Positions 1-55,855 of a stretch of DNA of 55,855 nt are shown one piece after another. Source of the DNA: an uncultured Ruminococcus sp. (GTDB lineage: Bacteria; Bacillota; Clostridia; Lachnospirales; Lachnospiraceae). A program made the translations under genes and the position numbers. The stretch lies in assembly GCA_904418845.1 (NCBI GenBank), contig CAJFQC010000020.1, positions 1 to 55,855 on the forward strand, written 5' to 3'. The notes below the pieces were generated by a model. The model ran no database searches and was not told the origin of the DNA. It saw only the letters and a program-made list of their open reading frames with translations. The first letter of the stretch is position 1, and every line of letters starts with the position of its first letter.

Positions 1-353
1 AGAAAAGGAACGTCAATATCGGCGTTCCATAATCTACTTGCGATATTCAATTTTTCAATTTGTGATACTGATATACTGTGGCAAGAAAAGGTATCTCTCT
101 GCTGATTGACACCAATTTTGACACCAATTTTTTATAAAATGACGATTTCTGACGAGTTAAGATAAAATCATAAAATCCGGGAAACGCCCATAAATAGGCA
201 CTTACGGCACTCTATGAAGTTAGACAAAATCCACACTGCGATAACAAGGGGTGAGTGCTAATTTTTTTAAAATTTGCATCTGTCCCATAAAATTGCTATA
301 ATGACTTGTATGAACAAAAAGACCGCCTCTCGCGGCAGAATGGAGAATCCTTT
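1..353. other. Left-edge region without a complete gene
   Basis: No complete gene is visible upstream of the first start codon. A short plus-strand frame (about 72-137) ends with a duplicated Asp-Thr-Asn-Phe motif encoded by a tandem 12-bp repeat. The minus strand is open from about 134 off the left edge but has no good start. This could be the eroded end of an integrase or an integration scar, but I cannot prove it. AT-rich sequence at 265-305 probably holds the promoter of the following gene. Confidence 0.3.
106..129. repeat. Perfect tandem 12-bp repeat
   Basis: Two perfect adjacent copies of TTGACACCAATT. Read on the plus strand they encode a repeated Asp-Thr-Asn-Phe motif just before a stop codon. 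The repeat may mark the 3' end of a lost coding sequence or an attachment-site scar; neither can be decided here. Confidence 0.7.
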
Positions 354-977
354 ATGAAATATTCACACATTGTTTTTGATGTTGACGGCACGCTCCTTGA
401 CACCGCACAGTGCATCCTCATCTCTCTTCAGGACGCTTTGCAAAAGACAGACAGCATCTCCAGGGAATACGATGACCTTGTCTTTGCGCTTGGTTATACC
501 TCTCTTGCCGTACTTGATCGTCTTCAGGTCAAAGATCCACAGGCCACTTTGAAACTCTGGGTGGAAAATGAAAATAAATACAGTGACATGATCCGATTAT
601 TTGACGGTATCCGGGAACTTCTGGAGCAGTTGAAGAAGGACGGCTGCGAGCTCGGCATCGTGACTTCAAGGACGAGGGAAGAATTTGATCTCATCTTCCG
701 CCATCAGTCCATCTCTGATATGTTTTCCACGATCATCTGTGCCAGTGACACGGACGAGCATAAACCTTCTCCGGCTCCACTTTTGAAATACATGGAGCTG
801 ACCGGCGCCACCGGCGAAGAGATGCTATATGTCGGCGACAGCCCGGGAGATGAGAAATGTGCATCTGGAGCGGATGTTGATTTTGCCCTTGCTATGTGGG
901 GCGTACACACGGACAGTATCCCGGCAAAATATTTCCCCAGGACGCCGCAGGAACTCTATAAAGAGATCACAAAATAA
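354..977 (+). CDS. HAD-superfamily phosphatase (phosphoglycolate phosphatase/PpaX-like)
   Basis: A 207-aa cytosolic HAD hydrolase. Motif I, DVDGTLLDT, near residue 10 supplies the nucleophile Asp and the acid/base Asp. IVTSR is motif II, the Lys of DEHKPSP is motif III and VGDSPGD is motif IV. The helical insert between motifs I and II is a small C1 cap, typical of phosphoglycolate phosphatase, pyrophosphatase PpaX and beta-phosphoglucomutase relatives, so the exact substrate is open. I chose the ATG at 354 because GGAG lies about 9 nt upstream and the HAD fold starts immediately after it; an earlier in-frame ATG at 306 adds a tail unlike the family. The gene is monocistronic and is followed by a strong terminator. 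Confidence 0.85.
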   Translation: MKYSHIVFDVDGTLLDTAQCILISLQDALQKTDSISREYDDLVFALGYTSLAVLDRLQVKDPQATLKLWVENENKYSDMIRLFDGIRELLEQLKKDGCELGIVTSRTREEFDLIFRHQSISDMFSTIICASDTDEHKPSPAPLLKYMELTGATGEEMLYVGDSPGDEKCASGADVDFALAMWGVHTDSIPAKYFPRTPQELYKEITK

Positions 978-994
978 GCCCCCTGACAGACATA

Positions 995-1040
995 GGGCGC
1001 GGACAGCCTCTAAGCGGCTTTCCGCGCCCCGTTCTTTTTC
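995..1040 (+). terminator. Rho-independent terminator
   Basis: A GC-rich 9-bp inverted repeat (995-1003 with 1021-1029) is followed by a T-rich stretch ending TTCTTTTT. It ends the HAD gene transcript and separates it from the convergent tex gene. Confidence 0.8.
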
Positions 1041-1043
1041 CTG

Positions 1044-3218
1044 TCAAACTCCGCGCATCGTAAGCTGTATCCTCTTCCTTTTCAAATCCACGCTCATAAC
1101 TTTGACATCCACGATGTCCCCCACGCTGACTGCTTCCAGCGGATGCTTGATATAACGGTCTGTGATCTGGGAGATATGCACCAGTCCGTCCTGATGAACG
1201 CCGATATCCACGAAGACACCGAAGTCGATAACATTCCTCACTGTGCCTTTGAGCATCATTCCCTCTTTTAAATCCTTCATCTCCAGGACATCTGTGCGCA
1301 GAATAGGCTTTGGCATCTCTTCCCTTGGGTCGCGCGCCGGCTTCTCTAATTCCTTCACGATATCCTGAAGTGTGATCTCTCCCACGTCCAGTTCCTCTGC
1401 CAACTTTTTATAGTCCTTGATCGTAAGGGAAAGTCCGGTCAGATTATGATTCGCCACATCTTCCGTAGTATATCCCTGCTTTTTCAGAAGTTTTTCCGCA
1501 GCATCATAGCTCTCCGGGTGGACTCCCGTCGCGTCCAGCGCGTTCCTTCCGCCCGTGATGCGCATAAATCCCGCGCACTGCTCATATGCTTTCGGGCCGA
1601 GCTTCGGCACTTTCAGAAGCTCGCGCCTGTCAGTGAATCTGCCGTTGTTCTCACGGTATGCCACGATGTTCTTTGCCACCGCGGCGCTGATGCCGGAGAT
1701 ATAGGACAATAGTGGTGCCGATGCAGTATTTAGATCCACTCCTACTTTATTTACACAGTCCTCCACAACACCGTTTAAGGACTCCCCTAACTTCTTTTGA
1801 TTCATGTCATGCTGGTACTGTCCCACTCCGATAGATTTCGGGTCGATCTTCACCAGTTCAGCCAGGGGATCCTGAAGTCTGCGCGCAATGGATGCAGCGC
1901 TTCTCTGTCCCACATCAAACTTCGGGAACTCCTCTCCCGCAAGCTTGCTCGCCGAATAAACGGACGCTCCCGCCTCATTGACAATCACATACTGCACCTT
2001 TTCCTCCGGAATCTCTTTGAGCAGCTCGACAATGAACTGCTCAGACTCTCTTGATGCCGTGCCATTTCCCAGAGAGATGAGAGAAATATGATACTTCGGG
2101 ATAATCTTTTTGAGCAGGTCTTTGCTGGCCTTTATCTTTTGGGGAGTAGTAGGCGCGGTCGGATAAATGACCGTCGTACCGATGACCTTTCCTGTCGGAT
2201 CAACCACCGCCAGCTTACATCCGGTACGAAATGCCGGGTCCCATCCCAACACTACTTTTCCGGCAATCGGCGGCTGCATAAGAAGCTGATGCAGATTTTT
2301 CCCGAACACCTCAATAGCGCCGTCCTCCGCACGCTCTGTCAGTTCATTTCTGATCTCTCTTTCAATCGCCGGAGCAATAAGTCTATGATAACTGTCTGCC
2401 ACAGTTTCTTCTAACACAGGTGTTGTATACGGGTTATCCCTGTGAATCGTCTGTTTTTCCAAATACCTCAGGATATCCTCTTCGGGCGCCTCTACCTTCA
2501 CAGTCAGAAAGTTTTCTTTCTCGCCCCTGTTCAGGGCAAGGATACGGTGCCCCGCCAGTCTGGACACCGCTTCCTCGAACGCATAGTACATCTCATAGAC
2601 AGATTCAGCTTCCGCATCCTTTGCCACAGAGATGATTTTCCCCTTCTGCATGGTCATTTTACGTATCCTGCTGCGGTAGTCCGCATTATCCGAGATGCTC
2701 TCCGCAATGATATCGAGCGCCCCCTGTATGGCCTCGTGCGCCGTCTTTACTTCCTTTTCCTCTGAAACGCCTTCCTTGCCTGTTGAAATGTATTCCTTCG
2801 CCGTCTCTTCAAGCGGCTCTTTTGTCTGCTGGAGCAGAATGAACGCCGCAAAAGGTTCCAGTCCCTTCTCCTTGGCAATCGTCGCCCTTGTGCGTCGTTT
2901 CGGACGGTACGGACGGTACAGATCCTCCACCGCGACCTGCGTCTCAGCCGCAAGGATCTGCGCCTTTAGCTCCTCTGTCATCTTCCCCTGTTCTTCAATA
3001 CTGGAAATTACCTGCTCCTTTTTCTCCTCCAGGTTGCGCAGATACATCAAGCGCTCATGAAGCTTTCTAAGTTGCTCGTCATTGAGCGATCCGGTCGCTT
3101 CTTTTCTGTATCTTGCAATAAAAGGGATCGTATTTCCCTCATCTATCAGATTCACCGCCGCATCTGTCTGCCAGCGTTTTACACTAAGTTCTTCTGTCAG
3201 CTTTTGGTTGATGTCCAT
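1044..3218 (-). CDS. tex: Tex family transcription accessory/RNA-binding protein
   Basis: About 724 aa, full length for Tex. Order: N-terminal helical Tex region (SLNDEQLRKLHERL; PYRPKRRTRATIAKEKGLEP), a YqgF-like RNase H fold (VVLGWDPAFRTGCKLAVVD), tandem helix-hairpin-helix motifs (TASAPLLSYISGISAAVA; LLKVPKLGPKAYEQCAGF) and a C-terminal S1 domain (DLKEGMMLKGTVRNVIDFG). Tex proteins are cytosolic nucleic-acid-binding proteins related to eukaryotic Spt6, linked to transcription and stress tolerance; the bacterial mechanism is not fully settled. The start at 3218 (MDINQKL) matches the family, so I left out a six-residue upstream extension. It stands alone, converging on the HAD gene. Nothing is missing from the domain set. 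Confidence 0.93.
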   Translation of the reverse strand: MDINQKLTEELSVKRWQTDAAVNLIDEGNTIPFIARYRKEATGSLNDEQLRKLHERLMYLRNLEEKKEQVISSIEEQGKMTEELKAQILAAETQVAVEDLYRPYRPKRRTRATIAKEKGLEPFAAFILLQQTKEPLEETAKEYISTGKEGVSEEKEVKTAHEAIQGALDIIAESISDNADYRSRIRKMTMQKGKIISVAKDAEAESVYEMYYAFEEAVSRLAGHRILALNRGEKENFLTVKVEAPEEDILRYLEKQTIHRDNPYTTPVLEETVADSYHRLIAPAIEREIRNELTERAEDGAIEVFGKNLHQLLMQPPIAGKVVLGWDPAFRTGCKLAVVDPTGKVIGTTVIYPTAPTTPQKIKASKDLLKKIIPKYHISLISLGNGTASRESEQFIVELLKEIPEEKVQYVIVNEAGASVYSASKLAGEEFPKFDVGQRSAASIARRLQDPLAELVKIDPKSIGVGQYQHDMNQKKLGESLNGVVEDCVNKVGVDLNTASAPLLSYISGISAAVAKNIVAYRENNGRFTDRRELLKVPKLGPKAYEQCAGFMRITGGRNALDATGVHPESYDAAEKLLKKQGYTTEDVANHNLTGLSLTIKDYKKLAEELDVGEITLQDIVKELEKPARDPREEMPKPILRTDVLEMKDLKEGMMLKGTVRNVIDFGVFVDIGVHQDGLVHISQITDRYIKHPLEAVSVGDIVDVKVMSVDLKRKRIQLTMRGV

Positions 3219-3356
3219 AACCCATATTCCTCTCATTGATTTTGCACTGTACGCAATTCATTATACCAAAACACCTCTACAAACACCAGATTGATTTCCA
3301 AAACACTTTTCACAGGCTTTCACTTTACATTTTTCAATAAATCTTCAACAAACCAT

Positions 3357-3385
3357 TGACAGGATCGAAAAAGTATTATATAATT
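3357..3385 (+). promoter_or_regulatory. Sigma-A promoter of tRNA-Arg
   Basis: A perfect -35 TTGACA at 3357-3362, a 17-bp spacer and a perfect -10 TATAAT at 3380-3385. Transcription should start near 3392, giving a leader of about 28 nt before the mature tRNA. Consensus boxes fit a highly expressed stable RNA gene. Confidence 0.85.
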
Positions 3386-3419
3386 GTTTTCGCTGTGAAC
3401 GAAACAGCAGATATATCAT

Positions 3420-3493
3420 GTGCGATTAGCTCAGCTGGATAGAGCGTCTGGCTACGGACCAGAAGGTCGGGAGTTCGAATCTTCTATCGCACG
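3420..3493 (+). tRNA. tRNA-Arg (anticodon ACG)
   Basis: A full cloverleaf folds: acceptor GTGCGAT pairs with ATCGCAC, a D-arm with AGCTGGAT loop, anticodon stem TCTGG/CCAGA around loop CTACGGA (anticodon ACG) and a T-arm with TTCGAAT loop. The discriminator is G and CCA is not encoded. ACG is read as ICG after deamination, decoding CGU, CGC and CGA. The T-stem carries two G-U pairs. Confidence 0.95.
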
Positions 3494-3499
3494 TACAAA

Positions 3500-3526
3500 A
3501 AGATGTCGCAATGCGGCGTCTTTTTT
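3500..3526 (+). terminator. Terminator of tRNA-Arg
   Basis: A 10-bp inverted repeat (3500-3509 with 3513-3522) with G-U pairs is followed directly by a T run. It lies six bases after the tRNA. Confidence 0.8.
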
Positions 3527-3616
3527 GTTGTAACGGAAATTTTCTTACAATTATTTCCTCTGTTATTGGTTTGCTTTTATCAATGATGAGAATAGATTAA
3601 AGCCCGATTGCACAGC

Positions 3617-3651
3617 AAGCCCGGTGGACGGTCAGTGACCGCACCGGGCTT
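3617..3651. terminator. Strong hairpin, probable terminator beyond trpS
   Basis: A 10-bp perfect stem (3617-3626 with 3642-3651) is extended by an inner CGGTCA/TGACCG stem. It sits 18 nt beyond the trpS stop codon. T-rich sequence is weak on the minus side, so the termination role is inferred from position and stability. Confidence 0.55.
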
Positions 3652-3668
3652 GGATTATTTTCTATTAT

Positions 3669-4757
3669 TTATTCTTCCGTGAACTTCTCCGTCTGCATTT
3701 TAATAAATTCCTCATCTTCAAAGTAATTGATCTTCATAGCTGCCTTCACTTCACTTAGCGTCTGCGCCGCCACAGACTCTGCCTTCTCACTTCCCTTTTT
3801 AAGGATCTCATAGACAGCAGGGATATCCTTCTGGAATTCTTTTCTGCGGTTTCTGATCGGTTCAAGCTCCGCCTGAAGCACGTTGTTCAGGAAACGCTTC
3901 ACCTTCATATCTCCCAGCCCGCCTCTCTTATAGTGATCCTTAAGCTCATCAAGATTCTCATACTCCGGCAGGAACTCCGGGAAGTATTCCGGTCTGCAAA
4001 ACGCGTCCAGATAAGTAAATACTGTGTTTCCTTCTAATTTTCCGGGGTCTTCGATACGGATATGGGTCGGATCAGTAAACATACTGAACACTTTCTTCTT
4101 GATATCCTCCGGCTCCTCGGAAAGATAGATACAATTGCCAAGCGACTTACTCATCTTTGACTTTCCGTCAATACCCGGCAGACGCAGACACGCCGCGTTG
4201 TCGGGAAGAAGAATCTTGGGATCTACAAGCGTCTCCCCGTAAACAGAGTTGAATTTGTGCACAATCTCCTTCGTCTGCTCGATCATCGGCATCTGGTCCT
4301 CACCCACAGGGACAGTCGTTGCTTTAAATGCCGTGATATCCGCCGCCTGACTGATGGGATATGTGAAAAATCCCACCGGAATGCTGGCCTCAAAATTGCG
4401 CATCTGAATCTCAGATTTTACCGTAGGGTTGCGCTGGAGCCTGGATACTGTCACAAGATTCATATAGTAGAAAGAGAGTTCGCACAGCTCCGGTATCTGG
4501 GACTGAATGAACAGAGTAGATTTCTCCGGATCCAGCCCGCATGCCAGATAGTCCAGCGCCACTTCAATGATATTCCGGCGCACTTTCTCAGGGTTATCTG
4601 AATTATCGGTCAGCGCCTGCGCGTCTGCGATCATTATAAAAATATCATCAAAATCTCCTGTATTCTGAAGCTCTACCCGTCGTTTCAACGACCCCACATA
4701 GTGACCCACATGGAGTCTTCCTGTAGGGCGGTCCCCGGTAAGCATGATCTTCTTCAT
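3669..4757 (-). CDS. trpS: Tryptophan--tRNA ligase
   Basis: A 362-aa class I aminoacyl-tRNA synthetase that charges tRNA-Trp. The HIGH signature appears as HVGH at residues 16-19 and KMSKS at 201-205; both bind [20 protein letters not shown] is the expected N-terminal tryptophan-enzyme block and PVGEDQ lies in the catalytic fold. The sequence is of the longer class starting LTGDRPTG, often seen in Clostridia. A good site (GGAGGAAAAAGAG) precedes the ATG. No T-box leader is evident: the gap to the upstream PAP2 gene is only 61 nt, so the two may be cotranscribed. Confidence 0.95.
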
Positions 4758-4818
4758 CTCTCTTTTTCCTCCTGATACCTCTGTTTATACTATATGACTC
4801 TGCATATTCTATACATTT

Positions 4819-5505
4819 CTATTTATTCTGCGCAAGTTCCCTCTTCTGCTTCGCGTACTGTAATGCGCTCCTCTTTTGCGGCGCATATACAAACTGATAC
4901 AGCACATAAGCCATGAACGCCGCTCCTATTCCGTCAAGGACAGAATGCTGTTTCAAGAACACGGTAGCAAGGATGATGAGCGCCGCAAGGATATAAACTC
5001 CCACGCACACTACTCTGTGCTTCTTAAGCGCCTCACTTTCATGCACAGCGATACAAACACCCAGTGAATTGAACACATGAAGGCTGGGGAATACATTGGT
5101 ACACGTATCTGCCCGGTACAGCATCCGCACCATGTCAACGAAGATATTATCGCTCTCAAACACAACAGGCCTTAAGTCCTGTCCATTGGGAAAGACCGTG
5201 GATATAATAAGAAATATAGTCATCCCCGTAAACATGAATTTTGCCATTCTGTAAAATCCCGGTACATCCGTAAAAAAGAAATACAGAAATGCCGCCGCAA
5301 TAAAAGCGAACCACATCAAATATGGAACAATAAAATACTCAATAAACGGAAGATGCTGGTCAAATCCAGTCTGGATCACATAATAATTTGTAGTTACATG
5401 CTTTTCCAGATACAAAAACCACGGCATATAAACAAGGATATATAAGAACACCCACGCATGTTTGTATCGTTTCAGTAATTCTGTGAACTTGTTTTTCTGC
5501 TTCAT
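4819..5505 (-). CDS. PAP2-family membrane phosphatase
   Basis: A 228-aa integral membrane protein with about six hydrophobic segments. PSLHVFNSLG provides the PSxxH half of the PAP2 phosphatase signature and LKQHSVLDGIGA the SxxxxxxHxxxD-like half with the second catalytic His and Asp. The family dephosphorylates phosphatidic acid, undecaprenyl or inositol-phosphate lipids at the outer membrane face; the substrate cannot be told. It resembles the inositol-phosphorylceramide-synthase-like branch by length. It precedes trpS by 61 nt, and a promoter is visible upstream. A lipid-phosphate role fits the nearby lipid kinase and uppP, but those are separate transcription units. Confidence 0.82.
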   Translation of the reverse strand: MKQKNKFTELLKRYKHAWVFLYILVYMPWFLYLEKHVTTNYYVIQTGFDQHLPFIEYFIVPYLMWFAFIAAAFLYFFFTDVPGFYRMAKFMFTGMTIFLIISTVFPNGQDLRPVVFESDNIFVDMVRMLYRADTCTNVFPSLHVFNSLGVCIAVHESEALKKHRVVCVGVYILAALIILATVFLKQHSVLDGIGAAFMAYVLYQFVYAPQKRSALQYAKQKRELAQNK

Positions 5506-5594
5506 AATGATAATGCCCCTTTTTAACTACGGTCTCGTCTTTCTTGTCTTATCCCCCGTACGTTGACTGTGCCTCATTCCTTTTATCAGTCCCC

Positions 5595-5623
5595 ATTGTA
5601 TCACGATTTAAAATACACAACAA
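5595..5623 (-). promoter_or_regulatory. Promoter of PAP2 gene
   Basis: Read on the minus strand: -35 TTGTTG, 17-bp spacer, -10 TACAAT. It lies about 90 bp upstream of the start codon. Nothing else was recognised in the 192-bp gap to the neighbouring lipid kinase. Confidence 0.5.
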
Positions 5624-5697
5624 CTATGTTCACAAAACCTTTATTAAATCTTTTATTTCCTAAACTTTTCAGATACATTTCAAATTAACACATCCCG

Positions 5698-6620
5698 CTA
5701 TCCTGCAATCACATTGAGTTTTTCCTCGAGAACAGTGACTTCAATCTCCTTTCTCAAGAAGCCGGGCTCTCCGTCCGTATGAAGAGGAAGTGCGGTCTCC
5801 GCTTCCGTCTTCAGGCTTGCGCACCGAAGGATCGAAACACCTTTAAATCCGACATGCTTTCCACCAAATGCCAGAGGAAGCAGAAAAAGTATCTTCGGCA
5901 TGGACAATCCATGGGCTGCCACCACATCAAGCAGACCATCCTCAGGCGATGCTTCGGGACTGAACTTAAACCCGCCGCCCTCATACGGCAGATTCATGAA
6001 TGCCACGAAATACGTCTTATCGAGCACCTTCATTTCCCCATCCGGCAGCGTCAATGTCAGGCGCACCGGCCTGTCTTTTATGAGCCGGTCCAGCGCCACT
6101 GCCGCATAGCTTAATTTCCCCAATCCGATCTTATTAAGCAGAACTTTCAGGCGGGAAACACATACCTCATGACAGACTGCCGCATCAAAACCCATCCCTG
6201 CGCTCACAAGAAAACGCTTTGACTTCCTGCCGGAGAGGACTCCGATATCCATATGTATAATTTTCTGCGGCCGCAGGATGATGGCAAGCGCTTCTTTGGG
6301 ATCACCAGGGAGCCCAAGCCCTCTTGCAAAATCATTACTCGATCCAATCGGTATATACCCAAGTGTTGTCTTTTCCGGAAAGCATATTCCATTTACCGTC
6401 TCATTGACTGTCCCGTCACCGCCGAGTACAACGATCGTGTCCCGGCGCCATCTGAGGTAAGGGCTTCAGCAATCTCTCCGGCGTGTCCACGTCTTCTGGT
6501 CATATGCACATGGTAGGCTACGCGATCTTTTTTCAGTTCCGGCTCCAGCATCCTCCAGATCATTTCCCCCATTCCAGAGCGGGCTTTTGGATTTACAATA
6601 AAATCATATTCTGTATCCAT
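5698..6620 (-). pseudogene. Diacylglycerol/lipid kinase (YegS/BmrU family), frameshifted
   Basis: Three overlapping pieces form one lipid-kinase protein of about 307 aa. The N-terminal part starts at 6620 with FIVNPKARSGMGE. Then the frame shifts near 6441-6446, and the second frame gives TIVVLGGDGTVNE, the glycine-rich GGDGTxNE nucleotide-binding motif. IPIGSSNDFARGLGLPGDP follows, then the C-terminal domain DIGVLSGRKSKRFLVSAGMGFDA. Restoring one base in the GC-rich run (GATGGCGCCGGGACACG on the minus strand) joins the frames. Such enzymes phosphorylate diacylglycerol or similar lipids at the membrane. The TetR gene upstream ends only four bases before this start, so the pair is an operon. 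The shift may be a true mutation or a sequencing error; everything else is well conserved. Confidence 0.85.
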
Positions 6621-6624
6621 GGTT

Positions 6625-7269
6625 TTAGTCCCCCTTATCTCCGGGACAGAGCACAGAATCCAGATATTTCCCCAGCGAACGGCTCATGTTTCCCTCAAAA
6701 TCAGCCTCTCCGTGTTTGATGCACCATTCAAAGACGTTTCCAATAACGATCATACGGATATCTGTCGTAAACTCGTCAATCTGTACGTCAAGACGCACGA
6801 CGCCTGCCTCAACCGCTTTCTCCACATACGTCTGCACTGTGACGATCGGATATGGCCTCTCTGTGCGGATAGACGCATTGAGCGCCTGATTCTTTGTATC
6901 GTAATACTCTGCCATGAACTCAACTCCCAGTTCACGGCAGTACCGCACATAATTCATATATACCTGAATGATACCTTTCTTCACCCCCGCCACACTGTCC
7001 GGGAGCTCCAAAAGATCCGGATCAATCTGCGGCTGTTCCTCAATATAGTAAGAGAGTAAATCATCTTTCGTTTTGAAATGATGATAAAAGCTGCCGTTGG
7101 AAACCCCTGCCTCCTCGCAGATATTCTTGATAGACAATTCTTCGTACCCTTTTTTCTGCAGGATACGCTTTGCCGCCTGAAATATCTTCTCCCTTGTCAC
7201 ACGAGATTTCTGCTGTTGTCTGGATATGTGTATCTGTTCTTTCATACTGATGTTTTGCTCCTGTTTCAC
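6625..7269 (-). CDS. TetR/AcrR family transcriptional regulator
   Basis: A 214-aa one-component regulator. The N-terminal HTH covers about residues 24-70: REKIFQAAKRILQKKGYEEL, then ICEEAGVSNGSFYHHFKTKDDL, a classic TetR recognition helix ending in YHHF. The remaining two thirds is a helical ligand-binding and dimerisation domain with no recognisable ligand signature. The start could be 7269 or the Met nine codons later. Its stop is followed within four bases by the lipid-kinase ATG, whose AAGGGGGA site lies inside this gene, so translation is probably coupled. A good promoter and palindromic operator candidates precede it, suggesting autoregulation of a lipid-related operon. Confidence 0.88.
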   Translation of the reverse strand: MKQEQNISMKEQIHISRQQQKSRVTREKIFQAAKRILQKKGYEELSIKNICEEAGVSNGSFYHHFKTKDDLLSYYIEEQPQIDPDLLELPDSVAGVKKGIIQVYMNYVRYCRELGVEFMAEYYDTKNQALNASIRTERPYPIVTVQTYVEKAVEAGVVRLDVQIDEFTTDIRMIVIGNVFEWCIKHGEADFEGNMSRSLGKYLDSVLCPGDKGD

Positions 7270-7281
7270 TTACCGCTTGGA

Positions 7282-7308
7282 CGGTATAATCCCCCATACC
7301 GGGGTATG
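7282..7308. promoter_or_regulatory. Candidate TetR operators
   Basis: Two overlapping palindromes: CATACC-GG-GGTATG at 7295-7308, and CGGTAT at 7282-7287 with ATACCG at 7296-7301. They lie in the leader between the promoter and the TetR start. Position and symmetry suggest an autoregulatory operator; binding is inference. Confidence 0.4.
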
Positions 7309-7349
7309 CCGCGACACTGCTACGAGCCCAGCCCGAATCCGCTCGTACT

Positions 7350-7378
7350 ATTATACCACGGCTCTGTCTTTGTTTCAA
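7350..7378 (-). promoter_or_regulatory. Promoter of TetR-lipid kinase operon
   Basis: On the minus strand: TTGAAA, 17-bp spacer, perfect TATAAT. It begins only a few bases after the terminator of the upstream sfsA-mutY gene. Confidence 0.8.
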
Positions 7379-7382
7379 GAAA

Positions 7383-7398
7383 ACAGAGCGGGCTCTGT
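7383..7398 (-). terminator. Terminator of sfsA-mutY
   Basis: ACAGAGC and GCTCTGT form a perfect 7-bp stem. On the minus strand the stem is followed by TTTTCTT. It sits 27 bp beyond the fusion gene's stop. Confidence 0.7.
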
Positions 7399-7424
7399 AT
7401 TAGACATGCATAAATCAAATGACA

Positions 7425-9185
7425 CTATTTCGGACTGTATGCTTCAAACGCCGACGGCATTGGATAGTGTTCTTTTAGCTCCTTCAGACCGGCAAATATC
7501 ACGTCCGGCTGTTCGCCTCCTGCGCCGGCTTCTTTCATATGCCTCTCAAGTTCATCCACCACGATCTCATATCCGATCATATGCCATTCCACATGACTGA
7601 ATACATGCTTCGCACTCCCCAGACGTTTCACCCGGACAGGCATAAGTCCCACCGTCTTAGCATACTCGATAACTTCTGTCTGCTTAAGATGCCCTTCCCT
7701 GCCCGGGAACTCATACATCCCCGCAAGCAGCCCGGTGTCAGGGCGCTTGCGGATGGCCGTCTTATCGTTGTCGCGGAAGATCAGGATGGTACGTTTCTCG
7801 ATCCTTCTCCCTTTTGCTTTCTTTTTTACCGGAATTTCCCTCTCTCTTCCCTGTGCATGAGCAAGGCAAAGGTGATTCACAGGACACTCCCCACACTTTG
7901 GCTCCCCGTTTGGCACACAGATCAGAGCACCCAGCTCGATGAGGCTCTGATTAAAATCGCCCGCGCGATCCTTAGGTATCACCTCTTCTACAACGGCCTC
8001 GATCTTTGTCTTTGTCCCTGCTTTGGCAATATCGTCCTCATCTGCTGTGATCCGAGTCACTACACGCAGTACATTGCCATCCACCGCAGGCTTGGGAATA
8101 CCGTATGCGAAAGAGCTGACTGCTCCTGCCGTGTAGCTGCCGATTCCTTTAAGCGTCAGAATCTCCTCATAAGTTTCCGGAAATACTCCTCCGTGCTCAG
8201 TCATGATCTGACATGCCGCCTCTTTTAAGTTCCTTGCTCTATTGTAATAGCCTAAACCCTCCCACAGTTTGAGCAGACGATCCTCCGAAACTTCCGCCAG
8301 CGCTTTCACATCCGGCAGTTCACTCAGGAACCTTTCGTAATAAGGCTTCACCGCCTCCACTCTCGTCTGCTGGAGCATAATCTCCGAGATCCACACCCGG
8401 TAAGCATCCATTCGTCTCCGCCACGGCAGATCTCTTTTATTGGCGGCAAACCACTCTACAAGAAAAGGTACGCACTCTTTCAGCCGTGGGCTTTGCAGCA
8501 CTACCTCCACAGGCTCGTCCGCCCAAATGCTCTCCGGTGTCACTTGACAGTCGCAGGCAAGAATCTTCACCCCCGCTGCCTGTGCTTTCTTCAAGGTTGC
8601 CGCGAATTCCGGATGAGTGTCAACATTCGGCGTAAAATACCGCACATCCTTCATCTGGATGACAAAGAACACATAGGCCTCATACCCTTCCTTCTTCGCC
8701 TGTACCAGTTCTTCCAAATGCTTCACAGCCCGGCCGCTGGGCGCATCCGGAAAACGGCACACCCCGTTTTCTTCCAGAGTAACTCCCTTTACCTCAATAA
8801 AGATCTTGCGGTCCCCTGCCTCTACATACAGGTCAAATCTGGAATTTCCGTAAGTCGTTTCCGGCTTTATCAATGTTACATCAGAAAAGAAATTCCCCTG
8901 CTCAATCCATTCCCGAACAACCTTGTTTGGAATCTGTGAATCCATATTTATCAGACGGCATCCATGCTCCACAGGTTTTTCCACTGCAATCAGATCCCAT
9001 CCTGTCTTTCTGCCCGGACTGTCACTCTCCTGAACATAGATGACTGCTCCTGGGCGCAGGAGCTCCGCGCACCGCCCTGTATTCTTTACGTGAATCGTCT
9101 CTTTTTTCCCGTTTAACTCTGCATAGGCAATAAACCGGTTCGGCCGTTCTATGAAAACTGCTTTTTGTATCCGTTCATATCTCAT
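7425..9185 (-). CDS. SfsA-MutY fusion: nuclease plus A/G-specific adenine glycosylase
   Basis: One unbroken 586-aa frame joins two normally separate proteins. Residues 1-230 are SfsA: OB-like N-terminus (FIERPNRFIAYAELNG, VKNTGRCAELL) and a PD-(D/E)xK-like core with RFD (Asp118) and FIEVKG (Glu131, Lys133). Residues 235-586 are MutY: catalytic Glu268 in SEIMLQQTRV, HhH LKGIGSYTAGA, Asp369 in VDGNVLRV, four Fe-S cysteines (423, 431, 434, 440; spacing C-x7-C-x2-C-x5-C) and a C-terminal NUDIX-like domain (GLLAGMYEFPG) that reads 8-oxoG. MutY removes adenine opposite 8-oxoG; SfsA is a DNA/RNA nuclease. The first Fe-S spacing is one longer than in E. coli. The joint has no long linker. Both halves look catalytically intact, so this seems a functional fusion. 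Confidence 0.93.
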   Translation of the reverse strand: MRYERIQKAVFIERPNRFIAYAELNGKKETIHVKNTGRCAELLRPGAVIYVQESDSPGRKTGWDLIAVEKPVEHGCRLINMDSQIPNKVVREWIEQGNFFSDVTLIKPETTYGNSRFDLYVEAGDRKIFIEVKGVTLEENGVCRFPDAPSGRAVKHLEELVQAKKEGYEAYVFFVIQMKDVRYFTPNVDTHPEFAATLKKAQAAGVKILACDCQVTPESIWADEPVEVVLQSPRLKECVPFLVEWFAANKRDLPWRRRMDAYRVWISEIMLQQTRVEAVKPYYERFLSELPDVKALAEVSEDRLLKLWEGLGYYNRARNLKEAACQIMTEHGGVFPETYEEILTLKGIGSYTAGAVSSFAYGIPKPAVDGNVLRVVTRITADEDDIAKAGTKTKIEAVVEEVIPKDRAGDFNQSLIELGALICVPNGEPKCGECPVNHLCLAHAQGREREIPVKKKAKGRRIEKRTILIFRDNDKTAIRKRPDTGLLAGMYEFPGREGHLKQTEVIEYAKTVGLMPVRVKRLGSAKHVFSHVEWHMIGYEIVVDELERHMKEAGAGGEQPDVIFAGLKELKEHYPMPSAFEAYSPK

Positions 9186-9236
9186 CTGTTCATTGTTCCT
9201 CTTCCATTGTTCTTAGCCAGTCTGCGCAGCATATAA

Positions 9237-9314
9237 ATACGCCGGAATCATACTGCTTCGATCCACCGGAGCTTTTATCCTCAGCGGTATCTCTGCCATA
9301 TAATTCCGACGTAT
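9237..9314 (-). terminator. Long-stem 3' RNA structure/terminator of amino-acid ABC operon
   Basis: A 12-bp stem (9303-9314 with 9237-9248) closes a 54-nt loop. It pairs fully only in minus-strand RNA, where the single A/C difference becomes a U-G pair, so it belongs to the ABC operon transcript that ends at 9327. U-rich sequence follows on that strand. The loop can form further short helices. It may be a terminator or a stable 3' UTR RNA. Confidence 0.5.
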
Positions 9315-9326
9315 ATTCTACCATCC

Positions 9327-10151
9327 TTACAGTATCTTAGACAAGAACTCTTTCAGCCTCTCGTCCTTCGGGTTTTCGAAGAACTCTTTCGGAGCCGCTT
9401 CCTCGAGAATCTGTCCGTCATCCATGAAGAGAACTCTGGAAGCCACCTCCCGGGCAAATCCCATCTCATGCGTGACAACCACCATGGTCATCCCCTCCTG
9501 CGCAAGCTCTTTCATCAGCTCTAGCACTTCTCCTACCATCTCCGGGTCTAGAGCCGAAGTCGGTTCATCAAAAAGGATCACATCCGGGTTCATTGCAAGC
9601 GAGCGGATGATCGCCACTCTCTGCTTCTGTCCGCCTGACAGTGTGGACGGATAGACGTCCGCCTTGTCATCAAGCCCGATACGTTTCAAAAGGTCAAGAG
9701 CCTGCTGTTTTGCCTCGCTTTTGATCTGATCCTTTGTAGTAGTGATGCGGATTAATTCCTGCTTCTCTCTGCGGAAAAGATTCTTAAATCTTGTCCGCCT
9801 GTTCTGGCTTTTCGCCTTTTTCAGATCCTTGCAGCGCAGATACGCCGGAGCCATCATAACGTTCTGAAGAACTGTCTTGTTATTAAACAGATTAAAATGC
9901 TGGAATACCATTCCCATGTGACGGCGATGGAGGTTGATATCTACTCTCATGTCCGCAATATCCACGCCTTTGAAAATAATACTTCCCGACGTGGGGTCTT
10001 CCATACAATTCAAGCACCTAAGGAAGGTACTTTTCCCTGATCCCGACGGGCCTAACACAGCGACAATATCCCCTTTGTTGATCGTGATGCTGATGCCCTT
10101 TAAAATTTCGAGATTTCCAAAGCTTTTTCTAAGATCAATTACGTCTATCAC
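9327..10151 (-). CDS. Polar amino-acid ABC transporter, ATP-binding protein
   Basis: A 274-aa ATPase of the GlnQ/ArtP/HisP group that powers amino-acid import. Walker [11 protein letters not shown]-loop VFQHFNLF, signature LSGGQKQR, Walker [13 protein letters not shown] and switch His in VVTHEMGF are all present. Family members are about 240-250 aa; the extra length is a basic insertion of about 32 residues after the Q-loop region ([10 protein letters not shown] ... SEAKQQAL), rich in Arg and Lys. The start overlaps the permease end by 17 nt, so the genes are co-translated. It is the last gene of the binding protein-permease-ATPase operon. Confidence 0.93.
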
Positions 10152-10845
10152 TCTTCCTCAGGCTCCCTTCTAACAATTTGATAAGCAATGTAATGATCAG
10201 CACAAGAACAATGTAGATCATAGCCATCACAAGGTACGGCACCATGTACTCGTAACTGTTGCTCGCAATATAACTAAATGCAACGTAGAGGTCGGCCGCC
10301 CCGACAAAACTTACTACTGATGTTTCCTTTATAAGCGCGATGAACTCATTTCCCAGTGTCGGCAGGATATTCTTCACAGCCTGCGGGATCACGATCTTCG
10401 CCATGCTTGCGCCAAAACTCAGTCCCACAGCCCGGCCTGCTTCCATCTGTCCCGGATCAACGGACTGGATACCGCTGCGCATGATCTCGGATATATAGGC
10501 GCCACTGTTTAGTCCGAATACAATAACGGACACCTGTACCGATGTGATATTCCATCCCCAGAGCGGAAAAAGCACAAAATGAAATACAAGAAGCTGTACC
10601 ACCATAGGCGTCCCGCGGAACAGCCCTACATAGAAACTGCAGAAGCCGTTGAGCACTCTCGGAAGTATCTTATACTTAGGCAGCACTCTCACTGTCGCTA
10701 TAAGAGTACCGATGAGGATACCTATGAGCAGGCCGCACACCGCGATAAAAAGCGTATTTTTTAAACCTTCAACTACTTTCACATAGCCGTTTGCGTCTAT
10801 GAATATCTCTATAAACCTATCAATTCTCTGACCAAAATTACCCAT
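10135..10845 (-). CDS. Polar amino-acid ABC transporter, permease
   Basis: A 236-aa inner-membrane permease of the HisM/GlnP class with about five hydrophobic segments. The EAA loop that contacts the ATPase is [20 protein letters not shown], and [17 protein letters not shown] is the characteristic conserved stretch that follows. [19 protein letters not shown] is the first membrane helix. It probably works as a homodimer, since only one permease gene is present. The ribosome binding site lies inside a hairpin arm (10847-10873), which suggests control of permease level relative to the more abundant binding protein upstream. Confidence 0.92.
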
Positions 10846-10846
10846 T

Positions 10847-10918
10847 GTTTTCCCTTCTCAAAAGAAGGAAAACACCTGCACCTATGATAGACTTCACTGA
10901 TGCCTGCATTTTCCTTCT
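10847..10918 (-). promoter_or_regulatory. Mutually exclusive hairpins over permease RBS
   Basis: In minus-strand RNA, a segment at 10863-10873 (GTTTTCCTTCT) can pair with AGAAGGGAAAAC next to the permease ATG (10847-10858; one bulge, 4-nt loop), hiding the RBS. It can instead pair with AGAAGGAAAA at 10909-10918 (10 perfect pairs), freeing it. The competing repeats are seen directly; a switching role is inference. Confidence 0.5.
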
Positions 10919-10948
10919 CATTTCAGTCCTGTTTCTGTACGTTATGAT

Positions 10949-11827
10949 TTACTGCATCTCGTTGATTGCTGCTGTGATCGCTGCTGCCGGAGCTGCGTCG
11001 ATGATCACATAGTTCACCTTGCCGTTGAGCATATCCTGAACTGCAAGAGAACCGCTCTTGTATGTCACACATTCAGCCGGAAGTCCCGGGAATCCCCATT
11101 CCTCATCACCATTTACATAGTAGTTTCCTGTTGTGCCCTGCTGTACGCCGATCTTGTCGTCTCCTGTCAGCTCACCTAACTTCGCCGCAACCTCATCGGC
11201 AGTCGTGCAGTCGTCAAATGTAGTGTCATCACTCGGAACAACAAGTCTCTGAGAAGCAGAGTAGTAAGATTCAGAGAATGTCACATACTCCTCTCTCTCC
11301 TCATTGATCGTAAGACCTGCCATTGCGATATCGCATTTATGCTGTCCCACAGAGAGGCAGACTGCGTCGAAATCCATATTCTGAATCACAAGTTCCTGTC
11401 CGAGTTCCTCAGCCAGCAGAGCCGCGATCTCCATATCAATTCCCAGATAGGAGTTGCCCTCTGTGTATTCAAACGGCTCGAATGCCGCGTTTGTCGCAAC
11501 AACAAGCTGATCCTTGGATGTGTCGAGCTCTGCGGACTCTACTGCCGTCGGCTCTCCGTTTCCGAAATATTTATCGCAGATCTCGTCAAGAGTTCCGTCC
11601 TCTTTGATCTTATTGATAAATGTATTCACCTGCTCAAGAAGCTCCGGCTGATCCTGGTCAATACCGAATGCATACTGCTCGTCTGTCAGATCGATCTCAA
11701 TGACCTTCGCTGTCTTTGCGCTGCTGCCCGTATCGCTTCCGCCCGCGTCACTTCCCTTGCCTCCGCATCCTGCCGCCAGACCCGCAACAAGCGTGGCACA
11801 CAGAGCCGCTGCTAATAACTTCTTCAT
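10949..11827 (-). CDS. Amino-acid ABC transporter substrate-binding lipoprotein, circularly permuted
   Basis: A 292-aa lipoprotein: signal peptide with lipobox LAAGC (Cys21), then a low-complexity Gly/Ser/Asp linker. Residues 41-89 (from KVIEIDLTDEQYAFG through KIKEDGTLDEICDKYFG) match what is normally the last 50 residues of SBP family 3. A linker (90-106) leads to QLVVATNAAFEPFEY, normally the first strand after the signal peptide, then GIDMEIAALLAEELG, MDFDAV, DIAMAGLTINEERE, IGVQQGTTGNYY and VNYVIIDAAPAAAI. The protein stops exactly where the C-terminal segment would normally begin. All parts of the fold are present but in rotated order. It should capture a polar amino acid outside the membrane and deliver it to the permease encoded downstream. 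The start has a GGAGG site. Confidence 0.93.
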   Translation of the reverse strand: MKKLLAAALCATLVAGLAAGCGGKGSDAGGSDTGSSAKTAKVIEIDLTDEQYAFGIDQDQPELLEQVNTFINKIKEDGTLDEICDKYFGNGEPTAVESAELDTSKDQLVVATNAAFEPFEYTEGNSYLGIDMEIAALLAEELGQELVIQNMDFDAVCLSVGQHKCDIAMAGLTINEEREEYVTFSESYYSASQRLVVPSDDTTFDDCTTADEVAAKLGELTGDDKIGVQQGTTGNYYVNGDEEWGFPGLPAECVTYKSGSLAVQDMLNGKVNYVIIDAAPAAAITAAINEMQ

Positions 11828-11881
11828 CTTTTATCCTCCATATATATTTCTCGTTCTGTATAATTTGCAGACTATTTTCAT

Positions 11882-11909
11882 ATTTTAACATGTTCTGTAT
11901 AAAAAACAA
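11882..11909 (-). promoter_or_regulatory. Promoter of amino-acid ABC operon
   Basis: On the minus strand: TTGTTT, 16-bp spacer, TAAAAT, about 55 bp upstream of the binding-protein start. No riboswitch or T-box structure was recognised between it and the gene. Confidence 0.5.
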
Positions 11910-11974
11910 GACCTTTTTGTATTTTTATGCAAGAATCGTTTATTAAATCTTATGCCGGAGTATTTCTTCGTTTT

Positions 11975-12802
11975 TTATGCGAGAAGCGCCGCGATGCCGA
12001 AATACAAGATCACAATGACTCCGAGAATAATACGGTAATAGCCGAATACTTTGAAGTCGTGTTTCTTTATGTATTTCATCAGGAATTCGATCGCTACAAT
12101 GGATACAAAGAATGATACCACTACGCCCACCAGAAGAATTGCCACCTGCATCGGCGTGTAGTGGAAGCCGAATTTGATCAGCTTTAACCCGCTTGCTCCG
12201 AACATGACCGGAATCGCCAGAAAAAATGTAAACTCTGCCGCAACGCTCCTGGACACGCCGAGCAGAAGCGCTCCCACTATGGTCGCACCCGAACGGGAAG
12301 TGCCGGGTATCATGGCCAGCATCTGAAATACCCCGATAACGAGAAGCATAGGAAGGGTAAGCTGAGAAATACTTGTCACCTTCGGCTCTATTCCTTTCTG
12401 ACGGTTCTCTACCACGATAAAAAGCACACCGTAAACAATCAGCATTGCCGCGACCACATACCAGTGGTACAGATACTTATCTATCACGTCGTTAAACAAA
12501 AGCCCTATGATACCCGCCGGGAGACAGCCGATCAGAACTTTCACCCAGAGCTGAACGGTCATCATCTGCTGCTTGGACGTCTTTCTTGGTGAAAACGGAT
12601 TCAGCTTATGGAAATAGAGCACCACCACAGCCATAATCGCTCCAAGCTGGATGACCACCTCGAACATCTCGAAAAACTCATCCCCCTGCTTAAGCTTCAA
12701 AAGCTCATCCAGAAGGATCAGATGCCCGGTACTGCTGACTGGAAGCCATTCTGTGATTCCTTCTACGATTCCGAATATGATTGCTTTTAAGATTTCTAAC
12801 AT
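11975..12802 (-). CDS. uppP: Undecaprenyl-diphosphatase
   Basis: A 275-aa polytopic membrane enzyme that converts undecaprenyl pyrophosphate to the monophosphate for another round of wall-precursor export; also associated with bacitracin tolerance. The N-terminal signature EGITEWLPVSSTGHL contains the catalytic Glu and Ser residues and PGTSRSGATIVGALLLG carries the essential Arg. About eight membrane helices are visible and the length is normal. Its ATG overlaps the stop of the upstream HAD gene by seven bases (ATGTTAG), with an AGGAGAAGGGG site inside that gene, so the two are translationally coupled. The pair faces away from a cell-wall hydrolase. Confidence 0.95.
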   Translation of the reverse strand: MLEILKAIIFGIVEGITEWLPVSSTGHLILLDELLKLKQGDEFFEMFEVVIQLGAIMAVVVLYFHKLNPFSPRKTSKQQMMTVQLWVKVLIGCLPAGIIGLLFNDVIDKYLYHWYVVAAMLIVYGVLFIVVENRQKGIEPKVTSISQLTLPMLLVIGVFQMLAMIPGTSRSGATIVGALLLGVSRSVAAEFTFFLAIPVMFGASGLKLIKFGFHYTPMQVAILLVGVVVSFFVSIVAIEFLMKYIKKHDFKVFGYYRIILGVIVILYFGIAALLA

Positions 12803-13644
12803 ACCCCTTCTCCTCCTCTGAGAACAAATTTTTCTATGGCATGGGCCACTCCTTCTTCTTCATTAGTTAATGTAATATAATCCGCTGCTTCTTTTGTCTC
12901 GTCCTCCGCATTTCCCATAGCCACGCCGAATCCTGCTTCGCGGAGCATGACAGTGTCATTGTCCCCATCCCCGCACGCCATGATCTCTTCCCGCCTGATC
13001 CCCAGCAGCCGGCCCAGCTCCAAAAGGGCTGTTCCTTTGTTTACCCCTCTCGCATTGATCTCAATATTGTAACCAAGCGATCCGACAAGCTCCAGATCAT
13101 CTTCACGGGAGAGCTCTTCCCATGCCTTTTTGCGTTCCTCCATATCGGCAAACAGTGCCTGGACCTTATCTAGCCCTCTGTTTTCCTGCTCCAGTAAGGC
13201 ATAGATATCGTTCACCGGAATTCTGGTTTTTCGCATATATTCCCACATGTTCGGATTTTTATGGTAACGCTCTACCCATTTAATCTTATCCGCCTGGGCA
13301 TAGCCCTGCCCGTCAAAATATATCTCTTGCAGAGTATCATACTTACCGCAGACTTCCAATGCCCTTTTTGCCGGTCCGGGCTCAATGAGGTGTTCAATAA
13401 GCACCTTCGAGTTACTTGTATCGATGACCCTCGCTCCGTTTGACGTCAGCGCATAGCGGATTCCCGGAAAATTGCGCAGTTCCTCCGGCACTCCCATCCA
13501 GGGCCGCCCCGTTGCGGCAAGTACGGTTATCCCTCTTTGGATCGCTTTCGCCAGCGTCTTCCTTGTGCGGGATGTCAGTTCTTTTTTGTCTGTCAGAAGT
13601 GTTCCGTCCAGATCAAGCCCTATCATCTTTATCCTATGTTCCAT
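12796..13644 (-). CDS. Cof-type HAD-IIB phosphatase
   Basis: A 282-aa cytosolic phosphatase. Motif I LDLDGTLLTD, motif II AATGRPW, cap domain of type C2B, then ARGVNKGTALLELG with the motif III Lys and motif IV GDGDNDTVMLREAG. AMGNAEDETKEAADYIT is the typical C-terminal Cof signature. Family members act on sugar phosphates, flavin or vitamin-B6 phosphates, and the substrate is unassigned. I placed the start at 13644 (MEHRIKMIGLDLDG), preceded by GGAGTG; upstream in-frame residues are AT-rich and unlike the family. It is the first gene of a two-gene operon with uppP. Confidence 0.88.
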   Translation of the reverse strand: MEHRIKMIGLDLDGTLLTDKKELTSRTRKTLAKAIQRGITVLAATGRPWMGVPEELRNFPGIRYALTSNGARVIDTSNSKVLIEHLIEPGPAKRALEVCGKYDTLQEIYFDGQGYAQADKIKWVERYHKNPNMWEYMRKTRIPVNDIYALLEQENRGLDKVQALFADMEERKKAWEELSREDDLELVGSLGYNIEINARGVNKGTALLELGRLLGIRREEIMACGDGDNDTVMLREAGFGVAMGNAEDETKEAADYITLTNEEEGVAHAIEKFVLRGGEGVC

Positions 13645-13678
13645 ATTCACTCCGTATTTCTTTTCTTTAATATTATTT

Positions 13679-13720
13679 ATAATACTACAGTTTGCCAAAT
13701 CGCGCAATTTGTAGTATAAT
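13679..13720. promoter_or_regulatory. Interleaved divergent promoters
   Basis: Plus strand: TTGCCA (13692-13697), 17 bp, TATAAT (13715-13720), serving the wall hydrolase. Minus strand: TTGCGC (13702-13707), 17 bp, TATTAT (13679-13684), serving the HAD-uppP operon. The two -35 boxes lie inside each other's spacers, so only one polymerase can occupy the site at a time. Confidence 0.75.
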
Positions 13721-13767
13721 GATTTTCCACAGTTTAATAATCGTATGTAGGAAAGGAATAAAGAGAT

Positions 13768-14850
13768 ATGAAAATCCATAAAAAACGTTGGATTCAGTCG
13801 GGGATCGCTCTGTTCTGTTCCCTGGCGATTGTACTTTCAGTTTTCCCTTCTTTTGCTGACGAGGATATTTCATCCTTGGAAAGCCAAAGCTCTTCTCTCC
13901 AGAATGAGCTGTCAGGGATCAATGAGGACATCCTTGCACTGAATAACGAGATCGAGGCGGCACAGATGCAGATCGAGATACTGGACGGTGAGATCTCCCG
14001 TACAGAAGATGCCTTGTCTGTAGCCGAGGCAGATGAGGAAAAACAGTACTCAGATATGAAGACCCGCATCAAATATATGTATGAAAACGGGAATGCTTCT
14101 TTGCTGGAGATGCTTTTTTCCGCAGAGAACATGTCGGATTTCCTGAACAAAGCAGATTTCATAGAAAACCTGAGTGAATATGACAGAGATGCTTTAGAAG
14201 ACTTAAAACGTATCCATCAGGAGATTGAAAATCAGAAAGCCACTCTGGAAGAACAGCAGACTTCTCTTGCAGAGTTAAGGGCAGATCTCGACACACGTAA
14301 ATCCGAACTTCAGGCAAAAGCCGACGCTACCGCAACAGATCTCGCGGCAGTACAGGAGAGACTGACAGCGGCAAGGGAAGCAGAGGCAGCCCGCATTGCG
14401 GCGGAACAGGCAGCTCAGCAGGCAGCCCGACAGGCGTCTGCTTCCGGAGGAAGCAGCGGTGGAAACTCTGTCATCAACGGTGGTTCTGTGGATGTCTCTG
14501 CCGATGATGTCACTTTGCTCGCGGCGATTCTTGAGTGTGAAGCGGTACAGGATTATGACTGTCTCCTTGCGGTAGCTACTGTTATCATGAACCGGGTACA
14601 GAGCCCCAGTTTCCCGAACACGATCAGCGGCGTCATCTACGCAAGCGGACAATTTGAGCCAGTGTGGACAGGCCGTCTTCAGACAGTACTTGACAACGGA
14701 CCGACAAGTCTCTCCATGCAGGTGGCACAGGACGCGATAAACGGAGCCCGCCTTGCATCAGTATCACATTGTTATTATTTCTTGTATGCTCCTTCTACAA
14801 GCAGAGACGGGGTAGTAATTGGGAACAACCTTTTCTTCCCGACGTGGTAA
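13768..14850 (+). CDS. Secreted cell-wall hydrolase, coiled coil plus SleB-like domain
   Basis: A 360-aa exported protein. Residues 1-30 are a signal peptide (basic start, hydrophobic core, SFA-DE cleavage site). Residues about 35-225 are a long coiled coil of PcsB/CwlO type (LESQSSSLQNELSGINEDI, and a helical pair around YDRDALEDLKRI), ending in an Ala/Glu-rich stretch and a Ser/Gly linker. The C-terminal 110 residues are a SleB-type hydrolase domain: LLAAILECEA with the catalytic Glu, AVATVIMNRVQ, GQFEPVWTGR and the end GNNLFFPTW. It should cleave septal or lateral peptidoglycan, with the coil acting as a regulatory domain that often contacts FtsEX-type partners. A terminator follows. Confidence 0.9.
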   Translation: MKIHKKRWIQSGIALFCSLAIVLSVFPSFADEDISSLESQSSSLQNELSGINEDILALNNEIEAAQMQIEILDGEISRTEDALSVAEADEEKQYSDMKTRIKYMYENGNASLLEMLFSAENMSDFLNKADFIENLSEYDRDALEDLKRIHQEIENQKATLEEQQTSLAELRADLDTRKSELQAKADATATDLAAVQERLTAAREAEAARIAAEQAAQQAARQASASGGSSGGNSVINGGSVDVSADDVTLLAAILECEAVQDYDCLLAVATVIMNRVQSPSFPNTISGVIYASGQFEPVWTGRLQTVLDNGPTSLSMQVAQDAINGARLASVSHCYYFLYAPSTSRDGVVIGNNLFFPTW

Positions 14851-15016
14851 GAAGTATCCACACCATATAGGCGGATTTGAGACGATAAACAAGGAACTGG
14901 CCCAAGCAGAAAGAGCATATCAATGATAAACTTGATAAGGGGCGAAATCAACGGAAATAAGGATTGGCGCAACAAGAACGAGCCTGTTGGGTATGCTGCG
15001 TAATTAATAATTATTT
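14851..15016 (+). other. Gap with possible short gene relic
   Basis: Between the wall hydrolase and its terminator, short open stretches are broken by several stops. One plus-strand stretch (about 14923-15003) ends NKNEPVGYAA and looks protein-like; another gives NKELAQAERAYQ. I cannot assign either. They may be an eroded mobile-element gene or just a long 3' UTR. Confidence 0.2.
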
Positions 15017-15050
15017 AAGAGAGGGCTGTGTTACACAGTCCTCTCTTTTT
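15017..15050 (+). terminator. Rho-independent terminator
   Basis: A 14-bp stem (15017-15030 with 15034-15047, one G-U) and a 3-nt loop are followed by a T run. It ends the wall hydrolase transcript. Confidence 0.85.
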
Positions 15051-15133
15051 GAATTTATTTAAATAGTCTGCAAATAAAAAGAAGAGAATTGGAAATTTAG
15101 ATTTTAATATAATATCAGTCGAGGTTAAGAAAA

Positions 15134-16353
15134 ATGATAAATGCAAAGTATGTGGACAAACTCGACCATAACATAAAGGTATTTTATTTGGCCACAATCC
15201 TAAAAGGAATGGCTATTACCATGCCGCATGCAGTACTAACTTTAATTTTTTTAGCAAAAGGAATTTCATATGCGCAAATAGCTTCTATTCAGGCATTTTA
15301 CTCTATTGCGATGGTTATTTTTGAATTTCCTTCTGGCGTGTTGGCTGACAAATACAGAAAAAAAACAATTTTCATATTATCAAATATCATTATGTTATGC
15401 AGCTATGCAATTGTATTAATATTTGATTCTTTTTATATGCTTGCGTTCGCGTGGTTTATTTATGGGATTTCAAATGCATTCGAAACAGGGACTATTGATG
15501 CTCACATTGTTATTTCCATAAAAAGGACATATGATGCCGATAAGGTACATTCAAAACTTGAAAAGTTTATAGGAACGGGAAATAGTTTAGCGAGTATTGC
15601 ATCTATTGTTGGTGCAGGATTAGGATTTTTTTTATACCAGTATATTAGTGTAAATATTTACTATGCTATGCTGATATTGATGTTTATGAGTGGCCTGCTT
15701 GTTTTATTTCAATACAAGTATGTAGATTATAAACACAATCAGAAAAATATTCGGCTGTCAAACTTAGTTTGTAATACAATAAAGGAACTGAGGAATAGTG
15801 CAGAACTCCGATGGATCATTATAGCTTTCGGCATGTTACAAATGTATATACAAATTCATTTTCAGATGTGGCAATCATTTTTTTGGATTTAGGCCATTCT
15901 GATCAAATTTTTTTGGGATTGTATTTATTATTTCAAGTTCTTACAATTGTAGTGTATAAGATACCCGTTTTAAAATGGTTTACTAAATATCTTCCGATTA
16001 TTTCTGTCTTAGGAATTGTATCTGTAATAGTAATGTATTTTATAACAAATAAATGGGCTATAGTTTTATTTTACTGTATACCCGTAGTAATTGTTTTTAT
16101 GTTTAAGTATTTTCTGGATCTTGCATACAATACAAAGGTAAAAGAAGACAATATCTCTGCATTAACATCATTGATATCAACTATTATGAGAGGATTTGGT
16201 GCAGCTACATTATTAGTTGCCAGTGTAATTATCAAATTTTTTACATTGAAAATATTGTATCTAATATTTCCAATTATTTCTATTGGAGCAGCAGCGTTGC
16301 TCAGTAGAAAAATTATTAAGTCCGTTTTTCATAATATTTCAAAGGTGAGATAG
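15134..16353 (+). pseudogene. MFS transporter, frameshifted in a poly-T tract
   Basis: The first frame (15134-15892, 252 aa) has six or seven helices and the MFS loop motif GVLADKYRKK. It ends in a false stop right after a run of seven T at 15878-15884. The next frame continues with FLDLGHSDQIFLGLYLLF and five more helices to 16353. Adding one T would give an unbroken protein of about 406 aa. The family exports small molecules, often drugs, and the substrate is unknown. The gene is much more AT-rich than its neighbours, suggesting horizontal acquisition. The poly-T break could be a mutation, phase-variable slippage or a read error; low-level slippage could still make the protein. The site GAGG lies 9 nt before the ATG. 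Confidence 0.85.
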
Positions 16354-16489
16354 CGTATAATTAATTTCGCAAAATCAATTTCATAAATTTAGAAGTTTGC
16401 TAATACAGAAGCCATCTGCCGTAGTTCTGAATAAACGGGGCTGCACACATAAGACGTCAAAAAGTGTATTTGCCGTATACCAAAAAGAT

Positions 16490-16536
16490 GCTGCCGCATC
16501 TGTGATTTTCTAATCATTGATGCGGCAGCCTTTTTT
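16490..16536. terminator. Bidirectional terminator
   Basis: An 11-bp stem (16490-16500 with 16519-16529) has a T run on the plus side at 16531-16536 and TCTTTTT on the minus side. It serves both the MFS gene and the convergent kinase-like gene. The bases from 16354 to 16489 hold nothing else I recognise. Confidence 0.75.
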
Positions 16537-16552
16537 AACTGGCTTCTGTTTT

Positions 16553-17308
16553 CTACTGATAGTCGATAACGTCGATCCACTTCATGAGGAACTCTTTCTC
16601 CAGCGCGTTGTCCTTTGTAAGCTGTGCCGCCGCAACAATCGGCAGCCACTGCTGTACGTACTGTTTCGCTGTATCGCTCTTCTTACAGAATACGTTCATA
16701 TACAGTTCTGCCGTCTCCTGGTCTTTCAGTGCAAAGAGCAGGTATGTCATAGCTGCGTCCGCGCTGGCATTACCCTGTGTAGCATGCGCCCAGTCAACAA
16801 CTGTCATTTTACCGTTCTTCCCTACGATCACATTGCTCGGATTGAAGTCTCCATGGCATACCTTATTGTGCTTCGGCATACTCTCAAGACGTGTAAGGAG
16901 CTCGTATCTCGTTGTAGCGTCCAGTTCCTTTAAACTGTTGATCTGGCGGGACAACTTGTCTTTCATTCCCTTGAGCAGCGGAGAGGTCTGAGCATGTACC
17001 TGAAGCTGAAGTTCCACGAAGTCCTCCATATATTTCTCGATATTCTTTTTATCGGAGTTCATCATCTCTTCCAGAGTCTTTCCGTCCTTGAACTCAATCT
17101 CGATCGCCCATTTGCCTTCCACCTGTGTCACGCCTTTTACCTTCGGGATATCAAGTCCTGTCTCCTCGATGCGCGCCGTGATCAGAGCCTCATTGAAAAC
17201 ATCTGACTTCGGATGTGTTTTCTCGAATACTTTTACGATGCTGTCGTCACATTTGTAAACAGATTTGTACGGACGTTTCACGATAATGTTTTTTTCTTCA
17301 AGTTTCAT
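16553..17308 (-). CDS. Aminoglycoside phosphotransferase/choline-kinase-fold protein
   Basis: A 251-aa cytosolic kinase-like protein. The catalytic loop is CHGDFNPSNVIV (Brenner motif HxDxxxxN) and the metal-binding DFG equivalent reads VVDWAHA. The N-lobe includes SVYKCDDSIVKVFEK with a candidate ATP-binding Lys. This architecture is shared by APH, choline, homoserine and fructosamine kinases. Nothing indicates true antibiotic resistance, and a metabolic small-molecule kinase is more likely. It is transcribed alone; about 150 AT-rich bases separate it from coaX. Confidence 0.8.
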   Translation of the reverse strand: MKLEEKNIIVKRPYKSVYKCDDSIVKVFEKTHPKSDVFNEALITARIEETGLDIPKVKGVTQVEGKWAIEIEFKDGKTLEEMMNSDKKNIEKYMEDFVELQLQVHAQTSPLLKGMKDKLSRQINSLKELDATTRYELLTRLESMPKHNKVCHGDFNPSNVIVGKNGKMTVVDWAHATQGNASADAAMTYLLFALKDQETAELYMNVFCKKSDTAKQYVQQWLPIVAAAQLTKDNALEKEFLMKWIDVIDYQ

Positions 17309-17466
17309 AAGTATAGCCCTCCTTGATATTTTGTTTCGCTTTTGATGCTGTTATTATACACCATAAAAACAACAAATGTAACCCCTCAAGGAGAATTTTG
17401 TGCAATTTTTAACTATTTTTTCTTTAATAAAATTTTTGTTAAATAATTAACAAATTATCAGGCCGC

Positions 17467-18264
17467 TTATTTTCCTGAATGTACGCCGGTATACTTGTCT
17501 TTTTTGTTTTTCCGATAGATTACTTCCAGACCCTTGAGCAGCAGATCATCGTCTAAAATAACATTTCTCCTGCAGTACGGCACGATCTTCCTCGCAAGAC
17601 CGCCTGTCGCCACAGTTGTGACCTCTCCGTCCAATTCTTCTGAAAGACGGTCAATGATTCCGTCGATGGCCGCCGCCGAGCTGTATATCATACCGCTCTT
17701 CATGGAATCGATTGTATTCTTTCCCACGATATGCTCCGGCACCTCGATACTGATGCCGCCGAGCTGGGATGCATTCGCCGTAAGAGAGTTTAACGACACC
17801 TCAATGCCGGGATAGATCATGCTGCCAATGTAGTTCTTATTCTTGTCGATCACGCACACCGTGTTTGCCGTGCCCATGTCAAAGATGAGCAGAGGAACCG
17901 GATACTCCGCAATCCCCGCCACAGAATCTACCACCAGGTCGCTTCCAAGCTGCACAGGATTGTCAATCCGGATGTTCAGCCCAGTCTTGATGCCCGCCCC
18001 AACCACAAGGGGTTCTTTCTTTAAGATCTTCTCTACTGCCAGCTTTGCCACAGTTGTGATCTGGGGTACGACAGAAGAAATGATACCGCCTTCCAGATCT
18101 TCTCTTTTTATATGATAGATATCCAGTACATTTTTAATGTCAATGGCATATTCCAGTTCTGTCTTTGTGCGCACCGTGGAAAGGCGCTCTACAAAAGCGC
18201 ACTTCTTTCCCTCAATACAGCCGATGACGATATTTGTGTTTCCGATATCAATAGCCAAGATCAT
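17467..18264 (-). CDS. coaX: Type III pantothenate kinase
   Basis: A 265-aa cytosolic enzyme catalysing the first step of CoA synthesis, pantothenate to 4'-phosphopantothenate. The actin-like ASKHA fold is shown by DIGNTNIVIG (phosphate 1 motif with catalytic Asp), GSDLVVDSVAG, FDMGTANTVCVID (phosphate 2) and ATGGLARKI near the end. Type III enzymes use K+ or NH4+ and resist CoA feedback. It overlaps the ECF transporter gene by 17 nt and is the last gene of the coaBC-ECF-coaX cluster, joining uptake and the first committed step. Confidence 0.95.
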   Translation of the reverse strand: MILAIDIGNTNIVIGCIEGKKCAFVERLSTVRTKTELEYAIDIKNVLDIYHIKREDLEGGIISSVVPQITTVAKLAVEKILKKEPLVVGAGIKTGLNIRIDNPVQLGSDLVVDSVAGIAEYPVPLLIFDMGTANTVCVIDKNKNYIGSMIYPGIEVSLNSLTANASQLGGISIEVPEHIVGKNTIDSMKSGMIYSSAAAIDGIIDRLSEELDGEVTTVATGGLARKIVPYCRRNVILDDDLLLKGLEVIYRKNKKDKYTGVHSGK

Positions 18265-18952
18265 TTTTTAAGCCCAGCCTTTCTCTTACATTTTTCTTTA
18301 AGAGCACCCTGCCGATAAATAAAGTAAGCGCCCCCGCTACAATGGCTTCGGGCACGCCGTTGATGCCGATCACAGACAGAATGAATGTATATACTGCCGA
18401 CACAGCGACTTCATTCGCAGCCGCGTATGCCTCCTTGAAAAACACGAAGATCAGGTTCATGACAAGCAGCGTATTTGTCAATGCTCCCGCCACCCCCGCA
18501 AGTATCAGTCCGATATTAGAAACCCCCTTCTTCCTCGTCTCATCTTTCGAGCACATCATTACCAGCTTATAAATGAAAAACGGAACAATGCCTGTCAGTA
18601 TCCTGGGGATGAAGCAGATAACCACGCTCCCGATCCCGCCGCTTACATCGCCAAGACTGTAAAACGGTGTAAATACAAATGATGTCGGCGTGGGATTCAT
18701 GGTGTTATTGATAAAGCTCGTAAGACCAAAGAGCAGCCCGAGCGCCGCGCCTTTTTTCGGTCCCATCAGGATCGATGCGATGATGACCGGGATATGAATG
18801 ATCGTTGCCCTTGTAAATCCGAGGGGGATATACCCCAAAAACGGGGTGAATGCCATAAGGCATATGACCGCGCCGAATATGGCCACCTGTACCATTCCTG
18901 CCGTACTGAATCTGCCGCCTGTCTGTGTCTTTGAATTTGTTGAATTGTTCAT
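18248..18952 (-). CDS. ECF transporter S component, probable pantothenate uptake
   Basis: A 234-aa membrane protein with about six helices. Features typical of the ECF S-component family are the N-terminal helix VQVAIFGAVICLMAFTP, then GYIPLGFTRATIIHIPVIIA and the conserved GPKKGAALGLLFGLTSFINN. S components bind a vitamin and work with a shared EcfAA'T module encoded elsewhere; none is in this window. Pantothenate specificity (PanT type) is inferred from the position between coaBC and coaX, overlapping the latter. The 140-bp gap to coaBC shows no clear terminator, so the three genes are probably one operon. Confidence 0.85.
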   Translation of the reverse strand: MNNSTNSKTQTGGRFSTAGMVQVAIFGAVICLMAFTPFLGYIPLGFTRATIIHIPVIIASILMGPKKGAALGLLFGLTSFINNTMNPTPTSFVFTPFYSLGDVSGGIGSVVICFIPRILTGIVPFFIYKLVMMCSKDETRKKGVSNIGLILAGVAGALTNTLLVMNLIFVFFKEAYAAANEVAVSAVYTFILSVIGINGVPEAIVAGALTLFIGRVLLKKNVRERLGLKNDLGY

Positions 18953-19093
18953 GATTGCCTCCTTGTTATCATTCCCATGTGGGATACAATACTTTTGGCG
19001 CAGAAGATACCGTCTCTTCTGCTTTGTTGTAAGGTTTCTTGTGCCGGGCCCTGTACCTTTGAAAATTTGAAAGGCACACTCCCGGTCCGAGGG

Positions 19094-20338
19094 CTACTCT
19101 TCCCTCTGTCTGCGCGCCATCCGCGCCAGGATCTTATCAAGGATATGTGAGGCTGTCTCCTCTTTTGACATTTTCCCGAGTGAAACTTCCTCATCCTCTG
19201 TGATCAGCGTCACCACATTCGTATCGCCGCCAAACCCGGCGCCTTCTTCCCGAAGGCTGTTGGCAACTATCATGTCCAGATGCTTTTTCTTCAGTTTCTT
19301 TCGCGCGTTCTCAAGCAGATCCTGTGTCTCCATGGCAAATCCGCAAAGGAACTGTCCCTGCTTCTTATGCTCACCCAGATATGCAAGGATATCGTCCGTG
19401 CGCTCGAGTTCGAGCACTGCCATGTCCGTCTGAGCGCTTCCCGTGACATCCGCTTTTACATCGTGCTTCTTGATCTTCTCAGCGCTTACATATTTCGGAC
19501 GGTAGTCCGCCACCGCAGCCGCTTTGATGATGATATCCTGCTCCTGAGCCCGCGCGGTTACCTCGTCGAACATCTCTTTTGCCGATGTGATCTGCACCGT
19601 CTTTACAAATTCCGGCGCTTTAAGCGCGGTCTGTCCGCTCACCAGCGTTACCTCTGCCCCACGGCGCGCGCATGTCTTGGCAACGGCATACCCCATCTTT
19701 CCGGTGGAATGGTTCGTAATATACCGCACCGGATCGATCTTCTCTCGTGTCGGCCCCGCCGTCACAAGCACCCTGAGTCCTCTCATGTCTTTCTCGCAGA
19801 CGGTTTCCTGAAGGATATATTCCAGCAGGAGTTCTGGATCAGGCATCTTTCCCGCGCCTGTGTCCCCGCACGCAAGGTATCCCACAGCCGGGCTTATGAC
19901 CTCATACCCGTACCTCTTCAGCGTGTCTATGTTGTCCTGAACAATGGGATTCTCAAACATGTTTGTGTTCATGGCTGGCGCGATGATCTTCTTACACCGG
20001 CACGCCATCACTGTGGTCGTGAGCATGTCGTCCGCAATGCCATGGGCGATCTTGCCGATCACATTTGCGCTGGCGGGAGCTATCATGACCACATCAGCCT
20101 TCTTCGCCAGAGATACATGTTCTACACTGTACTCGAAGTTCCGGTCAAAGGTGTCTGACAGACATTTATTGCCGGTAAGCGTCTCAAAAGTGATAGGATT
20201 GATGAAGTTTACCGCGTTCGGCGTCATCAGCACATAGACGTCCGCGTTCAGTTTCTTCAGTGCGCTCGCCAGAGATGCCGTTTTATAGGCGGCGATGCTG
20301 CCTGTTACTCCAAGCAGAACTGTCTTTCCTTTCAGCAT
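19094..20338 (-). CDS. coaBC: Bifunctional CoaBC (PPC synthetase/decarboxylase)
   Basis: A 414-aa enzyme of CoA biosynthesis. The N-terminal CoaC half is an HFCD flavoprotein: GVTGSIAAYKTASL, catalytic His in VEHVSLAK, substrate-binding PAMNTNMFENP and Cys in ACGDTGAGKMP. It decarboxylates phosphopantothenoyl-cysteine. The CoaB half, from about residue 180, has VLVTAGPTREKIDPVRYITN with the nucleotide-binding motif and AAVADYRP plus KIKKHD, which ligate cysteine to phosphopantothenate. The start at 20338 (MLKGKTVLLGVTGS) is set by family alignment and a GGAGAA site; the frame remains open 25 codons upstream. It leads the CoA cluster behind a strong promoter. Confidence 0.95.
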   Translation of the reverse strand: MLKGKTVLLGVTGSIAAYKTASLASALKKLNADVYVLMTPNAVNFINPITFETLTGNKCLSDTFDRNFEYSVEHVSLAKKADVVMIAPASANVIGKIAHGIADDMLTTTVMACRCKKIIAPAMNTNMFENPIVQDNIDTLKRYGYEVISPAVGYLACGDTGAGKMPDPELLLEYILQETVCEKDMRGLRVLVTAGPTREKIDPVRYITNHSTGKMGYAVAKTCARRGAEVTLVSGQTALKAPEFVKTVQITSAKEMFDEVTARAQEQDIIIKAAAVADYRPKYVSAEKIKKHDVKADVTGSAQTDMAVLELERTDDILAYLGEHKKQGQFLCGFAMETQDLLENARKKLKKKHLDMIVANSLREEGAGFGGDTNVVTLITEDEEVSLGKMSKEETASHILDKILARMARRQREE

Positions 20339-20457
20339 AGATAAATTCTCCTTTCTGTATTTGACAGGACCGCACGCACCGATGTCTTTGTCTTTTCCGG
20401 TTATGGTGAACATCCCGCACCTGCGTCAGGATTGCTCCGGTACCGTGTCATGCTGAC

Positions 20458-20486
20458 ATTATATGGCATATGTTTGAAAAAATCAA
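20458..20486 (-). promoter_or_regulatory. Promoter of coaBC operon
   Basis: On the minus strand: TTGATT, 17-bp spacer, perfect TATAAT, with a leader of about 110 nt. No riboswitch fold was recognised in the leader. Confidence 0.75.
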
Positions 20487-20571
20487 TTTAATCGGTGTAT
20501 TTCTGCAGGAACAGAAGATGCTGTCTATGAAAAGGACCCCCAAACAATGTCTGTGAAAGCCGCGCTTCATT

Positions 20572-20630
20572 AAAAAGAGCCTGTATCCGCTGTTTTCCCG
20601 GTGGAGGACTTACGGATACAGGCTCTTTTT
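20572..20630. terminator. Terminator beyond cstA-like gene
   Basis: An AAAAAGAGCCTGTATCCG/CGGATACAGGCTCTTTTT inverted repeat is closed by a 23-nt loop. Flanking A and T runs make it work in either direction. It terminates the CstA-type gene that ends at 20673. Confidence 0.8.
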
Positions 20631-20672
20631 CATCATATTACAAGGTTCGCCGACCTTTTTTATGTATTCGAC

Positions 20673-22151
20673 TTAGCTGTTCTTCTTTGCTTTCATCCGT
20701 GAGTGCTTCTTGCCGTACCAAATAATGATCACCACGTAAGCCACCGCTGCGGCAGCTCCTATGATATAAGCCGGCACCCACGGTACGTTAAATCCGATCT
20801 TAGCGTTAACGATATATGTAACTGTGATGAACGTGTACCAGCAGCCGGGGATAAGCGGAATCCACACATATTTTCCTCTTCCCGTCTCGAACATCCAGAC
20901 TGTGATCGCCAGGAACGCAAACAGGGAAAGTGACTGGTTCGACCATGCGAAGTATCTCCACAGGATGTTGAAGCCTTCTGCATTGCTCTTTGCAAATATA
21001 AGAATCACTGCAACGACCGCGAAGAGTACTGCCGCAAGTCCGAGACGTTTCGCCTTGTTCGTCTGATCCAGATGAAGCGCGTCCGAGATCGAAAGACGAA
21101 GAGAACGAAGCGCTGTATCTCCTGATGTGATCGGGAGCACAATAACTCCGACAATAGCGATGATACCCCCTACCGGTCCGAGGATGTCCTTACAGATAAC
21201 GCCGATCGTCGCCGTCGCCAGAGACGCATCCGCAGCCTGAAGACCAAGATTATACGCCCCCATAGCGCCTGCCGCCCATACCATAGCAATGAAGCCTTCC
21301 AGAATCATCATGTTGTAGAATGTCATACGTCCCTGCTTCTCGCTCTTCATCGTACGGGAGATAATCGCTGTCTGCGTCGAATGGAATCCGGAAAGGATAC
21401 CGCATGCTACCGTAATAAAGAAGATCGGGATGAAGTGATTTCCATTAAAGTAGTCTCCGTATGCTATCAGTCCGCCGTTCCAGTCATCCCACACCTCAAC
21501 AAGCGGATACCCCTTCACAAAGAGGCCGATGAACACGCCGATTGCCGAAAACAGAAGGACCGCGCCGAAGATCGGATAAATACGGCCGATGATCTTGTCG
21601 ATCGGAAATACCGTCGCGATCAGATAGTACACGAAAATCACGCCGTAGATCACCCATGTCGATACAGATGTTGACGCTCCGTCAAAGCCGAACACCTGCG
21701 TTGCCGCAATATCTCCCGGTGTGTATATGAACACCGCACCTACGAGGAGAAGCAGAAGGCTGCAGAATACCTGGTATACTCCGTAAACACCCTTGTTGCT
21801 GTATTTGCGGATCATAGTCGGCATCTGTGTACCGCCGTCGCGCAGACAAATCATTCCTGAAAAATAATCGTGCATCGCGCCGCCGATTACGTTTCCGATC
21901 GGTATCGTGATAAAAGCGATCGGGCCGAACAGAATACCCTGGATCGGTCCAAGGATGGGACCGGTACCCGCAATGTTCAGCAGGTTGATCAGGCTGTTCT
22001 TCCACTGTCTCATGGGGACATAGTCAACTCCGTCCTCTTTCTCGTAAGCAGGAGTCTTCCTGTCGTCAGGACCAAATACTTTCTCGCAGAACTTTCCGTA
22101 GAGCGCAGCTCCTGCAAAAAGGATTACGAGACCGATGATAAATGTTATCAT
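20673..22151 (-). CDS. CstA-family carbon-starvation/peptide transporter
   Basis: A 492-aa integral membrane protein with about 13 hydrophobic segments. The N-terminal block SLINLLNIAGTGPILGPIQG and the GNVIGGAMHDYFSGMICLRDGG region are CstA hallmarks, as is SGFHSTQTAIISRTMKSEKQG. Family members import peptides or pyruvate under starvation; E. coli CstA is about 700 aa, so this is the shorter form common in anaerobes. GGAGGG precedes the ATG. It stands alone, with an AT-rich 258-bp intergenic region upstream. The substrate is not decidable; no sensor kinase of pyruvate type is adjacent. Confidence 0.9.
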   Translation of the reverse strand: MITFIIGLVILFAGAALYGKFCEKVFGPDDRKTPAYEKEDGVDYVPMRQWKNSLINLLNIAGTGPILGPIQGILFGPIAFITIPIGNVIGGAMHDYFSGMICLRDGGTQMPTMIRKYSNKGVYGVYQVFCSLLLLLVGAVFIYTPGDIAATQVFGFDGASTSVSTWVIYGVIFVYYLIATVFPIDKIIGRIYPIFGAVLLFSAIGVFIGLFVKGYPLVEVWDDWNGGLIAYGDYFNGNHFIPIFFITVACGILSGFHSTQTAIISRTMKSEKQGRMTFYNMMILEGFIAMVWAAGAMGAYNLGLQAADASLATATIGVICKDILGPVGGIIAIVGVIVLPITSGDTALRSLRLSISDALHLDQTNKAKRLGLAAVLFAVVAVILIFAKSNAEGFNILWRYFAWSNQSLSLFAFLAITVWMFETGRGKYVWIPLIPGCWYTFITVTYIVNAKIGFNVPWVPAYIIGAAAAVAYVVIIIWYGKKHSRMKAKKNS

Positions 22152-22409
22152 AAGTGAAACCCTCCTTTTCCTTATAAGTTTAGGAAATACTTTAACATAT
22201 TAAAACAGTATATCATAGAAGTGAAAAATGTAAATGATATATTTTATAGAATTTTTATTTTTTAAGAATTTGATTATGAAACAAGATTAAAAAAGATCAA
22301 TTTTTATTATATAACAAATAAATCATCTTCTTTTACTGTCATTTTTTGATAAAATATATTATAATGGCTCACATGACACCTGATATGTCTGAAAGGAGCT
22401 GCGGCTATC

Positions 22410-23105
22410 ATGCTACGTTCATATATTGCATTCGACATTGAGACAACGGGGCTTGACCCCATGGAAAACGAGATCATAGAGATCGGCGCGCTGAAAGTCC
22501 GGGAAGGGAGGGTCGCTGAGCGCTTTATCGAGTTCCTTCGCCCGCTCTCCCCCATCTCTCCTGTCATCACAAGCCTTACAGGGATTACAGACGAAATGGT
22601 AGCGGACGCAAGAGAACGTTCCCATGTCGTAAGCGATTTCTTAGACTTTTGCGGAGACGACGTCCTCATCGGGCACAACGTTATTTTTGACTACAGTTTT
22701 GTGAAATGCAGCGCAGCTAAAGACGGTCTTTCCTTTGAAAAAATGGGGATCGATACATTGAAGATCGCCAAGAAGGTACACGCTGATCTGGAATCAAAGA
22801 GTCTTGGGACTCTGTGTGAGCACTATCATATTGAAAATAAATCTGCCCACCGGGCTTATCACGACGCACTTGCCACGGCGAAGCTCTACCAGACGCTTGC
22901 CCACTACTTCGAGCAGAACGAGCCGAAGTTATTTAAGCCTGTGCAGCTTACATATAAGATGAGGAAACCCCAGTCTGCCACTCCGAAGCAGCTCGCTCTC
23001 CTTGAGAGCCTCGTGCGCAGAAGGGGTATACGCCCGGAATGGAATACAAAGGCATTGACGAGGAGCGAGGCGTCGAGAATCATTGACCGCCTGCTCAAAG
23101 GATAG
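22410..23105 (+). CDS. DnaQ-like 3'-5' exonuclease
   Basis: A 231-aa DEDDh exonuclease. Exo I is FDIETTGLDPMENEIIEIGA (Asp and Glu), Exo II IGHNVIFDYSF (Asp) and Exo III HRAYHDALATAKLY (His and Asp). These residues bind two metal ions and remove 3' nucleotides. The domain is closest to PolC/DinG-type exonucleases and fills residues 1-170. The C-terminal 60 residues (TPKQLALLESLVRRRG, LTRSEASRIIDRLL) are a small helical motif that resembles a nucleic-acid-binding end found on other such nucleases. It could act in proofreading, repair or RNA processing. The terminator is directly downstream, so it is monocistronic. A TATAAT box at 22360-22365 probably belongs to its promoter. Confidence 0.88.
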   Translation: MLRSYIAFDIETTGLDPMENEIIEIGALKVREGRVAERFIEFLRPLSPISPVITSLTGITDEMVADARERSHVVSDFLDFCGDDVLIGHNVIFDYSFVKCSAAKDGLSFEKMGIDTLKIAKKVHADLESKSLGTLCEHYHIENKSAHRAYHDALATAKLYQTLAHYFEQNEPKLFKPVQLTYKMRKPQSATPKQLALLESLVRRRGIRPEWNTKALTRSEASRIIDRLLKG

Positions 23106-23205
23106 ACTGCCGTACATTTACGGCTCCCGTTCCTTCTCCGATTTTATTGACAGTTCTGCCGACATTGTGATATTATTTTTCTGGTATGAAATAAACAGAT
23201 TTATC

Positions 23206-23257
23206 AGATCATATGGTTTTCCTGTTTCAGAATTCAAACAGGCATATGATCTTTTTT
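23206..23257 (+). terminator. Terminator after exonuclease gene
   Basis: A 10-bp stem AGATCATATG/CATATGATCT (23206-23215, 23243-23252) contains an inner CCTGTTT/AAACAGG hairpin and is followed by a T run. It separates the exonuclease from the MATE gene. Confidence 0.85.
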
Positions 23258-23292
23258 ATTTTTGAGAAGGCTTTCAGAAAGGATATGAATTT

Positions 23293-24648
23293 ATGGAAAA
23301 GAATAATAACTTCATGGGCGCGCGTCCCATATTTCCCCTGCTGCTCTCCATGTCTGTCCCTATGATGCTGTCTATGTTGATCCAATCTCTATACAACATC
23401 ATTGACAGCATCTATGTGTCCCGATTGGGAACCCACGCTCTTACTGCGGTTTCTCTTGCTTATCCGCTCCAAAATGCCATTGTCTCCGTGGCTGTCGGCA
23501 TTGGCGTGGGTATCAGCTCCGCCATCTCTATACACCTGGGTTCGAAAAATCAGGAAAAGGCAAACCGCGCGGCAGTCATCGGGCTGGCGCTCACAGTTAT
23601 CCACTGCATATTGTTCGTCCTCGCAGGCATTTTTATCACAAGGCCATTCCTCTCTATGTTTACGGACAACCCTGCTGTGTTGGAAGATGCGTGCGTCTAC
23701 ACCCGTATTGTGCTGTGTCTTTCCTTCGGCGCTCTTTTGCAGATAGCATTTGAAAAGATTTTTCAGGGAATCGGGGAGATGAAAGTAACGATGTATATAC
23801 TTACCGCAGGCTGTGTCATCAACATTCTCCTTGACCCGATACTCATCTTCGGGCTGCTGGGATTTCCGGCGATGGGAGTGGCAGGCGCTGCGATCGCCAC
23901 TGTTGCCGGGCAGATCTGCTCGTTTCTCCTCTACATTGCGGCATACCGGCGGAAGCGCTACGCTATACATCTTCATCTTAGTGATCTTGTATTTGACCGT
24001 GCGGTCATAACGCAGATTTATAGCGTAGGCATCCCATCAAGTATCATGCTCCTTCTTCCATCTGCTCTCATCAGTATCCTGAACAGTATCCTGACAGCAT
24101 TTTCCGAGGTATATGTGGCTGTGTTAGGCATCTATTTCAAGCTCCAAACCTTCATCTACATGCCTGCAAACGGCATCCTGCAGGGAATGCGCCCCATCAT
24201 CGGATACAACTACGGGGCGGGCGACAGCGGACGAGTCAGGAAAGTTATCCGCTATAGTCTCTTAAGCGCCGTCTGCCTGATGCTTATCGGTACTGTGCCC
24301 GCTCTTCTGTTTCCCGGACACATCCTCTCTTTGTTCGAGGCGGACTCAGAGCTCATGGACGCAGGAATCACAGCTCTTCGCGTGATAAGCACCGGCTTCC
24401 TTGTCTCTTCCGTCGGGCTCATCTATGCCGGAGCGTTTGAAGCGCTCGGAAACGGAAGAAACTCTCTTATCATCTCCCTGTTAAGGCAGTTTATTATCAC
24501 TGTACCCTTAAGCCTCCTCCTTACCCGCGCAGCGGGGATGGGCGCTCTTGGAGTATGGATCTCATTCCCCATAGGAGAACTGTGTGCCTCAGCGGCTGCC
24601 TTCTTTCTCCTGAAAACATATGAAAAAGGAGCGTTCAGCCCTTTCTGA
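23293..24648 (+). CDS. MATE-family efflux transporter
   Basis: A 451-aa polytopic membrane protein with about 12 helices in two MatE repeats. Repeat 1 begins RPIFPLLLSMSVPMMLSMLI with QSLYNIIDSIYVSRLG, and repeat 2 lies around residues 235-445 (YSVGIPSSIMLLLPSALISI; GILQGMRPIIGYNYGAG). MATE proteins export cationic drugs or metabolites in exchange for Na+ or H+. The sequence matches the Clostridial NorM/DinF-like class with PNxAPxx-like helix residues, and the substrate is unknown. A GAAAGGATATG site precedes the start. It converges on the Fe-S membrane protein gene with only a 60-bp gap. Confidence 0.9.
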   Translation: MEKNNNFMGARPIFPLLLSMSVPMMLSMLIQSLYNIIDSIYVSRLGTHALTAVSLAYPLQNAIVSVAVGIGVGISSAISIHLGSKNQEKANRAAVIGLALTVIHCILFVLAGIFITRPFLSMFTDNPAVLEDACVYTRIVLCLSFGALLQIAFEKIFQGIGEMKVTMYILTAGCVINILLDPILIFGLLGFPAMGVAGAAIATVAGQICSFLLYIAAYRRKRYAIHLHLSDLVFDRAVITQIYSVGIPSSIMLLLPSALISILNSILTAFSEVYVAVLGIYFKLQTFIYMPANGILQGMRPIIGYNYGAGDSGRVRKVIRYSLLSAVCLMLIGTVPALLFPGHILSLFEADSELMDAGITALRVISTGFLVSSVGLIYAGAFEALGNGRNSLIISLLRQFIITVPLSLLLTRAAGMGALGVWISFPIGELCASAAAFFLLKTYEKGAFSPF

Positions 24649-24708
24649 CAGGGAAATCTTATTCGTGAAGCCCAATTTCACTCATTGAATTGTCTGCTGA
24701 TAAGGCGT

Positions 24709-25284
24709 TCAGCTTTTTCTTTTTTTCGCTTTACAGATCAACTGCGTCATAGTTCCCATCGGGCAGTAGACACACCAACTGCGGGGCTTGAACAATACCA
24801 TCGTCACAAGGCCGAGAACCGTAGAAGTCAGCATGACGCTGTAGAAGCCAAACGCAAACTGTGCGACACCGGGATGAAACAGCGTCCCATGATAGGACCA
24901 GTGCCAGGGCAGCCTGAAAGTCCAAAGCAGTGTAACCGCCTGTTTGAGATCCTGCACACCGGAAAATACCAGATAAGTGTTCCACAGCATCAGGAAAAAC
25001 ATTGCAAAGAAAAACACAAGAAAGCCGTACCGGAACGCCTTGCCCTTCATCCAGTTCGGAACATCCTTCTTGCGGGATAAACCAAAGCGTCCCCCAAGCA
25101 GACCGAAAAGCTGGCCACGACCGCAGTACCGATTGCAGTAGCCCTTGTTCCCATTAACTATGGAAATGATGAGCGGAATGAAAAAGCACAGCAATCCCAG
25201 CCAGGCAAACAAGATATTAAAAAACCCCAGCAACAGGTACAGCAGCGAGGCAATCCAGAGATAGTCATACCAATGCTTTTTCAT
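24709..25284 (-). CDS. Membrane protein with 4Fe-4S-type cysteine motifs (NapH/NosR-like)
   Basis: A 191-aa membrane protein with about five hydrophobic segments. Two short cysteine loops lie at the membrane interface: GYCNRYCGRGQLFG after helix 2 and WCVYCPMGTMTQ near the C terminus. This pattern is that of the polyferredoxin-type domain in NapH, NosR and related electron-transfer proteins, which pass electrons between a quinol or flavin and a soluble ferredoxin. The start at 25284 overlaps the stop of the ferredoxin gene by four bases (ATGA), so the two are translationally coupled and probably work together. An upstream extension is left out because it merely overlaps that gene. Confidence 0.78.
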   Translation of the reverse strand: MKKHWYDYLWIASLLYLLLGFFNILFAWLGLLCFFIPLIISIVNGNKGYCNRYCGRGQLFGLLGGRFGLSRKKDVPNWMKGKAFRYGFLVFFFAMFFLMLWNTYLVFSGVQDLKQAVTLLWTFRLPWHWSYHGTLFHPGVAQFAFGFYSVMLTSTVLGLVTMVLFKPRSWCVYCPMGTMTQLICKAKKRKS

Positions 25285-25493
25285 GCTTTCACCTCCTCTT
25301 GGATCACAATCACACTGGCAGGACATTCCCTTGCACACTTCCCGCAGCCAACACATTTATCTTGATTGACACGCGCGGCAATTCCATTCACAATCTCAAT
25401 CGCCCCCAGCGGGCACACCTTCACACAACAACCGCAGGCCACGCAGACCGCCTGATCAACAATGGCTCTTCGCCGTTTTCTGACTGGATTCAT
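25281..25493 (-). CDS. 2[4Fe-4S] ferredoxin-type protein
   Basis: A 70-aa small electron carrier with two classic cluster motifs: CVACGCCVKVCPLGAI and CVGCGKCARECPASVI, each CxxCxxCxxxCP. Together they bind two [4Fe-4S] clusters. The N terminus is basic (MNPVRKRRR), which could contact the membrane partner encoded immediately downstream with a four-base overlap. AAGGAGG lies five bases before the ATG. A palindrome resembling a Crp/Fnr-family site lies about 55 bp upstream, suggesting redox control. The pair looks like a membrane-bound electron-transfer unit of unknown acceptor. Confidence 0.9.
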   Translation of the reverse strand: MNPVRKRRRAIVDQAVCVACGCCVKVCPLGAIEIVNGIAARVNQDKCVGCGKCARECPASVIVIQEEVKA

Positions 25494-25526
25494 AAAAACC
25501 TCCTTGATTTCGATGTTATTATCCTA

Positions 25527-25562
25527 CCATAACGATATGGCAATTACCGTGACAAAATCACA
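25527..25562. promoter_or_regulatory. Two palindromes upstream of ferredoxin operon
   Basis: CCATA-ACGA-TATGG (25527-25540) and CGTGA-CAAAA-TCACA (25548-25562) lie 34-69 bp before the start. The second resembles a Crp/Fnr site but with a 5-bp rather than 6-bp centre. Binding by such a factor is inference. Confidence 0.35.
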
Positions 25563-25635
25563 TAACTGTATTTCCGACATTTGCGACGAAAAACCACTGT
25601 GTGTTGGAGACCTTCCACTCGTAAAACAAAGCTAA

Positions 25636-25736
25636 GTGAAAGTATTAAAACATCTCAACGTACTCTTCATGGCACAGGCGGCATAATTGCCGCAATCTAT
25701 GTGGTGGTCACACTGATCGATGCGGTATTTACATAG
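25636..25736 (+). pseudogene. Relic of ECF S component, QueT-like
   Basis: Starting at a GTG, the frame reads KVLKHLNVLFMAQAA then stops. The next frame continues directly as IIAAIYVVVTLIDAVFT and stops at 25734. Joined by a one-base shift they form the first helix of an ECF vitamin-transporter S component, most like the queuosine-precursor type. Nothing intact follows before the terminator at 25844. A minus-strand frame across the same bases (25632-25838, 68 aa) is Cys/His-rich but has no family resemblance, and I do not call it. Confidence 0.35.
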
Positions 25737-25843
25737 ACACTGAGAAATAGGAGTAAATATCTCGTTCCGCTTCCGATCCCGTTCATGATGCCTGATTCCC
25801 TCTAAAAAGACATCACTCACAAAAATATCCCTGAACACAATAC

Positions 25844-25885
25844 AACGCCCGGCAGAGCAGAATGCGCTTTACCGGGCGTTTTCTT
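25844..25885 (+). terminator. Rho-independent terminator
   Basis: AACGCCCGG/CCGGGCGTT stem (25844-25852, 25872-25880) followed by TTTTCTT. It probably once served the plus-strand transporter relic. It also stands between that relic and the convergent 814-aa gene. Confidence 0.75.
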
Positions 25886-25908
25886 ATCTTTCTATAATAT
25901 GATCGTTT

Positions 25909-28353
25909 CTATTTGATATATCCTATGAACACATTTCCGCCTGCCTCTGTCATTTCCTGCATTGTGCTCATACCAACCGTACTTTCTTCCCCTGTATCAG
26001 GATCGATATAGGTGATATCCGTAGTCGTATATCCGGTCAGCAGTACAGCATGATCAGCCGATACAAGCGCGGTTACCGGGCATCCCTGATTAATCACATA
26101 CAGCACCTGTTCCAGCATACAGCCTGTCAAATCGATCTTCTGCGCCTCGTAGGACTGCATATACCGCTCGCACGCTTCCAGAGAAGTTTCCTCCCCTTCT
26201 CTCGCAAAAGCCGAAGCATCTATAAAATAGGACAGATCACGGTTCCCTCTTTCCCATACATAGATCTGATCTGAGGATACCACGACTCCTGATATTTCCT
26301 CTGCTGCCCGCACAGCATCGCCCGCGCGGTCATACATCCCGGCAAAGCCTCCCATACCATACACATAGAATCGCGTCTCCTCGCTGTCTTTGTCAAGCGT
26401 GAGCTGGAGCGTCTTACCCTCCGCCGCAAAGCCTGCTTTTTCCACTCCAGGTTCTAAGTCCCGCACCCCATCGGACAGTGTAAGTCGTATCTGCCTTCCC
26501 ATTACATCGGTACTGTAGAACTCCGCCGTCACTTTTGTTTCTTTTCGCTCCGTATTGTTGGTAATATATTCCTGAGACGTGCTCTGATAACGATTCCCAG
26601 ACTTTTCAACCCGGTTCAAGGTCAGCAGATTATCCTCAATCAAAATGTCCGTCGTATACAGTCCCTGATCCGTAAATGAATAACTTGCTTCCACCTTATT
26701 TTGGGAATTACGGATCTCCACCTCGTACATGGGCTCGATCTTTTTGCCGGAAACATCCTGTCCTTTATCCTCCGACTTAATCTTCCCATAGATAAAGTCC
26801 CCGCTTATAAATCCCAGCGGACGCACGTCTTCTCCGTCTTTCGCCGCCACAGTATATCCTTCTCCGCTCTCCAGATCCATCACCTGTATCTCCGCCGCGT
26901 CTTTCTCTTCTCCTGCGGTCCTATATGCCAGCATACCCCCATCCTCCGACAGAACATAGTCTTTCTCTTCCATGTCTTTCGCAAGGACAGTCTGCTTATC
27001 ATCTGCCACATTGATCTCATACAGTGTTCCATCGACAAGAGTATAGAGAATATCCCTGCTTTGGGCATAATACACCATCTGCGCGAATGTTTCCGTCGTT
27101 ATGGCAGGAGCGCTCGTACTGGAGATAAATGCCTTCTCCGTAACAAGGGTCTCTGCCTTGTCGAAATAATAAACCCCGACGCCGGATTCACCCTCATGAG
27201 TTCCCCTGTTCATATAGCCGCACACGATAAAGGAGACATTCCCCTCGTTATCCACCCCCGTAATACGTACGGTGTGGCTGCCATTTCTGCTGCGCACATC
27301 CGAGCCCTCTTGATCTGCAAAACTGAATATCTGTGTAAACTCAGAAGCCTCTGTATCGTAAAGCCAGAGATCACGCTCCTGGACAAACGCGACCATTGTC
27401 TCGTCCTGATCTGTTTCATACTGTATATCCCCGGAAGCAATCCCTAAAACAATGCCGCTCTGACTCAGCGATTGATCGTTTCCCGTAAATACCTTCTCCA
27501 TATCCCTGTTATAATCCAGAAGATAGATCGTCCCCTTCACTGAACGCACGCGGAAAAACTCGCGGACATTATAAACGCCGCTTTCTCCGTTTTCGTCTTT
27601 GCAGACAGTCTGATATTTTGCCAGAAGAGAGGTGTATACCGAATTGCTCTCCTGTATATCCCACTCCACATCGCCGATTACCTGCGGCGAGAGAGCTCCC
27701 CACAGGATATGGGTGATATCCGAGTGGATATTTACCGTTTGGTATGTCGTATTGTCACTTGCCTCCCCAGGCTCAAGGTAACGCTCAAGACCGGCCGACT
27801 TATCCTGCGCCAACGCTTTTGTATGAAAGTCCTGTGCAAAGGAAAAGCACTCTGAGACAACCAGTTCCTCCGGCAGGATAATCCTCGTATAATAGTTGAC
27901 AGCTTCCCCGCCTTCCATATCAAGAATAACCTTGAGCACCCCCTCTTGCAGCGCACCCGGCAGTGCCTTCCCCAGATCCAGAACCACGGCATCGCCATTC
28001 TCCGGAACCTCTTCTTTTCCTTCCATGTACGTTTCCTTCCCGTCCAGAGAGGAAACCTCATAGCGGATGTCCCGGACCTGCCCGGCATCTCCTTCAATGT
28101 TCATGGAAAGAGAACCATTCTGCTCCAGAGGCGTGATCGTATCACGCATTGTCGTGATATCCATATCCCTCACATAACCGCACAGTGGGTTCACTGTCTG
28201 ATCCCCTAAAAGAAATGATATCCTCGGAAGCGATGGCGCCCCCATATCTACGATCTTATCATCTGTTCCTCTATTTATCACAAGACTGCCGACCACAAGC
28301 GCTGTAAAAAATACAACGGTCAGCACTCCTATCTTGATAAGCCGTCTCTTCAT
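25909..28353 (-). CDS. Membrane-anchored extracellular protein, beta-propeller-like core and C39-like C terminus
   Basis: An 814-aa protein of unknown function. Residues 7-28 are a single N-terminal membrane anchor (IGVLTVVFFTALVVGSLVI); the rest should be outside the cell. Residues about 270-640 contain repeated short beta units with aromatic/acidic patterns (TMVAFVQERDLWLYDTEAS; MLAYRTAGEEKDAAEIQVMD), resembling a beta-propeller. The last 80 residues (CMLEQVLYVINQGCPVTAL, then ADHAVLLTGY and TYIDPDTGE) look like a peptidase C39/papain-like fold: His and Asp are in place but the usual early Cys is uncertain, so activity is doubtful. It is followed at 29 bp by the SAM methyltransferase gene's neighbour strand start, and precedes nothing on its own side. 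I do not recognise a named family. Confidence 0.8.
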   Translation of the reverse strand: MKRRLIKIGVLTVVFFTALVVGSLVINRGTDDKIVDMGAPSLPRISFLLGDQTVNPLCGYVRDMDITTMRDTITPLEQNGSLSMNIEGDAGQVRDIRYEVSSLDGKETYMEGKEEVPENGDAVVLDLGKALPGALQEGVLKVILDMEGGEAVNYYTRIILPEELVVSECFSFAQDFHTKALAQDKSAGLERYLEPGEASDNTTYQTVNIHSDITHILWGALSPQVIGDVEWDIQESNSVYTSLLAKYQTVCKDENGESGVYNVREFFRVRSVKGTIYLLDYNRDMEKVFTGNDQSLSQSGIVLGIASGDIQYETDQDETMVAFVQERDLWLYDTEASEFTQIFSFADQEGSDVRSRNGSHTVRITGVDNEGNVSFIVCGYMNRGTHEGESGVGVYYFDKAETLVTEKAFISSTSAPAITTETFAQMVYYAQSRDILYTLVDGTLYEINVADDKQTVLAKDMEEKDYVLSEDGGMLAYRTAGEEKDAAEIQVMDLESGEGYTVAAKDGEDVRPLGFISGDFIYGKIKSEDKGQDVSGKKIEPMYEVEIRNSQNKVEASYSFTDQGLYTTDILIEDNLLTLNRVEKSGNRYQSTSQEYITNNTERKETKVTAEFYSTDVMGRQIRLTLSDGVRDLEPGVEKAGFAAEGKTLQLTLDKDSEETRFYVYGMGGFAGMYDRAGDAVRAAEEISGVVVSSDQIYVWERGNRDLSYFIDASAFAREGEETSLEACERYMQSYEAQKIDLTGCMLEQVLYVINQGCPVTALVSADHAVLLTGYTTTDITYIDPDTGEESTVGMSTMQEMTEAGGNVFIGYIK

Positions 28354-28381
28354 CCTGATCTGTTCTCCCCTTTATCTTTCT

Positions 28382-29569
28382 TTAAATAAGTTCCGTCCGT
28401 GGATCCCCCTCGCCGGATGGGACTGCTTTCATGCAGCGTCCCAGCGTCGGCATTACTCCCAGGAACTGTTCGCATTTTCTGATCTCTCCCAGTACTCTTT
28501 CGTCTTTTTTCCCTTTCTTTATCGCACGCAGCAAAATGTTTTTCGGCGTATGCTCCATATCTATGAATTCCAGAACCTGCGTCTCATATCCCACGCTTTC
28601 CAGATATTTGGCGCGGAGCCCATCTGTAACCAGCGCGGCGAAACGCTCTTTTAAAAGTCCGTAATCCATAACCGGAGCAAGATATTCCGTGCCCGCTGTC
28701 ATCTGACCGTTCAGCTCATGCTGACAGCACGGGACAGACAAAATGACTTTCGCATCCCATCCGACCGCTTTTGCCAGTGCGTAGTCCGTCGCTGTATCAC
28801 AGGCATGCAGAGTGACAACCATATCCACCTGTTCCACACCGTCATAGTCCGCAATATCCGATTTTAAAAAGGTCAGCTTATCATAGCCGTACTTTTCTGC
28901 CAAAGAAGCACAATGTGCGATCACTTCTCCTTTCAGATCCAGCCCGATAATACGTATATCATATCCTTTGAGTTCATGAAGATAATAATACATGGCAAAG
29001 GTAAGGTAAGATTTTCCACATCCAAAGTCAATGATCGTAAGCTCCCTGCCCTTATCAAGCTGCGAAAGGATATCCTCAATAAATTCCAGAAAACGGTTGA
29101 TCTGCCGGAACTTATCTGCTTTTGTCCGCACAATCTTCCCGTCCCCTGTCATCACGCCTAAGTCTCTCAAAAACGGAACCGGAGTTCCCTCTTCAATGAT
29201 ATAGCGCTTCTTCCTGTCATGCGAATGATCCACCGGACAGACCTGCTGTGTTCGTCTTTTCCTCTTGACCGTCGCCTTTCCTTTCTTGCTGATCAGAACG
29301 GAAGCCGTCTCCCTCACAGTCTCCGCCTGTAGCTGCCGGAAATCCGCCATGTACGAAAGAATCCTCTCTCTCGCCTCGTCTGCTCCCAGATTCTCATGGA
29401 ACACCTGCGTCTTTGTAAAAGATTCCAGCTGGAAGAAAAGTGTTCCCCTCTTCTCTACAGGGCGCACTTTCACCTTTAGGATGCCCTCTTTATTTTTAGG
29501 ACCGCTCATAACCACACGAATAAGTCCTTTATTTAAAATGTCTGTCAATAATATTGAAATTTCTTCCAT
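28382..29569 (-). CDS. Class I SAM-dependent methyltransferase (Methyltransf_32-like)
   Basis: A 395-aa cytosolic protein. The Rossmann SAM-binding motif I is IIDFGCGKSYLTFAMYY at about residue 200; IIGLDLKGEVIAHC is motif II and VTLHACDTATDYAL the acidic/aromatic motif. VPCCQHELNG is the conserved Cys-Cys-Gln-His segment of the Methyltransf_32/GSTCD-like group, some of which modify RNA. The N-terminal 150 residues (KVRPVEKRGTLFFQLESF) are a separate basic region, possibly RNA-binding. The substrate is unknown. The gene lies 28 bp upstream of the 814-aa protein gene and 16 bp downstream of the NYN gene on the same strand, so phosphoesterase, NYN, methyltransferase and the 814-aa protein may be one transcript. 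Confidence 0.82.
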   Translation of the reverse strand: MEEISILLTDILNKGLIRVVMSGPKNKEGILKVKVRPVEKRGTLFFQLESFTKTQVFHENLGADEARERILSYMADFRQLQAETVRETASVLISKKGKATVKRKRRTQQVCPVDHSHDRKKRYIIEEGTPVPFLRDLGVMTGDGKIVRTKADKFRQINRFLEFIEDILSQLDKGRELTIIDFGCGKSYLTFAMYYYLHELKGYDIRIIGLDLKGEVIAHCASLAEKYGYDKLTFLKSDIADYDGVEQVDMVVTLHACDTATDYALAKAVGWDAKVILSVPCCQHELNGQMTAGTEYLAPVMDYGLLKERFAALVTDGLRAKYLESVGYETQVLEFIDMEHTPKNILLRAIKKGKKDERVLGEIRKCEQFLGVMPTLGRCMKAVPSGEGDPRTELI

Positions 29570-29585
29570 AAATCTCTTTCGCCTT

Positions 29586-30557
29586 CTACTCGCTCTTCAT
29601 ATACACAGCTCTTGTTCTCTCGCCGTCCTCTACGATCTCCACATTCGGGAAACTCTCGATGTACTGTTTAAACTGCGAATAACCGTAATCCCTGACTTTA
29701 AAATCCCCGAATCGCATACGGATACGGTTTCCAAGCGATCCTAACGAGATGCCGTATCTTCCGTTGCTCTGTATCTGTCTCAGGATATATTCCTCGATAC
29801 GTTCCTTTTTACTCTTATCCTCGTAGAGAGCAACGGATACCTTCGTCCCCTCCTGGATAAGCTTCAGTTTAGGAAGCGTCTCCAGAAACTTTGACAGCAG
29901 ACTGTAACCATACTGCCTCACATCGAAATCAGGATACAGCTTAACAAGACGGCTTCCCACCTCGCCAAGTCCGGTCTCCCTGTCGTTGTTCTGATTCTCC
30001 GTGATAATCTTAACCACTGCTTCCTCGATTTTCTCCTTGGATACAGCATTTACTTTCTTCTGCTGTTTTCCGTGATTCTGAGGCGCTGTATTCTTCTCTT
30101 CCTTCTCATCCTTATCCATGGTGCTGTCCTCAAGAAGAATCTCTAAAACCGTGAAAATGTCACATGCTTTTCGGAACGGGGAAGGCGTCTTGTCCTCTCC
30201 CATTCCGATGACCGTCTTTCCGCTCTCTCTTAAACGGCTTGCCAGCTTCGTAAAATCACTGTCGCTGGATACAAGGCAGAAACCCTCCAGCTCACTTGTG
30301 TAGAGCATATCCATCGCATCGATGATCATAGCGGAATCTGTAGCGTTCTTTCCATGTGTATAGCTGAACTGCTGGATCGGTGTGATGGAGTTCTGCAACA
30401 GCTCCTCCTTCCAGCTTGCGTTGTTGGTCTTTGTCCAGTCCCCGTAGATCCTTTTATACGTTACATTTCCGTACTTGGACAGCTCGTCCAATATAGGCTT
30501 GATGTATTTTGCGGATACATTGTCCGCGTCGATCAGAAGTGCGAATCTGTCGTCCAT
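29586..30557 (-). CDS. NYN-domain RNase-like protein with two LOTUS domains
   Basis: A 323-aa protein. Residues 1-145 are a NYN (PIN-fold) nuclease domain: LIDADNVS, YGDWTK, ATDSAMIIDAMDML and VSSDSDFTKLASRL, with the acidic metal-binding Asp residues in place. After a Lys/Glu linker come two LOTUS/OST-HTH repeats: residues about 177-245 (GEVGSRLVKLYPDFDVRQYG) and 252-320 (SLGNRIRMRFGDFKVRDYG), each with the typical FDVRxYGY core. NYN-LOTUS proteins are thought to bind RNA, including G-quadruplexes, and to cleave it; the bacterial role is not well known. Its start lies inside the end of the phosphoesterase gene (25-bp overlap), so the two are coupled. Confidence 0.9.
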   Translation of the reverse strand: MDDRFALLIDADNVSAKYIKPILDELSKYGNVTYKRIYGDWTKTNNASWKEELLQNSITPIQQFSYTHGKNATDSAMIIDAMDMLYTSELEGFCLVSSDSDFTKLASRLRESGKTVIGMGEDKTPSPFRKACDIFTVLEILLEDSTMDKDEKEEKNTAPQNHGKQQKKVNAVSKEKIEEAVVKIITENQNNDRETGLGEVGSRLVKLYPDFDVRQYGYSLLSKFLETLPKLKLIQEGTKVSVALYEDKSKKERIEEYILRQIQSNGRYGISLGSLGNRIRMRFGDFKVRDYGYSQFKQYIESFPNVEIVEDGERTRAVYMKSE

Positions 30558-31120
30558 GTCATATATTCCTCCCCCTCAAGATTTTTCCATGCAAATCTTC
30601 CGTCCTCAAAGACCATATAGCTGTGCGCCGATCCTTCTTTTGGAATGGAGACTGATCCCGGATTCAGATATTGGTACTTCCTGCCGTCAAAACACAATAT
30701 GTCCTCACTCGCCGGGATGTGAGTATGCCCGTTCAACAGGATATCCCCATTTTTAAAAGGCGGCAGATTATAAGTGTTATATACATGTCCATGAGTAGCA
30801 AACACCGTAACCGTATCCTTTCTGTTTCCGCAGGGCAGTTCCAGCAGACAATACTCTGCCATAATGGGAAATTCCAGTACCATCTGGTCCACCTCTGTGT
30901 CACAGTTGCCCCGCACACAGAGCAATTCCGTCTTTATTTCATTGAGCATGCCGACCACTTCCTTCGGAGCGTACCCTTCCGGGAGATCGTTGCGAGGGCC
31001 GTGATAAAGGATATCCCCCAGCAGGATAAGGCGGTCCGCCCCTTCCCGGTCATATGCCTCCAGCATACGGGAGCAGTACAGCGCAGAGCCGTGGATATCC
31101 GATGCGATCATCAGTTTCAT
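30533..31120 (-). CDS. YfcE-type metallophosphoesterase
   Basis: A 195-aa two-metal phosphodiesterase. Metal ligands are visible in order: SDIHG, LGDILYHG, RGNCDTEV, ATHGH and NGHTHIP, the complete calcineurin-like set. The pattern matches the YfcE/MJ0936 subfamily, whose members hydrolyse model phosphodiesters and whose natural substrate is uncertain. Its 3' end overlaps the NYN-LOTUS gene by 25 bp, linking two nucleic-acid-related enzymes. GGAGGATC precedes the ATG. Confidence 0.92.
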   Translation of the reverse strand: MKLMIASDIHGSALYCSRMLEAYDREGADRLILLGDILYHGPRNDLPEGYAPKEVVGMLNEIKTELLCVRGNCDTEVDQMVLEFPIMAEYCLLELPCGNRKDTVTVFATHGHVYNTYNLPPFKNGDILLNGHTHIPASEDILCFDGRKYQYLNPGSVSIPKEGSAHSYMVFEDGRFAWKNLEGEEYMTWTTDSHF

Positions 31121-31232
31121 ATATGTGATCCTCCTTAGTCTTTTCTAATTATATCTTCCATGCAAAAACACGTCAACAACGAGAAACGGAAAAGCTCCTT
31201 ATGAAAAAAACGAAAAGTATCTGCAAAGGAAA

Positions 31233-31265
31233 AGAACTGCCACACTGATTATGAATGACAGTTCT
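31233..31265 (-). terminator. Terminator of treBC operon
   Basis: An imperfect 10-bp stem (31233-31242 with 31256-31265) is followed on the minus strand by TTTTCCTTT. It lies about 70 bp after the treC stop. Confidence 0.65.
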
Positions 31266-31332
31266 CCCTGCATTTTCAATTATATCAAAAATATTGACCT
31301 CGGTTTGAAAATGACCATATATCATCTATACG

Positions 31333-32997
31333 CTATTTATACCACACAACCACCTCGTACGGTTTCAGTGTGACCGCACTGTTTTCCTGCGCAGCCGTAT
31401 CGGCATAGTTCCCGAGCACGCGCTCGTATCCGGTCACGTCCGGCGCGCCCTTCCACTCACACTCTCTGCCATAAAAGTTTGCCGCCACGATCAGCTCATG
31501 ACCTTCATAAGTCCTGCGGTAAGCGAACACAGACGGATCACGCTGAGTCAGGGGCTCGATATCGCCGTAAGCGATCACGTCCAATTCCTTTCTCATAGCG
31601 ATCAGCTTCTGATAATAATGGAAAATCGAATCCTCCTCCTTTAACTGGGCCGCCGCATTCACCTTTGTATGGTTTCCGTTCACTGCGATCCACGGCTCTT
31701 TGCTGTCCTCTGCGGAAAATCCCGCGCACTTCGTATCATCCCACTGCATCGGCGTACGTCCGTTATCACGGGAATGGATCTGGATGATACGCAGGGCGTC
31801 GGAGGCGCTCAGTCCCTTGTCCTGAAGGATCCGATAGTGGTTTAAGCTCTCCACATCGCGGAACTGGCTGATATCGGTAAAGTCCGTATTCATCATGCCG
31901 ATCTCCTCGCCCTGGTATACATACGGCGTGCCACGCAGACAATGGATGATCGTACCGAGCATCTTCGCGGACTCTTTCCAATATTTTTCTTCATCTCCAA
32001 AACGCGATACCACGCGCGGCTGGTCATGATTGCACCAGAATACCGCATTCCATGCATTGTGCTCCGCCATCTTTGTCTGCCACTCGAAAATAATATCTTT
32101 TAATTTCTGGAAATCAGCCGGCACAAGCACCCATTTCTCATTTCCCATAAAATCTACCTTCAGATGGTGGAAACTGAATACCATGGACAGCTCGTTCGTG
32201 TCGCGCCCCGCGTACCGGAAACAGTTCTCGATAGATGTGCTGGACATCTCTCCCACAGTCACGATCTGCCGGTCAGTTCCAAATGTCATCTCATTGAGTT
32301 CTTTTAGATATTTATGGATGTTCGGACCGTCCGTGTAATACCTGCGTCCGTCGCCCGTCAGATCATCCTCAAACGTACTCTTGCTGATCAGATTTACCAC
32401 GTCAAAGCGGAATCCCTTTACACCTTTTTCCATCCAGAAGCGCACGATCTTCTGTATCTCTTTTCTTACGTTTTCATTGTCCCAGTTTAAGTCCGCCTGG
32501 GTCACGTCAAAGAGATGCAGATAATACTCGTCGAACTTCTCAACATACTCCCAGGCGGTTCCGCCGAACTTGCTCTCCCAGTTTGTCGGCGCGCTTCCGT
32601 CCGGCTTTCCTTTGCGGAAAAAGAAAAAATCCTTATAATACTCGTCTCCCTCCATTGCTTTTCTGAACCACTCATGGCGGGTGGATACATGATTAAACAC
32701 CATATCGAACATCAGTCCAATGCCTCTTTTCTCTGCTTCGGCAATCAGTTCTTCTACATCAGCCATAGTCCCGTAACGAGGATCGATGTTGTAATAATCT
32801 TCCACATCATACCCGTTGTCATTCTGCGGGGATACAAAGAACGGAGTAGACCAGATATAATCTGCGCCCAGTTCTTTTATATAATCCAGTTTGCCGATCA
32901 CGCCTCTTATATCTCCAAGTCCGTCCTTATTCGAATCACAAAATGACTTAGGATAGATCTGATATATTACACTCTTTCTAAAATCTTTGTCTGCCAT
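31333..32997 (-). CDS. treC: Alpha,alpha-phosphotrehalase (GH13)
   Basis: A 554-aa cytosolic glycosidase that splits trehalose 6-phosphate into glucose and glucose 6-phosphate. Conserved GH13 regions: GLGDIRGVIGKLDYIKELG, DMVFNHVS, catalytic nucleophile in GFRFDVVN, acid/base Glu in TVGEMSS and transition-state Asp in CNHDQPR. Length and the C-terminal beta domain are normal. Oligo-1,6-glucosidases look alike; the trehalose assignment comes from treB 74 bp upstream and the divergent treR. It is the second gene of the operon. Confidence 0.93.
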   Translation of the reverse strand: MADKDFRKSVIYQIYPKSFCDSNKDGLGDIRGVIGKLDYIKELGADYIWSTPFFVSPQNDNGYDVEDYYNIDPRYGTMADVEELIAEAEKRGIGLMFDMVFNHVSTRHEWFRKAMEGDEYYKDFFFFRKGKPDGSAPTNWESKFGGTAWEYVEKFDEYYLHLFDVTQADLNWDNENVRKEIQKIVRFWMEKGVKGFRFDVVNLISKSTFEDDLTGDGRRYYTDGPNIHKYLKELNEMTFGTDRQIVTVGEMSSTSIENCFRYAGRDTNELSMVFSFHHLKVDFMGNEKWVLVPADFQKLKDIIFEWQTKMAEHNAWNAVFWCNHDQPRVVSRFGDEEKYWKESAKMLGTIIHCLRGTPYVYQGEEIGMMNTDFTDISQFRDVESLNHYRILQDKGLSASDALRIIQIHSRDNGRTPMQWDDTKCAGFSAEDSKEPWIAVNGNHTKVNAAAQLKEEDSIFHYYQKLIAMRKELDVIAYGDIEPLTQRDPSVFAYRRTYEGHELIVAANFYGRECEWKGAPDVTGYERVLGNYADTAAQENSAVTLKPYEVVVWYK

Positions 32998-33023
32998 CTT
33001 ATACTACCTGCCCTTCTATAACA

Positions 33024-33047
33024 GGCGGCTCCCGAAAAAGAACCGCC
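33024..33047 (-). other. Intercistronic hairpin between treB and treC
   Basis: An 8-bp stem (33040-33047 with 33024-33031) that pairs fully only in the minus-strand transcript, through one U-G pair. With no strong U run after it, it more likely affects mRNA processing or partial termination than full termination. Confidence 0.45.
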
Positions 33048-33071
33048 CTGCCATGATAAACCTTTTTCAAA

Positions 33072-35036
33072 CTAGTCCCAGGATATGACTGCCGTCTCTC
33101 CTGCTTTCGCGTCCATACCTGTGTGCATGGTAACGCCTGTGGCGCTTCCTTCGCCTGTCACGATAAACATGGTTGTGCACGGATGGCCTGCCGCTTTAAT
33201 CTTCTCCGGATCAAACTCGATCAGCGGCTGTCCCGCTTTCACATGATCGCCTTCATTTACAAAAAGCTTAAATCCGTCTCCGCCCATATCCACGGTATCA
33301 ACACCTACATGTATCAAAAGCTCAAGACCGTTTGCCAGCGTAAGTCCGCATGCGTGGCATGTGTCGGCCATGACAACAGATACATCGCAGTCTGCCGGAG
33401 CAGTCACCACAGTGTTCGACGGCTCAATTGCAACGCCGTCACCCATTACTTTCTGTGAGAATACTTCATCTTCTACTTCTGTAATCTGAATTACCTTTCC
33501 GTCCAGAATAGATTTTAATTCTTTTACATCTTCTGAAACTGCCGCAGAATCAGGCTCTCCAGATTCTCCCATCCCTGCCGCAGCCGATGTATTTCCATGG
33601 TTCTTTCCAAATCTGTCCTCTGCGGACAATTTAATCTTTCCTACGATAAATGTAAGCACAAAGGGGATCACGATTGCCACTGCCATTGCAAGAAGGAATG
33701 TCAGGTAATACTGAGGAACGATGGACAGTATTCCCGGAAGTCCGCCGACACCGATACTCAGCGCCTGCACGCCGAAGCCTACTGAAATCATTGCTGCGGC
33801 ACAGGACCCGATCATACCACATACGAGTGGGAATACATATTTTAAGTTTACACCAAAAAGCGCCGGTTCTGTAACACCTAAGTAACAGGAAATGCATGCC
33901 GGTACGTTGACCTGCTGCGCACGTTCATTCTTCTTCTGGAGAACAGACATTGCCAGTACGCTTGATCCCTGGGCGATATTTGACAGAGCAATCATCGGCC
34001 AGAGAATCGTCGTCTTCGGCGGGATCGCCAAAAGCTGTGAGTCAACAGCGTTTGTCATATGGTGCAGACCTGTCATAACGAGCGGAGCATATAACAGGCC
34101 AAAGATTGCCGCGAATACAAATCTAAAGTCAGACGTCAATCCCGAATACACCACTGTACCAATGGCGTCACCGATCTTCCACCCGATCGGTCCCACGACC
34201 GTATGAGCGATGATAACTGCCGGGAGGAGTGAACAGAATGGAACGACGATCATACTAACCACCTCCGGGCATATCTTCTTAAAAAACTTCTCGAGATATA
34301 CAAGGACGAATCCCGCCATCATTGCCGCGATGACCTGTCCCTGATAACCGATCATCTCTACTTTTGCAAACCCAAAATCCCACACCGGGATATCCTCTGA
34401 TGCGGTGGACGACACGCTGAATCCGTTCAGAAGCTGTGAAGATACCAGCGTCAGTCCAAGAACAATACCAAGGATCTGCGTTGTTCCCATCTTCTTTGTG
34501 ATTGACCACACGATGCCAACCGGGAGCAGATGGAATACCGCCTCACCGATGAGCCAGAGGAAATTATACATACCTGACCAGAACTGGGACACATCTGCCA
34601 GACTCTGTGTACCGTCGGCAAAGAAGTTGATTTCACCGATCACGTTTCTGAAGCCAAGCACAAGACCACCGCAGATAAGAGCGGGGATCAGGGGCGCAAA
34701 GATCTCCCCCAGTGTGCCGACGATCTTCTGAGCCGGATTCTGATTTGCCTTTGCCGCTGCGTTTACCGCGTCCTTGCTCACGCCTTCGATGCCTGCATAA
34801 GCAGTAAATTCATTGTAGAAATTCGCCACATCATTACCGATGATGACCTGATACTGTCCTGCCTGTGTAAATGTTCCTTTTACACTCGGCAGATCCTCAA
34901 TCTCTTTTTCATTTGCCTTTTTCGGATCCACGAGCACAAAGCGCATCCTTGTCATGCAGTGGGAGACTGCCTGGATGTTTCCCTTGCCTCCGACGAGATC
35001 CAGTAGACGTTTTACATCATTTTCATACTTTCCCAT
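33072..35036 (-). CDS. treB: Trehalose-specific PTS EIIBCA
   Basis: A 654-aa membrane permease-phosphotransferase that imports trehalose as trehalose 6-phosphate. EIIB: phosphorylated Cys27 in SHCMTRMRF. EIIC: about ten helices between residues 105 and 475, including PLIPALICGGLVLGFRN and the GLHHMTNAVDSQLL loop. EIIA: residues about 505-654, with phosphoryl-accepting His576 in LLIHVGVDTV. Bacillus TreP lacks the EIIA domain, so this is the self-contained three-domain form. It is the first gene of treBC, directly controlled by promoter and operators at 35122-35166. Confidence 0.93.
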   Translation of the reverse strand: MGKYENDVKRLLDLVGGKGNIQAVSHCMTRMRFVLVDPKKANEKEIEDLPSVKGTFTQAGQYQVIIGNDVANFYNEFTAYAGIEGVSKDAVNAAAKANQNPAQKIVGTLGEIFAPLIPALICGGLVLGFRNVIGEINFFADGTQSLADVSQFWSGMYNFLWLIGEAVFHLLPVGIVWSITKKMGTTQILGIVLGLTLVSSQLLNGFSVSSTASEDIPVWDFGFAKVEMIGYQGQVIAAMMAGFVLVYLEKFFKKICPEVVSMIVVPFCSLLPAVIIAHTVVGPIGWKIGDAIGTVVYSGLTSDFRFVFAAIFGLLYAPLVMTGLHHMTNAVDSQLLAIPPKTTILWPMIALSNIAQGSSVLAMSVLQKKNERAQQVNVPACISCYLGVTEPALFGVNLKYVFPLVCGMIGSCAAAMISVGFGVQALSIGVGGLPGILSIVPQYYLTFLLAMAVAIVIPFVLTFIVGKIKLSAEDRFGKNHGNTSAAAGMGESGEPDSAAVSEDVKELKSILDGKVIQITEVEDEVFSQKVMGDGVAIEPSNTVVTAPADCDVSVVMADTCHACGLTLANGLELLIHVGVDTVDMGGDGFKLFVNEGDHVKAGQPLIEFDPEKIKAAGHPCTTMFIVTGEGSATGVTMHTGMDAKAGETAVISWD

Positions 35037-35121
35037 CGCTTCTCTTCCTTTCCTGATCTTCTTACTTCACAGGCGGGCTGCTCGCGCGAAAAACGCCGCT
35101 CCCTCCCAAGTTTTTCACTAC

Positions 35122-35166
35122 ACTTGTTTGAACAACTTTAATTTATCACTCTTGTTCAAACATGTC
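35122..35166 (-). promoter_or_regulatory. treB promoter with two TreR operators
   Basis: On the minus strand: TTGACA (35161-35166), 17-bp spacer, TAAATT (35138-35143). Palindromes TTGTTCAAACAT (35150-35161, in the spacer) and TTGTTTGAACAA (35122-35133, near the start site) are centred 28 bp apart. This placement should block polymerase when TreR is bound without trehalose 6-phosphate. Confidence 0.8.
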
Positions 35167-35268
35167 AATCGCATTAATGATAATAAGACCAATTCAGTAA
35201 ATCTTGACAAAATCATGCCCCATTTTTTGTGAAACCAGTCAGAACATGATTAAAAGGTAAATTTTTTC

Positions 35269-35317
35269 TTGATTTTATACGGGTGGGTTCTATAATATAA
35301 AGAAGATGTTTAAACAA
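35269..35317 (+). promoter_or_regulatory. treR promoter with TreR operator
   Basis: TTGATT (35269-35274), 16-bp spacer, TATAAT (35291-35296), followed by ATGTTTAAACAA (35306-35317), a palindrome of the same type as the treB operators. Its place just after the start site implies autorepression. Confidence 0.75.
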
Positions 35318-35330
35318 CAGGATGACTATT

Positions 35331-36062
35331 ATGCCGAAAGCAAAGTATGACACTATTTACAAAGACTTAAAAGAAAAGATCGAGACAGAAGTATATGCCT
35401 ATCAGGAAATGCTCCCGTCAGAGCACACACTTATCCTCAAATATGGCTGTTCCCGCAATACCGTGCGCCGGGCGCTGGCAGAACTGACGGCAGACGGTTA
35501 TGTGCAGCCCATGCACGGAAAAGGAGTGCGCAACATTTACCAGCCGGTAGAACAAGCCTCGTTTACTGTGGGTGGAATTGAATCGTTTAAAGAATCCGCC
35601 ATCCGCAATAAACGCGAGAGCAAAACACATGTTCTGCAGTTTACTGAGATCACAGCTGATGAGAAGATCGGGAAACAAACCGGTTTCAGAAACGGAACCC
35701 CCCTCTACTATATCCAAAGGCTGCGTTTCTTGAACGGTATCCCCCTTATCCTTGACCACAACTATTTCTTTAAAGAGATCGCCCACGGTCTGACGCCTGA
35801 GATTGCCTCACAGTCTGTCTACGAATACTTAGAAGGAGAACTTGGCCTTACTATCGCTACCAGCAAACGAACAATGACCGTTGAACACGTCACGCAGGCA
35901 GATGAAAAATACATTGATCTAAAGGATTACAACTGTATGGCCGTCATCACCAGCCAGACCTTTGACGATAACGGCATCCAGTTTGAGTACACACAGTCAA
36001 GACATCATCCTGATTATTTCCGATTCCAGGATATAGCTACAAGAAAAAGGACAGGACTATGA
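35331..36062 (+). CDS. treR: Trehalose operon repressor, GntR/HutC family
   Basis: A 243-aa regulator. The N-terminal winged helix (residues 1-70: YDTIYKDLKEKIET, LPSEHTLILKYGCSRNTVRRAL, GYVQPMHGKGV) is followed by a UTRA effector domain (LYYIQRLRFLNGIPLILDHNYF, SIYE-like QSVYEYLEGELGL). In TreR proteins, trehalose 6-phosphate binds the UTRA domain and releases DNA. Three matching palindromes lie in the shared intergenic region. I prefer the ATG at 35331, where CAGGATG provides the site, over 35322. It is divergent from treB-treC. Confidence 0.93.
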   Translation: MPKAKYDTIYKDLKEKIETEVYAYQEMLPSEHTLILKYGCSRNTVRRALAELTADGYVQPMHGKGVRNIYQPVEQASFTVGGIESFKESAIRNKRESKTHVLQFTEITADEKIGKQTGFRNGTPLYYIQRLRFLNGIPLILDHNYFFKEIAHGLTPEIASQSVYEYLEGELGLTIATSKRTMTVEHVTQADEKYIDLKDYNCMAVITSQTFDDNGIQFEYTQSRHHPDYFRFQDIATRKRTGL

Positions 36063-36080
36063 ACAGTCCTGTCCCCATTT
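36049..36080. terminator. Bidirectional terminator over treR stop codon
   Basis: GGACAGGACT/AGTCCTGTCC (36049-36058, 36065-36074) is a perfect 10-bp stem with the treR stop codon in its loop. The plus side has ATTTT and the minus side CCTTTTTCTT, so it also terminates the convergent membrane-protein gene. Confidence 0.8.
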
Positions 36081-36094
36081 TATATTACATTTTT

Positions 36095-37972
36095 TCACGA
36101 AATGCTCCTCTGTTCAGAATGCGCCGGGGCTTCCGATGCCTCACGCGCCTGAATATCCGTCACACCTTTTCCCACATTAGGATGGAACTGAGAGTATCCG
36201 GCATCGAACAAAAATACCGCTGTCAATCCAACGCAAATAACTTTTAATTTTTTCTCACTGACCCTGCTTACAATATCATCCACAATGGGAGCGATCACAT
36301 ATACGATCGCCAGTCCGCCTATACCGAACACAAGAAGCCCTTCTGCGCAGATCCTTCCGTTTAAGTTCAGGAAATACCCGCTGTAATCCCACCATTTCAT
36401 TCCGCCTGTGGCGATCTCCATGATGAGAGAGGTCATATACTCAAGAAATCCGCACACCACGATCGTAGCCGCAAATTCCAGCGCCGGATTCCGCCTGAAC
36501 CGGTACAGAACTGTCAGAATCAGGATCGCTCCTGTCCCGTAGATTGGAAGCCATGGGCCATGAAGTGCGCCGCGGTTTACAAAATTTCCGTAACTGACAA
36601 GGTGCATTCCCACTTCCCAGAGCCACCCGCAGAAAGACAGGCCCAGGAAAACTACGATCAAAGACCATACCGAATAATGACGCATATAGTTCAAAGACTG
36701 CACCAGCTTGCGCCGCCGCTCCTCAGGAACAGGATACAGTCTTACGGGATACGCTTCACCTTGTGTATCATCGATCAGACCATAGATCTCTACCATTTCC
36801 GCCTGGCGCTGCTCATACTCCCTGTCCTCTTTTCGCCGGAAAAGAAGGATACCGAAATTCCTTGCAAGCACTCCTCTCCAGCCGGTCAGTCCGGTCTCTT
36901 TTTCCGGAGTATTTTCTACAACAGCCAGCACATCGTGATATGTCTCTTTTATAAGCTGTGGGTCTGCCGTTTCATACAGGTATGTATCATACAGAAGTTC
37001 TGAGCCGGGAATCTCTTTCTCTTTCGCAAGAGCACGTAGTGCGGCGTAATACCGTGTAAACACTGCCGTTTTATAAGGGTTTGTATAGAGCACCCCGAAC
37101 AGCCCGAACGTCACTATACTGAGGATTTCCCACCCGGCAAATGACAGTTCAAAGACAAAGCATTCCCACTTATGTCCTTTCATCATTTTCCGGGACAAAG
37201 CGATTGCCTGTCTTGCCGTCATGCCCGGGTTCTCAGCCACAATGAATGGTACCATGTAATAAGAATAGCGTTTCACGGCAATTCCTACAACAGTAAGACA
37301 CCAGAGTGAATAAAAGATATATTTCACAAACATGATCCATGACGCTTTTAGCCATTTCCTGATACGCAGCAGAAATACAAACCGCTGCGGAGTGATCCTC
37401 TTGTAGTTCATCCCCTCCAGAAATACCCTGCGAGTAACCACGGGGAATACATTTTGAATAAGGAACCAAAACGCGAACATAAGCAGGGCGCCCAGTACGA
37501 TCATGACCATTACACCGAGATTCTCTGATCCGGTGATCGAGGCAATCGCCGCCACCGCCGTCACAATAATGGAACCTGAGCTAACCTGATTTACAATCCC
37601 GGCGAACACACCTCTTGTCCTCCCAAAAGCCGGATTACCATCTTCTGCATGTTCAATAGCGTTCTGTCTGATCTGTTCTGACATGCTCTTTCCAGCATCG
37701 GTATTCCCTTCAACAATTGTGCGCATAACCTCTTCCCAGCCGATACTGCGCATGCTTGTTTTGATCATATATGTTTCAGAATCACCGGCGTCGTTCATAT
37801 CTGCCTGGATCTGCCCATATGTCTGTTCGTATGACTGCGCGGTGGAAAAATTCACTGAACTTTTGAATTCAGCAGCAAGGAATGCCGCGATCAGGCATGC
37901 GGCCACAAAAATCACATAGTGCTTTTTCAAGGAGCTCCGCCCTTGTTTCTTCATCTGTTTTCTCGTCATCAT
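36095..37972 (-). CDS. Fused membrane protein: DUF975-like plus ABC_trans_CmpB-like
   Basis: A 625-aa membrane protein. The N-terminal half (about 1-330) has a basic start and several helices with NYKRITPQRFVFLLRIRKW, GMTARQAIALSRKMMKGHKWECFVF and VLYTNPYKTAVFTRYYAALR, characteristic of DUF975. A soluble stretch of about 100 residues follows. The C-terminal part (430-600) has five helices with CGWLWEVGMHLVSYGNFVNRGALHGPWLPIYGTG split by loops, typical of the putative type-IV ABC-transporter (CmpB) domain. Neither half has a defined function and no ATPase is adjacent. It is transcribed alone. Confidence 0.75.
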   Translation of the reverse strand: MMTRKQMKKQGRSSLKKHYVIFVAACLIAAFLAAEFKSSVNFSTAQSYEQTYGQIQADMNDAGDSETYMIKTSMRSIGWEEVMRTIVEGNTDAGKSMSEQIRQNAIEHAEDGNPAFGRTRGVFAGIVNQVSSGSIIVTAVAAIASITGSENLGVMVMIVLGALLMFAFWFLIQNVFPVVTRRVFLEGMNYKRITPQRFVFLLRIRKWLKASWIMFVKYIFYSLWCLTVVGIAVKRYSYYMVPFIVAENPGMTARQAIALSRKMMKGHKWECFVFELSFAGWEILSIVTFGLFGVLYTNPYKTAVFTRYYAALRALAKEKEIPGSELLYDTYLYETADPQLIKETYHDVLAVVENTPEKETGLTGWRGVLARNFGILLFRRKEDREYEQRQAEMVEIYGLIDDTQGEAYPVRLYPVPEERRRKLVQSLNYMRHYSVWSLIVVFLGLSFCGWLWEVGMHLVSYGNFVNRGALHGPWLPIYGTGAILILTVLYRFRRNPALEFAATIVVCGFLEYMTSLIMEIATGGMKWWDYSGYFLNLNGRICAEGLLVFGIGGLAIVYVIAPIVDDIVSRVSEKKLKVICVGLTAVFLFDAGYSQFHPNVGKGVTDIQAREASEAPAHSEQRSIS

Positions 37973-38151
37973 ATCAAATGTTGTGCGGTCTGCCTCATAC
38001 AGCGCACCGCCTGTCCCCTTTCTGGCTGATAAGATAATAGAACATTTTCATTATAGAACAGAACACCCCTTTCGTCTATTGGTCTTTCACCAAAAAGAAC
38101 GTCCCGCAAACCGTCTTATGCCCCCTGGAACGCTCTCCCTGTTCTGTTATT

Positions 38152-39291
38152 CTATTTCATTCTTTTTCCGGCCCGCAACATTCGGAACATCCGTCTTGCC
38201 GCGCCCAGATACAGCTCCTCAGCCTTATCAATCGCCTCGCTGAGCGGCATTGGACGGTTTACAGTAGTGATGATCGAATCAATACCGTAATCAAAGATAT
38301 CTTCCGCGCCCTGTCCCATGCAGCCTACAATCGCAGCCACAGGGATATCTCTTGCTTTGCACCGCATACCCACGCCCCGCATAACCTTGCCGTACACGGA
38401 CTGCCAGTCCGCAGCGCCTTCTCCTGTCACCACAAGAGACACGTCCTCAAGCCTTTTGTCAAATCCAACCAGATCCAGAACAGTCTCGATCCCGGACTTC
38501 AAACCGCCGCCTAAGAATACCATGAGCGCTGCGCCCAGTCCGCCTGCCGCTCCTGCTCCCGCAACAGTATCCATATCCACGCCGAACTGCTGTTTCAGGA
38601 TATCCCGGTAATTGCACATTCCGGCTTCCAGTGCTTTTAAAATCTCCAGCGTGCCGCCTTTCTGTTTGCCAAAGGTATATGTTGCCCCCTGCTCTCCGCA
38701 GAGCGGGTTTGTCACATCACACATCACGGTAAATTTACAATCCTTCACCCGCGGATCCATACCGGACATATCAATCTTGCGAACCCGGATCAGATCTTTG
38801 CCGCAGCCGGAAAGCTCTTCTGCGTTTTCATCAAGAAAACGTACCCCCAGCGCCCGGATACAGCCCATACCGCCGTCGTTCGTGGCAGATCCTCCGATGG
38901 CGATGGAAATATCCCGGAACCCTTTGTCGAGAGCGTCACGTATCATCTCTCCTGTCCCGTAACTCGTTGTCTTTCTCGGATCTCTCTGCTCCTCAGGCAC
39001 GAAGGGAAGTCCGGAAGCTGCCGCCATCTCCATGACAGCCCGGTTTTCCTCCAGCTTGCCATAGGACGCAGTCCGCTTTTCCCACAAAGGCCCATGCACG
39101 TTCGCTTCAATGCGGCTTCCTCCTGCGGCCGCCACCACTGCATCTGTTGTTCCCTCTCCACCGTCGGCCACTCCAATGCTGTCGCACTCGCAGTCTGGAA
39201 ATATCTCCCGCGCTGCCTGTGTCAGAAGCCTGGCTGTCTGCCGGGAGGAAAGGGTTCCTTTAAAAGAATCCGATGCAAATAAAAACTTCAT
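38152..39291 (-). CDS. Glycerate kinase (GlxK/GarK family)
   Basis: A 379-aa cytosolic kinase producing 2- or 3-phosphoglycerate from glycerate. FASDSFKGTLSSRQTA is the start of the family; GVADGGEGTTDAVV, IAIGGSATNDGGMGC and AGAGAAGGLGAALMVFLGG are the conserved glycine-rich blocks and VVTGEGAADWQSVYGK the C-terminal nucleotide region. Family members mostly make 2-phosphoglycerate. The start at 39291 is preceded by GGAGGGTGAT, and the open frame upstream to 39429 runs across the tRNA-Cys terminator, so it is not coding. No other glycerate genes are adjacent. Confidence 0.9.
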   Translation of the reverse strand: MKFLFASDSFKGTLSSRQTARLLTQAAREIFPDCECDSIGVADGGEGTTDAVVAAAGGSRIEANVHGPLWEKRTASYGKLEENRAVMEMAAASGLPFVPEEQRDPRKTTSYGTGEMIRDALDKGFRDISIAIGGSATNDGGMGCIRALGVRFLDENAEELSGCGKDLIRVRKIDMSGMDPRVKDCKFTVMCDVTNPLCGEQGATYTFGKQKGGTLEILKALEAGMCNYRDILKQQFGVDMDTVAGAGAAGGLGAALMVFLGGGLKSGIETVLDLVGFDKRLEDVSLVVTGEGAADWQSVYGKVMRGVGMRCKARDIPVAAIVGCMGQGAEDIFDYGIDSIITTVNRPMPLSEAIDKAEELYLGAARRMFRMLRAGKRMK

Positions 39292-39342
39292 ATCACCCTC
39301 CATTCCACTGCCTGAATAATGTCTTCCTTTCCAGAATATCAA

Positions 39343-39379
39343 GAAAAGACCGGGAAAGTCAAATTTTCCCAGTCTTTTT
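39343..39379 (-). terminator. Terminator of tRNA-Cys
   Basis: AAAAGACTGGGAAAA and TTTCCCGGTCTTTT pair in minus-strand RNA, with a T-rich tail. The stem begins four bases after the tRNA. Confidence 0.75.
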
Positions 39380-39382
39380 AAG

Positions 39383-39453
39383 AGGCGCAGATCGGATTTG
39401 AACCGGTGATCAGGGAGTTGCAGTCCCACGCCTTACCACTTGGCTACTGCGCC
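39383..39453 (-). tRNA. tRNA-Cys (anticodon GCA)
   Basis: Acceptor GGCGCAG pairs with CTGCGCC; the anticodon stem GGGA/TCCC holds loop ACTGCAA (anticodon GCA); the T-arm is CCGG TTCAAAT CCGA-type. The discriminator is U, an identity base for CysRS. CCA is not encoded. Confidence 0.95.
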
Positions 39454-39520
39454 TTGGTATGAGCACTTAGCGTCCATCCTTTGAACGCTTTCATACTATC
39501 TATATGCAGATATCTTCTGC

Positions 39521-39549
39521 ATTATACCAAAACGCGGCGCATCCGTCAA
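39521..39549 (-). promoter_or_regulatory. Promoter of tRNA-Cys
   Basis: On the minus strand: TTGACG, 17-bp spacer, perfect TATAAT, about 68 bp before the tRNA. The leader can fold into a GTATGA/TCATAC stem. Confidence 0.8.
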
Positions 39550-39594
39550 GTTAAAATCATTTAAGTTTCCGAGTCGGAGATTTCGAAGATTTCA

Positions 39595-39894
39595 CTAATA
39601 CATATATCCGTTTCCTGTACCTGATTCAAATCCCTCAACTCCGCCGAATCCACCGATCTCGACCTCGTACCATTTATCTCCGTTTACAATCGTATAGCTA
39701 TATTCATTCCAAAGTCCTTCCTGGCTGATATCCTGTTCTACAATCTCTCCTCCGCCTGTCTGCGAGAGTGCGATATTCTGTGCCCGAACCGCATCAATCC
39801 TGAACACCATGATTGCAATAACTGCTACTACTGCCACAAGCAGCGCCGCTCCTGCGCAAATTCCGATAATTGCTTTTTTCCCAATTTTTTTCAT
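39595..39894 (-). CDS. Small membrane-anchored PepSY-like protein
   Basis: A 99-aa protein: basic start, membrane segment IIGICAGAALLVAVVAVIAIMVF, then about 60 outside residues with DAVRAQNIALSQTGGGEI and YSYTIVNGDKWYEVEIGGFGG, resembling half of a PepSY unit. PepSY domains often inhibit proteases or sense the wall. I used the ATG at 39894 with its GAGGAAAAG site; an upstream ATG at 39945 would overlap the preceding gene by seven bases. It is the last gene of the two-component cluster. Confidence 0.7.
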   Translation of the reverse strand: MKKIGKKAIIGICAGAALLVAVVAVIAIMVFRIDAVRAQNIALSQTGGGEIVEQDISQEGLWNEYSYTIVNGDKWYEVEIGGFGGVEGFESGTGNGYMY

Positions 39895-39938
39895 GTTCTT
39901 TTCCTCATCTTTCTTAATAATTACTCTTTCACTGTTTC

Positions 39939-40586
39939 TTACCATCTTTCAGATTCCCATTTAAGAATCGTTCCCGAGTTTGCATCGATATCAAACTCGT
40001 ATTCCATTCCATCATACATGATCTCACCCTCATACACATACCATCCGTCGTCATAATCCAACTTGATGGACATGTTCTGCTCCGTCGCGCCCTGGACTCT
40101 CGCAAGCGCGATACTCTTCGCTTCTTCTATACTGATGGCAACATTTGCCGAAGCAATATTCCCCCGTGTTGGTGAGGTCGTGCTGTTATTCGTTGTTGCA
40201 TTCTGTGAGGTCTGTCCCTGAGATGTTCCTCCTTGCTGTGATGTTCCTCCTTGCTGTGATGTTCCTCCTTGCTGTGATGTTCCTCCCTGCTGCGATGTCT
40301 CCCCTTGCTGTGATGTTCCTTCCTGCTGCGACGCCTCGCCCTGGGCTGTCTGTCCGGCTGTATCCCCACTCTGGGAGTCAGCTGTCTGACTGTTCTTCAT
40401 GGCGTCTATTTCTTCCCGAAGCGCATCCACCTCTGCCTGGAGTTCCGCTTCTCTGTCAGCAGAACTTGTATCTGTCTGTACTGTGCTATTCTGCTGTTGA
40501 TTCTGCGGAAGCTGTCCACCCGCGCATCCAGCAAGTACGCCTGTAGCCATGAGCGACAGCAATGCTATTGATACAGTTCTCTTCAT
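39939..40586 (-). CDS. PepSY-domain lipoprotein with tandem GTSQQG repeats
   Basis: A 215-aa lipoprotein. The signal peptide ends at lipobox VLAGC; a short coiled coil (AELQAEVDALREEIDAM) follows, then a Gln/Ser/Gly-rich spacer with GTSQQG repeats, and a C-terminal PepSY domain (ISIEEAKSIALARVQGA, WYVYEGEIMYDGMEYEFDID, NSGTILKW). The repeats look like a flexible wall-spanning stalk. I placed the start at 40586. A -10 box with a two-copy direct repeat upstream suggests activation by the adjacent response regulator. Confidence 0.85.
   Translation of the reverse strand: MKRTVSIALLSLMATGVLAGCAGGQLPQNQQQNSTVQTDTSSADREAELQAEVDALREEIDAMKNSQTADSQSGDTAGQTAQGEASQQEGTSQQGETSQQGGTSQQGGTSQQGGTSQQGGTSQGQTSQNATTNNSTTSPTRGNIASANVAISIEEAKSIALARVQGATEQNMSIKLDYDDGWYVYEGEIMYDGMEYEFDIDANSGTILKWESERW
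40222..40329 (-). repeat. Six 18-bp tandem repeats in lipoprotein gene
   Basis: Three identical and three diverged copies of GATGTTCCTCCTTGCTGT (plus-strand reading) encode the GTSQQG stalk. Because the unit is a multiple of three, copy-number changes would alter stalk length without a frameshift. Confidence 0.9.
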
Positions 40587-40688
40587 ACTCACCTTTATCC
40601 CTCGCTTTCCTGTGAATATATGATTCTTGATTTTGATATACAACAGATCCTGCCTTTATACACATGCAGTTCTTTTTCTGTTGTTATC

Positions 40689-40722
40689 AATATAGATCAT
40701 AAAGATTAAAGAAACATTAAAG
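40689..40722 (-). promoter_or_regulatory. Candidate response-regulator site and promoter
   Basis: On the minus strand CTTTAAT occurs twice with 11-bp periodicity (40722-40716, 40711-40705), then 10 bp later TATATT (40694-40689). No proper -35 is present. This is the usual layout of an OmpR/PhoB-type activated promoter. Confidence 0.5.
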
Positions 40723-40842
40723 GTCAACAACAAAATTACTGTATTTGTTTTTCGGGATAAAGCGAATAGGAACGTGAACCGCATCGGCCGCACTTTCATC
40801 TGTTTTAAGTTGTCTGTTTTCCGACAGGCCTCTGGCTGCAGG

Positions 40843-41283
40843 CTATTTCTTTTTCTCAATATTTACTTTTTTACACTCTATCTGAATGCAAAGCTTGCTA
40901 TCTTCTTTTTCCTGTTGATCTTTCACCATATATTGCAAATAAGATTCAATATAATCCAACGCCTTGCTATACTGACCTTTATTCCCAACATACAGCGCAA
41001 CGCCTCCGCCTGCCAAGATCAATAACAGTAAAAAAATCAATATGTATTGGATAAACTCTGCCCCAAGCGGCATGCCCGTAAAAAAAGACGCTAATGTTCC
41101 CACTGCACAGCCCGCAAACGGAATAAAGAAGGCGTATGCACTCCACCCTTCTTTTCTGCCTATAATCCGGGCTATTTCTGCTTTAAGTTCAAGGATCTCA
41201 CTTCTATCCTTTTCATCCAGCTCTTTTTCTACTTTTTCAATGCCGTATTTGCAACACTTCACAAATTCTCTCACATTGCTCAT
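40843..41283 (-). CDS. Hypothetical two-helix membrane protein
   Basis: A 146-aa protein I do not recognise. Residues 1-45 form a charged amphipathic helix region (VEKELDEKDRSEILELKAEIARI), followed by two membrane segments (FFIPFAGCAVGTLASFF; YILIFLLLLILAGGGVALYV) and a charged tail ending in Lys. AGGAGAAAAAT precedes the ATG. It lies between the histidine kinase and the PepSY lipoprotein on the same strand, with 118 and 256 bp on either side, and so may belong to that envelope-stress group. Its own function is unknown. Confidence 0.65.
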   Translation of the reverse strand: MSNVREFVKCCKYGIEKVEKELDEKDRSEILELKAEIARIIGRKEGWSAYAFFIPFAGCAVGTLASFFTGMPLGAEFIQYILIFLLLLILAGGGVALYVGNKGQYSKALDYIESYLQYMVKDQQEKEDSKLCIQIECKKVNIEKKK

Positions 41284-41401
41284 ATTTTTCTCCTATACGA
41301 ACCAATCCCAAGTACACGCCACATTCATCTAGATAATATACCATATTCTGACAATTATCAACATCTTGTGTCGTTTCTGTTATGTGTTGCAGTATATATT
41401 C

Positions 41402-42853
41402 TTATTTCCCTTCCTTCTCCTGCTTCTCTGGGAATCGGAATGTAAATGTGCTTCCCTCGCCTTCCACGCTTTCTGCAGACACGCTTCCCCCATGTGCTTC
41501 CGCGATCCATTTCACCATGGAAAGCCCCAGACCGGAATGCCCCGCCTCTGTCCGCGAGATATCTGCCCGGAAGAACCGTTCCCATATATGCGGCAGCGCC
41601 TCTCCAGAAATGCCGGTACCGTGGTCGGTCACTCTTCCGATCACCTCTCCCTCTTTTTTCTCCAGAGACACTTCTACAATACCTCCGTTCCTGCTGTATC
41701 TCAGAGCGTTTGAGATCAGATTCACCAACATGCGAATATAGAATGTCTCGTCGGCCTGCGCCAGTATATGCGGCTCGATCTGGGTTTCAATACGGACGCC
41801 GCGGCCCTCTTCGTCCGCCAGCATCTGTTCCTCCTCCACGATCATCCCTGTAAGTTCGCTCAGATCGATCTCTTCTGTATTCAGCGGCTGCCTTCCCTGA
41901 TCTGCACGGGACAGGAAAAGAAGCTGGGAGATCATGTCCGACATTCCTCTCGCTTTTCTCTCAATCAGGCGGATCTCCTTTTTCTGTTCATTTGTATAGG
42001 AATCCCCCGCAAGGATCGCATTGCACTGTGCAAGGATCACGCTGACCGGAGTGCGCAGCTCATGGGACACATCAGAGGTAAACTGCTTTTCCCGCTCGAA
42101 CGCTGTCTCAAGCTCAGAAAGCATATCGTCAAATGTCCCCGCCAAAACATAGATTTCATCGCGTTCTTTTCTTCTCATTCCTGCACGTTTCTTCATATCC
42201 TCCTGGCCATCGTTCCCGCTCCCTCCGGCTTTCGTCAGCGAGCCTGTCAGCCCGATCCTTCTGGACAAGTCCGCATCCTCGCGTATTTTTTTCACGGTGT
42301 CCGTGATCCTGCGCACCGGCAGAAGCGTATGCCGTGTAAAACGATACCCGATCACCGCTGTCGCAAGGACCATTAATGGCAAAAGAATAAGGGCAAAACG
42401 AAGAGTAACTGTAAAGCTTTCTTCCGCGTCAGTCACCGATGTGATTCCCCTGATATATACCGTGTATTCTTCTGTCATCTGATAGGACATATCGTATACA
42501 TACCATTCCTGTTCCTTGTCACGGATCGTCCGCACTACGCCGTCCAAAAGCTCTGGCTGCTGGTCAAAGCCGTAAGGGATCTTTCCATACAGGAAATACA
42601 GATCTTCCTCATACAGGGACAGATATACATCCTTTGCCACGGAATAAAAATCCGAATTCAGACGCAGCCGTCCGCTGCGGTACTCCACATCCTCCACACT
42701 CTCCTGTACCCTGCGCTCTAGTTTGTTCTGCGCAGAAGAAAGGATTTCCCTGTTGCTCAGAGAAAAAAGGATCGCTAAAGCCGCACATGTAAGCAATGCC
42801 ATAAAAAATGTATAGAGCACTGTCAGTTTTAATTTCAGAGATAATCGTTTCAT
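41402..42853 (-). CDS. Sensor histidine kinase with HAMP insertion
   Basis: A 483-aa membrane kinase. Two membrane helices (about 10-32 and 150-172) flank an extracellular sensor of about 115 residues. The HAMP region (RFTRHTLLPVRRITDTVKKI) is interrupted by about 30 polar residues rich in Gly and charge. The DHp domain has His264 in SDVSHELRTP, and the ATPase domain has LVNLISNALRYS (N box), RVTDHGTGIS (G1), WERFFRAD (F box) and HSGLGLSMVK (G2). It passes phosphate to the OmpR-type regulator encoded 5 bp upstream. The ligand is unknown. PepSY genes downstream suggest a cell-envelope signal. Confidence 0.92.
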   Translation of the reverse strand: MKRLSLKLKLTVLYTFFMALLTCAALAILFSLSNREILSSAQNKLERRVQESVEDVEYRSGRLRLNSDFYSVAKDVYLSLYEEDLYFLYGKIPYGFDQQPELLDGVVRTIRDKEQEWYVYDMSYQMTEEYTVYIRGITSVTDAEESFTVTLRFALILLPLMVLATAVIGYRFTRHTLLPVRRITDTVKKIREDADLSRRIGLTGSLTKAGGSGNDGQEDMKKRAGMRRKERDEIYVLAGTFDDMLSELETAFEREKQFTSDVSHELRTPVSVILAQCNAILAGDSYTNEQKKEIRLIERKARGMSDMISQLLFLSRADQGRQPLNTEEIDLSELTGMIVEEEQMLADEEGRGVRIETQIEPHILAQADETFYIRMLVNLISNALRYSRNGGIVEVSLEKKEGEVIGRVTDHGTGISGEALPHIWERFFRADISRTEAGHSGLGLSMVKWIAEAHGGSVSAESVEGEGSTFTFRFPEKQEKEGK

Positions 42854-42858
42854 AATTT

Positions 42859-43530
42859 CTACTCCGCTTTGAGCACATAGCCTGATCCACGCACTGTATG
42901 GATAAGTTTTTGCTCATGGCCTTCATCCAGTTTTTTTCGAAGGTACCGGATATACACGTCGATCACATTAGAGCCGCCGGCATAGTCAAAATTCCATAAA
43001 TGTTCTTCCAGCCTGTCTCTTGACAACACGATGCCTTCATTCTGCACCATATATCTAAGCAGCGCGAACTCCTTGCCCGAAAGCTTCACCTCAAGGCCGC
43101 CCCTTAAAACCCTCTGCGTATCCATATGTACTTCCAGATCAGCCACTTTATAACAAGTCTTCGGCGTCTGCGCGGGCTTTCTTAAAAGCACCCGGATACG
43201 CGCCAGCAATTCCTCAAAAGCAAACGGCTTGACAAGATAATCATTCGCCCCGGCGTCCAGCCCCGTCACCCGATCCTCAATACTGTCTTTTGCCGTCAGC
43301 AGCAAAACGGGGGTACTGTCATTCCTACGGCGCATTTTCCTAAGGACCCCAAGTCCATCCATCACAGGCATCATAATATCCAGTATGACCGCGTCGTACT
43401 CCGCGCATTCCAGATAATTCAGAGCTTCCTGCCCGTCATAACAGGAATCTACACTGTAATGTTCTCCTTCCAGGCATGTCGTTATAATCCTGTTGAGATC
43501 TCGTTCATCCTCCGCTACCAGTATCCGCAT
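42859..43530 (-). CDS. OmpR/PhoB-family response regulator
   Basis: A 223-aa regulator. Receiver domain: acidic pair AEDERD, phosphorylated Asp51 in AVILDIMMP, Thr in LLLTAKD and Lys in YLVKPFA. The C-terminal winged helix has YKVADLEVHMDTQRVLR, LSGKEFALLRYM, RDRLEEHLW and VIDVYIRYLRKKLDE. The start is 43530, the true beginning of the receiver (MRILVAEDER); the frame runs upstream without family similarity. It leads the operon with the histidine kinase 5 bp downstream and probably controls the PepSY genes. Confidence 0.94.
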   Translation of the reverse strand: MRILVAEDERDLNRIITTCLEGEHYSVDSCYDGQEALNYLECAEYDAVILDIMMPVMDGLGVLRKMRRRNDSTPVLLLTAKDSIEDRVTGLDAGANDYLVKPFAFEELLARIRVLLRKPAQTPKTCYKVADLEVHMDTQRVLRGGLEVKLSGKEFALLRYMVQNEGIVLSRDRLEEHLWNFDYAGGSNVIDVYIRYLRKKLDEGHEQKLIHTVRGSGYVLKAE

Positions 43531-43617
43531 ATTATCAACTCCTTCTGCCTTCCAGTATACGGACGAAATCTTCAAATGTAAAGAGCAGGATTACCACGGG
43601 AAAAACAGGCTGCTATC

Positions 43618-43646
43618 TTGACAGAAGGATGATAGAAATATATTCT
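43618..43646 (+). promoter_or_regulatory. Promoter of M18 aminopeptidase gene
   Basis: TTGACA, 17-bp spacer, TATTCT. The start site should lie near 43653, leaving a leader of about 75 nt. Confidence 0.6.
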
Positions 43647-43728
43647 GAAAATAAAGGTGCCGGCTGACAGACTTATACAGGCAGCCGCCCATAGATAAAA
43701 TATCTCATAAAGGAGTGAATTTCTCTTC

Positions 43729-45006
43729 ATGGACCAGACGACTATAAAAGAACTCTCACATTTTCTGGAACAGAGCCCGACAAGTTTCCACACCGTTCAA
43801 AATATTACAGATATTTTGCTTAAGGAAAACTTTACCCAATTACAAGAAAACCAAAAATGGCAGATCAAAAAGGGCGGCAGATATTTTGTCGCCAGGAATG
43901 GTTCTTCTATTATCGCTTTCGCCATCCCAGAGAGCGGCATAACGTGTATGCGCATCATAGCAGCCCACAGTGATTCCCCTACTTTTAAGATCAAAGAGAG
44001 CCCTGAACTAGAATCCAACGGACATTATATCCGACTCAATGTCGAGCGCTACGGCGGCATGCTCTTCGCCCCCTGGCTGGACCGTCCGCTCTCTGTCGCG
44101 GGACGGGTCGTTGCAAAAGATGGACATGGCGGTTATATCTCAATACTTGTGAATGTAGACCGGGATCTTGTTCTGATCCCCAACCTTGCCATCCACATGA
44201 ATCGTGAGGCAAACAGCGGTTATAAATACAATGCGCAAAAGGATATGCTCCCCCTTTACGGAAATCTGTCGGCAAAAGGCACCTTCATGAAAACTATCGC
44301 CAATGCCGCATCTGTAAACGAGAAAGATATACTCGGACATGATCTCTTCCTTTATAATAGAGAAAAAGCAAGTATATGGGGCGCTTCCAATGAGTTTATC
44401 TCCTGCGGGAGACTGGACGATCTTCAATGCGTGTTCTCCTCCCTCAGAGGATTTCTCGGCGCCGGCGCTGCCGGACCGCATATGCCGGTTTTATGTGTTC
44501 TGGATAATGAAGAAGTCGGAAGCAATACTAAACAGGGGGCGGGATCGACTTTTCTATACGACACGCTCACCCGGATACACGACAGTCTGGGATATGCACG
44601 GGAAGATTATCTGATCCATCTGGCAGACAGCTTTATGATCTCAGCTGATAACGCCCACGCAGTCCACCCAAATCACACTGATAAGGCAGATCCTTCCAAC
44701 CGCCCGTATATAAACGGCGGCATTGTGCTCAAATTCAACGCCAATCAGAAATACTGCACAGACGGAATATCCGCCGCTATGTTCCGGGATATCTGCCAGG
44801 AGGCAGACGTTCCGGTGCAGACATTTACAAACCGCTCGGATATGGCCGGCGGTTCCACCCTTGGCAGCATCTCTAACACACAGGTAGCTCTTAGCACAGT
44901 AGATATCGGACTTCCCCAGCTTGCCATGCACTCACCCTATGAGACAGCAGGCATCTTAGATACAGAGTATCTGATCAAGGCAGCACAATTATTTTTCAGC
45001 AGATGA
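43729..45006 (+). CDS. M18-family aminopeptidase
   Basis: A 425-aa cytosolic zinc peptidase. Metal and catalytic positions are visible: IIAAHSDSPTFKIKE (His-Asp), LDNEEVGSNTKQGAGS (catalytic Glu pair), HAVHPNHTDKADP and MHSPYETAG with the final His. ILVNVDRDLVLIPNLAIHMN and SCGRLDDLQCVFSSL are further family blocks. M18 enzymes form large dodecamers and remove N-terminal acidic or other residues from peptides. GGAG sits 12 nt before the ATG. The next gene begins directly after its stop, so the two form an operon. Confidence 0.93.
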   Translation: MDQTTIKELSHFLEQSPTSFHTVQNITDILLKENFTQLQENQKWQIKKGGRYFVARNGSSIIAFAIPESGITCMRIIAAHSDSPTFKIKESPELESNGHYIRLNVERYGGMLFAPWLDRPLSVAGRVVAKDGHGGYISILVNVDRDLVLIPNLAIHMNREANSGYKYNAQKDMLPLYGNLSAKGTFMKTIANAASVNEKDILGHDLFLYNREKASIWGASNEFISCGRLDDLQCVFSSLRGFLGAGAAGPHMPVLCVLDNEEVGSNTKQGAGSTFLYDTLTRIHDSLGYAREDYLIHLADSFMISADNAHAVHPNHTDKADPSNRPYINGGIVLKFNANQKYCTDGISAAMFRDICQEADVPVQTFTNRSDMAGGSTLGSISNTQVALSTVDIGLPQLAMHSPYETAGILDTEYLIKAAQLFFSR

Positions 45007-45017
45007 GGAGAACGAAA

Positions 45018-46031
45018 GTGAAGCTTAAAATCGGTATCGTAGGAACAAATTTCATCAGTGATACTTTTTGCGATGCGGCTGGGTATGTACCGGAAATCGA
45101 ACTGTACGCCGTCTATTCCAGAAAAAAGGAAACAGGGGATGCTTTCGCCAGAAAACACTCCGTCCCCCATGTTTACACGGATTATGACGCATTTCTCGGC
45201 TCTGGGCTGGACGCGGTTTATGTAGCGTCCCCGAACTTCGCGCACTGCAGCCAGACAGTCAAAGCACTGGAAAGCGGTAAGCACGTCCTCTGTGAGAAAG
45301 TTATGGCAATGAATGAACAAGAAGTCCGCTCTATGATCGACTGCGCTCAGAAAAACAACCGGATTCTCCTGGAGGCCATGCGCCCGGATTTTGATCCCGC
45401 GTTTGAAATCATTGAAAAAACACTGCCGCGAATCGGGAAGCTCCGTCGTGCCTCTTTCGAATTCTGTCAGTACTCCAGCCGGTACGATAATTTCCGCCAA
45501 GGCATTGTCCAAAATGCCTTTGATCCCGGAATCGGCAACGCGGCAATCATGGATATCGGGGTGTACTGTATCCATTCCCTCGTGCGCCTCTTCGGAATGC
45601 CAAAGAGCATAAAAGTTCTTTCCACAAAGCTTGAAAACGGATTTGACGGCAGCGGGATCGTACTCATGGAGTACAATGATATGATTGCGGAAACTGTGTA
45701 CTCCAAGATCACTGTCTCCGTAAGTCCCAGTGTAATACAAGGAGAAGACGGCTCCCTCCTGATCGACTATATCAGCAAACCGGAGAAACTGGAGCTCCGC
45801 TTAAGGAAAGGTTCCAGGGATACATTGGATAGTGGACAGATCGAAAAACTCTCGTTCACTCCGGCAGAAAATAATATGGTGTACGAGTTGAGAGAATTTA
45901 TAAAACTGATCGAGAACAGCGAAGTCGAGCACAAGTATCTGCAATATTCTCTGGATACGATCAAAGTCATCGATGAAGCAAGACGGCAGACCGGAGCGGC
46001 ACCTGCTTCTCCATACATCTTTTCCCCTTGA
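45018..46031 (+). CDS. Gfo/Idh/MocA-family NAD(P)-dependent oxidoreductase
   Basis: A 337-aa Rossmann oxidoreductase. LKIGIVGTNFISDTFCDAA is the N-terminal dinucleotide fold, YVASPNFAH the NAD contact, and GKHVLCEKVMAMNEQEV the EKP-like signature with the catalytic Lys. MDIGVYCIHSLVRLFGMP is the C-terminal sheet with the His that usually completes catalysis. Such enzymes act on sugars, inositols or their derivatives, and the substrate is not indicated. I favour the GTG at 45018 because GAGGAG lies 8 nt upstream; the overlapping ATG at 45003 has no site. It follows the aminopeptidase by 11 bp. Confidence 0.88.
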   Translation: MKLKIGIVGTNFISDTFCDAAGYVPEIELYAVYSRKKETGDAFARKHSVPHVYTDYDAFLGSGLDAVYVASPNFAHCSQTVKALESGKHVLCEKVMAMNEQEVRSMIDCAQKNNRILLEAMRPDFDPAFEIIEKTLPRIGKLRRASFEFCQYSSRYDNFRQGIVQNAFDPGIGNAAIMDIGVYCIHSLVRLFGMPKSIKVLSTKLENGFDGSGIVLMEYNDMIAETVYSKITVSVSPSVIQGEDGSLLIDYISKPEKLELRLRKGSRDTLDSGQIEKLSFTPAENNMVYELREFIKLIENSEVEHKYLQYSLDTIKVIDEARRQTGAAPASPYIFSP

Positions 46032-46260
46032 TGACAGAGTTTTGTGCCTTTCTGATTCCGGACAGTAGGAGGACACCGGCAAGAATTCCCGCGCTGTCCG
46101 ACTCCTGTCCGCTCCTGCCGCGCACAAACAGCTGATGAAATTCATCCGCTGCGGCATGCAGGTCCGCCACTATTAAAAAATAATATGTTCTTTATATATA
46201 CCCTCGTTTTTATTATTTTTAGTTTATTTATATTTAATATTATTTTTTTCTGATTTTATA
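46032..46260. other. AT-rich gap after oxidoreductase
   Basis: No convincing gene on either strand. It becomes extremely AT-rich after about 46170, ending in the promoter at 46261. Minus-strand open frames here merely shadow the preceding gene. Confidence 0.5.
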
Positions 46261-46297
46261 TTGACATTTTGATTATTATGAGTTATTATTAACTCAT
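46261..46297 (+). promoter_or_regulatory. Strong promoter with palindrome over the -10
   Basis: TTGACA (46261-46266), 17-bp spacer, TATTAT (46284-46289). A perfect 8-bp inverted repeat ATGAGTTA-TTAT-TAACTCAT (46278-46297) covers the -10 and start site. A repressor binding there would shut off the promoter completely; the regulator is unknown. Confidence 0.8.
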
Positions 46298-46515
46298 CAA
46301 AAGAAGAGGAGGACGATCCACCGAAAACTTAATCTTAAATCCATAAACTAAGAAAGAGAGGTATAGTCCAATGGGATACTAAGTAAAACAAAATCAAAAA
46401 CACTATTTGTAAAAATAGTTTCAGAATAGATATCAATTAAATAAGGAGGCTGAACCAATGGATGGAATAAGCTGAAAATCCACTGTACGCAAAAAACGAT
46501 ACAGTGGATTTTCTT
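46296..46515 (+). ncRNA. Orphan leader-like RNA with two micro-ORFs
   Basis: A predicted transcript of about 220 nt from the promoter at 46261 to the terminator at 46474-46515. It carries ATG GGA TAC stop (46371-46382, Met-Gly-Tyr) behind AGAGAGG, and ATG GAT GGA ATA AGC stop (46458-46475, Met-Asp-Gly-Ile-Ser) behind AAGGAGG. The stop of the second touches the terminator stem. The segment CAATGGAT at its start codon imitates the terminator 3' arm CAGTGGAT, so it could compete as an anti-terminator. This resembles ribosome-mediated attenuators of antibiotic-response genes, but no plus-strand gene follows. Confidence 0.55.
46474..46515 (+). terminator. Terminator of micro-ORF RNA
   Basis: A 14-bp perfect stem GAAAATCCACTGTA/TACAGTGGATTTTC (46474-46487, 46500-46513) with a 12-nt A-rich loop and T-rich end. 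Confidence 0.85.
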
Positions 46516-46567
46516 ATGTCTTTATTCATCATATAATACGACCGGCACTATCAGTGCTTATCATACA

Positions 46568-46711
46568 TTATCCTAACATGTCTTCCTTCTTTGCAAGAAT
46601 CGCCTCTACGTCAGCACATGCCGGGCAGTCACAATACTTCGCACCTGCTGCTTTGATCTCTCTTGCATGTGCGGCAACTCCTTTTGCCGTCCCTTGTATG
46701 CACACTATAAC
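46568..46711 (-). pseudogene. Displaced C-terminal tail of an unknown protein
   Basis: A frame of about 45 codons reads GTAKGVAAHAREIKAAGAKY, then CDCPACADVEAIL, then AKKEDMLG and stops. It has the look of a conserved protein C terminus with a CxCxxC motif, possibly metal-binding, but there is no domain before it and no good start (only GTG at 46705). It follows the stop of the next upstream gene in the same frame. Most likely it is the 3' end of a chromosomal gene severed by recombination. I cannot name the parent. Confidence 0.5.
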
Positions 46712-47221
46712 TTACTGGATCTTTTTCAAATCATCCGGGTATATATTTCTCGCTTTTCCCAGATCCGGAAAAGTGTTGACCTTTGATTTTGTGGTTTTAA
46801 ACCGTACCCTGTCTCCCACCGTCAGATCCTGAAAAGCGCCGCCATAATAAAATAGCCAATCGCTGTCAGCGGTCCCGCCGTCCGGCGGATCTGCGATATG
46901 TCCTCTGATTCCATAGCAGCGATATTGCTTGTCGCGCAGCTGACGGACACTTTCAATTGTCGTCTCATAGTATCCCTGCTTATCCTTCTGTAATACATAC
47001 TGTCCTCTGTTCAGACACTCTACCCCCTGCGTGAACTCTGAGACACGCTTATTAAATTCTGCGGTCTGATATTCCTTCAGCACTCCACAGAAATGTAGTT
47101 CGTCATAGATAACGCTCATATCTTCAATATCAGACATCTTTCTCATCTGCATATTCTGCAGCGGCGTCCCGTTTAATCTCGAATAAGGTACTGTCAGCAT
47201 CGGGAAAAACTGTTTGCTCAT
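46712..47221 (-). CDS. Hypothetical protein with OB-fold/cold-shock-like C terminus
   Basis: A 169-aa protein of unknown family. The C-terminal 70 residues (YRCYGIRGHIADPP, SDWLFYYGGAFQDLTVGDRVRF, GKARNIYPDDL, each a separate stretch) show the strand pattern of a cold-shock-type OB fold, with VGDRVRFKT and KARNIYP as the last strands. The N-terminal half (KMSDIEDMSVIYDELHF; FNKRVSEFTQGVECL) is helical. The likely start is 47221. Only five bases separate it from the oppositely directed relaxase start, and the upstream DNA is relaxase coding sequence, so its own promoter seems lost; the N terminus may be truncated. Confidence 0.55.
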   Translation of the reverse strand: MSKQFFPMLTVPYSRLNGTPLQNMQMRKMSDIEDMSVIYDELHFCGVLKEYQTAEFNKRVSEFTQGVECLNRGQYVLQKDKQGYYETTIESVRQLRDKQYRCYGIRGHIADPPDGGTADSDWLFYYGGAFQDLTVGDRVRFKTTKSKVNTFPDLGKARNIYPDDLKKIQ

Positions 47222-47226
47222 CGCCC

Positions 47227-48627
47227 ATGCCGCTCCCATCTCCACGAGGCAAGGGCCGGACCGAGAGCCGTGCCATCAGCGCGATTATTGACTATGTGGC
47301 AAATCCACAAAAGACAGACCACGGCAGGCTCATCACCGGCTATGAGTGCGACAGCCGCGTGGCCGATGCCGAGTTCATGCTGGCAAAGCGCCAGTACATT
47401 GCCGCTACCGGGCGGGTCCGTGGCGCGGACGATGTAATCGCCTACCATGTCCGCCAGTCCTTCTGCCCTGGGGAGATCACCCCGGAGGAAGCCAACCGGC
47501 TGGGCGTAGAATTTGCCAAGCGGTTCACCAAGGGCAAACACGCCTTTATCGTCTGTACCCACATTGATAAGGCCCATGTCCATAATCATATCATTTGGAG
47601 TTCGGTCAACTTGGACTGTGACCGGAAATTCCGCAACTTTTGGGGCAGCACAAAAGCCGTCCGCCGATTGAGCGACACCATCTGCATTGAGAACGGACTG
47701 TCCATTGTCGAGAACCCACAGCCCCACGGCAAAAGTTACGACCAATGGCTGGGCGATCAGGCGAAGCCCTCCCATCGGGAATTGCTCCGTGCTGCCATTG
47801 ACAACGCCCTGGCGCAAAAACCTGCTGATCTGGACGAGCTGCTGAAGCTGCTCCGGGAATCCGGCTGCGAAGTATCCAAGCGCGGCAAATCCTACCGTTT
47901 GAAGTTCCCCGGCTGGGGCAAAGTGTCCCGCCTGGACAGTTTGGGCGACGGCTACACCCTGGAGGACCTGCTGGCTGTCCTCGCCGGACAAAAGGAGCAT
48001 ACGCCCCGTCGGAAGCCGGTCAAGCAAGCAGATCCGCCGAAGGTCAATCTGCTGGTTGACATCCAGGCAAAGCTCCAGGCCGGAAAAGGTGCCGGATATG
48101 CGAGATGGGCCAAGGTCTTTAATCTGAAACAGATGGCACAGACCGTAAACTATCTCACGGAGCATAACCTGTTGGAGTATGCGGTTCTGGAGGAAAAGGC
48201 TGCGGCAGCTACGGCCCACCACAATGAGCTATCTGCAAAAATTAAGGCGGCGGAGAAACGCATGGCGGAAATCGCCGTCCTGCGGACCCATATCATCAAC
48301 TATGCCAAGACCCGCGACACCTATGTCGCTTACAGACACGCCGGTTACTCCAAGAAATTTCGCCAGGAACATGAGGAAGAAATCCTGCTCCATCAAGCGG
48401 CCAAAAATGCCTTTGACGATATGGGTGTCAAGAAGTTGCCCAAGGTCAAAGAGCTGCAAGCCGAGTATGCCCGGCTGCTGGAGGAAAAGAAAAAGACCTA
48501 TGCCGAGTACCGGCGCTCCCGTGAGGAAATGCGGGAGCTGCTGGCGGCAAAGGCCAATGTGGATCGGCTCTTAAACATGGAGGCGGAACACGATACCGAA
48601 AGAGAAAAAGACCACGACCAGCGGTGA
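47227..48627 (+). CDS. MobA/MobL-type relaxase, N terminus altered
   Basis: A 466-aa conjugative relaxase that should nick oriT and pilot DNA. After GKGRTESRAISAIIDYVANP come YECDSRVADAEFMLAKRQY and the metal-binding HUH centre CTHIDKAHVHNHIIW (His112, 117, 119, 121). Residues about 330-466 are a long coiled coil rich in Glu and Lys. Related relaxases begin with about eight more residues before GKGRT; here the sequence (MPLPSPRG) and everything upstream differ, and no RBS is evident. The gene's 5' end therefore seems to be a recombination joint. G+C is high compared with the chromosome to the left. Confidence 0.88.
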   Translation: MPLPSPRGKGRTESRAISAIIDYVANPQKTDHGRLITGYECDSRVADAEFMLAKRQYIAATGRVRGADDVIAYHVRQSFCPGEITPEEANRLGVEFAKRFTKGKHAFIVCTHIDKAHVHNHIIWSSVNLDCDRKFRNFWGSTKAVRRLSDTICIENGLSIVENPQPHGKSYDQWLGDQAKPSHRELLRAAIDNALAQKPADLDELLKLLRESGCEVSKRGKSYRLKFPGWGKVSRLDSLGDGYTLEDLLAVLAGQKEHTPRRKPVKQADPPKVNLLVDIQAKLQAGKGAGYARWAKVFNLKQMAQTVNYLTEHNLLEYAVLEEKAAAATAHHNELSAKIKAAEKRMAEIAVLRTHIINYAKTRDTYVAYRHAGYSKKFRQEHEEEILLHQAAKNAFDDMGVKKLPKVKELQAEYARLLEEKKKTYAEYRRSREEMRELLAAKANVDRLLNMEAEHDTEREKDHDQR

Positions 48628-48780
48628 GCTGGTCATGGTCAAAAGCGTCCATCGGACGCGCAGCCGCAGAATGAAATTCTGCGTTTATGGGGGCTTGGGG
48701 GATACCCTCAACAAGCAGCGCCGGAAGCCGAATGGCTATCCAGGGGCATTGCTTGCCTCTTTCCCGCAGGAATAAAATAA
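48628..48780. other. Gap after relaxase with short hairpins
   Basis: No gene. Perfect short palindromes GCGTCC-ATC-GGACGC and GCAGAAT-GAA-ATTCTGC occur near 48646-48682, then a G-rich tract. Such structure next to a relaxase could belong to an oriT, but nothing proves this. Confidence 0.3.
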
Positions 48781-48815
48781 GCCAGTGGCGAAACCTTCAG
48801 ATTTCGTTCACTGGC
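48781..48815 (-). terminator. Terminator of XRE regulator gene
   Basis: GCCAGTGGCGAAA and TTTCGTTCACTGGC pair directly beyond the stop codon; the minus strand continues TTATTTTATT. Confidence 0.75.
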
Positions 48816-49172
48816 CTACTTTGTTTCAAGTTTCTTGGAAAGTTCCTTTAGTTCCTCGGTAAATCCCCGCGTATGTTGTAACAAGGTTTCTCGCATCTCC
48901 GGCGGACACTTCATATACAGCAGCTTCATCTCGTTCTGTCCTGCTTCGTCCGGCGAGAGGTCTGAGAAAATAAGCGAGTCCAGTGAAAGATGGACCACTT
49001 TTGCCAATGCTTTCAAAATCACATAGGAAGGATTTCTCTTGGCTTTTTCAATATCGGCAATCTGTTTGGTAGAAACATGGGCTTCATCAGCCAGCTGTTC
49101 CTGCGTCAGATTTTTCTCTTTTCTTGCTGCTCGGAGTGCCTCCCCCAAGGCAGTCAAATCATCAATCGGCAT
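48816..49172 (-). CDS. XRE-family HTH regulator
   Basis: A 118-aa repressor-like protein. Residues about 9-65 are the HTH: LGEALRAARKEKNLTQEQL, ADEAHVSTKQIADIEKAKR and NPSYVILKALAKVV. The C-terminal 45 residues are helical and probably dimerise. It faces away from the HTH-two component-ABC operon, and copies of TATCGTTC repeat in the shared intergenic region, one touching its own start codon. This is the common layout of an element-borne switch. Confidence 0.9.
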   Translation of the reverse strand: MPIDDLTALGEALRAARKEKNLTQEQLADEAHVSTKQIADIEKAKRNPSYVILKALAKVVHLSLDSLIFSDLSPDEAGQNEMKLLYMKCPPEMRETLLQHTRGFTEELKELSKKLETK

Positions 49173-49241
49173 TATCGTTCACCTCAATAATATTGTATCG
49201 TTCCGGTTTAATTTGAGGAATAACCTTATCGTTCCGGTTTA
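49173..49241. promoter_or_regulatory. Repeated operators between divergent regulators
   Basis: TATCGTTCCGGTTTA occurs at 49196-49210 and 49227-49241, and its first eight bases again at 49173-49180 beside the XRE start codon. Direct repeats at 23- and 31-bp spacing suggest binding by the XRE protein, controlling itself and the operon to the right. Confidence 0.55.
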
Positions 49242-49325
49242 CCAGTACGATTATACCGATTTTCTCTTTGTAAGCATGGTTGCAGACTTGTATTCTTCGA
49301 GCAATAGAAATCAGGAGGTGTGAAG

Positions 49326-49520
49326 ATGGATTACATGATGCTCAAAGAGGCGAGTGAAAAATGGAAAATTTCAGTTCGACAGGTAAATTACTATTGTACC
49401 GATGGCCGCATTCCCGGTGCTGTAAAAATGGGAACTGTCTGGCTGATACCCAAAGATTCTCAAAAACCAGCTGACAAAAGATATAAAAGCACTCGCAGTA
49501 AGGAGGGTGAAGGCAAATGA
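49326..49520 (+). CDS. Small HTH DNA-binding protein (excisionase/MerR-like)
   Basis: A 64-aa protein with a winged-helix signature: LKEASEKWKISVRQVNYYC then GRIPGAVKMGTVWLIPKD. The pattern is that of HTH_17/excisionase-type proteins, which bend DNA in recombination or act as small regulators. AGGAGG lies 7 nt before the ATG. Its end overlaps the response-regulator gene by four bases, so it is co-translated with the two-component system. Whether it acts in excision or as an operon regulator is unclear. Confidence 0.82.
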   Translation: MDYMMLKEASEKWKISVRQVNYYCTDGRIPGAVKMGTVWLIPKDSQKPADKRYKSTRSKEGEGK

Positions 49521-50224
49521 AGCACATTTTCTTTGTAGAAGATGATCTAAGTTTAATCAACGGATTGTCATTCGCAATCCAAAAACAGGGATATGAGTTG
49601 ACGATTGCTCGTACAATCGCGGAGGCGGAACAGCTATGGGCAAACGGTAATTATGACTTGGCGGTTTTGGATGTAACTTTGCCGGATGGTTCCGGCTTCG
49701 ATCTTTGCCAAAAAATCCGGGCATCTTCTAAAGTCCCGATTATGTTTTTGACTGCTGCCGACGAGGAAACAAATATTATTATGGGCCTTGATATTGGCGG
49801 TGATGACTATATTACTAAACCGTTCAAGCTGGCCGTTTTTCTTTCGAGGGTCAATGCCCTTCTCCGTCGCAGCGAAAACTATAATCAGGCACAAGATAAC
49901 AACACTGCCTTGAAATCGAATGGTATAGAGGTTCAGCTTCTCAAACAGGAAGTAACTAAAGACGGTGTCACAATTAGCTTGACTGCCAGCGAATATAAGC
50001 TGCTGTGTCTGTTCATGGAAAATCCTAATATCGTCCTTTCACCTGAACAGATTTTGAGCAAGCTGTGGGATTGCGATGAAAAATACATTGATAACAACAC
50101 CCTGACTGTATATATCCGGCGGCTTCGCACGAAAATCGAAGATAATCCTGCCGATCCTCAAAAAATAGTGACGGTTCGCCGCATGGGATACAAGTGGAAT
50201 GAAACAGATAGGGGTGTGTTATGA
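49517..50224 (+). CDS. OmpR-family response regulator of ABC exporter module
   Basis: A 235-aa regulator. Receiver domain: VEDD, phosphorylated Asp52 in AVLDVTLPDG, Thr in FLTAADEE and Lys in YITKPFK. The winged helix includes LTASEYKLLCLFMENPN, EQILSKLWD and LTVYIRRLRTKIE. It is like the regulators found next to BceAB or lantibiotic-exporter systems. It overlaps both neighbours by four bases (ATGA), forming a tight HTH-regulator-kinase unit. Confidence 0.93.
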   Translation: MKHIFFVEDDLSLINGLSFAIQKQGYELTIARTIAEAEQLWANGNYDLAVLDVTLPDGSGFDLCQKIRASSKVPIMFLTAADEETNIIMGLDIGGDDYITKPFKLAVFLSRVNALLRRSENYNQAQDNNTALKSNGIEVQLLKQEVTKDGVTISLTASEYKLLCLFMENPNIVLSPEQILSKLWDCDEKYIDNNTLTVYIRRLRTKIEDNPADPQKIVTVRRMGYKWNETDRGVL

Positions 50225-51258
50225 AAATACTGGTCAATCGAAAAATCAACCGCCTTTTTCTGTGTCTATTACTGATAATGGCAGTTTTCACCGCAACTGC
50301 AATCATCTTTATTACTCTGGACTTGGAGAATACAGTCCTTTATGTGTCAGTCGCCGCCGTGCTGATGATACAGTTTGTTCTTATCGCCCTGTATTTGTAT
50401 TTTCGAGAACAAAGCAAAATTATGAATGAAGCCATAGAGCAAATTCGGGAATACATTGCAGGCAACAGAAATGCGCGTATCGAGTGTGATGATGAAGGCG
50501 ACTTATATCGGCTGTTCCATGAGGTCAATTCCCTGGTTGCGATTTTGAACGCTCATGCCGAGAATGAAGGCCGCGACAAAACCTTTATGAAGAATACCAT
50601 CTCCGATATTTCCCATCAGTTAAAGACGCCTCTTGCTGCACTTAATATTTACAATGGTTTGATTCAACAGGAAGTGAGCGATAACCCGGAACTGAGGAAA
50701 TTTGCCTCCCTATCTGAGCAGGAACTGGATCGGATTGAAAATCTTGTGCAAAATCTTTTGAAAATCACCAAGCTGGATGCAGGGACGATCACTCTGGAAA
50801 AATCCATCCAATATGTTGCAGATATGATGGAATATGTTAAAAGGCATTTTTCCTATCAAGCACAGCAACAGGAAAAAACACTCATACTCTCTGGTGATGA
50901 CGAAATCACCCTTTTCTGTGACCAAACCTGGTTAATAGAGGCAGTCAGCAACTTGGTGAAGAATGCCATTGACCATACAAAGGCAGGCGCAACAATCTCC
51001 ATTTCATGGAGAGCCTTTGCGTCTTTCATTCAAATCATTGTAAGCGACAACGGCAGCGGCATTCACCCGGAAGATCTGCCCCACATTTTCAAGCGGTTTT
51101 ACCGCAGCCGGTTTTCAAAAGATACGCAAGGGATTGGGTTGGGCCTGCCGCTGGCAAAGGCCATTATAGAAGCACACAATGGAACGATTGAGGTGGATAG
51201 CACACTTGGGGTTGGAACAACCTTTACGATCAACTTTTTGATTCCTACAAAATTGTAG
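50221..51258 (+). CDS. Sensor histidine kinase of ABC exporter module
   Basis: A 345-aa kinase with two N-terminal helices (about 12-33 and 40-61) and almost no outside loop, the intramembrane-sensing form that often takes its signal from the partner ABC transporter. DHp His132 is in SDISHQLKTPL; N box LVKNAIDHT, G1 VSDNGSGIHP, F box IFKRFYRSR and G2 GIGLGLPLAK are complete. It ends 74 bp before the ATPase gene. Confidence 0.92.
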   Translation: MKILVNRKINRLFLCLLLIMAVFTATAIIFITLDLENTVLYVSVAAVLMIQFVLIALYLYFREQSKIMNEAIEQIREYIAGNRNARIECDDEGDLYRLFHEVNSLVAILNAHAENEGRDKTFMKNTISDISHQLKTPLAALNIYNGLIQQEVSDNPELRKFASLSEQELDRIENLVQNLLKITKLDAGTITLEKSIQYVADMMEYVKRHFSYQAQQQEKTLILSGDDEITLFCDQTWLIEAVSNLVKNAIDHTKAGATISISWRAFASFIQIIVSDNGSGIHPEDLPHIFKRFYRSRFSKDTQGIGLGLPLAKAIIEAHNGTIEVDSTLGVGTTFTINFLIPTKL

Positions 51259-51331
51259 GGTCGCTGTCATAATGCAGTAGGGTTGACGTGCTACTCTTTC
51301 TATACCAAGACAGAAAGAGGTGTAATCTGAT

Positions 51332-52015
51332 ATGAATTTGTTAGAGGTCAAGAATATCTCTAAAACATACGGGACCGGCGAAGCTACGGTCCACGCTTTG
51401 AAACAGGCGACTTTCTCCGTTCCAAAGGGCGAGTTCGTTGCGATTGTCGGTGAGTCTGGCTCCGGTAAAAGTACGCTGCTGAACATGATCGGCGCGCTGG
51501 ATACCCCCACTTCTGGAAAAGTGTTCATCGACGGCAAGGATATTTTCTCGATGAAGGAACGCAACCTGACGGTATTCCGGCGGCGGAACATCGGCTTTAT
51601 CTTCCAGAGTTTCAACCTGATCCCGGAGCTAACGGTGGAGCAAAACATTATCTTCCCGGTGCTGCTGGACTACCAAAAGCCCAACAAAAAGTATCTGGAA
51701 GAACTGCTGACGGTGCTGGGCTTGAAAGAACGGCGCAACCATCTGCCCAGCCAGCTTTCCGGCGGCCAGCAGCAGCGTGTGGCGATTGGCCGTGCGCTGA
51801 TTACCCGCCCGGCTCTGATCCTGGCTGACGAACCCACCGGCAACCTGGACACCCAGAATACCAGCGAAGTGATTGCCCTGCTGAAAGAAGCCTCCCGGCT
51901 GTATGAGCAGACCATCGTGATGATTACGCACAGCCAGAGTATCGCTCAGACCGCTGACCGTATCCTGCGGGTATCGGATGGCGTGGTGACTGATTTTGGG
52001 AGGTGCCGGGAATGA
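51332..52015 (+). CDS. ABC exporter ATPase (MacB/SalX/BceA type)
   Basis: A 227-aa ATPase. Walker [12 protein letters not shown]-loop [11 protein letters not shown], signature LSGGQQQR, Walker [14 protein letters not shown] and switch His in MITHSQS are intact. The family powers export, or extraction from the membrane, of antimicrobial peptides and lipids. It is visibly more GC-rich than its neighbours: by hand count 38 of 60 bases at 51721-51780 against 20 of 60 at 52501-52560 in the permease gene. It overlaps the permease start by four bases, so they form one transporter. Confidence 0.95.
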
Positions 52016-54342
52016 AAAGCTATCTAAGTTTGGTGCCTATTTCCGCAAAGGTACACAAACGCCAGAGCCGCATGACATGGATATGTATTGTTCTGGCAGT
52101 ATTTTTGGTAACTTCCATCATTTCAATGGCGGAGATGTGGACCCAATCGGAATTGACAGCAATGCGCAGAAATCATGGAGATTGGCACATTGCCCTGCAA
52201 AATCTACCGGAAAATGAAATAGAGGAAATCATAAGCAGTTCCGATGTTGCCTACTCCTCCTGGTATAGTGAGATAAACGAAAATGCGGACCAGGGCTATT
52301 ATGTAGGTGGTAAAAATGTGGTTATCTATGGCGTCGAGGAAACATACCTTACTGGCATGATGAATTACCTGCCCGAAGGTTCTTATCCACAGACGGAAAG
52401 CGAAGTCGCTTTAAGCGCAGAGGCAAAAGAACTTTTTGGCATCAATATTGGCGATCAGGTTGTCATAAATACACCTGCTGGAGATTTTGCATATACCGTT
52501 TCTGGATTTTATGAAGATGATATGGAGTTTAATAATATAATCCAGGGATGTTGTGCGTATATAAACCGAACGGCCTTTGATGAAATCAGCAGCAAAAATG
52601 AGGCCGATACAATTTCGCAGTTTTATATCCGTTTTCAAAAAGAAAGCGGATTAAAGAAGCTAATTGCCGATCTAAAAGAGCAGTATCATCTTACGGATGA
52701 AAATATACATGAGAATACAGGAGTTCTGGGCCTTTTGGGGGCCAGTAGCAGCGAAACCTTTAATGGGCTGTATCCACTCGCAGCAGCTTGTATGGTCATC
52801 ATACTGGCGGCAGGAGTGTTAATGATCTCAGGCTGCATGAACAGCAATGTGGCTCAGCGGACAAGTTTTTTTGGTATGCTGCGTTGTATAGGCGCAAGCA
52901 AACAGCAGATTGTAAATTATGTTAGGCTTGAGGCGTTAAACTGGTGTAAGTCAGCAATCCCGATTGGGTGTGCGCTCGGTACTGCGATTTGTTGGATATG
53001 TTGCGCGATTCTACGGTTCTTTGTAAAAGGAGAATGGGCGGATATGCCGCTCTTTGCAGTTAGTCCAGCGGGTATCCTCTGCGGAGCAGTGGTTGGTATA
53101 ATTACCGTTTTGATCGCTGCTCATTCCCCTGCAAAACAGGCGGCAAAGGTTTCTCCGGCAGCGGCAGTAACCGGAAATACGGATGAAGCCAAAAAGATTG
53201 TCCATGCAGCCAACACAAAACTTTTCAAGGTGGAAACCTCTCTTGGAATCAACCATGCAACAAGAAGGAAGAAAAACCTATTCCTGATGACAGGCTCCTT
53301 TGCCCTTACAATCATATTGTTCTTGACATTTTCCGCCTGCCTTGATGTGGTAAATAAGCTGCTTCCATCGGCAGTGAGCGAATTTACACCAGATATTACG
53401 ATTGCAAGTGAGAATGACACAAATTCCATAGACAGGGACCTTTTGAATGCCATTGAACAGGTGGAAGGTGTGGACTGGGCTTTTGGCTTTGGTTTATATG
53501 CAGCATATCCCGTGGAAGTAAACGGCAACGAGACTACCATTGATTTGTTCTCCCATGATGAGCAGTTGCTCGATAAGTTCAAAAATTCGGTAGTAAGTGG
53601 CGATATAGAAAAGGTGTATGGAGACAAAAACTATGCGATGGCGGTATACAATCAAAGCAATCGGCTGAGTGTGGGAGATAAAATCAAAATCGGAGAACAA
53701 GAGGTCGAGATCGCTTGCGTCACATCGGAAGGGATTGGAAGTGTCAGTGATGCAGCAACTGTGGTATGTTCTGAAGAAACATTTGCCCGTCTGACAGGAG
53801 ACAACGGATTTGTCACATTAGGGGTTGTATTGCAAAAAGATGCGTCCGAAGCAGCCGTAAGGGAAATCTATGATTTGGCAGAGGGGAATCTTGTGTCAGA
53901 TAATCGGGAATCAAACAACGAAACCAGTGGTTCTTATTGGGTGTTCCGAATTGCCGCATACGGTTTTCTGGCCATTATTTCCTTAATAACCGTGTTGAAT
54001 ATTATGAACAGCATTTCTATGAGCGTATCTGCAAGAATCAAGCAATACGGGGTAATGCGTGCTGTGGGAATGGGTAATCAACAGGTTACAAAGATGATAA
54101 CAGCGGAAACGATCACATACGCTGCTTGTGGAACGGTTGCTGGAATTGCATTTGGTCTGTTATTCCACTATTTGATTTATGTCAAAATCATCATCACTCA
54201 TTTTGGCGGTGGCTGGAACATCCCGTTTAGCACTATTGGAATTATAATCTTGCTGGTTATGTTTTCGTGTATCGTTGCAGTCCATGGCCCCGCCAAACGT
54301 ATACAGAGCATGGCAATCACCGAAACAATCAATGAGTTGTAA
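52012..54342 (+). CDS. ABC exporter permease, FtsX-like with two repeats
   Basis: A 776-aa permease with about eight membrane helices in two FtsX-like repeats: an N-terminal helix, an extracellular domain of about 200 residues, then three helices (one around MVIILAAGVLMISGCMN). A second helix around FLMTGSFALTIILFLTF is followed by another extracellular domain and three more helices (FLAIISLITVLNIMNSISM; conserved QYGVMRAVGMGNQQ). The regular duplication matches MacB-like or lantibiotic-type permeases, not the ten-helix BceB. I used the ATG at 52012, four bases into the ATPase stop, with GGGAGGTG before it. It probably senses and exports a peptide. Confidence 0.9.
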   Translation: MKSYLSLVPISAKVHKRQSRMTWICIVLAVFLVTSIISMAEMWTQSELTAMRRNHGDWHIALQNLPENEIEEIISSSDVAYSSWYSEINENADQGYYVGGKNVVIYGVEETYLTGMMNYLPEGSYPQTESEVALSAEAKELFGINIGDQVVINTPAGDFAYTVSGFYEDDMEFNNIIQGCCAYINRTAFDEISSKNEADTISQFYIRFQKESGLKKLIADLKEQYHLTDENIHENTGVLGLLGASSSETFNGLYPLAAACMVIILAAGVLMISGCMNSNVAQRTSFFGMLRCIGASKQQIVNYVRLEALNWCKSAIPIGCALGTAICWICCAILRFFVKGEWADMPLFAVSPAGILCGAVVGIITVLIAAHSPAKQAAKVSPAAAVTGNTDEAKKIVHAANTKLFKVETSLGINHATRRKKNLFLMTGSFALTIILFLTFSACLDVVNKLLPSAVSEFTPDITIASENDTNSIDRDLLNAIEQVEGVDWAFGFGLYAAYPVEVNGNETTIDLFSHDEQLLDKFKNSVVSGDIEKVYGDKNYAMAVYNQSNRLSVGDKIKIGEQEVEIACVTSEGIGSVSDAATVVCSEETFARLTGDNGFVTLGVVLQKDASEAAVREIYDLAEGNLVSDNRESNNETSGSYWVFRIAAYGFLAIISLITVLNIMNSISMSVSARIKQYGVMRAVGMGNQQVTKMITAETITYAACGTVAGIAFGLLFHYLIYVKIIITHFGGGWNIPFSTIGIIILLVMFSCIVAVHGPAKRIQSMAITETINEL

Positions 54343-54379
54343 TGGCTCAATATAGATTCGTACCAATAATGTTTCAGCA

Positions 54380-54408
54380 ATCTGCCGGATAACGGCAAAA
54401 GAAAAAAG
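54380..54408. repeat. Imperfect direct repeat, copy 1
   Basis: ATCTGCCGGATAACGGCAAA followed by AGAAAAAAG. It matches the copy at 54753-54782 except for two substitutions and one A in the poly-A. It lies between the permease and the 91-aa membrane gene, so the two copies bracket that gene. Confidence 0.75.
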
Positions 54409-54438
54409 TCGTCAAAATAACCGATAGGAGGATGAAGA

Positions 54439-54714
54439 ATGGGGAAAATAATGCGGTGTGGCATTTTGGGCGCTTTTTTAGTAAATAGCATGGTATGGGC
54501 ATATCTTTGGTTTGTTAATAATACAGGAAATAATATTGCGTTATCTATGCTATGGTGTATTGTTAATGTTATATGGCTAATAGTAGAAATAGTTTGCACT
54601 AAAAAATCAGAACGCCCTATTTACAAAAGTTGGAGAGTATGGATATGTTGTTTGTTTTTGCTGATAGCTCTTTTTACTTTGGCGATTTATATGTTTACAA
54701 AATCTATGCCATAA
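54439..54714 (+). CDS. Small hypothetical membrane protein
   Basis: A 91-aa protein with three hydrophobic segments (CGILGAFLVNSMVWAYLWFV, LSMLWCIVNVIWLIVEIVC, VWICCLFLLIALFTLAIYMF) and few charged loops. AGGAGGATGAAGA precedes the ATG. I do not recognise a family. Its place after the exporter could suggest an accessory or immunity protein, but short direct repeats bracket it and it is AT-rich, which points to a separate insertion. Confidence 0.7.
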   Translation: MGKIMRCGILGAFLVNSMVWAYLWFVNNTGNNIALSMLWCIVNVIWLIVEIVCTKKSERPIYKSWRVWICCLFLLIALFTLAIYMFTKSMP

Positions 54715-54752
54715 AATATTTATACATAGGAAGATAAAACAAAAAACTGATT

Positions 54753-54782
54753 ATCTGCCGGACGACGGCAAAAGAAAAAAAG
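54753..54782. repeat. Imperfect direct repeat, copy 2
   Basis: Second copy of the repeat at 54380. Here the poly-A is followed by GCCGTCGTG, making a hairpin with GACGACGGC, so this copy may also act as a structured RNA element. Confidence 0.7.
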
Positions 54783-55025
54783 CCGTCGTGCAGCAGCTCT
54801 TTGACACGCCCATACGACCAGCGGCGGCTTTGAACGATCAAGGCCGCCGCTTTCTTCATGCCTGAAGGAGAGTGATACCAGGACCGGCGGCCCAGGGAGG
54901 GAGCCGCCGTGAGAGCAGTAAGATGTAGTTTATCAAAAAAAGCCTTGCTTGCGCCTCGGCTCTTTCCGCTCCTCCACCGGTATTATCCTGCCGGTTAATC
55001 GGCAGTCACAAAAGAAATGAACTTG
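54783..55025. other. Hairpin-rich non-coding stretch of the element
   Basis: No gene. AGCGGCGGC/GCCGCCGCT forms a strong hairpin at 54830-54851 with a T-rich tail to 54856, probably a terminator of the exporter operon. CGGCGGC/GCCGCCG near 54884-54910 is another. A micro-ORF ATG CCT GAA GGA GAG stop lies at about 54859, without evident meaning. Confidence 0.45.
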
Positions 55026-55061
55026 ACGCCAGTTTCCCCCTTCGGGAGACTGGCGTTTTTG
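55026..55061 (+). terminator. Strong rho-independent terminator
   Basis: ACGCCAGTTTCCC/GGGAGACTGGCGT (55026-55038, 55044-55056) with a five-base loop and a T run. It precedes the sigma-like gene and isolates it. Confidence 0.85.
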
Positions 55062-55165
55062 TTTGTCGTTTTTTGTGGAATGGCCCCGAACTGTGCCGGT
55101 GCCGTTCTCCACCCCATTTCGGCTCACCCGTCAACTGGACCCGTGAACCAAAATGGAGGTACATA

Positions 55166-55591
55166 ATGCAGAAAATCAATCTTCGGGAACTATATCCCGA
55201 TATTTATAAAACGGACACTTATCTGGAAGTAACCGATGAAGTGCAGGCGGTGTTCTTGGCCGACAAACGAGCGGAAGCACGCTACCTGCGGCAGATGTAT
55301 AACTACAAAGCGCACTACTCCCTGAACTGCGACAACGGAATTGAAAAGGCCATTGTGCAGCACCCGCCGACCCCGGAAGAAATCCTGGAGAACCAGCAGC
55401 TCCGCGATCAGCTCTACGCTGCGGTGATGGAGCTGCCGGACAAGCAGGCCAAGTGGATTTATGCCCGGTTTTACCTGGGCATGACCGTCAAGGAAATTGC
55501 CCAGGCGGAAAGTGTTGATCTCAGCTGGGTGTATAAGAGCATTAAGCGCGGTTTGAAGCGCCTGGGAAAAAATTTCAAAAACTTTAATTAA
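55166..55591 (+). CDS. Sigma-70 region-4 protein of mobile element
   Basis: A 141-aa regulator. Residues about 80-138 match sigma-70 region 4 (LPDKQAKWIYARFYLGMTVK, then EIAQAESVDLSWVYKSIKRG), an HTH that normally contacts the -35 box. Region 2 is absent; the N-terminal half is acidic and helical. Such proteins are common on Firmicutes conjugative elements, where they control transfer or maintenance genes. The ATG at 55166 follows TGGAGGTACATA. The longer upstream reading (to 55073) is not supported. Confidence 0.85.
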   Translation: MQKINLRELYPDIYKTDTYLEVTDEVQAVFLADKRAEARYLRQMYNYKAHYSLNCDNGIEKAIVQHPPTPEEILENQQLRDQLYAAVMELPDKQAKWIYARFYLGMTVKEIAQAESVDLSWVYKSIKRGLKRLGKNFKNFN

Positions 55592-55855
55592 CATGGCCAA
55601 AATGTCGGCGTTTTCTTCACTACCATTAGAAGGACAACTTTTCACCTTCATTGGTACATTGACAACCGAATAGACGGCATTTCTGGTACATAGCCCATGT
55701 ACGAGCGAATCAGGCGCGCCGCCAAGAAGGACAAGCCAAGGAGGTGATGAACCGGTTGTCCTGAGCGATCAACGCAAGCCTGAAACCCGGAGGTGGCACT
55801 TCGGGTCGCGGTGACTGCATGGGGGCTTAAAGATACTTCCTCACGGCCTCCTAAA
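55592..55855. other. Right-edge stretch, no confident gene
   Basis: Several small RBS-like motifs (AAGGAGGTG at about 55739, GGAGGTGG at about 55791) precede only tiny frames, such as Met-Asn-Arg-Leu-Ser. A GTG frame is open to the edge near 55810 and could start a gene beyond the window. I see no terminator, attachment site or intron core that I can support. Confidence 0.3.

Follow-up and report, generated by a model that had tools for sequence, protein, structure and literature searches.

Most comparisons of natural circular permutants span such large evolutionary distances that causes and effects are hard to separate. A gene in the window (the whole stretch of 55,855 nt analyzed here, from an uncultured Ruminococcus sp.) raises the question of whether its product is a family-3 binding protein (SBP_bac_3) with rotated segments, how such a rotation arose, and whether the rotated protein would work. 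An earlier note on this DNA had described a circularly permuted family-3 binding protein, and this description was backed by profiles, homologues, selection, and predicted structure. In our view, the gene very probably codes for a true circular permutant among the binding proteins of amino-acid-type ABC importers, with the flytrap fold; this assessment includes the predicted function and the origin by duplication.

Segment order of the window protein

Three segments were distinguished, i.e., N (the start of lobe 1), L (lobe 2), and B (the usual C-terminal segment), so that the canonical order is N-L-B. Segment B, which comprises the last strand of lobe 2, the second hinge, and the last helices of lobe 1, forms the C-terminus of canonical proteins. 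In the window protein it precedes N (Table 1).

Table 1. Features of the permuted gene and its operon in the window
Feature	Residues	Position	Strand	Remarks
Circularly permuted SBP_bac_3 lipoprotein gene	292 aa	10949..11827	-	signal peptide - B - N - L
Signal peptide and lipobox	1-21	11765..11827	-	Cys21
Moved segment B	41-89	11561..11707	-	profiles, PDB alignment, AlphaFold2
New B-N linker	90-106	11510..11560	-	joins the former C-terminus with the former N-terminus
Segment N	107-197	11237..11509	-	early lobe 1 and first hinge; contains T173 and R178
Segment L	198-292	10952..11236	-	lobe 2 through its last helix; contains D277; new C-terminus
BPD_transp_1 permease		10135..10845	-	same operon
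ABC ATPase		9327..10151	-	same operon

The whole protein scored 113.3 bits against the Pfam profile SBP_bac_3 (PF00497; curated cut-off 26.4). The earlier note had identified residues 41-89 as the usual C-terminal segment and residues 107-292 as the remainder, and had suggested that both be aligned to the profile separately. Both exceeded the cut-off by themselves: residues 41-89 matched profile positions 99-131 with 31.4 bits, and residues 107-292 matched from position 1 with 85.7 bits. On the solved AncQR chain 4zv1, residues 107-284 aligned with residues 11-174 and residues 41-89 with residues 184-232, which are the C-terminus of the chain. Segment HMMs generated from 38 canonical N-L-B relatives matched the window protein once each in the order B (42-87, 50.5 bits, 46 of 47 positions), N (108-197, 117 bits), and L (225-284, 57 bits); the 38 relatives came from window-seeded profiles, and the independent tests are therefore the Pfam profile and the PDB chain. 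None of 197 shuffled proteins was matched by the segment HMMs at the threshold used for calling the order. The limits given in the earlier note were correct, the strand being the only detail that it lacked, and the breakpoint is clean, as the protein ends where the moved segment would start.

The reading frame is open, and the lipobox (..LAAGC) ends at Cys21, a column that is invariant in a 57-row alignment. Every segment is present once and is rotated relative to the canonical homologue, with the order B-N-L instead of N-L-B. Judged from its sequence, the window protein is a permuted variant of SBP_bac_3 and not a canonical member. A PF00497 search of the window genome yielded five matches, two of them on the window gene. 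In the proteins with the strongest other matches (L001 and L002) N precedes B, i.e., in the canonical sense, and the L profile gave no match.

Permuted and canonical orthologues in a single genus

In the genus g63, the gene was present in 56 of 59 genomes, and the permuted form in 16 of the 59. These 16 genes matched the permuted query over its full length, and the other 40 only from residue 70-125 onward, as canonical genes do. The order was read directly at 30 fetched loci and yielded 16 B-N-L and 14 N-L-B genes, to which the canonical L142 from an earlier sample was added, and the other 26 genes were judged by match span. In the protein tree the permuted genes formed a single clade (support 95/86), which was nested among canonical genes. 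The adjoining permeases did not sort by the order of the binding protein (4 changes, at least 3 of them forced), in a tree whose rows were stop-to-stop open reading frames possibly carrying extra N-termini. The median dN/dS values of the 16 permuted genes were 0.058 (N), 0.078 (L), and 0.075 (B), and those of the 15 canonical genes were 0.091, 0.132, and 0.179, respectively.

Comparison of the DNA of the canonical locus L136 with that of the permuted locus L203 revealed that the upstream regions were collinear (1-2396 and 2306-4690), that N-L corresponded with 81% identity (2434-2970 and 4890-5414), and that the permease and ATPase genes followed downstream (3162-5076 and 5444-7360). The 150-bp block encoding B occupies positions 2976-3125 in L136 and positions 4691-4840 in L203, right after the signal-peptide region. 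The same was found for L204, and the permuted loci L223 and L224, which have shorter flanks, agreed. Two genes upstream of the gene in L136 are common to L203 and L204. What is seen in g63 is an in-place rotation of one orthologue, with a block of about 150 bp transferred from the 3′ end to the 5′ end. With permuted and canonical orthologues at one locus, conserved flanks, and a shared permease type, this genus offers natural pairs for the analysis of folding, ligand closure, and delivery.

Origin of the rotation

The earlier note had proposed a tandem duplication followed by trimming. An in-frame tandem duplication of N-L-B, followed by the loss of the first N-L and of the last B, would indeed yield the observed order, and the tandem (N-L-B-N-L-B) and one-and-a-half forms present among the relatives fit this part of the proposal. 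It is weakened by the fact that no duplication intermediate was found in the clade of the window protein. In addition, several N segments of database proteins of the orders L-B-N-L-B and N-L-B-N resemble mosaics of canonical and L-B-N genes, so that the one-and-a-half forms may be recombinants or metagenome chimaeras. The 394-aa L-B-N-L-B form was not found as a stand-alone gene spanning the query among the matches listed for the families f14 (70 genomes) and f21 (16). In f14, three proteins of about 1150 aa spanned this query among the matches listed, as judged by span and not by segment order. One-and-a-half proteins on database contigs (P0175-P0201 and P0241) have the orders L-B-N-L-B, N-L-B-N, and B-N-L-B-N, and some of them are apparent mosaics of canonical and permuted paralogues.

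The main alternative is that the block of about 150 bp was relocated directly, by cut-and-paste or template switching, without duplication or trimming. It fits the DNA equally well, as L136 differs from L203 and L204 by one moved block of this size plus a changed linker, with flanks that are collinear up to the block, and a B-N-L-B intermediate was not seen among the relatives; the tandem and one-and-a-half relatives, several of which look like recombinants, are what duplication would predict instead. The linker preceding N carries the motif F-[TSK]-T-[IV] in all 16 permuted and in 10 of 15 canonical g63 proteins. This conservation does not favour duplication, because relocation would also keep the linker. 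As the conserved linker is neutral between the two routes, we rated relocation as quite possible, somewhat short of an even chance. Neither the linker nor the flanks separate the two routes, and duplication with subsequent trimming is the origin that we propose, with less certainty than the permutation itself.

Recurrence of permutation among the relatives

A second permutation type with the order L-B-N was found among the relatives. Binding domains of this type also occur, in one to three copies, in one chain with a permease or with a permease and an ATPase (L190:2653-5382, L191:1263-4715, L131:1206-4205, and L129:2133-3743).

A careful tree was calculated from the N, L, and B columns whatever their order in the protein. 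Its 83 rows comprised 34 canonical, 28 B-N-L, and 21 L-B-N proteins. The clade of the window protein (17 rows, support 100/100) stood apart on a long branch and had no close canonical sister. A second B-N-L clade (99/82) grouped with a single canonical protein (100/95), and the third B-N-L group, a pair, lay within a canonical group of one genus (99/89). AU tests rejected a single clade of all B-N-L rows (p-AU 8.2e-6), the joining of the second and third B-N-L groups (p-AU 0.002), and the grouping of all L-B-N rows (p-AU 6.7e-4); one clade per permutation type was thereby ruled out. In a quick tree with 147 rows, the three B-N-L groups were again separate, and the L-B-N rows were split further. 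These results suggest that permutation arose several times in the relatives, once inside a single genus.

Could one ancient permutation per type, followed by many reversals to the canonical order, replace these repeated gains? Parsimony required at least seven changes between permuted and canonical proteins in the 83-row tree, at least five of them forced by starred branches, and it counts changes without direction. Moreover, canonical rows are nested in L-B-N groups (L198 in the 83-row tree; L197 in the quick tree, omitted from the careful one), so that reversals may have occurred. Nevertheless, reversals as the general explanation are unlikely, as the permuted proteins of g63 are one clade nested among canonical ones, a single clade was rejected for each type, and the compared groups have different B-N linkers.

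Both orders are probably tolerated by permeases of the same kind, so that rotations would have recurred in Clostridia, with one breakpoint for B-N-L and another for L-B-N. Tentatively, and as a possibility rather than a probability, the family-3 binding proteins of Clostridia may be a hot spot of recurrent permutation, with at least three B-N-L events and at least two L-B-N events, for which two loops of lobe 2 would be preferred. The benefit would be that lobe 2 rather than lobe 1 is tied to the membrane or directly to the permease, which would alter docking or the local concentration at the transporter, and this trend would end in fused permuted importers (L-B-N-permease, L-B-N-permease-ATPase, and (L-B-N)3-permease).

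Predicted fold and lipid tether

The AlphaFold2 model of the window protein had a mean pLDDT of 87.4 and a pTM of 0.75. The blocks across residues 41-90 reached pLDDT values of 86-98, and the model places strands and helices at the sites where B is expected to contribute them. Foldseek and VIA-align, which were used for searches against the PDB, follow the chain order, and a rotated chain cannot be superposed by them. In 40 of the 50 listed VIA-align rows, the alignment began at model residue 101-108, and in the other 10 at residue 58-62; the 40 rows leave B unmatched, which is expected for a permutant and is no proof of packing in cis. A profile of the B-N-L family matched 285 solved chains, and among the 60 listed the best stretch spanned B and N only in GlnPQ SBD1-SBD2 (6h30), where the match crosses the border between two tandem domains. 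The longest in-order alignment among the 50 listed rows was that of PfVFT1 (5jkq), with 205 residues over model residues 58-292, a hint that a flytrap protein of Plasmodium may have this order as well.

The chain is predicted to fold as the usual two-lobed flytrap, in which B would pack in cis on N as lobe 1 via the linker of 17 residues. A polar amino acid would be bound between the lobes, and closure would occur about two intact hinge strands. Both ends of the chain would belong to lobe 2, with the lipidated N-terminus leading into its last strand and the C-terminus being free; lobe 1 would then form an unbroken insertion within lobe 2, opposite to the arrangement in canonical proteins. The earlier note had expected a rotation of the hinge with possible effects on closure or delivery. 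This was not quite right: both breakpoint types lie within lobe 2, according to the lobe limits of GlnBP, so that both hinge strands are continuous and uncut, and it is the tether that shifts to lobe 2. Most likely, the window gene encodes an ordinary amino-acid binding protein whose lipid tether extends from lobe 2 rather than from lobe 1. This suggests that the attachment lobe of the binding protein of an ABC importer is evolutionarily switchable, and the breakpoints are naturally tested permutation sites for flytrap biosensors. The lipobox pattern was present in 108 of 111 B-N-L, 14 of 15 L-B-N, and 20 of 24 canonical proteins; both orders thus look lipidated, and tethering alone does not tell them apart.

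Packing of B in trans, which would lead to a domain-swapped dimer or chain rather than to a cis-closed monomer, has a precedent in the canonical relative TmArgBP, which swaps its C-terminal helix, a part of B, between subunits (excerpted text of PMC4022495). For the window protein it is unlikely, as a linker of 17 residues should be able to close in cis and the monomer model is confident across B, although a one-chain AlphaFold2 prediction cannot rule out swapping.

Conservation, selection, and operon

The earlier note had proposed a search for the same order in related genomes. One scan of GTDB species genomes yielded 188 relative loci, the best 80 of which were kept, including records labelled as Ruminococcus torques ATCC 27756, Coprococcus catus, Faecalicatena contorta, Blautia sp., and Eubacterium ruminantium. 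The B-N-L gene was present in all 80 of these loci, which stem from isolates and MAGs. Next downstream, permease and ATPase genes were both detected in 72 cases, an ATPase gene alone in six, and neither in one, and in one the gene was fused in frame to the permease gene. In this fusion (L082:4968-6593), a window-type B-N-L protein and its own permease share one frame of 542 aa; it stems from a single MAG and may be due to a lost stop codon. In a large protein database, the best 120 of 7979 matches, which represent the near neighbourhood, were all B-N-L. The B-N linker was 16-25 residues long in 111 B-N-L proteins, with a median of 17.

Within the window clade (80 genes), the median pairwise dN/dS was 0.056 in segment N, 0.126 in segment L, and 0.077 in the moved segment B (934, 1525, and 805 pairs, respectively), calculated only for pairs with a dS of 0.05-2 and at a mean dS of 1.3-1.5, i.e., near saturation. 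All three segments, including the moved B, are under purifying selection. The window protein has the ligand-site residues of SBP_bac_3, T173, R178, and D277, which correspond to the Thr, Arg, and Asp contacts of the alpha-amino acid in GlnBP. Among the 35 canonical rows, the common letter occurred at these positions in 34, 35, and 35, and among the 106 permuted rows in 98, 105, and 106, respectively. An assembly artefact, a frameshift, or a decaying copy, conceivable in a 51-contig draft genome in which contigs might be mis-joined, has practically no chance and was ruled out by the shared order in independent isolates and MAGs, the dN/dS values far under 1 in every segment, the open frame, and the intact lipobox and operon.

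The permease and ATPase genes lie 3′ of the window gene on the same strand, the ordinary layout of importers for polar amino acids, and the ligand would be passed to this adjacent permease/ATPase. To identify the substrate from a riboswitch or T-box, the window was searched with Rfam at gathering scores, which yielded only two tRNAs. No NCBIfam model scored above its cut-off with the window protein. From selection, operon, and ligand-site conservation, we infer that the permuted protein probably works. The results also suggest that the rotation is masked in gut Lachnospiraceae and relatives by annotation at the family level, with one Pfam hit and the name 'transporter substrate-binding domain-containing protein'.

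Elsewhere in the window, positions 7425-9185 (-) encode an in-frame fusion of SfsA (N-terminal OB and nuclease-like domains) with a MutY-like adenine glycosylase (HhH-GPD and NUDIX) of 586 aa. At positions 15134-16353 (+), an MFS transporter is apparently split into two overlapping frames (252 and 180 aa) with an MFS_1 match only in the first half, possibly by a frameshift.

Comparison with known systems

The earlier note knew of no description of such a protein. This holds for the SBP_bac_3 family, for which no permuted member was found described in the PMC literature, subscription papers being mostly outside this scope; no paper was found there that combined 'circular permut' with 'amino acid ABC transporter'. 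The OpuA paper PMC2861598 and the PfVFT paper PMC13199436 do not mention permutation, and in the EgtU paper PMC9732360 'permuted' is applied to GFP only. It does not hold for other groups of binding proteins, for which natural permutants have been published (excerpts of PMC4990184 and PMC2395249).

With the canonical SBP_bac_3 proteins (GlnH, HisJ, ArgBP, and the SBDs of GlnPQ), the window protein shares the sequence family, the Gram-positive lipoprotein anchor, the ligand-site residues, and the operon with permease and ATPase genes; the canonical proteins have the order N-L-B and a tether at lobe 1, in contrast to B-N-L and the predicted tether at lobe 2. TpMglB-2 (Tp0684), a 'Type Ic' glucose-binding lipoprotein, is likewise a naturally permuted and tethered binding protein, which binds its ligand and changes its conformation, and its authors discuss tethering as a potential explanation of the permuted topology (excerpted text of PMC4990184). 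However, it is a sugar-binding protein of Type I/cluster B with another breakpoint, a fourth hinge crossing, and poorly conserved permuted parts, according to the same excerpts. As the sequence family of the window protein is SBP_bac_3, a Type Ic assignment was rejected. No canonical orthologue pair from the same genus was found for TpMglB-2 in the excerpted text of PMC4990184, whereas g63 provides one.

The glycine-betaine binding proteins OpuAC and ProX are related by a permutation that was recognized by structure with CPSARST; they belong to another family, the pairs have less than 24% identity, and the cut differs from that in the window protein (excerpted text of PMC2395249). The OpuAC-type order (lobe 2 - B - lobe 1N) was rejected for the window protein, which is B-N-L; the L-B-N relatives do align with OpuAC. 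PfVFT1 (5jkq), the malaria flytrap, has 9% identity to the window protein. The DNA methyltransferases and swaposins are unrelated proteins for which the same model of permutation by duplication has been put forward, and for the methyltransferases the intermediates are termed extensively documented (excerpted text of PMC3320104). Taken together, the window protein represents a known phenomenon that is apparently undescribed in SBP_bac_3 and that comes here with an unusually close natural control.
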